Shown in pieces: positions 1-33,985 of a stretch of DNA of 33,985 nucleotides. Made by a program: the position numbers and the translations under genes. Positions within the stretch are counted from its first letter, which is position 1; each line of letters starts with the position of its first letter. The notes under the pieces are model-generated. The model worked only from the letters and a program-made list of their open reading frames with translations. It was not told the origin of the DNA and made no database searches. Location: the NCBI GenBank assembly GCA_003224815.1, contig QHZW01000329.1:1-33985 (forward strand). Direction: 5' to 3'. The stretch comes from Acidobacteriota bacterium (GTDB lineage: Bacteria > Acidobacteriota > Terriglobia > Terriglobales > Acidobacteriaceae).

Positions 1-255
1 GCCGTGAATCACAGCTCCGGCAAGGCCACGCGCACCTTTACGCACGAACACTCTCACTCTCGAATCACGTTCGGCCTGACGACGCGCCGTATCAGCTGTG
101 CCGTCTTGGCTGTCGTCATCCACGACCATGATCTCGTAGTCAATCGGAACGTCCGCAAAGGCCTGATGAATGCGGCCGATCAGAACTGGAATATTTCCAG
201 CTTCGTTGAGAGTAGGAATCACGAGACCTAATTTGAAATCGGCAGAATCATTCAT
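1..255 (-). CDS. Glycosyltransferase family 2, dolichol-phosphate mannosyltransferase-like (N-terminal part, truncated by window edge)
   Basis: Not in ORF track because it runs off the edge. Minus-strand reading from ATG at 255: MNDSADFKLGLVIPTLNEAGNIPVLIGRIHQAFADVPIDYEIMVVDDDSQDGTADTARRQAERDSRVRVFVRKGARGLAGAVIHG; GT2 motifs VIPTLNEAGN and VVDDDSQDGT. Confidence 0.85.
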   Translation of the reverse strand, partial: MNDSADFKLGLVIPTLNEAGNIPVLIGRIHQAFADVPIDYEIMVVDDDSQDGTADTARRQAERDSRVRVFVRKGARGLAGAVIHG

Positions 256-394
256 TGCGGAGACCCTAATCTTGTAGCGCAACTTATTGGATGTTTGTGA
301 GCAGAAAGACGTTGTCGGCGTGAGCGAAAAACAGAGACCCTGACTGTAAAAAAATTCAAAAGAAGCAAAACCTGGAGGAAATCGGCAGGTTCGT

Positions 395-1081
395 TTAGGC
401 AGTAACTGGGCTGGTCTCCGGTTCCGGCGAAGGACCCATGACGTATTTCTGAAATCGCTCCACAATCACGGAGTGCACTTCGTCGGGTTCACCGGCAGGG
501 ACTATGTGCAGACCGGCCATCTGGCGCAACCGCATGTACGACTTGCGTTGCCGGTGCATGAAGTCGATAGGATATTCCGGCTTGCGCGCGCGCGCGACTT
601 CCGGCACGGCATCAAGCACGTAGGACACATCCAGACGGGGAGAAAGGTTCAGCAGAATCTTTGCGTATACGCGAGCCAGCCAGGAGTCCATGGGCATCGC
701 CGCAAGCTGGTCATAGATATAACGGTCAAAGATTACCACTCCGCAGCCTTGCAATTTCGCCTCAGCGACAATGCGGCGCAGATTCAGCACATCGAGAATA
801 TAGAGTGCAGCACGGCCGAAAAGTAGCGGCCAGGCCTGAGCATTCTTGTCGTTGCGTTTCGCCGGCCGTTCCGGAGTTCCGATTGAGCCATCGCTCTGAA
901 GTACTAAACGGCTGAAGCCGGAGCGCAGTCGTGGAAACATCACAACGTTATCCCAGAACGTCAATTCGGTCACGGGAATTCCGGCATCAGCAAGATACGA
1001 GCGCAATTTCTGTATCTGGGTGCTTTTGCCTGCGCCATCAATTCCGGAGAAAGAAATCAAAATCGGTTTCAAAGTATTCAT
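395..1081 (-). CDS. Thymidylate kinase-like P-loop protein
   Basis: ISFSGIDGAGKSTQIQKL Walker A and FDRYIYDQLA motif; likely start MNTLKPIL at 1081 (ORF extends to 1111). Confidence 0.75.
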   Translation of the reverse strand: MNTLKPILISFSGIDGAGKSTQIQKLRSYLADAGIPVTELTFWDNVVMFPRLRSGFSRLVLQSDGSIGTPERPAKRNDKNAQAWPLLFGRAALYILDVLNLRRIVAEAKLQGCGVVIFDRYIYDQLAAMPMDSWLARVYAKILLNLSPRLDVSYVLDAVPEVARARKPEYPIDFMHRQRKSYMRLRQMAGLHIVPAGEPDEVHSVIVERFQKYVMGPSPEPETSPVTA

Positions 1082-1114
1082 TCCTCGAAAAAAACTAGTC
1101 GAGAATCTCATTCT

Positions 1115-1600
1115 TTACCGCCCCGAGTTCGGCACCCGACCGGGGCTGGCTTCTGACAACCCGACAACGGTTCCTATTGCAACTCCCGCGCCCGCGATTA
1201 GACCCAGCTTCAGCAGCAGCGAGCGCACCTGGCGTTGTTTCGGTGGAGCAATAGCAACACCAGCCGGCTTCGATGCAGCGCCGCCGCTGACTTGGACCGG
1301 AGGTGCAACCGCAGTCCCACTAGGCTGCGGAGCGGGAGTTGTTTGAACCGCAGGCGCATTTTGCTGGGCCGGGTTCTGCTGAGGAGCATTTGGCAGTGTA
1401 GTGTTTCGTCCGGGGTTTTCCGGAAGTTCGGGCGGCGGTAAGGGCTGGTTCTGGTCGGCCGGCTGTGTCTGAACGGGAGCAGGTTGACTTTGTGTCGCGG
1501 GTTGCTGTGCCAACAGCGGCTCCGCCGTGCCGCTTATAACCAGCACCAATAGACCCACGATCGCGCGCGACAAACTTGTTTTCATCGGTATTCTTTCCAC
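1115..1600 (-). CDS. Pro/Gln-rich secreted protein with signal peptide and C-terminal hydrophobic segment, unknown function
   Basis: Signal-like N-terminus (SRAIVGLLVLVISGTAEPLLA), PQ-rich middle, hydrophobic LLLKLGLIAGAGVAIGTVVGL. Confidence 0.55.
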   Translation of the reverse strand: MERIPMKTSLSRAIVGLLVLVISGTAEPLLAQQPATQSQPAPVQTQPADQNQPLPPPELPENPGRNTTLPNAPQQNPAQQNAPAVQTTPAPQPSGTAVAPPVQVSGGAASKPAGVAIAPPKQRQVRSLLLKLGLIAGAGVAIGTVVGLSEASPGRVPNSGR

Positions 1601-1609
1601 TTGCCGCGT

Positions 1610-1999
1610 CTACGCTACTACCGGCAGTTGAGTCGTATTCTCCGCAGCGGCATCTTCGGGTGCGACCTCTGGAGCAAGCGTGACTGCAGGAGCATCGAGT
1701 AAGAATCCCGGGAACTTCTGAAAAAGTTTGTCGAGACGAGTCAATTCGAGTACGGTCGCGGCTTCAGCGGAAATTCCTCCGAGCTGAATCGCTCCATCCC
1801 GCCGGGCAACTTCTTCCATGCAGCTCAACAGTGCTTCCAGACCCCTCAGGTCAATGTTCTTTACTTGCGATAGGTCAATCACTACACGCGGTATTCCATT
1901 ATTATTGATCTTCGTGCTCAATTCTTGTTTCAGCCGCCGAGCGCCAGCGGCGTTAAATTTTTCAGGCAACTTGACAACGATTGCGGACTGCATATCCAT
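1610..1999 (-). CDS. STAS-domain protein (anti-sigma factor antagonist-like)
   Basis: VVIDLSQVKNIDLRGLEALLSCMEEVARRDGAIQLGGIS matches STAS fold pattern. Confidence 0.75.
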   Translation of the reverse strand: MDMQSAIVVKLPEKFNAAGARRLKQELSTKINNNGIPRVVIDLSQVKNIDLRGLEALLSCMEEVARRDGAIQLGGISAEAATVLELTRLDKLFQKFPGFLLDAPAVTLAPEVAPEDAAAENTTQLPVVA

Positions 2000-2100
2000 G
2001 TTCTGTCTTCCCCCGAGTTCGTTGGACGCGGTGACGGAAAAACCTGGTGCTACTCTACAGATGCGGATTGTTAATCCAAGGTTTACATTTTGTGAACTAA

Positions 2101-3108
2101 TCAGTCAGCCTGCTGCACCTCGCGCGACATCCAAGAGCTCAACCCTCCCAGCCAGTTTGGTTTCGCATTGCTGGCCAGCAGCCGACGATCTGAAATTCTG
2201 ATCTCCGTATTCCGATTTAAAGCAAACATCTTTTGTCCACTAACAACGGCTCGACGCACGTCGAGAGCCACCCCGACGTAGCTGTCTTGCAACACACAAG
2301 ACTCCTGTATCAGAGTTGCGTAATCGATTTTGCAATTGCGCTCGATCGCGCATCCACCTGCAAGGGTGCATAACGCTCCGATTTTGCTTCCAGCGCCAAT
2401 GAATAGCGGCGCGGAAATCACTGCTGTCGAATCGATCTCGGCTCCATCAGCTTCCCAAATGCCTTCCTGGACTTCGTTCCCCATGGGGTGCAGCGCACAG
2501 CGGCCATATAAACCATCTTGCATCAATTGAAAAAAGTCGCGAACTCCCGTGAGGCGATTGACATATCCGTGGAAATCGAATCGGACCTGCTGAGGGATGA
2601 GCGCGCTCAATCTTTTTCTGTATGCCCCATCCGAATTGTTCAGCAGGGAACTGTCAATCACCGCGAGGTCAAGCGATCCGTCTGGCGCGTAGGCCTGCGT
2701 CATAACCGCCCCAGATTGAATGTGCGAATCAAGAAGCTCCGCATAGTCGAGGTCCGAATAGACTCCGACTCGCAGCAGAAACAGATGTTCGACGCCGCTA
2801 TTCACTGCTTCCGCAACGGCATTTTCCCACTGCAACAAAAAAGCCGTTTTCGCCGTTTTTAAGGGAAGAAAGTGGCTGGTGCCGGCTCTGTCCCGCAAGG
2901 TAATCGGCGAACTCACGCCGATACCGTTGAGCTTTGCCACTGAGCGAGTCAGTAAACTGGAGCCAAGAATGTCTAATAAAGGATCCCAGGCCGGAATGTG
3001 CTTCTTATCCGGCCTGTCAGGCGCCGAAACCGCGCGGAAGTAATTTTCCGACGGCTGTCCTCCCGCCAAAGTTAATATGGCTCCGATTCGCACTCTCACC
3101 CTCTCCAC
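2101..3108 (-). CDS. Sugar-nucleotidyltransferase-like protein with left-handed beta-helix-type C-terminus
   Basis: GAILTLAGG-type N-terminus and hexapeptide-like stretch (IDSTAVISAPLFIGAGSKIGALCTLAGGCAIERNCKIDYATLIQESCVLQDSYVG). Confidence 0.6.
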   Translation of the reverse strand: MERVRVRIGAILTLAGGQPSENYFRAVSAPDRPDKKHIPAWDPLLDILGSSLLTRSVAKLNGIGVSSPITLRDRAGTSHFLPLKTAKTAFLLQWENAVAEAVNSGVEHLFLLRVGVYSDLDYAELLDSHIQSGAVMTQAYAPDGSLDLAVIDSSLLNNSDGAYRKRLSALIPQQVRFDFHGYVNRLTGVRDFFQLMQDGLYGRCALHPMGNEVQEGIWEADGAEIDSTAVISAPLFIGAGSKIGALCTLAGGCAIERNCKIDYATLIQESCVLQDSYVGVALDVRRAVVSGQKMFALNRNTEIRISDRRLLASNAKPNWLGGLSSWMSREVQQAD

Positions 3109-3158
3109 AAACCGTGATCAAGGATGCGGTCACGCACTCCTTGGTTACAACACCTGTC

Positions 3159-3881
3159 CTACGCGCCAGTTGCTGTGAATTGTTGATTTGCGGACAAAGC
3201 CAGGCGACCCATCGGCATCGCCTGTTCCCGCTCCCATCGATCCTCGGTACGGCGGGAGCGCTGACGTGCCGGACGAGACGCGTGGCCGGCCTCTTCCGCC
3301 TGCCGGGCACGTCCCAGTAATTCGCGAATGCGAAGTTTTGCCTTGTGTAATTGCGATTTCGAATTGCCTACCGAGCAGTCGAGCAATTCGGCGATTTCCT
3401 GATGTTCGTATCCTTCGACTTCATGCAGCAGGAAAATCGTACGATAGCCGTCCGGCAAGTCCTTAATGGCGCGCGCCAGTGCAATACGATCTACCGAACC
3501 GGTCAGACGATCGTCCCGGCTGCCGTATTCACGACGAACGACCTTCGCGTCCTGGTTATAGGGTTCATCCAGAGAAATCTGGCGTAGGACTTTCTTGCGG
3601 AAATGCATCAACACCGTGTTGACCGCTATTCGGTACAACCAGGTGGAAAGCGCTGAGTCGCCACGGAAAGTGGCGAGCTTACGGAACACTTGCAGAAACG
3701 CATCCTGCGTCAGATCTTCTGCCTCGGCGGCATTGTTGGTCATCCGCAGGCAGACCGAATAGATTCGGGCTTTGTGAGAATGGAATAAAGAAGCGAACGC
3801 ATCAGAATCCCCCTGTTGCGCGCTCCGTACTAGTTCTGCATCCGAATCGAATCTCGTTGTGGCATTGGTGTCGGTGGTCAC
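3159..3881 (-). CDS. ECF-family RNA polymerase sigma-70 factor
   Basis: Region 2 (YSVCLRMTNNAAEAEDLTQDAFLQVFRKLATFRGDSALSTWLYRIAVNTVLMHFRKK) and region 4 (LPDGYRTIFLLHEVEGYEHQEIAELLDCSVGNSKSQLHKAKLRIRELL). Confidence 0.93.
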   Translation of the reverse strand: MTTDTNATTRFDSDAELVRSAQQGDSDAFASLFHSHKARIYSVCLRMTNNAAEAEDLTQDAFLQVFRKLATFRGDSALSTWLYRIAVNTVLMHFRKKVLRQISLDEPYNQDAKVVRREYGSRDDRLTGSVDRIALARAIKDLPDGYRTIFLLHEVEGYEHQEIAELLDCSVGNSKSQLHKAKLRIRELLGRARQAEEAGHASRPARQRSRRTEDRWEREQAMPMGRLALSANQQFTATGA

Positions 3882-4120
3882 TGGACTCTCCTTTCAAAAA
3901 CGCCCGTGTGCGTGTTGCCATTTCGAGGAAGCGGCTGGTTTGCAATCACATTCCGAAGACTAGATTCCTTTGTGCGAATGGTCTATCCGGTGAGGTCTGT
4001 ATGCACTAGCAGACGTTGCTGTACCGGATTGAAACCCGCCAAAAGCTGCGCCAATAGCCCAATTGCGCAGCAAAATGCGTTTTGCAGCACTTAAACGCAT
4101 CCCAGAAGCACTCTGTTGAT

Positions 4121-4157
4121 CCTGAGTACATCTCAGGTTTTTCCCGATGTACTCAGG
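4121..4157. repeat. Perfect 12-bp inverted repeat CCTGAGTACATC / GATGTACTCAGG
   Basis: 4121-4132 and 4146-4157, 13-nt spacer TCAGGTTTTTCCC; the left arm plus spacer also forms CCTGAG-TACAT-CTCAGG followed by TTTTT. Confidence 0.8.
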
Positions 4158-4550
4158 GGTGACGCGCATGGTCTTTTCTTGAATCCACCCGCGTCCTGCC
4201 TCATCGCGCAGTGCCGGGCTGTTCAAAAAGGCGCTGTCCAAAAACATTCGCGTGGTTTCCACGCTACAGAATTTCCTACACGAAACTACAGAGACAGCAG
4301 GATTGTTCCTTTCACGCGCGCAGCCTATCTTCAAACTCACGAAAGTTGCCCTCAACTTATTACCCACCTCCCGAGCAGGCGCCGGCAAAATGGAGAGTCG
4401 GCACCTGCTTCTCGCCTTTAGCATCACAAGATTCCTTCCGGATGCGCTTAACCTATGCGCACCTGTGCTCATGTTAGGGAATAGAGAAGCACTCCCGTGA
4501 AGCGGCATTTCAGACGAGGTGCTGAGCGACGAAGTGGAATGGAGACGAAG

Positions 4551-4588
4551 AATTCAGGCAGTCCTGGCAGAACCGGACCGCCTGAATT
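4551..4588. terminator. Hairpin just downstream of response regulator gene (candidate terminator)
   Basis: AATTCAGGC (4551-4559) / GCCTGAATT (4580-4588), with inner GTCC/GGAC pairing; no strong U-tract. Confidence 0.45.
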
Positions 4589-4592
4589 TCCA

Positions 4593-5267
4593 TTACTCGA
4601 TGCCTGCCTGAACTACGTGCACAATATTGTTTCGAACTGCATAGAGCACCAGATCACTGACCGAGTGCAGTTGCAGCTTGCGCATGATGTTTGAACGATG
4701 CGTTTCTGCGGTTTTCACGCTCAGTCCCAGAGCGACCGCGACTTCTTTTGTACTTTTGCCTTCTGCCAGCAACTGCACAATCTCACGTTCGCGCGGAGTC
4801 AGACGGTTGCGCCCGGGACTCACCACGGCGCCTGGAGTACCGCCTTTCAAATATCCTTCCAAGACCATTGTTGCGACCTTGGATGTGAAGTAGGTTTTAT
4901 CGTGACGCAGAGCTTCGACAGCAGCGACCAGATCTCGCGCTGCATCGGACTTGAGCAGAAAGCCACGGGCGCCTGCGTTCAAAACTTCACGGACCACCTG
5001 GTCAGAATCGTGCAGCGTAAGAATCAGGACACGTGCATGCGGATTGGTCTTCAATATTTGCCGTGTGGCTTCGAGGCCGTTCAGCGTTGGCATTCCGATA
5101 TCGAGAATGAGCACGTCCGGCTTGAGCTCAAGCGCCTTCTCAACGGCTTCGCGCCCGTCACCTGCTTCGCCGCAGACTTGCCATTCCGGCTGCGCTTGCA
5201 GCAATGAGACCAGTCCCTTTCGTACGACTTCATGGTCGTCAGCAACCAGAATACGGAAAACACCCAT
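4593..5267 (-). CDS. NarL/FixJ (LuxR-type) response regulator
   Basis: Receiver domain (ILVADDHEVVRKGLVSLL...DVLILDIGMPTLNGLEATRQI) plus LuxR HTH (LTPREREIVQLLAEGKSTKEVAVALGLSVKTAETHRSNIMRKL). ATG at 5267 preceded by AGGGAGGTAGGT. Confidence 0.95.
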   Translation of the reverse strand: MGVFRILVADDHEVVRKGLVSLLQAQPEWQVCGEAGDGREAVEKALELKPDVLILDIGMPTLNGLEATRQILKTNPHARVLILTLHDSDQVVREVLNAGARGFLLKSDAARDLVAAVEALRHDKTYFTSKVATMVLEGYLKGGTPGAVVSPGRNRLTPREREIVQLLAEGKSTKEVAVALGLSVKTAETHRSNIMRKLQLHSVSDLVLYAVRNNIVHVVQAGIE

Positions 5268-5459
5268 ACCTACCTCCCTGAGAAAAAAGATGAGAACATG
5301 GATACAGCGCAACAGCCTGGAATCATTGACACTCGCATACTCATTGCCAAATGGCTAAACCCTGCCCGCTCAATCACCAGAGACTCTGAATTCAGGCAAC
5401 GATTGTGTAAATGTTGCCGGGTTTGCGTAGAGTTGTTCGTGATCAGCCTTCTTTTTTCC

Positions 5460-5762
5460 TTAACTTTGCATCAGGTTCGAAGAACACTCGGAAGACTCGG
5501 CCGGACGGCAGTTTTCGTCCGATACGGAAACCAGTTTCAGGCCGCGAGCCGGTTCCAGCACCAGAGTGAAAGAAGCCGCGCATCGACCACAGAGCCAGAA
5601 ATGTACTGTCTCGCGCTTTGGCTTCTCATCAAACGGAGCCGGCGTCTCACTTGCAGCAAGCGAAATCGAAACTACCTCAAACTGAAAAAGCCGACCTTCG
5701 GTGAACGAATGTAGTTGCCGGTTGCAGCTTTCGTTCGCGCAGTTGGCCAGCATTGTTTTCAA
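5460..5762 (-). CDS. Small zinc-ribbon-like protein, unknown function
   Basis: CANESC and CGRCA Cys pairs in 100 aa. Confidence 0.5.
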   Translation of the reverse strand: MKTMLANCANESCNRQLHSFTEGRLFQFEVVSISLAASETPAPFDEKPKRETVHFWLCGRCAASFTLVLEPARGLKLVSVSDENCRPAESSECSSNLMQS

Positions 5763-5869
5763 TCCACCCGGAATTTACCACCGCGAAACCTTACAGGGAA
5801 TGACCTAGGAATCCAATACAGTCGCCACTGTATTTTGCGGGAAACGATTACGACCGGGGATGCGGTTAC

Positions 5870-6532
5870 ATGCCCCCAGCGAAGGACAATTTCCCGACCG
5901 CACTTCCGTTTCTGCCTTCCAAACTCAATATTAGAAATCTCCAAGCGGCAGCGCGACAGTGTAAAGGTTGTGATCTATGGGAACGGGCTACGCAAACGGT
6001 TTTTGGCGAAGGAGCGTCGCGCGCTCGAGTCATGCTGGTCGGCGAGCAGCCAGGAGATAAAGAGGACATCGCTGGACATCCATTTGTCGGTCCGGCGGGT
6101 AAAATATTAGACGAAGCTCTGGCTGCGGCGGGGATTGAGCGGGGAGATGTTTACGTGACCAACGCCGTCAAGCACTTCAGTTGGACACCCGCGGAGCGCG
6201 GAAAGCGCCGGATACATAAAAAGCCGCGTTACTCCGAAATCAGGGCGTGCCGCCCCTGGCTGGAAGCGGAGATTGCGGTCACACGGCCGCATGTCATCGT
6301 ATGTCTTGGAGCTACTGCGGCGCAAGCATTACTGGGATCCGATTTCAGCGTCATGCGCCGCCGCGGTCAGTTCATTCCGTCTTCTTTGGCCCCGCGAGTT
6401 ATGGCCACCGTGCATCCATCGTCAATCTTACGAGCACTTGACGAACCCTCGCGGCATGAGCAGAAAGAAGCGTTCATTCGCGATCTTGCAATTGTGGCTC
6501 ACGAGATGAGACGCGTCCCCCATGCAGCTTAA
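5870..6532 (+). CDS. udgX: UdgX-type uracil-DNA glycosylase (family 4-related superfamily)
   Basis: GEQPGDKEDIAGHPFVGPAGKILDEAL, YVTNAVKHFSW, GKRRIHKKP loop at about 6200-6223, VMATVHPSSILR. Confidence 0.9.
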   Translation: MPPAKDNFPTALPFLPSKLNIRNLQAAARQCKGCDLWERATQTVFGEGASRARVMLVGEQPGDKEDIAGHPFVGPAGKILDEALAAAGIERGDVYVTNAVKHFSWTPAERGKRRIHKKPRYSEIRACRPWLEAEIAVTRPHVIVCLGATAAQALLGSDFSVMRRRGQFIPSSLAPRVMATVHPSSILRALDEPSRHEQKEAFIRDLAIVAHEMRRVPHAA

Positions 6533-6644
6533 GTGAGCGCGAAATCCCGATACGGCTTACAGTGTCTAATGCACTGCTGTACGTGCTTTAGCGGATGGAG
6601 GCTGATTCCTTTCGCATTTACGCTCAACTCGGCGGGAGGGAACT

Positions 6645-6788
6645 GTGCCAGTGGCAAACAATCGTGGACCACGCCGCTCTGGCGAAGAGGAACTCGAGGT
6701 GCCGACGCCACCCCACTCGCAGCCCGAACCTGATGTTCCCGATCCTGACGACGAACCTCAGGAAGTGGTGAGGCCCGTAAGGACGTGA
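6645..6788 (+). CDS. Candidate small acidic/Pro-rich protein, 47 aa, GTG start
   Basis: GTG at 6645 with GGGAGGGAACT upstream; VPVANNRGPRRSGEEELEVPTPPHSQPEPDVPDPDDEPQEVVRPVRT*. Not in ORF track. Confidence 0.35.
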   Translation: MPVANNRGPRRSGEEELEVPTPPHSQPEPDVPDPDDEPQEVVRPVRT

Positions 6789-6893
6789 TCGTCACTGAAA
6801 TGGGATCACATTCAGTCAAGCCGATGCGCTTTTGAATCGTTTTCCGCGAAATCGCGTCTGTTATAATCGAATTACAGTTAAAGGAGACTACAG

Positions 6894-7265
6894 ATGGCTA
6901 CCGTTACACCCGAAATCGCCCCGCAGGAGACCAAGAAGGCTCCAGTTATTTTGACCCCCAAGGCAGTCGTCAAAGTGAAGGAAATCATGAGCCAGCAGAC
7001 GCCTGCACCGGCTGGACTGCGTGTGGGAGTTGTCGGCGGAGGGTGCTCCGGATTCTCCTATTCGATGTCGTTTGAGAATGCAGCCGGGCTTATGGACAAA
7101 GTGTTCGATATGGACGGCCTAAAGGTCTATGTGGACGCGACTTCTCTTACCTATCTGAACGGCTGCACTGTCGATTATCTGGAAACGCTCGAAGGTGCCG
7201 GATTCAAATTCGACAATCCTCAGGTGAAGAGCACCTGCGGTTGCGGATCATCCTTCAGTGTCTAA
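6894..7265 (+). CDS. erpA: Iron-sulfur cluster insertion protein, ErpA/IscA family
   Basis: GLRVGVVGGGCSGFSYSMSFE and C-terminal STCGCGSSF with the conserved three cysteines. Confidence 0.93.
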   Translation: MATVTPEIAPQETKKAPVILTPKAVVKVKEIMSQQTPAPAGLRVGVVGGGCSGFSYSMSFENAAGLMDKVFDMDGLKVYVDATSLTYLNGCTVDYLETLEGAGFKFDNPQVKSTCGCGSSFSV

Positions 7266-7280
7266 TCAGGTTTTCGGATC

Positions 7281-9107
7281 CTACTTCGGCAGATATACTT
7301 CTGAGTTTTGCCCCACGATCCTGCTGGTAATGTGAGGTGTAATCACGACCAGCAGTTCGCTGTCGTCCGTGAGCTTGGAGTTCGTGGTCGTAACTTTGTT
7401 CAGACCCGGCACCTGACCCATGCCGGGTATGCCGCTCAGTGCCATTGTTTCGCTGTGGCTTACCTGTCCAGCAATAACGGCAGGCTCTCCATCAGCCAGC
7501 GTGATTGTCCCCTTATATTCCCGATTCCCAATTACAGGGACCCCGTTAATCGATGCTCCCGAGAGGGAGCGCAGGTTGATCTCCATCTGTAAGCCGACGT
7601 CGTTCGCGCTGATCGCCGGTTTCGCCTTAATTGTCAGACCCAAATCCTCGTAGTTGAACGACGGGAATGCTGCCTGAAAACTGTTGTTTTGAATCACTCT
7701 TGAGATCGCTGCGTTGTTGAAGACCGGCGCGAAGCTGGCGTTCAGGATAGGGAACCGGCTTCCCATCCGAAACGTTGCATCTGTTCCTTGCGAAGCGCGT
7801 AGTGTCGCGTGGTCGAGGGTTTGAATCCAGCTCTGGTTGAGCGAGAGTTGAGCGCTGAGCGTATCGAAGCTCACCCCTGTCAGCGTCTTGCCGCCACCAA
7901 AAGTCGCAAGTGGCTGGCTGAAGATGGAACTCTGCTGTCCTTGCAACTGCGCGAGCAACGCCGAAATCGCCTGATTGTTCGCCTGATTGATGCCGCCGCT
8001 CGCGATCAACTGGTTGATCAGCTCCTGTATATTCTGCCCGCCCAGCGCGGCTAACGCTCCTGCCGGAATATTGAACAGGTTGAACTGATTGGGAATGTGA
8101 ACGCCCATGTTCCGCGTCAAGGTGGCATCCACCTGATAGACCTTAACGTCGAGCATGACTTGAGGCCGCGAGTTGTCGAGCCGCTGCAGGAACTGTGTCG
8201 CCGCGTCAAGAGTATTTCGCGGAGCTCGCACCACCAAGGTCGAGGTCTTCGGATTCGGCGTCACAAAGCGAATCTCAAAGAGGTTTCGCAGCAGGTTCGA
8301 AACGTCGTTCAGCACGGTTGGAGTTGTGGCCGCATTCGGCACATAAAAGGTGCGCATCGCCATGCGCTCAAACAGACGCCGATTTTCTGTTGTATCAGAC
8401 GCGATGAGAATCCCTTGCCGATCAAGTGGAGTCCAGAAGGACTTCGTGACCGGTCCTGCCGTGGCCATTGCCTTGAAGAAATCAACGTTGTCGATGTCGA
8501 AAGATACTCTGCGCGATGTGACGGAATCTTCAATCTGCGCAGAAAGCCCATACGCCTGAGCGATGGTGCTGAGCAGTTCCTTGCTGTCCCCGCGGAAATG
8601 AAAACTGGCGAGATTGGTTCTGGGTTCGAACGCGATCTCAGGAGACTGTTCAGTCACCTCAGGAGCGGCAGCAACCGCCGGAGCGACATCGCCTAACGCG
8701 TCGCGGACTCGTTCCTGAGCGAATTCATTTGCCGGATCAATCTTTAGGGCGGTGCGAAAATCCGCGAGTGCTTCCACTTGCTTGCCCGATTCAAGCTCCG
8801 CATTTCCGCGGACAATGTGCTTCGAAATGAGCTGCTGGCGCGTTGCCTCCCGGGCGGTGATGTAGTTGATATTGCGCGGAACCAGTTCGGCAGCATGAAC
8901 AAATTGTTCGTAGGCGAGATCGGGATCTTTCTCCTGCAGCTTAAGCCCGCGATCGAAGGCGGCGCGCGCTTCTTTCAGGTCCTGCTTCGTCGGATTGCAC
9001 GCGGCTTGACTTGCCGGCGCGCACGGCAACAGTAGAGGGGTCTTCTGGTCGGCCCAAACCAAAGCCGCCATCAGAATCAAGCACGCCGCGCACGGCAACC
9101 AACGCAT
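7281..9107 (-). CDS. Secretin (GspD/PilQ-like) with N-terminal TPR-like region
   Basis: Signal peptide at MRWLPCAACLILMAALVWA (start 9107), secretin domain with MGSRFPILN, YEDLGLTIKAKP, LADGEPAVIAGQVS, LSGIPGMGQVPGL, LLVVITPHITS. Confidence 0.85.
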   Translation of the reverse strand: MRWLPCAACLILMAALVWADQKTPLLLPCAPASQAACNPTKQDLKEARAAFDRGLKLQEKDPDLAYEQFVHAAELVPRNINYITAREATRQQLISKHIVRGNAELESGKQVEALADFRTALKIDPANEFAQERVRDALGDVAPAVAAAPEVTEQSPEIAFEPRTNLASFHFRGDSKELLSTIAQAYGLSAQIEDSVTSRRVSFDIDNVDFFKAMATAGPVTKSFWTPLDRQGILIASDTTENRRLFERMAMRTFYVPNAATTPTVLNDVSNLLRNLFEIRFVTPNPKTSTLVVRAPRNTLDAATQFLQRLDNSRPQVMLDVKVYQVDATLTRNMGVHIPNQFNLFNIPAGALAALGGQNIQELINQLIASGGINQANNQAISALLAQLQGQQSSIFSQPLATFGGGKTLTGVSFDTLSAQLSLNQSWIQTLDHATLRASQGTDATFRMGSRFPILNASFAPVFNNAAISRVIQNNSFQAAFPSFNYEDLGLTIKAKPAISANDVGLQMEINLRSLSGASINGVPVIGNREYKGTITLADGEPAVIAGQVSHSETMALSGIPGMGQVPGLNKVTTTNSKLTDDSELLVVITPHITSRIVGQNSEVYLPK

Positions 9108-9280
9108 GGCTCGATTGTATCGAAGAACTCTCACAGCGCATCCTGGTTTCGCATGGTACGTGTACCTTCGTGGAACGTCGGATTACAGGTTTCTTGTTTG
9201 AAGTTTTTTCGCTCCACTCGCCATTTTTTAGAACCGGAGTTCACGACTAGCACGCCACTCCAAGCGTTATACTGAATCGA

Positions 9281-10624
9281 ATGAGTGAGGCCCCGCAAAA
9301 GACTTTTTACCTCGAAACCTTCGGTTGCCAGATGAATGCGCATGACTCCGAGAAGGTAGTCGGCACGCTCGTTTCCCAGGGTTACCGCCAGGTTCCAACC
9401 GTTGAGGAAGCCAGCCTCGTGCTCTACAACACCTGCTCCATTCGGGACAAGGCGGAGCAAAAGGTTTTTCACCGACTCGCCGACTACAAGAAACTGGAAG
9501 CTCAGGGCAAGAAATTCGGTGTGCTCGGTTGCGTCGCCCAGCAGGAAGGCAACAAGATCTTCGAGCGCGCTCCACATGTGTCGCTGGTGTGCGGATCGGC
9601 ATCTTATCGCAATCTTCCGCAAATGCTGATTCAAATCGAGGACGGAGCCCGGCGCGTTACAGGCCTTGACGATCGCGCGACCGACGAGTGCTTTGAAACT
9701 GAATTCACGGCGCGCACCAATCCGCATCGCGGGTACATCACCATCATCGAAGGCTGCGACAAGTTTTGCTCCTACTGCGTAGTACCGTTCACACGCGGCA
9801 AAGAACGCAGCCGGACGTCGCTCTCGGTTCTGGCGGAAGCCCGGCAGATGGCGGATCTCGGCTACAGCGAAATCCAACTGCTCGGGCAAAATGTAAATTC
9901 CTACCGTGATCCGGCAGGGAGGAAGAGCTTCGCCGAATTGCTGCTCGCAGTAGGCGAAGTGCAGAGTATTAAGCGCGTGCGCTTCACTACTTCACATCCC
10001 CGCGATTTTGGCCGTGACATTGTCGAAGCCATTGATTCATCGCCGGCGCTGTGCGATCACGTTCATCTCCCGGTCCAGAGCGGGTCGACGAGAATGCTCC
10101 TGGCCATGCAGCGGCTCTATACCCGCGACAAATATCAGGAATGCATTTCTTGGATCAAGTCCGCCAGGCGCGATATTTCGATCACCACCGATGTAATTGT
10201 AGGGTTTCCTGGCGAGACCGAAGCCGATTTCGAACAGACGCTTTCATTGCTGGATGAAGTTCATTACGACGGCGTGTTCGCGTTCAAATACTCTCCGCGC
10301 CCAAACACGCCGGCGATCGGACTCGAAGACGCTATACCGGACGCGGAGAAATCAAGACGTCTTAATGTGCTGCTTGAGCGACAGCGAAGTATCCAGAAGT
10401 CTCGTAATCAGAAGCACATAGAGGAGCACTGTGAAGTGATGGTGGAAGGGAAGAACGAAGTCCGAAATCAGTGGATCGGCAGAACTTCTCAAAACAAGAC
10501 CCTGAACTTCACGGCCGATAGTGAGGCAAGGATCCAGCCTGGAAGCTATGTTCCAGTCCGGGTTACTGCGGCGTTCCCTAACAGCCTAGTGGGCGAACTG
10601 GTAGGAGCGGTTTCCGCTTCTTGA
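9281..10624 (+). CDS. miaB: tRNA-2-methylthio-N6-dimethylallyladenosine synthase
   Basis: ETFGCQMNAHDSE N-terminus, radical SAM motif GCDKFCSYCVVPFTRGKERSR, C-terminal TRAM region. Confidence 0.96.
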   Translation: MSEAPQKTFYLETFGCQMNAHDSEKVVGTLVSQGYRQVPTVEEASLVLYNTCSIRDKAEQKVFHRLADYKKLEAQGKKFGVLGCVAQQEGNKIFERAPHVSLVCGSASYRNLPQMLIQIEDGARRVTGLDDRATDECFETEFTARTNPHRGYITIIEGCDKFCSYCVVPFTRGKERSRTSLSVLAEARQMADLGYSEIQLLGQNVNSYRDPAGRKSFAELLLAVGEVQSIKRVRFTTSHPRDFGRDIVEAIDSSPALCDHVHLPVQSGSTRMLLAMQRLYTRDKYQECISWIKSARRDISITTDVIVGFPGETEADFEQTLSLLDEVHYDGVFAFKYSPRPNTPAIGLEDAIPDAEKSRRLNVLLERQRSIQKSRNQKHIEEHCEVMVEGKNEVRNQWIGRTSQNKTLNFTADSEARIQPGSYVPVRVTAAFPNSLVGELVGAVSAS

Positions 10625-10661
10625 ACAGGCGCGTGTTGGCAAGTTGATCAAAGGAGTCTCG

Positions 10662-11147
10662 ATGGAAGTCGAAATGAGAATTCGCGGTCTGCTGATGGAT
10701 CCAGTAACCAATACTCCCATTGTGATTCTTAAAGACGCCAACAGCGACACGGTTCTGCCCATCTGGGTGGGAGTCTTTGAGGCCAACGCCATTGCTCTGG
10801 AAATTGAAAAGGTCAGCACGCCGCGACCCATGACGCACGACCTTATCAAGAATGTTCTCTCTGGTCTGGACGCCCACGTTCACAAGGTCGTAGTCACTGA
10901 ACTCAAGGAGGAGACCTTTTACGCAGTAATTTGGATGGAGCGTGAAGGCCGGATCATCAGTGTGGACTCGCGCCCATCGGACGCGCTCGCACTCGCCCTG
11001 CGTGTGGATTGCCCGATCTTTGTTGAGGACGAAGTACTTAAGATCCAGAAGAAGCTTTCAGGCGGCACCGACCCTGCTACTAACGAAGAACTCCGTAAGT
11101 GGCTGGAAGGCCTTAATGATGAGGATTTGGGGCGATACAAGATGTAA
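10662..11147 (+). CDS. Bifunctional nuclease family protein (DUF151)
   Basis: MEVEMRIRGLLMDPVTNTPIVILKD...LPIWVGVFEANAIALEIE...DSRPSDALALALRVDCPIFVEDEVL; AAGGAG RBS upstream. Confidence 0.9.
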   Translation: MEVEMRIRGLLMDPVTNTPIVILKDANSDTVLPIWVGVFEANAIALEIEKVSTPRPMTHDLIKNVLSGLDAHVHKVVVTELKEETFYAVIWMEREGRIISVDSRPSDALALALRVDCPIFVEDEVLKIQKKLSGGTDPATNEELRKWLEGLNDEDLGRYKM

Positions 11148-11244
11148 GCGCCCCGTTCAGGCCTTTACCCTTTCATTACGCTGAACACAACGATTTTCCT
11201 GATAAGCTTCTCTCGATTGCGCTCCGGCGCAATACGAGGCTTCT

Positions 11245-11784
11245 ATGGTTAACATCGTCGTGCGCTTTTCTCATGCCGTCGCGCTGGTTGCTGTACTCTC
11301 TTTGGCGACGGCAGCGCAGCAATCAAAAACCTCGGCGCTGCTGCCCGCTCCGATTCCAACACAAATCAACACCGCTACGAAGATTTTTATTTCTAATGTC
11401 AGCGGCGAAAGTTCGGATAGTGTAATTTATCAAACGGTATTCAATGGCGGTCCTGATCGCGCTTACAACGAGTTCTATGCCGCGATGAAGTCCGTAGCGC
11501 GATATGACCTGGTGTCCTCACCCTCGGATGCCGACTTGGTGCTGGAGATCGGTTGGGCGCTGAGCGACACGAGCCTGAGGTAGCTTCCAGTTCTTGGGAA
11601 ATTGCGACTGGTTATTGTTGACCCGAAGACGCATATCGCTTTGTGGAACATCACCGAATATGTCCGCGGAGCGATACAGCTAGGGAATCGCGACAAGAAT
11701 TTTGATCGGGCAATGGGCACTGTCGTGGCCCGGCTCAAATCGCTCGCGTCGGCAGGGCCAACGTCGAGGAACACGGCGAATTAA
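11245..11784 (+). pseudogene. Small secreted protein interrupted by an in-frame TAG at 11581-11583
   Basis: ORFs 11245-11583 and 11602-11784 share one frame; the sequence between them has no other stop and reads LSDTSLR*LPVLGKLRLVIVDPKTHIALWNITEYVRGAIQLGNRDKNFDRAMGTVVARL. Confidence 0.65.
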
Positions 11785-11871
11785 CCCCGCCATAAAGCAA
11801 AGGCCTGCTGTGCTTCTGTACTTTACATAATACTTGTTATCGGACATTGCGCCTGAGCGCGAGGTCTCGCC

Positions 11872-12510
11872 TCAGTGCGCGGATGGCTGTCCTACTGAAA
11901 GGTTCTGGAGAAGTTCGCTCACCGTAAATTCCCTCTCGAACTGCACCCGCACGCCAAAGAGCCTCCTGGAATCGGGTTCATATAAAAGCGAATATGGTTC
12001 AGATGTTACTAAGCGGTTCAGAAAGATCCGCATTTCGGAGTCCGCGGCGAGCTGTGTTACCGCGGCATTCGGGGCGAGCAGCCGGTCATTGATGAACAAC
12101 TCAATGTTGCGTCCATCAAATTGAATGGAATTTTCGAGTCGTTTGTCACGTTGTAACGTCTCAAGAGCTTTAAGCGCAGCGCTAACAGCTTGCTCCAGTC
12201 GCAACTGATTGTTGCCATCACCCACAGCCTTGCGGTTGTAACGAAGCCCCAATCGACCATCGGTTAGGTCCAGGCTGTAGTCGGCCTCGTGGCCGATAAG
12301 GATGACGCCTGGACCGTCCTTCACGTGGGCGTAGCTGGCGACATCGAGCAGCAGTTCGTCCGTTGATTGATCCTGAATCCAGCTGTGAAACACGGGGATC
12401 ACCGCATGCAGATCAACGCGCTCGGGAGCTTTCAACAGCAGCTTCACGTTTATGTGCTGCAATTCCACTGCCGCCTCTTCCTCGATCAGTTGAATTCCTC
12501 TGATTGTCAT
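11872..12510 (-). CDS. Conserved-looking protein of unknown function, translationally coupled to the nitrite/sulfite reductase
   Basis: Likely start MTIRGIQLIEEEAAVE at 12510; its ATG overlaps the reductase stop (ATGA, 12507-12510). Confidence 0.7.
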   Translation of the reverse strand: MTIRGIQLIEEEAAVELQHINVKLLLKAPERVDLHAVIPVFHSWIQDQSTDELLLDVASYAHVKDGPGVILIGHEADYSLDLTDGRLGLRYNRKAVGDGNNQLRLEQAVSAALKALETLQRDKRLENSIQFDGRNIELFINDRLLAPNAAVTQLAADSEMRIFLNRLVTSEPYSLLYEPDSRRLFGVRVQFEREFTVSELLQNLSVGQPSAH

Positions 12511-14789
12511 ACCGCCACCAGTTTTCCCAGCTTGCTGTTGCAACTGTGCGCGGCATCAATGAAGAGCTGGGCTTCGTCGATCAGGTACCGGCTTGACTCT
12601 TCTGTGTGAGCCTGATCGCGCTTTTCGTGCGCCGCGAATAAATACTGCGCGAACTTGCCGCCGGCAAATGGATCAAAAAACAGCTGCGTGTCGTAGTACC
12701 GCTTGCGGAACTCGGTAACGATTTCGCTCGCGTCCTCCCGCACGTGCGGATTCTCGGCCTGTACCAGTCCCCGTGCGCCATTCAGCATGGAGTGGTAAGC
12801 AGACCTGCCGGCCCGCTCGAAGTCCCTGCGTTCGAAGGCCAGCTGCGCCTCGAATAATTCCCTCTCTGCGGCCGCTAATCCGAAGTCCACCGCTGAAACC
12901 ACTTCGCCAGCGCACTCGCCATCGCCCAGATCACCGAGCGTGTATTCGCGGGGATCGCCCCAATCGCTGAAGTAGGAACGATCACCCGCAGGCGGCTTGG
13001 CCAAGTCATCGAGCATGGCTTTAAGTGCTGCCTTGCCCGTGCGCTTCACGAATTCCTTGAACGTCTCGCCCGAAATGCGATCCGCTACATATCGCTCGGT
13101 CAACCTCTCGACTACCTTCGGAATATTTTTCGAAGGCACTGCAACAATCGGCAGTCCGTACGAAGCGGCGTTGTTCTCCCACTGTCCGCCGAGCACAACC
13201 TGGAAATGCGGGACTGCATAGCCGCCGATTTTGCGGCTTACGCCGTAGAAGCCCAGATCTGCCACGTGATGTTGCCCGCAGGAGTTGAAGCAGCCGCTGA
13301 TCTTAATATGCAGCTTCTGGACAGCCTCGTCCCTCACGAAACTCTTTTCGCTGACCTTCTTTCGCAATTCCGCAGCCAATCCCCGCGACGACGAGATGCC
13401 CAATTTGCAGGTATCTGTCCCCGGGCAGCTGGTAATGTCAACCAAAGCTCCGGCGCCTGCGTCTCCAAGTCCGATTGCGTGCAGAGCTTTGTAGAGGTCC
13501 GGCAAATCAGCTTTACTTACCCAGCGGATCACAAAGTTCTGTTCGACTGTGGTGCGGATTGTTTCTCTAGTGAACCGACGAACGATATCTGACAGCGAGC
13601 GCAGCTGATTTGATGTAATGTCGCCCAGCGGCAAAGCCACAGTTACAGTCACGTATCCGGGCTGCCGCTGCGGCCGGATATTCGACTTCAACCATTGCTG
13701 GAACTCTGCTCCGGAACCATTTGCATTTCCGATAAGAACCAGCTCAGGAACATCAACCGCCGGCTTCAGTGCACTTTCCTGAAATTCGGCTTTTGCTTCT
13801 TCAATGTAGTCGTTCCATCGCGGATCGAACGGCAGGATCTCCCGCTCCGCCAAAACCAGTTCTCTGAACTTCTCAATTCCAAGATCTTGAATCAGGAACT
13901 TGATACGTGCTCGATTGCGGTTCTTCTTTTCCCCGTGGCGGGCGAAAACGCGCGCAATCGCTTGCGCCAGCGGGAGTAGCTCTTCCGGTGGAACGAACTC
14001 CTGAAATAGTTTGGCCTGATAGGGAACGGCGCCGAGCCCTCCGCCAACATACATCTCGAAACCGTGCTCTTCCCTTCCCGTCGTGGCGTTGACACGTGTC
14101 TTGGCAATGAGTCCGAGATCGTGCAAACCGGTCAAGCCGCACGCATGCTGGGCGCACCCGCTGAATGCCGGCTTGAATTTACGTCCAAAGCTCTGAGCAT
14201 CAGGATGGCCAAGCAAGAACTTCGCCAGGGCACGAGCATAAGGCGTGACGTCGAAAGCTTCATCCGTGCAGACTCCGGCATAAGGGCAGGCAGTTACATT
14301 ACGCACTGAATTGCCGCAGGCTTCACGGGTCGTGATATTCGCAGCCGCCAGCCGGCGCATCAGCGCGCCAGTGTCGTCGATGTGGACGTAATGAAGTTGA
14401 AAATCCTGCCGCGTGGTAATGTGAGCAATTCCGTCGGAATATTCTTCCGCCAACTCGGCCATAACCTCGAGCTGGTGAGCATTTAGACCGCCGGCCGGGA
14501 TCTTGATGCGCTGCATTCCAGGTGCATCCCACAACGTGTTCGGACCTTTGGTCAGATCGCCCGAAGGAAAATTGAGCTTTTGGACTTTATGCCCGTCGTT
14601 ACGCTGACCGTTGTCATAGCGCTGGCCGTATGCGCCCCGGCGCAGGCGCGTCTCGGCGAAGAGACGTTCTTCGAGCTTGCCTTGTTTGCGCAACGTGAGT
14701 TCGGTCTCAAATATGTCGACCTCGCGCGCCAAATGTTCGGGCACTTGTCCGTCGAGTTTTTCTTTCCACAACGAATTAGAAGCTTTCAT
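12507..14789 (-). CDS. Ferredoxin-type nitrite/sulfite reductase with C-terminal HEPN-like extension
   Basis: Siroheme/4Fe-4S motifs TSCPGTDTCKLG and ISGCFNSCGQHHVADLGF; N-terminal TTRQDFQLHYV and NVTACPYAGVC; about 165 aa extension after the reductase domain. Confidence 0.93.
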   Translation of the reverse strand: MKASNSLWKEKLDGQVPEHLAREVDIFETELTLRKQGKLEERLFAETRLRRGAYGQRYDNGQRNDGHKVQKLNFPSGDLTKGPNTLWDAPGMQRIKIPAGGLNAHQLEVMAELAEEYSDGIAHITTRQDFQLHYVHIDDTGALMRRLAAANITTREACGNSVRNVTACPYAGVCTDEAFDVTPYARALAKFLLGHPDAQSFGRKFKPAFSGCAQHACGLTGLHDLGLIAKTRVNATTGREEHGFEMYVGGGLGAVPYQAKLFQEFVPPEELLPLAQAIARVFARHGEKKNRNRARIKFLIQDLGIEKFRELVLAEREILPFDPRWNDYIEEAKAEFQESALKPAVDVPELVLIGNANGSGAEFQQWLKSNIRPQRQPGYVTVTVALPLGDITSNQLRSLSDIVRRFTRETIRTTVEQNFVIRWVSKADLPDLYKALHAIGLGDAGAGALVDITSCPGTDTCKLGISSSRGLAAELRKKVSEKSFVRDEAVQKLHIKISGCFNSCGQHHVADLGFYGVSRKIGGYAVPHFQVVLGGQWENNAASYGLPIVAVPSKNIPKVVERLTERYVADRISGETFKEFVKRTGKAALKAMLDDLAKPPAGDRSYFSDWGDPREYTLGDLGDGECAGEVVSAVDFGLAAAERELFEAQLAFERRDFERAGRSAYHSMLNGARGLVQAENPHVREDASEIVTEFRKRYYDTQLFFDPFAGGKFAQYLFAAHEKRDQAHTEESSRYLIDEAQLFIDAAHSCNSKLGKLVAV

Positions 14790-14796
14790 GATGAAC

Positions 14797-14861
14797 CCCA
14801 GCTTTTAGCTCTTAGCCTTACCTGGTCCGCTTTAGCTAAAAGCTAATGGCTAGAAGCTTGC
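14797..14861. repeat. Heptamer-unit inverted element A
   Basis: Left arm cccagct-tttagct-cttagcc (14797-14817); right arm agctaaa-agctaat-ggctaga-agcttgc (14834-14861); perfect 11-bp IR AGCTTTTAGCT/AGCTAAAAGCT. Confidence 0.75.
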
Positions 14862-14902
14862 AGAAACACAAAACCCACCGGCCAGTCCTTCTGGCGGTGG
14901 GT
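14862..14902 (-). terminator. Intrinsic terminator in the leader of the nitrite/sulfite reductase gene (attenuator terminator)
   Basis: Minus strand ACCCACCG-CCAG-AAGGA-CTGG-C-CGGTGGGT followed by TTTGTGTTTCTG; 12 bp with one bulged base. Confidence 0.8.
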
Positions 14903-14931
14903 GTGAGCTTATGAACTTGAATTATTGCTGT

Positions 14932-15018
14932 TTAGCTCGATTGCACCCCATCCCCAGAAGAGACACGACAGATACAACAACAGCACACAGCCATCTTCTG
15001 GAGGGATGCATAGAGCAT
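14932..15018 (-). CDS. Poly-cysteine leader peptide (28 aa from 15018, or 20 aa from 14994)
   Basis: MLYASLQKMAVCCCCICRVSSGDGVQSS*; Cys codons TGC TGT TGT TGT ATC TGT, 5 of 6 consecutive codons. Confidence 0.7.
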   Translation of the reverse strand: MLYASLQKMAVCCCCICRVSSGDGVQSS

Positions 15019-15176
15019 TGCTTTACCAGTATCTGATGCCGAAGCACCCCGGCGCAATTCAAATATTCGATAGCGCCCTCCTGAAAAACAGATGAGGGGT
15101 GCTACACTGGCTCGCCCCAGGAACAAAGATTCCAAACTCAAGATCTTGGGCACCTTCGCGAAAAGGGAGAGATCCA

Positions 15177-15949
15177 TGAAAAAGTACGCACTTGCAGCAG
15201 TGTGCGCGTTTGCCGTTGCAACCCTGACGGGTGCACCGGTATTCGCGCAAAACTCGGAAGTCAAAGAAAAACCACCAATGTATTCATACGTTGGCAACTG
15301 GGCAGTTCCCCGGGCGCAGTGGGCTGAAATGGAGAAAAACACTGCGGCTGATCAGAAAATCCTGGACAAAGCCTTAGCCAGCGGGACCCTGATCGGTTAC
15401 GGCAGCGACGTCGTCCTGGTACATGAAGCAGATGGCGCTACTCATGATGATTGGTGGTCAGCGATGTCGATTGCTGGCGTCCTGAATGTCCTGGAGCAGT
15501 TCTACCAGGGCGGCGGAACCACAGTCCCCGTGCTTGGTGCCGCTACGAAACACTGGGACAACATTTGGGTCAGCACATACTACAACTGGCACCCCGGAAG
15601 CTATAAAGGCGTGTACACGCGCGTCGGGTCATACAAATTGAAAGCCGACGCCCCTTCCGACGCGATCGACGCCCTCAGCAAAAGCTTGCTGGTGCCATTC
15701 TTTGAGAAGCTGATGGCAAGTGGCGCCATTCACGAGTACGAGGTTGATACTCAATACATTCACAAAGACAACCCCAACATGTTCACAATGGTGTACATCG
15801 CCGCGAACGCTGAAGCGCTGGACAAGGTGGACGCAGCGCTGCGAGACCTTCTTAAGTCGAACCCGCTAATGGGCCCGACTTTTGATTCCATGGTGGACTT
15901 CTCCGCACACCGGGATGACCTAGCACGTACCAACGCAACATATAAGTAG
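15177..15949 (+). CDS. Secreted protein of unknown function
   Basis: Signal peptide MKKYALAAVCAFAVATLTGAPVFAQ; GGGAGAG RBS upstream of ATG at 15177. Confidence 0.75.
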
Positions 15950-15972
15950 GGTTCACGACCATCAACTGGCGT

Positions 15973-16003
15973 ACCTACCCTTTGGGGAAACCGAAGGGTG
16001 GGT
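15973..16003. terminator. Hairpin between convergent genes (candidate bidirectional terminator)
   Basis: ACCTACCCTTTGG (15973-15985) / CCGAAGGGTGGGT (15991-16003), 13 positions with G-U pairs; no U-tract on either strand. Confidence 0.5.
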
Positions 16004-16011
16004 CACGCCCT

Positions 16012-16731
16012 TCACCACGTCCCGTATCTGTAAGTCCTCGCTCGCTGGGGGAAAAGCTTGATCAACAACAGGCCGGCTACGAATCCACCCACGTGCGCCG
16101 CAAAGGCTACGCCTCCGGTCTGATGCGCGGCAGTCGTAGTGGCGGTAACGCTTGTGGCAATAAACTGAATCAGGAACCAATAACCCAGGAAAACCCATGC
16201 CGGTATCCACCAGAAGGTAAAGAAAACAATCAAGACGACAAGGGTTTGCACGCGCGCTCGCGGGTACAGAACGATGTATCCGCCCATGACCCCAGCGATT
16301 GCGCCACTTGCGCCCAGGGTGGGAACCGTTGACGTTGGATGGATGACGATGAACGTGAGAGCGGCAGTGATCCCGCAGAGCAGATAGAACACCAGATATG
16401 TGAAATGTCCCAAATGGTCTTCGATGTTGTCGCCGAATATCCAGAGGAACCAAAGGTTCCCAACGATGTGGAACAGGTCGGCATGCAGAAACATCGAAGT
16501 GAAAATTGTCAGGAGGGATGCCGAAATTGGATACTGCGACGTGCCGTGGAGAGCGCCGGTGAGGTGTTCAGGAATAAATCCGAACTGAAAGATCAGAGCG
16601 TTAAAATGCCGCGGCCCCTGAAACTGCACTGGAAGCTCGAAGAAGACGAACACCAACACGTTCAGCGCGATGATGAAATAATTCACGTAGGGCGTACTGA
16701 ATCGTGGCTGATCGTCGCGTATGGGAAACAT
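16012..16731 (-). CDS. Rhomboid-family intramembrane serine protease
   Basis: GASGAIAGVMGGYIVLYPRARV (catalytic Ser), FAAHVGGFVAGLLL (catalytic His), multiple TM segments, HIVGNLWFLWIFG. Confidence 0.93.
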   Translation of the reverse strand: MFPIRDDQPRFSTPYVNYFIIALNVLVFVFFELPVQFQGPRHFNALIFQFGFIPEHLTGALHGTSQYPISASLLTIFTSMFLHADLFHIVGNLWFLWIFGDNIEDHLGHFTYLVFYLLCGITAALTFIVIHPTSTVPTLGASGAIAGVMGGYIVLYPRARVQTLVVLIVFFTFWWIPAWVFLGYWFLIQFIATSVTATTTAAHQTGGVAFAAHVGGFVAGLLLIKLFPQRARTYRYGTW

Positions 16732-16739
16732 GTCAGGAC

Positions 16740-16847
16740 TGAGTTATTGAGTTATTGAGCGATTGAATCATTCAAGGCCGGAAAACATGGTGGCCGCTGA
16801 TGGATTCTACAATGATTCAATGAGTCAATCGCTCAATGATCCAATTG
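16740..16847. repeat. Octamer-unit inverted element B
   Basis: Left arm TGAGTTAT TGAGTTAT TGAGCGAT TGAATCAT (16740-16771); right arm ATGATTCA ATGAGTCA ATCGCTCA ATGATCCA ATTG (16812-16847). Confidence 0.8.
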
Positions 16848-16851
16848 TTTC

Positions 16852-17730
16852 ATGAACGCCGTCCTCATCATCGACAAGCCTGCTGGCCTGACCTCGCACG
16901 ACGTTGTCCATCGTGTTCGCCGCATTCTCGGACAGCGAGACGTCGGGCATTTGGGCACACTCGACCCGATGGCGACCGGAGTTTTGCCGCTGGTGTTGGG
17001 CAACATGACTCGGCTGGCCCAGTTTTACCTGACATCCGAAAAATGCTATGAAGGCGTAATTCGCTTTGGCTTCTCGACTGATACCTACGATGCCGAAGGC
17101 GAGCCGACATGTGAGCAACGCGAGTTTTCGCTATCGCTCGAGGAAATTCGTGATTTGGCGAAACAATTCAGAGGTGTGATCGAGCAAATGCCGCCGCCAT
17201 TTTCCGCGAAAAAGATCCAAGGCGTCCCGGCGTATAAGCTGGCGCGCAAAAATAAAGACGTGGCGCTCAAGGCGGTACAGGTGGAAGTCAAGGAATTTGA
17301 AATTGAGAATGTCGATGACTCATGCGCGCGCTTCCGTGCACGTGTTGGTTCTGGAACCTATCTGCGATCGATTGCGCATGATCTGGGCCAGGCCGCTGGA
17401 TGCGGCGCTCACCTCCAGGCTCTCCGCAGAACCGCCGTCGCTGGGTTCAAACTTGAAGACGCGCGCACATTTGAAGAGATCGAGAGGGCCAAGAGCACCG
17501 AATCAGGACTTGATGATCTTTTCATCCATCCGCGGGCTCTGCTGCCAGCACTGGCCGCCATTACCGCCACCGACGAAGTTGCCGCTCGCATTCGCCACGG
17601 ACAGTCAGTGAACCTGCCCGAGTTCTCGCACGCACGCCACGTGAAAGTCTTTTGCGGACAGCGCGATCTGATCGCTATAGCCACTCGCGTCGCGGGCACC
17701 CTGTTTCATCCGAAGATCGTGCTCGGCTGA
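16852..17730 (+). CDS. truB: tRNA pseudouridine(55) synthase
   Basis: LIIDKPAGLTSHDVVHRVRRILGQRDVGHLGTLDPMATGVLPLVLG catalytic region. Confidence 0.96.
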   Translation: MNAVLIIDKPAGLTSHDVVHRVRRILGQRDVGHLGTLDPMATGVLPLVLGNMTRLAQFYLTSEKCYEGVIRFGFSTDTYDAEGEPTCEQREFSLSLEEIRDLAKQFRGVIEQMPPPFSAKKIQGVPAYKLARKNKDVALKAVQVEVKEFEIENVDDSCARFRARVGSGTYLRSIAHDLGQAAGCGAHLQALRRTAVAGFKLEDARTFEEIERAKSTESGLDDLFIHPRALLPALAAITATDEVAARIRHGQSVNLPEFSHARHVKVFCGQRDLIAIATRVAGTLFHPKIVLG

Positions 17731-17871
17731 TTTTTGGCTATCGAGCCCACTTTTTGGCCTCGCTGCTAGTTTCACAATTAGGGTAAAATCCCGGTTATCG
17801 GCCCGGCTGCGGAGCCCCATTGGCATCAATGGCTCAGATATTCGGCATCCAATGTTTCAGGGAGGACTGAA

Positions 17872-18750
17872 ATGAGTCGCATCTACTTCAGACTTCTTCT
17901 TGGTACCGCGCTTTGCATCTTCCCCGCCGGCGTTCCCCAACCCGGTTTCGCGCAGCGCGGTGGATTTCACGGAGGGGGTGGCTTTCACAGCGGAGGCGGG
18001 TTTCACGGCGGCGGCTCCGGATTTCATGGTGGCGGGTTTAGTGGCTCTCGCGGCTTCGGCGGTTTTCGCGGTGGACACAGTTTCGGCGGCTTTGGAGGAC
18101 GAGGCTTTGGGGGTTTCCACGGTGGCCATTTCTATGGCGGCCGGCTCTACGGAGGATTTCGCGGCTATGGCTACCCACGCTTTTATTCCGGCTTCGGCTT
18201 TGGGTTCGGTTTCGGATGGCCATATTGGGGTGGCTATCCCTATTGGGGTTACCCCTACTGGTACGGATATGACCCGTCATGGGGCGCCGGTCCGTACGCT
18301 TACTACTACCCATACGGCTATGACTACGATCCCTACGATTATCCTTGGGATGATCCAGATTGGGGTTACCGCCAGCACCGGGATGACAGGCATTCTGGAG
18401 ACAATGACCGCTGCCGTGACTACCGGCACGAGTGCCCGCCTCCCGCGAACAGTAAACCGAAAAGCGACACCGCCAAGCCCTCTAACGGAGCTGCCGGCGA
18501 AGGCTCTCCGGCTAGTAATTACCTGACGATCAACTTTACCGATGCTCGCTCGCTAGGCTGGTATAGCGGGAATGAAAACACTGGTGCGGTCTTGCGGCCC
18601 GCGGTGCGAAACGCAATCGCTGCTCTGCATGCGATGCCGCCGGCTGCTCGCGAACGGCAAATCAATTCAGGACGCTACGCCGGCTTCTCAGCCGAAGACC
18701 GTCAGTTGTTGTTAAAAGCGACAGTCCAAGTTCGCGAAACTTTCAACTAG
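17872..18750 (+). CDS. Gly/Phe/Tyr-rich secreted protein
   Basis: Signal peptide then FHGGGGFHSGGGFHGGG and YPYWGYPYWYGYDP repeats; AGGGAGGAC RBS. Confidence 0.7.
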   Translation: MSRIYFRLLLGTALCIFPAGVPQPGFAQRGGFHGGGGFHSGGGFHGGGSGFHGGGFSGSRGFGGFRGGHSFGGFGGRGFGGFHGGHFYGGRLYGGFRGYGYPRFYSGFGFGFGFGWPYWGGYPYWGYPYWYGYDPSWGAGPYAYYYPYGYDYDPYDYPWDDPDWGYRQHRDDRHSGDNDRCRDYRHECPPPANSKPKSDTAKPSNGAAGEGSPASNYLTINFTDARSLGWYSGNENTGAVLRPAVRNAIAALHAMPPAARERQINSGRYAGFSAEDRQLLLKATVQVRETFN

Positions 18751-18953
18751 AGCGAGGTCGGGCAAGGCTTTAAATCGTGACCCTCGACTGCGGTGGTGAT
18801 TGGCCGACCGGGTTCACCGCGACACAATCTCAAGATCACCACCGGCATAGACCACTTCCCTGCCGAACTACTGTTCCTTAGGCAACTATCCCGCTGGCAT
18901 GCGCTTGGTTAGACTTGCCGAATTAGGCAGTTTCGCGGACAGGAGCCCGGTTG

Positions 18954-19577
18954 ATGCACCTGCAATGGTTCAGCCAGCACGGCATTCCCTTCACCCTAAT
19001 TGTGGCCTACATTCCACTGATTACCGCGGTGGCAACGACTGTGTTGAGCATCGTGCTGGCGCGGGCAACGCTACGTTACGCTGAGACCACCGACAAGAGT
19101 CTGGCGTTGGCTCGTGAGGAGTTCGAGCGGCAATGGTCTCCCGAGCTGCACATCAAATTGGAAATGCTCTCATCGCGCAAAACCAAAATCGTGGTTACGA
19201 ATCTGGGTAGAATTTCTGTGCTGCTGCAGATAGTGCAGTTGCGCCGCCTTGATATGGGAGTGCCCGCGCTGAGATCATTTCTAAACGAACCCCTAGTCGG
19301 GGGATGCACCTGGACGGATGAACTGGGCAAGGATCTATTCACCTGTACGGGTGACGATTACAAGGGCCAGATCGCAGCCTCGATTACGTTTTATGCGTCG
19401 GGACGCCTATTTCGCACGGATTGGTTTCGCTTTCAGGTGGAAGTTAAGCGTGGCGAAATCGTCTGCCTGGAACCCATTAATATTGGCGCAAGTCGCGCCC
19501 GCAGCGTAGGTGCAGAGCAAGAACCTGAGCAAGAGGTGGCAAAAGACGAAGTCGAAGCCATGGCTGCCAATGCCTGA
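18954..19577 (+). CDS. Membrane-anchored protein of unknown function
   Basis: One N-terminal TM (FTLIVAYIPLITAVATTVLSIVLARATL) and soluble domain. Confidence 0.6.
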   Translation: MHLQWFSQHGIPFTLIVAYIPLITAVATTVLSIVLARATLRYAETTDKSLALAREEFERQWSPELHIKLEMLSSRKTKIVVTNLGRISVLLQIVQLRRLDMGVPALRSFLNEPLVGGCTWTDELGKDLFTCTGDDYKGQIAASITFYASGRLFRTDWFRFQVEVKRGEIVCLEPINIGASRARSVGAEQEPEQEVAKDEVEAMAANA

Positions 19578-19691
19578 GAGACTCCTGATTAATTAACGTT
19601 ACCTTGGCTTGGGACAATGCACCTTCGCTCATTGTGTTCGCGCCCGGTCCGCAACATGCTTGTTGACAGCGGCAAAGAGGGGAACTGAAAG

Positions 19692-20139
19692 ATGCGGCTC
19701 TGCCTATGTTTACTGCTTGGCGCCAGCGTGCTTGCGGGTGCTGCTGCGCCGGTTGTCGCCGAGGATAATTCTGACGAAGCCAAGGTCCGCGCCCTGGAAA
19801 AGAAGTGGGCTGACTCCTACAAGCACCGCAAGATTGAACTGCTTTCGTCGTTGCTGGCCGAAGACTTCGTCATCACAGTTGAAGATGGGGTCCACATACA
19901 GCAAGCCCGGATACATCACCCACAGCGCCGACCCATCAGTGCACATCGACGTCGCTGAACTGTCAGACCTGAAAGTGCATATGCATGGCAACACCGCAGT
20001 CGTTACTGGTGCATATCACGAAAAAGGGCGGCAGGACGGAAAAGCGTACGAATACAACGACCGTCTTACCGACGTGTGGCTGAAAAATGAAGGCACGTGG
20101 CAGGTGATCTCCTCTCACTACAGCGTGCCGTTGAAGTAA
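19692..20139 (+). pseudogene. Secreted DUF4440/SnoaL-like (NTF2-fold) protein split by a +1 frameshift near G4 run 19887-19890
   Basis: Frame 1 MRLCLCLLLGASVLAGAAAPVVAEDNSDEAKVRALEKKWADSYKHRKIELLSSLLAEDFVITVEDG then frame 2 STYSKPGYITHSADPSVHIDVAELSDLKVHMHGNTAVVTGAYHEKGRQDGKAYEYNDRLTDVWLKNEGTWQVISSHYSVPLK. Confidence 0.75.
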
Positions 20140-20179
20140 CCGCGGCAATGCGCAGCAAAGTCCCGCCTATAATTGAGAT

Positions 20180-20788
20180 GTGAGCTCATCCGCAAAGCAA
20201 ATTGCGTCGGCGGACTTCCCTACCCGCTGGGGACAATTCCGCATTTACGGGTTCCGCCTTGAGCCGGAGCAGAACGGCAGACCAGAAGAAGCAGTGGCCC
20301 TGTTAATGGGCGACGTGTACAGCGCGCCTCCACTGGTACGAGTACATTCGCAGTGCCTGACAGGAGACGTTTTTAGCTCCTTGCGCTGCGATTGTCGCCA
20401 GCAACTCGAGATGGCGCTGGCCATGATTGCTGGCGAGGGGGCCGGCATCCTAATCTACGAGCAGCAAGAGGGCCGCGGCATCGGCCTAATGCCAAAGCTG
20501 CAGGCGTACGAACTACAGGATTCGGGCCTCGACACAGTGGAGGCAAACGAGAAACTCGGCTTCAAAGCCGATCACCGGGAGTTCGCGCTGCCAGCGGAAA
20601 TTCTGAAAGCACTTGGGGTCAAGCACGTACGCCTGTTATCAAACAATCTGGACAAAGTTGCAGCGTTGGAAAATGCCGGAATCAAGGTGGTCGAGAGGGT
20701 CCCCTGTGAAGTGACCGCAAGTCCGCAGGCGGAAGAATACTTGAAGGTGAAAAAAGAAAAGCTGGGGCATTTGCTTGGTGGCAAATAA
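20180..20788 (+). CDS. ribA: GTP cyclohydrolase II
   Basis: VRVHSQCLTGDVFSSLRCDCRQQLEMAL and YEQQEGRGIGLMPKLQAYELQD; GTG start. Confidence 0.94.
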   Translation: MSSSAKQIASADFPTRWGQFRIYGFRLEPEQNGRPEEAVALLMGDVYSAPPLVRVHSQCLTGDVFSSLRCDCRQQLEMALAMIAGEGAGILIYEQQEGRGIGLMPKLQAYELQDSGLDTVEANEKLGFKADHREFALPAEILKALGVKHVRLLSNNLDKVAALENAGIKVVERVPCEVTASPQAEEYLKVKKEKLGHLLGGK

Positions 20789-20875
20789 TGTTCGTAAGTA
20801 ATCAGGCCGTTTGATTTGTACAGGCCGTGTGGGAACGGGCGCCCTCGGCGCAGCGTTTCTAACCACCACATCCAA

Positions 20876-21784
20876 TCAGAACCCAAAATCCGCCGGTGCG
20901 GCGTAGGCGTGATTCTTGATTGCGAGTGAGGCAAGGCGCGCTGCGTCGATTTTCTGGACGTATTCTCCCCGGTCGCGCACGCCAAGGACCCATTCTTCCA
21001 GCCACGCATCGCTCTGCGCCGGAGTTTTGGTTTTGTCATGATATTCGGGAAAGAACGCATCGTCGCGGTTGTAGTATCCCTGCACAGGCGACGGGTGCGC
21101 ACCATATGGGCACTCGACAACCGCGCTGACCAGAAATCCCGGAATCACGGTGCGATTAGGATCGCTGCTGATGACCTCAGGCGCAACGACCTCTTCGGTG
21201 ACGACGATTACGCGCTTCGCCGATCTTACTGCTTCGAGCATTACGCCGAAACTTCCCCAGCAATGCGCATTGCCATCAGAGTCGGCGCGTTGCACGTGCG
21301 CAATGGTCACATCAGGATTCAAGGCTCGCACTGCCCACAATGATTCCTTCGGCTCGAAGGGTGAAAATATCTGATAGAAAAAATGATTTCCTTTGGCCGT
21401 ATCACTTCCTTGAGCTGATCGGGTAGGGAGAAACGGCACTCCCAGTGCGCCCGCCTGCAAAGCAAGCGCCAGAGTGAAATTCGTCATGTTGAAGACCTTC
21501 ACGCTTCCGCCTTCAACCGCGCGTCGGAAGTTGTACGCTGAACCCATCATGGCGTTGCCGATCCATGCCGCGATGACGCGATCGACGCATCCGGCGCCGA
21601 TGAGCTGGTCAAAAAGAACATCGGAAATCGGACCGATCAAAGTCAGATTGCGTTTCTTCTGGCGAATGATTTCGTGGGCTGCTGCGAACGGAATCATCTG
21701 CTCAAGCTGAAGTGACATGGCTACCGAAGTGCCATCGGGCACGAACTGCGCAATAGCTTCGGCCATCGAGAAGAGCTTGGACAT
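20876..21784 (-). CDS. CoA-transferase subunit A (glutaconate CoA-transferase-like)
   Basis: Start MSKLFSMAEAIAQFVPDGTSVAMS; family I CoA-transferase pattern with RKRNLTLIGPISD-type and DVTIAHVQRADSDGNAHCWG. Confidence 0.8.
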   Translation of the reverse strand: MSKLFSMAEAIAQFVPDGTSVAMSLQLEQMIPFAAAHEIIRQKKRNLTLIGPISDVLFDQLIGAGCVDRVIAAWIGNAMMGSAYNFRRAVEGGSVKVFNMTNFTLALALQAGALGVPFLPTRSAQGSDTAKGNHFFYQIFSPFEPKESLWAVRALNPDVTIAHVQRADSDGNAHCWGSFGVMLEAVRSAKRVIVVTEEVVAPEVISSDPNRTVIPGFLVSAVVECPYGAHPSPVQGYYNRDDAFFPEYHDKTKTPAQSDAWLEEWVLGVRDRGEYVQKIDAARLASLAIKNHAYAAPADFGF

Positions 21785-21803
21785 CGATTCGAGATTATCA
21801 GTT

Positions 21804-22199
21804 TCAGGTTTTAGTGGGACGCGACAGGGTGGCCACACTAGATAGCGCAGCCACGCTCCACACGGCGAGCGATGCTTCACGTGCATAACGAGCGACAGCG
21901 GGCTGGGCCGAGGTCCAAGCGGAGAAGATAAGACCGATGGTGAAGGCCGCGAGGGCGCATCCGAACAGCAAGCGTTCGCGCCAGCAGCGCGTTTCGGAAA
22001 GTAGTCCGGCCGTCAGAACCAACCACACCGCCCAGGTAAGCACTGTCCACCAACCATTCTGCCAAAAGAAATCTCCGTCGCGGAGATCTGCATATGCAGA
22101 ATACGCAAAATAGGCAGAGACCAGGAATCCCGCAATACTGAGAACAGGTTTGCCACAAATGAGATGTGTTCTTTTCGGCGGCTTTACCGGTTCTTCCAC
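21804..22199 (-). CDS. Small integral membrane protein, unknown function
   Basis: Several hydrophobic segments; 16-nt overlap with upstream gene stop. Confidence 0.6.
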   Translation of the reverse strand: MEEPVKPPKRTHLICGKPVLSIAGFLVSAYFAYSAYADLRDGDFFWQNGWWTVLTWAVWLVLTAGLLSETRCWRERLLFGCALAAFTIGLIFSAWTSAQPAVARYAREASLAVWSVAALSSVATLSRPTKT

Positions 22200-22936
22200 C
22201 GCGGCGGGCGTTTCTCCAGGAATGCTCGTATTCCCTCCTGCGCGTCATCGGTCTTCATCAGCTCGTCGAGATATATTCTTTCGGCGCGCGCCAAGCCCTT
22301 GTCAAAGTGTATGGCGTCCCAAGCATAAACCGCTTTTTTGGTCAGGGCCAGAGTTGCGGGGCTGAGCCCGCGCAGACGATCAAGCACCTGATTAAGGTGA
22401 GCATCGAGACTTTCGGAATCGACGCTTTGGGTGACAAGTCCGATTGCGTGCGCGTCAGAGCCAGAGATCGTTTTGCTCGTGAGAATCAGTTCGACCGCTC
22501 GCTTGGTAGAAATCAGCGAGGCAAGCGCAGTAACCGCGACCGGCGGGAAACATCCGAGTTGTATTTCCGGAAAACCCCAAAGTGCGTCATGGGTTGAATA
22601 CACTAGATCGCAAACCATGGCTAGTTCGGCGCCGCCACCGAGACAATGTCCGTGAACGACGGCGATGGTGACCTTTTTTGAAGCGACCAGGGCGCGGATC
22701 ACAGCGTGGAATTTCTCGAGCATGGTCGAGACCTGATCTGGAGTGTGTGCGGCAACATCAACTCCGGCGGAGAACGAATTTCCTGCTCCGCGTATCACGA
22801 TGGTTGAGATTTCGTTTCGTGATTCGATTTCAGCAAGCGCAGAAGCGAGTTCGTCCATCATCCAAATGTCGATGACATTGAGAGGAGGACTGGAAAGAGT
22901 GAGATAGGCTACCGGAGACTCGAGTTTCACGATCAT
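22184..22936 (-). CDS. Enoyl-CoA hydratase/isomerase family protein
   Basis: MIVKLESPVAYLTLSSPPLNVIDIWMMDEL...IRGAGNSFSAGVDV...VHGHCLGGGAELAMVCDLVYS. Confidence 0.9.
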   Translation of the reverse strand: MIVKLESPVAYLTLSSPPLNVIDIWMMDELASALAEIESRNEISTIVIRGAGNSFSAGVDVAAHTPDQVSTMLEKFHAVIRALVASKKVTIAVVHGHCLGGGAELAMVCDLVYSTHDALWGFPEIQLGCFPPVAVTALASLISTKRAVELILTSKTISGSDAHAIGLVTQSVDSESLDAHLNQVLDRLRGLSPATLALTKKAVYAWDAIHFDKGLARAERIYLDELMKTDDAQEGIRAFLEKRPPRWKNR

Positions 22937-22964
22937 GCGTTGCTCGGAGTAGTTCACCGATACC

Positions 22965-23768
22965 TTAACTCGTCCAGAAGCCTTCTTTGTCGTATTCACG
23001 AATAGCTTGCAATTCTGCCCGCGAGGGCGCAGCCGTTGTCTGAACTTCGTCCACAACCTTCAACTTCCAGCCTGTGTTCATGACGACATCGTCGACATCG
23101 ATTCCCGGATGCACCGAATGCAAATAAGCTTCGCCATCCTCGCGGAACCGCAGAACCGCCTTGGTGGTAATCGCTGCCGACGGCCCGCCACGCGGTAATC
23201 CAACTCGCTTGCGCCAGCCGGGACCATCGCCATTCCCGGGGCTGGTCAGAAACGAAACTCGCTCAGGAAGGCGCTCTTTCTTATGTTCCAGCAAAACGAC
23301 AAATCGATGCGCCAGAGATGCGATATCGCAAGCGCCGCCGGAGCCTGGCAACCGAATTATGCCTCGCGGTCCCTGTACCTGGGTTGAGTTGAGATTGCCG
23401 AAGCGGTCCACCTCGGCCGCGCCGAGAAAGCCAAGATGCACGCGCCCGGATTGCAGCAACGACATGACGCTGATCATTTCGAGGCACTGTGTCGCGCCAA
23501 GAATGTTGGGCGGATCGGCCATGGTATAGATCAGCTGCGATGCAGGCGAATTTCGGATGACGCCATTCTCAAAAATTCCCACGGCATTGGGCGCGTGGGT
23601 TTTCTTGGCGACCACAAATGCGATTAAAGGCAGGCGCATGCCGACAAAAACCAATTCGCCGTCGCAGATTTCCCGGGCGGCAGCGCAGACCATGAGTTCG
23701 GAAAGAGTGTAATCTACGGAGTTTTGCTCCGCCGGGCGAATCTGGAGACCCGCCCCTATTATGGTCAT
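22965..23768 (-). CDS. CoA-transferase subunit B (glutaconate CoA-transferase-like)
   Basis: YTLSELMVCAAAREICDGELVFVGMRLPLIAF...GAAEVDRFGNLNSTQVQG...GSGGACDIASLAHRFVVL; exact start uncertain. Confidence 0.8.
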   Translation of the reverse strand: MTIIGAGLQIRPAEQNSVDYTLSELMVCAAAREICDGELVFVGMRLPLIAFVVAKKTHAPNAVGIFENGVIRNSPASQLIYTMADPPNILGATQCLEMISVMSLLQSGRVHLGFLGAAEVDRFGNLNSTQVQGPRGIIRLPGSGGACDIASLAHRFVVLLEHKKERLPERVSFLTSPGNGDGPGWRKRVGLPRGGPSAAITTKAVLRFREDGEAYLHSVHPGIDVDDVVMNTGWKLKVVDEVQTTAAPSRAELQAIREYDKEGFWTS

Positions 23769-24846
23769 TTGTCGTCACAAATTGATTGCCGACTTGCGCG
23801 GTTCGGCGATCCGAAAAGCGCTGCTCGTATTCTTTGTCTTCCATTGGAGCGCCAGTCTGGGGGTGAAACTTCTGATTCGCCCACTTGCCGATCATGCGAT
23901 TGAACTTGATGTCCGGCGCGTAGAGCTTTGGGTCCCCTGGCTTCAAGACCGTGTTGAAGCGGTCGATCAATCCCGAAACTTCATCGCGATACAGCTTGCG
24001 GTTGTAATCGTTGAGATCGTCGAGATCGGCCTGTTTCTCATTCTTCGGCTCGTCGTAGCGACCCTTGATTCCCCATACATAAGCCCAGTGCGCGGACGAA
24101 GAATGGTCGGTTCCGAACAGGTCGTAAGAACTCGAAAGCCATTTATTAAGATATTTCTGGATCAGCCACGCAGGAATGACGCCGGCCTGGACAATGCGCC
24201 GCAGCCCATCGTTGCCACACCCCATGTGGAACGCTTCTTCACGAAGCATGTACGACATTGACCGTCCAAGCGGCGCAAAAGCCGAATACTTCAGCATCTG
24301 CAACTGAAATTTTCCGTCGCGGTCGACGAAATCGGTGTAGGTGAAGAAATCCATCCAGTTGTCGACGTCCACGTTGAAAGCGCCGAGCAGACGCTTGTTC
24401 TCGAAGGCACGGCGCTCCAGCATCTTTTGTGCCTCGACTTTGCCGGAGTAGCCAAAGTGCTCCACCAGCAAGGCACACATCTGCCAGCCATGGCGCATCT
24501 CCTCGATCATCACGCGGGTAATGGCACGGCGGTCCCAGTCGGTGGGGGCGGTCTCGAATAAATAACGCTGCTGCTCGACGCTAGCAAATTCGGTATCGCC
24601 CTGATAGACGATCATGTTCAGCAGGGCGTCGCGCATTTGCTGCGTGGGAATCTGGCGCAAGTTTTCCCATTTGCGCTTGCCTTTGAAATGGCCGAACTGG
24701 ATTTCGTCGGTCTCAATGGCACCAAACAACGTGTCGAATTTGAAGCTGGCGATCTCATCGCGATTGACGCCAATCTCTTTACGCCATTCGTCGAAGAGTC
24801 CGACCCAGTCAGAAAATGTTCCGATTTTTGCTACTTTGCCCGGCAT
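23569..24846 (-). CDS. Phenylacetyl-CoA/benzoyl-CoA oxygenase-like di-iron protein (PaaA/BoxB-like)
   Basis: Ferritin-like helices with IEEMRHGWQM and LREEAFHMG metal-binding patterns; C-terminal about 65 aa run out of frame over the next gene. Confidence 0.65.
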   Translation of the reverse strand: MPGKVAKIGTFSDWVGLFDEWRKEIGVNRDEIASFKFDTLFGAIETDEIQFGHFKGKRKWENLRQIPTQQMRDALLNMIVYQGDTEFASVEQQRYLFETAPTDWDRRAITRVMIEEMRHGWQMCALLVEHFGYSGKVEAQKMLERRAFENKRLLGAFNVDVDNWMDFFTYTDFVDRDGKFQLQMLKYSAFAPLGRSMSYMLREEAFHMGCGNDGLRRIVQAGVIPAWLIQKYLNKWLSSSYDLFGTDHSSSAHWAYVWGIKGRYDEPKNEKQADLDDLNDYNRKLYRDEVSGLIDRFNTVLKPGDPKLYAPDIKFNRMIGKWANQKFHPQTGAPMEDKEYEQRFSDRRTAQVGNQFVTTNDHNRGGSPDSPGGAKLRRLHSFRTHGLRCRPGNLRRRIGFCRHAPAFNRICGRQENPRAQCRGNF

Positions 24847-24858
24847 AGTAAAATCTCA

Positions 24859-24942
24859 GCACTCGGCATTTAGCCATTTGCACCTAGTCCGAACTGGCAG
24901 TCCGAAAGCCGAGTGCCAAATGGTAACTGCCAAATGCACTTT
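24859..24942. repeat. Heptamer-unit inverted element C
   Basis: Left arm cactcgg catttag ccatttg cacctag (24860-24887); right arm gccgagt gccaaat ggtaact gccaaat gcacttt (24908-24942); perfect 9-bp IR GCACTCGGC/GCCGAGTGC. Confidence 0.8.
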
Positions 24943-24950
24943 ATCTAGCC

Positions 24951-25697
24951 TTAAACTCCGCTGGACGCTTCTCCACGTACGCGGCCAGACTCCATGGGAA
25001 TTTCCCAACCCGTCTGCACTGCGCGCTTGATTCTGCCAACGGCTTTGGCAGCTTTATTCGGCGGACAGAACTGACGCGCATACTCCACGACGTTATCCAT
25101 GAAGCCTTCGCGCTCGTAAATGTCGTTGATGATCCCAAGTTCCAGCGCTTCTTCGAACGAAAAAGTGTTTCCGGTGACCATCAGTTCGATGGCTTTGCTC
25201 TTCCCTACAAGCCGCGAAAGCCGCTGCGTTCCGCCTGTGCCTGGGAGTACGCCGAGATTCACTTCGGGCAAACCGATCTTGCCGGCATCCTTGCGGGCGA
25301 TGCGAATGTCTGCAGCCATCGCGATCTCGAGTCCGCCGCCGACCGTGTGGCCGTTCAGTGCCGCGATCACCAGCTTCGGCGTATGTTCCAGCCGGAGCAG
25401 CATCTCGTTAGCATGCAAACAGAAGTAATACTTGAAGGTGGGATCGACGCTGGCCAGCATCTTGATATTCGCGCCGGCGGAGAAAAACTTGTCGCCCGCA
25501 CCGGTCAATAGCAGGACATAGACATCATTTTCCATGCGCGCCTTCAGAATGGCTTCATCCAACTGCCGGTTCATCTCGTAGGTATAAGTATTTGCTGGCG
25601 GATCGTTCATCTCGATGATGGCAACCCCGCCATCTACCCGATAATTCACGAGTTGTTTGATTTCCCGCTCAGTGGCTGGCTGCAAAGTTGTTGCCAT
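24951..25697 (-). CDS. Enoyl-CoA hydratase/isomerase family protein with damaged C-terminus
   Basis: GAGDKFFSAGANIKML, LNGHTVGGGLEIAMAADIRIA, LPEVNLGVLPGTGGTQRLSRLVG; tail switches to another frame (see finding). Confidence 0.85.
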   Translation of the reverse strand: MATTLQPATEREIKQLVNYRVDGGVAIIEMNDPPANTYTYEMNRQLDEAILKARMENDVYVLLLTGAGDKFFSAGANIKMLASVDPTFKYYFCLHANEMLLRLEHTPKLVIAALNGHTVGGGLEIAMAADIRIARKDAGKIGLPEVNLGVLPGTGGTQRLSRLVGKSKAIELMVTGNTFSFEEALELGIINDIYEREGFMDNVVEYARQFCPPNKAAKAVGRIKRAVQTGWEIPMESGRVRGEASSGV

Positions 25698-25796
25698 GGG
25701 TTCTCCTCGGGCCGGATAGCGGTTAAAGCGTGCACATAAATTGTAGCCTTTTTCGCGAATGATGAACTCTGGCCAAGCCGACGGAGCGGTCGGTTT

Positions 25797-26954
25797 TCAG
25801 TTCCGAATATCTGTCATCAACTGCTCCACTTGAGCCTTTTGCTCAGCCGTAAGCGGCAGCAGGGGCAGTCGGGGCGTCCCGCCGTAGTATCCGTTGAGAT
25901 CGGCCGCGTACTTCAGCGCTGGAATTCCGAGTTCGGCACCCACACGCGTTGCGGAATTCGAGATCCGTTCCTGTTTCAGACGAGCGAGTTCCGCGTCGCC
26001 CTCCTTCCAGGCGGCGTAGATTTCGTAGCAGGCAGTTGGGGCTGGAGAGGCGAAGGCCAGGACCGCACCTACCGCGCCCGCTTCAAGGGACGGTAGCAGC
26101 CGCTGAGCAGCACCGGCGAGAATTTGAAAGCCAACTTCTTTCTGACGGGTTTTGGTGTTTCCGATTACCTGAATGGAAGATGATGATGCGGAGCTTCGCT
26201 CCACAGGACCCATTCGGTTCCCTCCCGGCGGTCGGTCGCTGAGGGCAGGCTTCGCAGGGGCGTTCGTCCCCACGTGTTCTGTGCCAATTCCCGCCAGCGC
26301 ACCCACAGGGATAAGTTCGCCACCGTTGCTAGAGACAGGCTCGGCGGCTCTCAACATTCTCGGCGTAACCGCCGCGAACGTCTCCGTTACAGTTGCACTG
26401 CGCTTGACGTGGCGCGTGTCTTGCGCCATCTGTCGAATTTTCTCTGCATCACCGCCGGACTCCTTGATCCCAATGATGTTCGGATGCTCGGCCAGCTCGA
26501 TAACCAGCTCGGAAGGCACGTCGTACTTCGTGAATACTGGAACGCTGTAGATCAGCACCGGAATAGGCGAGCGGTCCGCGACCGTTCGATAGAACGCGAG
26601 CAGATTCGCCGCCTGCATCTGCGGACGATAGAAATGCGGCGTGCGCACGAGAGCGGCATCATAGCCCAGATCGGCCGCGTATTCCGTAAGCTTCAAAGTT
26701 TCGACCGCCGACTCCGCCCCGGTGCCCGCGATCAGAACTTTGTGCGGGGCGCAGGCTTCACGAGCTGTCTTCAGCACCTCACGGCGCTCCTCGTCAGAGA
26801 GCATGATCGCCTCTCCGGTCGAGCCAAGCACGACGATACCTGCCACTGGAGTCTTCGAATAGCGTTCGACGTTATGCTCGAGCTTTTTCAGATACACGCG
26901 TCCGTCGGAGTAAAACGGCGTGGTAATTGGAGGAAAGATGCCCTGAAGAAACAT
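25797..26954 (-). CDS. Dihydrodipicolinate synthase (DapA) family lyase with an internal insertion
   Basis: GIFPPITTPFYSDGRV, VVLGSTGEAIMLSDEER, VLIYSVPVFTKYDV, IIGIKESGGD; ordinary family C-terminus resumes at FQILAGAAQRLLPSLEAGAVGAVLAFA. Confidence 0.85.
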   Translation of the reverse strand: MFLQGIFPPITTPFYSDGRVYLKKLEHNVERYSKTPVAGIVVLGSTGEAIMLSDEERREVLKTAREACAPHKVLIAGTGAESAVETLKLTEYAADLGYDAALVRTPHFYRPQMQAANLLAFYRTVADRSPIPVLIYSVPVFTKYDVPSELVIELAEHPNIIGIKESGGDAEKIRQMAQDTRHVKRSATVTETFAAVTPRMLRAAEPVSSNGGELIPVGALAGIGTEHVGTNAPAKPALSDRPPGGNRMGPVERSSASSSSIQVIGNTKTRQKEVGFQILAGAAQRLLPSLEAGAVGAVLAFASPAPTACYEIYAAWKEGDAELARLKQERISNSATRVGAELGIPALKYAADLNGYYGGTPRLPLLPLTAEQKAQVEQLMTDIRN

Positions 26955-27113
26955 GGCGTATCAGCTACAAGAGATCCGAATATCAATTCTAATATCAGCC
27001 AATCAGTAACGCGCGCTTATGGCACAAAGGTCTCATTGACTGCCACCGCATTAGGATGTACCACCCTGCCGCCATAAGGTTTAAAGAAACGGGTTCGCGC
27101 GATAGGAGGAACC

Positions 27114-27752
27114 ATGAAGCGGTTTTTGTGGGCACTTCCGATATTTTTGGTAGCAGTCTCTCTCGGCGCGTTCGCCGACGGGATCCGGTTCGGTCTCAGT
27201 CCGAATGACGGAAGTGGAGACAACTTTGGATACCTGGAGCAACGGGCAGGGTTCAGCATCCAGATACACGGCGGAACTCCGGTTGATTTCTTCCCGGCCG
27301 CCATCACCGATGCGTTTGGATACGCACCCGGTTCTGTGTTCGGGGGCGCGACCCAAGTCTTCTTCACAGATAGTTTCATTCAGGTCGGTAATAACACCTA
27401 CGATCTCGGATTCAGCGGTCCCGGCAGCCTGTTTGTCAGCAGTTTCACATTCCCGAATGATGGCACAGGCTTTACGACTCAGGTCCAGGGTAACTTTTCA
27501 GTTCCAGCGTACTATTACGTTGGTACACAACTCAAAACGATTAATGTCAGCGGAACCGGGTCAGGGACGATAACTTTTGCCTTCGATTCGATTACAGGCG
27601 TTTACTATGGTGCCAGTCCTGTGGTCTTCACCGGCAGCACCACTCCCGAGCCTGCCACCTTTGGGCTGATGGGAACGGGACTGATGACCATACTCGGGGT
27701 GTGGCGGTGGCGGAGGAAAATTAAGCGCGCTCGCAACTTAGAGCTTGCTTAG
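27114..27752 (+). CDS. PEP-CTERM sorting-domain secreted protein
   Basis: Signal peptide and C-terminal TTPEPATFGLMGTGLMTILGVWRWRRKIKR; AGGAGG RBS. Confidence 0.85.
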   Translation: MKRFLWALPIFLVAVSLGAFADGIRFGLSPNDGSGDNFGYLEQRAGFSIQIHGGTPVDFFPAAITDAFGYAPGSVFGGATQVFFTDSFIQVGNNTYDLGFSGPGSLFVSSFTFPNDGTGFTTQVQGNFSVPAYYYVGTQLKTINVSGTGSGTITFAFDSITGVYYGASPVVFTGSTTPEPATFGLMGTGLMTILGVWRWRRKIKRARNLELA

Positions 27753-27835
27753 GTCACTACCGGCTTTCAGCCGCATTGCTGACGAAATCCGATATCTGGC
27801 TATTCCGAATGGCTCCTGCCGGAGTTAACTGCTTC

Positions 27836-30800
27836 TCAGATCTTCGACACAGTTCTGTCCGCGTGCAACTGCTGCAGCGCCCTGACGTTCACTTCTCCTC
27901 GTTGTAAGGCAGCAATACCCTCCGCAGCGGCGCGGGCTGCGGCTAGAGTCGTAATCGTCGGGATGCGGGCCGTCACTGCGGCGCGGCGGATGGCCTTCTC
28001 GTCGAAGAATGGATCAGCGCCCTCAGGAGTGTTGACGATCAACTGAATGCGGTCGCCCTTAATGAGATCGACGACGTTCGGGCGTCCTTCTTTTACTTTG
28101 TACACGCGGTCGCACGCCATGCCCGCGGCTTCGATCACGTCGGCGGTGCCGGCAGTAGCGACCAGCTTGAATCCCATGTCAACAAATTTGCGGGCGACGT
28201 CACCAACGTGCGGCTTGTCGTGATCGGTAACGCTAATAAAGACCGTGCCTTGGGTTGGGAGCTTTTGTCCGGCGGCGATTTGAGCTTTGGCGAATGCTTC
28301 CCCGAAGTTGTCCGCCACGCCCATAACTTCGCCAGTGGATTTCATCTCCGGGCCGAGGACAGTATCCACCCCGGGAAATTTGTTCCACGGGAAAACGGGG
28401 GATTTGACGTAGTAAAACGACCCGGTATCGAGATCCTGCTGTTGCTCAATAAACTCGGGCAAGAATTCGCGGAGCTTGCGGCCCGTCATAAGGCGAGCGG
28501 CAATTTTCGCCATGGGGATGCCGGTGGCTTTGGAAACGTAAGGGACGGTGCGCGAGGCCCGAGGATTGACTTCGAGAACGTAAACTTTGCCGCCCTGGTG
28601 ACCATTATCAGTTTCGTATCCCGACCGCGGGATCGCAAACTGCACATTCATCAATCCGATCACTTTGAGCGCCCGAGCCAGCTTAAAGGTGTAATCGCGC
28701 ATGCGGTCGAGCAGATGTTCTGGAATATCCACCGCCGGCAGGACGCAGGACGAATCGCCGGAGTGGATGCCGGCTTCCTCAATGTGTTGCATAATTCCGC
28801 CGATCACCACATCTTCGCCATCGGCGAGCGCGTCCACGTCAACTTCGATCGCATCTTCGAGGAAATGGTCGATCAGTACCGGGCGGTCCTGCGAATATTC
28901 GACCGCTTCTTTCATGTAGCGGACGACTGTTTCTTCGTCGTAGGCAATGACCATCGCCCGGCCGCCGAGCACATAAGAAGGACGCACCAACACGGGATAG
29001 CCGATCATTGCGGCCCCCGCGACAGCCTCTTCGAGTGACGCCGCCATCGCGCCGGGTGCCTGCGGAATATTGAGTTCTTCGAGAAGCTTGTTGAAGCGTT
29101 TGCGGTCTTCGGCAAGGTCAATGGATTCGGGCGACGTGCCAATAATTTTCACGCCTGAATTTTTGAGCGGCAATGCCAGATTCAGCGGAGTCTGCCCGCC
29201 GAATTGGACGATGACACCGACATCTGCACCCGCTGAAGTCTCGTGCTCGTAAATCGCCCAGACGTCTTCGAACGTCAGCGGCTCGAAGTAGAGGCGGTCG
29301 CTGGTGTCGTAGTCGGTCGAAACCGTCTCCGGGTTACAGTTGACCATGATAGTTTCGTATTCGTCTTCGCGCAGGGCAAAGCTAGCATGGCAGCAGCAGT
29401 AGTCGAACTCAATTCCCTGCCCGATGCGGTTGGGCCCGCTACCGAGGATCATGACTTTCTTTTTTGGAGTCGGCGCGGCCTCGTCTTCGTCCTCATAGGT
29501 CGAATAGAGATATGGCGTGAAGCTTTCGAATTCGGCGGCGCAAGTGTCAACGCGCTTATAGACCGGCTGCACCTTGTGCTTCTTGCGCAGATGACGAATT
29601 TTTTCCTGATCGCCTTTGCCGCTCAACCGCCAGGTCCCGGCGAGGCGTCCGTCAGAGAAGCCCATGCGCTTGGCATCGCGCAGCACTTGGGTGGGGACAG
29701 ACTCGAGCGGATGCTTTTCAACCTCAAGCTGCATGTCGTTAATTTCTTTTAGTTGATAGAGGAACCACGGATCGATGCCGGTCATTTTTGCGAGCTGCTT
29801 GACCGTGTGTCCCTGACGGATCGCATAGCGAACGTAGCTCAAGCGTTCTGGATGTGGAGTTACGAGACGCTGCGTCAGAATCTTCGGTTCGATTTTCTCT
29901 GACCCGACGCGTTTGCCGGTATCGAGCGCGCGGATGCCTTTCATCAGTGCTTCTTTGAAGGTGCGGCCGATGGCCATGACCTCGCCGACTGACTTCATCT
30001 GCGGGCCGAGATTTTCGTCAGCGCCGGGAAACTTTTCAAATTGCCACTTGGGAATTTTGACGACCACATAGTCGAGTGTCGGCTCGAAGCAGGCAGGGGT
30101 CTTACGCGTGATGTCGTTGGGGATTTCATCGAGCGTGTAGCCGACGGCGAGCTTGGCGGCAATTTTCGCAATGGGGAAACCAGTTGCTTTCGAAGCTAAT
30201 GCAGAGGAACGCGACACGCGAGGATTCATCTCGATGATGACCATCCGACCCGTATGGGGATGGATGCCGAACTGGATGTTCGATCCGCCGGTTTCGACGC
30301 CGATCTCGCGGATCACCGCAATTGCGGCATCGCGCATGGCCTGATATTCACGGTCAGTGAGTGTCTGCGCCGGAGCGACGGTGATCGAGTCACCGGTGTG
30401 CACGCCCATGGGATCGAAGTTCTCGATCGAGCAAATGATAATGACGTTGTCTTTGAGGTCGCGCATAACCTCAAGTTCGTACTCTTTCCATCCGAGGACG
30501 GATTCTTCGATGAGCGCTTCGTGCACGGGCGAGAAATCGAGGCCGCGAGCAAGGACTTCCAGCAGTTCTTCGCGGTTGTAAGCCATGCCTCCGCCGGAAC
30601 CGCCGAGCGTAAAGGATGGACGCACGATCACCGGGAAGCCGATTTTGCCAGCGAACTCGAGGCCGCTTTTCAGGTCATTGACCAACTGCGATTTTGGAAT
30701 ATCGAGGCCAATCTTCTGCATCGCATCTTTGAAGTACAGGCGGTCTTCGGCCTTCTTGATGGCTTCGACGTTCGCGCCGATCAGCTTGACGTTGTACTTT

Positions 30801-31144
30801 TCGAGCACGCCGCTGTCGGAAAGTTCGATTGCGAGATTCAGCGCGGTCTGACCACCGACTGTGGGCAAAATGGCGAAGCCGGCGCCGGGAGAGAGCTCGC
30901 GCTCGACGCGAATGATTTCTTCGAGGTACTCGCGGGTGAGCGGCTCGATGTACGTGCGGTTGGCGAACTCGGGGTCGGTCATGATGGTGGCCGGATTCGA
31001 GTTGGCCAGCACGACCTCGTATCCCTCGGCCTTGAGGGCCTTGCAGGCCTGCGTGCCGGAGTAGTCGAACTCGGCGGATTGCCCGATGATGATCGGCCCC
31101 GAGCCGAAGATGAGGATCTTTGAGATGTCAGTGCGTTTGGGCAT
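27836..31144 (-). CDS. carB: Carbamoyl-phosphate synthase large subunit
   Basis: [57 protein letters not shown]; duplicated ATP-grasp halves; MGS domain at C-terminus. Confidence 0.97.
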
Positions 31145-31628
31145 TATTGAATTTCGGCTTTTTCGTAGTCATCCAGCTTTGGCAACGGGTCTGATTTTGT
31201 GGCGAGAGAACAACGTAAATTCGACGACCGCATTCGTTGTTAATGGATTTGTAATTCGATTTTGTTACTTTCACCTGCCATCGCACGCCCGCCCACTTGG
31301 CGGACCTGTCCGCAACAAGATGGTAATCGCCTTTTTGGACAGCATCGAAGTTGAACTCGCCGGTGGAATCTGCTCGCGTTGAGGCAACGACCTCGTCATT
31401 GTTTCTTGTGAGTCTTAGTTCCACTCCTTCAATTCGTTTGCCGTCGTCGTAACTCACTCGTCCGCATACTCTGGGCACTGAAACGTCTTGCCGGCGAATC
31501 TCACAGGTTTCGCCTGAGAAAAAGGTGCTGGCCAAAATCGCAAGAAGCAATCCAAACGCGAGGTGACTGGTGAAGCGTCTCACTCCGGGAAACAACATTT
31601 TCGAGATCGCGCTTTTCACCCCTTCCAC
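31128..31628 (-). CDS. Secreted/anchored protein with carboxypeptidase-regulatory-like domain, between carA and carB
   Basis: Hydrophobic N-terminus; [52 protein letters not shown]; overlaps both neighbours. Confidence 0.65.
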
Positions 31629-32746
31629 TCCTCCATCAGCTTTACGAAATCTTTGAACAAATAATGCGAGTCGTGGGGGCCGGGGCTGGCTTCGGGGTGG
31701 TACTGGACGCTGAACAGGGGCAGGTTGCGGTGGCGTAGGCCCTCGAGCGTCTGGTCGTTCAGGTCCATGTGGGTCAACTCGACTTCGGATTGCGGCAGCG
31801 AATCGGGATCGACGGCGAAGTTGTGGTTGTGGGCTGTGATCTCGATTTTGCCCGTGTTCAGTTGTTTCACCGGATGATTGCCGCCGTGGTGTCCGAACTT
31901 GAGCTTGAAGGTTTTGCCTCCGAGCGCGATGCCCGTCAGCTGGTGGCCTAAGCAGATGCCAAAGATGGGCTGGCGTCCCATGAGGCGGCGGATGTTATCG
32001 ACCGCGTAGGTGCAGGGCTCGGGATCGCCGGGGCCGTTGGAGAGGAAGACGCCGTCGGGCTTGAGCGCGAGGACATCTTCCGCTGGAGTCTGGGCTGGGA
32101 CAACCGTTACCCGGCAGCATTCACTGCGCAACTTGCGCAGAATGTTGTGTTTAATCCCGAAATCATAAGCCACTACATGAAAGCGCTCTGGCTGGTCTTT
32201 TACGCCGACAACTTCGATCGGCTCATGCGATCGCTCGCCAACTTCCCAGACATAAGGGCGATTCGTCGTGACTACTTTCGCCAGATCCTGGCCGTCCATC
32301 TTCGGAATTGAATTGGCCTTCGCGATCAGCTTCTCGACATCGGTTTCCATCGTCGAGATCACGCCGCGCATTACGCCGTTGTCGCGCAGATGGCGAACCA
32401 ACGCACGAGTGTCGATATCCGCAAGCACGGGAATCTTGAATTGCTCCAGATATTCTTCGGCCACTTGCTGCGAACGCCAGTTGGAGCTTACCCTCGAAAA
32501 CTCGCGCACGATCAAACCCTCAATGTAGGGGCGCGTGGCTTCGTTATCTTCGGCGTTGGTGCCGTAGTTGCCGATTTGAGGATTGGTTAAAACGACGATC
32601 TGTCCGGCGTAGGAGGGATCGGTGAAAATTTCCTGGTAGCCGGTGATGGAAGTATTAAAAACGACTTCGCCGTAGCATTCGCCTTTGGCACCGTAGCCTT
32701 TGCCTCGGAAGACGCGGCCGTCTTCGAGCGCAAGGATAGCCTGCAT
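31616..32746 (-). CDS. carA: Carbamoyl-phosphate synthase small subunit
   Basis: ALEDGRVFRGKGYGAKGECYGEVVFNTSITGYQEIFTDPSYAGQIVVLTNPQIGNYG; GATase motif FGICLGHQL. Confidence 0.97.
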   Translation of the reverse strand: MQAILALEDGRVFRGKGYGAKGECYGEVVFNTSITGYQEIFTDPSYAGQIVVLTNPQIGNYGTNAEDNEATRPYIEGLIVREFSRVSSNWRSQQVAEEYLEQFKIPVLADIDTRALVRHLRDNGVMRGVISTMETDVEKLIAKANSIPKMDGQDLAKVVTTNRPYVWEVGERSHEPIEVVGVKDQPERFHVVAYDFGIKHNILRKLRSECCRVTVVPAQTPAEDVLALKPDGVFLSNGPGDPEPCTYAVDNIRRLMGRQPIFGICLGHQLTGIALGGKTFKLKFGHHGGNHPVKQLNTGKIEITAHNHNFAVDPDSLPQSEVELTHMDLNDQTLEGLRHRNLPLFSVQYHPEASPGPHDSHYLFKDFVKLMEEWKG

Positions 32747-33012
32747 TCGAACTCCAGGGAGTGGATTTTATAGATTTTAGCAGGGATGCAGTGACCGCGG
32801 AAGGTGGAAAACGAGGACGAATTCGTGTCCATCGCTCGCAGCGCCAAGACCTTAATTGCGGTGTCACTGTCTGCCATCTCGGCGAACTCTGTGGCTAAAC
32901 GCTGTAAAAGATTGTAACCACCGAGTTCGCGGAGAGGACTTCGAAATCGTCGAGAAAAGCTCGTCATCTCCAACTACCCTCCTCGGATCCAATCCAGTAG
33001 TATTGGAGCACG

Positions 33013-33594
33013 ATGGCTGCAGGACCTGAGATAGCCCAACCCGCCGCGTTGGTCGCGGCACCGCCAAAACTCAATCGCCGCTCAACTGCATTGATGTCTG
33101 CATGGTTGCGGGATCTGGTCATCTCGCTGGCAATTTCGGCGTTCATCATTGTGTTCCTCTACCAGCCTGTAAAAGTCGAGGGCACCAGCATGATGCCTTC
33201 ACTCGACGACCAGGAGCGCATATTCATTAACAAGTTCGTGTATCGAATAGAGTCCATCCAGCGCGGTGACATCGTCGTTTTTCGCTATCCTCGCGATCCA
33301 CAGAAGAGTTTCATCAAGCGCGTGATCGGCGTCGCCGGCGACCACGTGCGCATCGTTGATGGTCATGTTCTGCTGAACGGAAAGATGCTGGTCGAGGATT
33401 ACGTGCCGACGGTTTATCAGGATGACCGGTCTTACTCAGAAGTCGTAGTGCCGCCCGATTCCTATTTTGTTCTTGGCGACCATCGCAGCCTATCGAACGA
33501 CAGCCGCGATTTTGGCCCCGTCGATTCTTCGTATATCTACGGAAAGGCCGTGTTCGGATATTGGCCGGTGGATAAGGTGGGAAGATTGAGATAA
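33013..33594 (+). CDS. lepB: Signal peptidase I
   Basis: VKVEGTSMMPSLDDQERIFINKFVYR (catalytic Ser), RGDIVVFRYPRDPQKSFIKRVIGVAGD (catalytic Lys), YFVLGDHRSLSNDSRDFGPV. Confidence 0.95.
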   Translation: MAAGPEIAQPAALVAAPPKLNRRSTALMSAWLRDLVISLAISAFIIVFLYQPVKVEGTSMMPSLDDQERIFINKFVYRIESIQRGDIVVFRYPRDPQKSFIKRVIGVAGDHVRIVDGHVLLNGKMLVEDYVPTVYQDDRSYSEVVVPPDSYFVLGDHRSLSNDSRDFGPVDSSYIYGKAVFGYWPVDKVGRLR

Positions 33595-33621
33595 GCCTGG
33601 CTTGGGGAGCTTCTGGACGAC

Positions 33622-33985
33622 CTACCCCTCCACTCTTCTCAATTGGAACTTTCTTGTCGCCGTTTTGCCGGAGTTGTTGACCTGCACCAACAGCGACGCT
33701 TCAGGCAGTTGGTCTTCCCCGACCTCAAAAACCAGTTCGGCATCGCCTGACGCATCTGTCATCAGTTGGGTATAGAACGGGTCGGCATTGGGGCGCGCGA
33801 AGCGAACCGTGAGACGTGCGCCAGCAATTCCCTTACCGTCTTCGGAGGCGCGCAGCTTCATGGCAAGCTTATCCTGCGCATGAACTGAATCGGAGTTTAG
33901 CCACTGGATATCCAGTTCCTTGATAGCCGCCAGCGACTCTGGCGTCTCTCGTTTGTCGAACACCTGTTCTAGCTGTCCATTGCGA
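33622..33985 (-). CDS. Protein of unknown function, truncated by window edge
   Basis: ORF stays open past the listed GTG at 33963 (RNGQLEQVFDKRETPESL...); beta-rich tail. Confidence 0.55.
   Translation of the reverse strand, partial: RNGQLEQVFDKRETPESLAAIKELDIQWLNSDSVHAQDKLAMKLRASEDGKGIAGARLTVRFARPNADPFYTQLMTDASGDAELVFEVGEDQLPEASLLVQVNNSGKTATRKFQLRRVEG

Follow-up and report, generated by a model that had tools for sequence, protein, structure and literature searches.

To understand how the nitrite/sulfite reductase gene at this locus is controlled, the short cysteine-codon ORF in front of it has to be explained. The window, the whole 33,985-nucleotide stretch of DNA that was analysed (contig G000:C5), comes from a MAG of Terriglobia (Acidobacteriota) whose closest relatives with a name are MAGs of gp1 Acidobacteria. 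The regulated gene lies on the minus strand (12507..14789) and encodes a 760-aa siroheme/4Fe-4S nitrite/sulfite reductase of the NirA/Sir superfamily (NIR_SIR). The original prediction held that a short upstream ORF with a run of Cys codons, three alternative RNA pairings and a terminator hairpin form an independent cysteine attenuator of sulfur assimilation. Every one of these elements was found on the minus strand where it had been placed. On the comparative evidence described below, we consider it highly probable that the gene is controlled by trp/his-type transcription attenuation, mediated by ribosomes and specific to cysteine.

The leader ORF (14932..15018, minus strand) encodes MLYASLQKMAVCCCCICRVSSGDGVQSS in 28 codons, from an ATG at 15018 to a TAA at 14932. 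Its run of regulatory codons, Cys Cys Cys Cys Ile Cys (TGC TGT TGT TGT ATC TGT), occupies 14968..14985. Two start codons had been offered, at 15018 and 14994; the first is likely and the second is not, since most orthologous leaders have an ATG 33 nt upstream of the first Cys codon. An NCBIfam search with the leader peptide matched no known Cys-rich leader family, and an Rfam covariance-model search for riboswitches and leaders matched no family, returning only one sub-threshold chance microRNA hit.

Upstream of the ORF, a -35-like TTGCGC (15052..15057) and a -10-like GATACT (15028..15033) are present on the minus strand, and the start site would be expected about 7 nt downstream of the latter, 2-3 nt before the leader AUG. 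The promoter had been called weak, and its -35 box is indeed further from consensus than that of the relatives, most of which have TTGACA in this position. When the best promoter-like pair was chosen without conditioning on start codons, 31 of 39 leaders had an in-frame start 6-15 nt past the -10 box, mostly about 33 nt upstream of the first Cys codon. Transcription usually starts about 7 nt downstream of a -10 box, so this spacing favours the earlier suggestion of a leaderless start, and the leader ORF is probably leaderless or nearly so.

The leader RNA can pair in three mutually exclusive ways. Segment 1 (CATCCCTCCAGAAGA, 14994..15008) is the partner of segment 2, which consists of antiterminator block a (TCTTCTGGGGATGGGGTG, 14944..14961) and block b (GAGCTAA, 14932..14938), the latter including the leader stop codon. 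Segment 3 (AGCTCACACCCACCGCCAG, 14891..14909) is both the antiterminator partner and, at 14902-14891, the 5' arm of the terminator. Segment 4 (CTGGCCGGTGGGT, 14873..14885) forms the 3' arm of this hairpin (-20.8 kcal/mol), and the U tract TTTTGTGTTT follows (14864..14873), all on the minus strand. Block b was absent from the original prediction: GAGCU (14938-14934) pairs with AGCUC (14909-14905) and extends 2:3. The pairing is retained in 6 members of the window's genus with the leader stop codon in differing frames, and its persistence despite the shifting stop points to a constraint at the RNA level.

The terminator stem in the window is GC-rich with a one-base bulge, and most relatives have a longer U tract. 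A simple promoter and terminator scan of the window detected neither element; the terminator was probably overlooked because of the bulge. The reductase ATG lies at 14789, about 75 nt past the U tract as predicted. A short inverted repeat of the AGCTAAGAGCTAAAAGCT type (14798-14858) separates the terminator from the reductase start in the window. Locus L031 has a similar repeat, those of L032 and L033 are unrelated, and in other relatives the reductase gene begins directly after the terminator.

Folding of the 169-nt leader gave -62 kcal/mol compared with -47.9 ± 4.1 kcal/mol for dinucleotide shuffles (z -3.4, 0/200), and the minimum free energy (MFE) structure includes both 1:2 and 3:4. The 1:2 duplex reaches -35.5 kcal/mol, which was equalled by 0/200 shuffles. 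With a ribosome masked at Cys codons 3-4 of the window leader, 2:3 becomes the MFE structure even with segment 4 present, and with a ribosome masked at the stop codon, the terminator 3:4 forms. Masking at codons 1, 2, 5 and 6 of the Cys run leaves 3:4 as the MFE structure once segment 4 exists, so the model requires that 2:3 forms first, as in trp.

We infer the following sequence of events. Transcription would begin at the leader AUG or immediately upstream of it, with a ribosome loading on the nearly leaderless ORF. When Cys-tRNA(Cys) is scarce, the ribosome would stall on the early Cys codons, covering segment 1 and leaving segment 2 free; 2:3 would then form before segment 4 is made, no terminator would arise, and the reductase would be transcribed. 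When Cys-tRNA is ample, the ribosome would get to the stop codon and cover most of segment 2, allowing 3:4 to terminate transcription. With no translating ribosome, 1:2 would form and 3:4 would again terminate. Counting against this model are the -35 box and U tract of the window, weaker than those of its relatives, and the reductase genes of families f4, f6, f9 and f13, which have no leader.

To assess conservation, sequences upstream of about 100 reductase orthologues were gathered, and the last 300 nt of 94 Terriglobia regions were scanned for ATG-started sORFs containing three or more Cys codons in a stretch of five. The conserved Cys-codon ORF expected among orthologous leaders was found in 37 of the 94 regions, where dinucleotide shuffles would give 0.65. 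The leader occurs in 10/11 regions of the window's family f1, 14/14 of f5, 5/6 of f8, 1/1 each of f2, f3 and f14, and 5/13 of f7 (more under looser criteria); in f4, f6, f9 and f13, none of 47 reductase upstream regions has a Cys leader. The leader peptides are wholly unlike between families (e.g. CSCICICC, CCVCCCA and CCCCCCCM), while the Cys codons persist, numbering 3-9 in 39 orthologous leaders with variable spacing. Downstream, 39 of 41 leaders have a U-tracted hairpin, typically 22-36 nt past the stop codon. In leaders G240, G246 and G272 the ORF stops before segment 2, less of which would then be covered by a ribosome on the stop codon. Counts of isolated TGY codons by reading frame were dropped as weak and biased by the choice of frame. 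Four orthologues with no Cys leader (L034, L035, L038 and L082) share the promoter-like motif GGATTTGTTATTCTTG, or a close variant, just before the start, and another form of control is likely there.

Across the orthologous leaders, the stretch that directly follows the Cys run, segment 2, can base-pair with the 5' terminator arm. Those refuting conditions of the original prediction that sequence can address were passed: a Cys-codon ORF, a terminator and a complementarity of segment 2 with the terminator arm that is specific to each locus are all retained. The core helix of the f5/f7 alignment is 92% paired and nearly invariant, and column covariation in that alignment was low and not above shuffles, with one both-sides change (105/500). 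Since the core was too invariant for column covariation, alignment-free permutation tests were used instead. Segment 2 paired with its own arm at -19.7 kcal/mol compared with -16.8 ± 0.56 kcal/mol for permuted arms (28 loci, 0/20000, relatedness uncorrected), and in 16 divergent loci 9/20000 permutations were as good, again uncorrected for relatedness. An independent set of 33 sites (before cysH, sat, cysD, the other reductase and the peroxiredoxin described below) gave -19.4 versus -15.4 (0/20000, likewise uncorrected); the peroxiredoxin and second-reductase subsets alone were weaker, at 216/20000 and 108/20000. Locus G292 provides a triple covariation, in which 2:3 changes from CG to UA and 3:4 from GC to AU. 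Complementarity specific to each locus and the G292 change favour conserved alternative pairings, and the column test says little either way.

The same arrangement was then sought as a Cys run plus a U tract in 19 genomes, with a reversed pattern as control. The 4.55-Mb genome of the window has exactly two matches, one before the reductase and one before SUMT-cysH, and the reversed pattern had no match in any of the 19 genomes. The second attenuator (L200:5773-5925, on G000:C67) has the leader MRLSQQMRCQCCPCCCTCVHTGAGERLT with 7 Cys codons (MFE -62.4, z -4.2) and a strong terminator, and it precedes an operon of SUMT (siroheme) and cysH, followed by a LysR-type regulator gene. In relatives, Cys-leader attenuators also stand upstream of siroheme dehydrogenase-SUMT-cysH, of sat and of cysD. 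In high-quality genomes from the same family (L288, L290, L292, L299, L300, L303, L305 and L306), they precede another NIR_SIR reductase, about 580 aa long. An unexpected target is a 1-Cys/AhpC-type peroxiredoxin, which has a Cys-run leader in 12 Terriglobia genomes (L264, L265, L268, L270, L274, L276-L281 and L285), with a terminator detectable in most. A phylum-wide search with the same pattern outside the leader-bearing genomes returned mainly AT-rich chance sites, and the controls matched too.

The sites before SUMT-cysH in the window's own genome and before sat and cysD in relatives support cysteine as the likely signal, and together with the conservation of leader and terminator and with the complementarity they support the proposal of an independent cysteine attenuator of sulfur assimilation. 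It is very likely that the reductase attenuator is one member of a sulfur-assimilation attenuator regulon in Terriglobia.

Co-regulation with CysH, sat and siroheme genes also bears on what the reductase reduces. Among solved structures, M. tuberculosis NirA (1zj8) is the closest by sequence; it was deposited under the name nitrite reductase, and the enzyme was reportedly shown to be a sulfite reductase. The window protein is the only NIR_SIR-type match found in the 84%-complete genome. Because of this shared regulation and its being the sole such protein there, it is a probable assimilatory sulfite reductase. Next to it on the minus strand, a partner ORF (11872..12543) has no Pfam family in the window copy. 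An ORF of this size (about 190-220 aa) follows the reductase in the relatives inspected (L032, L033, L035, L037, L040-L043, L047 and L058). The partner ORF is probably in the same operon as the reductase, and it may possibly be an accessory or electron-transfer partner.

Other explanations of the leader were considered. The hairpin could be merely structural if a stalled or terminating ribosome instead altered access to the reductase RBS, in the style of the mycobacterial polycysteine sORFs, which are leaderless and act on translation according to Canestrari 2020 as cited in PMC9031893 and PMC13236596. However, mycobacterial leaders have no conserved terminators and carry their Cys runs near the stop (PMC1262725), whereas here 39 of 41 loci have a U-tracted hairpin, segment 2 is complementary to the terminator arm, and the window reductase begins well past the U tract; we therefore regard such translational attenuation as unlikely. 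It is slightly less likely still that the Cys-rich nascent peptide acts as an arrest peptide sensing a metal, thiol oxidation or another small molecule rather than Cys-tRNA. The same leader type before a 1-Cys peroxiredoxin in many genomes would suit such a sensor, but the residues around the Cys codons are unconserved between families, Cys number (3 to 9) and spacing vary, and only the Cys codons and the RNA complementarity are kept.

Short ORFs and hairpins are common and TGT repeats yield Cys runs, so a Cys-rich ORF might also lie by chance over a factor-independent terminator with no regulatory meaning. Against this stand the excess of leaders over shuffles, the permutation tests, and the restriction of the pattern in the window's own genome to two sites, both before sulfur genes; we give it hardly any credence. 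A chance origin or TGT microsatellite was rejected, as Cys runs with interspersed residues recur at one position and in one frame across families. The predicted transcription attenuator appears to be a real feature of the window, well supported by comparison.

Cysteine attenuation is already known as an idea, and the present leaders can be set beside several systems. The trp and his attenuators of Proteobacteria and some Actinobacteria likewise combine a leader ORF rich in regulatory codons, segments 1-4, an intrinsic terminator and a downstream biosynthetic gene. In the leaders described here, codons for the end product are clustered, an intrinsic terminator stands before the gene (with a weak U tract in the window), the mutually exclusive 1:2, 2:3 and 3:4 are conserved as complementarity, and the genes downstream belong to the cysteine pathway (NIR_SIR reductase, SUMT, CysH, Sat and CysD). 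Unlike trp and his, the amino acid is cysteine, the phylum is Acidobacteriota, the ORF is probably leaderless, and segment 2 lies inside the leader's coding sequence and stop. Cys leaders of Actinobacteria, including mycobacteria, resemble them in Cys-codon runs and downstream sulfur or cysteine genes, and probably in a leaderless start, but their Cys runs lie close to the stop and conserved terminators are absent (Seliverstov 2005, PMC1262725); the present leaders depart from that pattern, having the Cys run mid-ORF and feeding an intrinsic terminator. In Rhodobacterales, uORFC-8-2 is a predicted Cys-codon transcription attenuator with a U-run terminator before cysS (PMC8632094). It belongs to another phylum, with two tandem Cys codons near positions 14-15 upstream of a cysteinyl-tRNA synthetase gene; the present leaders, with 3-9 Cys codons before sulfur-assimilation genes, do not have that arrangement. 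In the open literature searched, we found no acidobacterial attenuator regulon, trp-type layout on sulfur-assimilation genes, leaderless leader feeding a terminator, or peroxiredoxin target.

In summary, these soil Acidobacteria probably switch on sulfur uptake when charged cysteine tRNA becomes scarce for their ribosomes, and the attenuator reading would supply the sensor, the signal and the target set, with some targets in high-quality acidobacterial genomes. It would combine classical attenuation with leaderless leader ORFs, on which ribosomes have to load in step with RNA polymerase from the very start of the transcript. We also lean towards a broader cysteine regulon in Terriglobia, acting through leaderless Cys-codon attenuators on the activation and reduction of sulfate, on siroheme synthesis, on two unlike sulfite/nitrite reductases and on a 1-Cys peroxiredoxin, in which Cys-tRNA charging also sets peroxide defence. 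Such a regulon would tie peroxiredoxin expression to cysteine supply.
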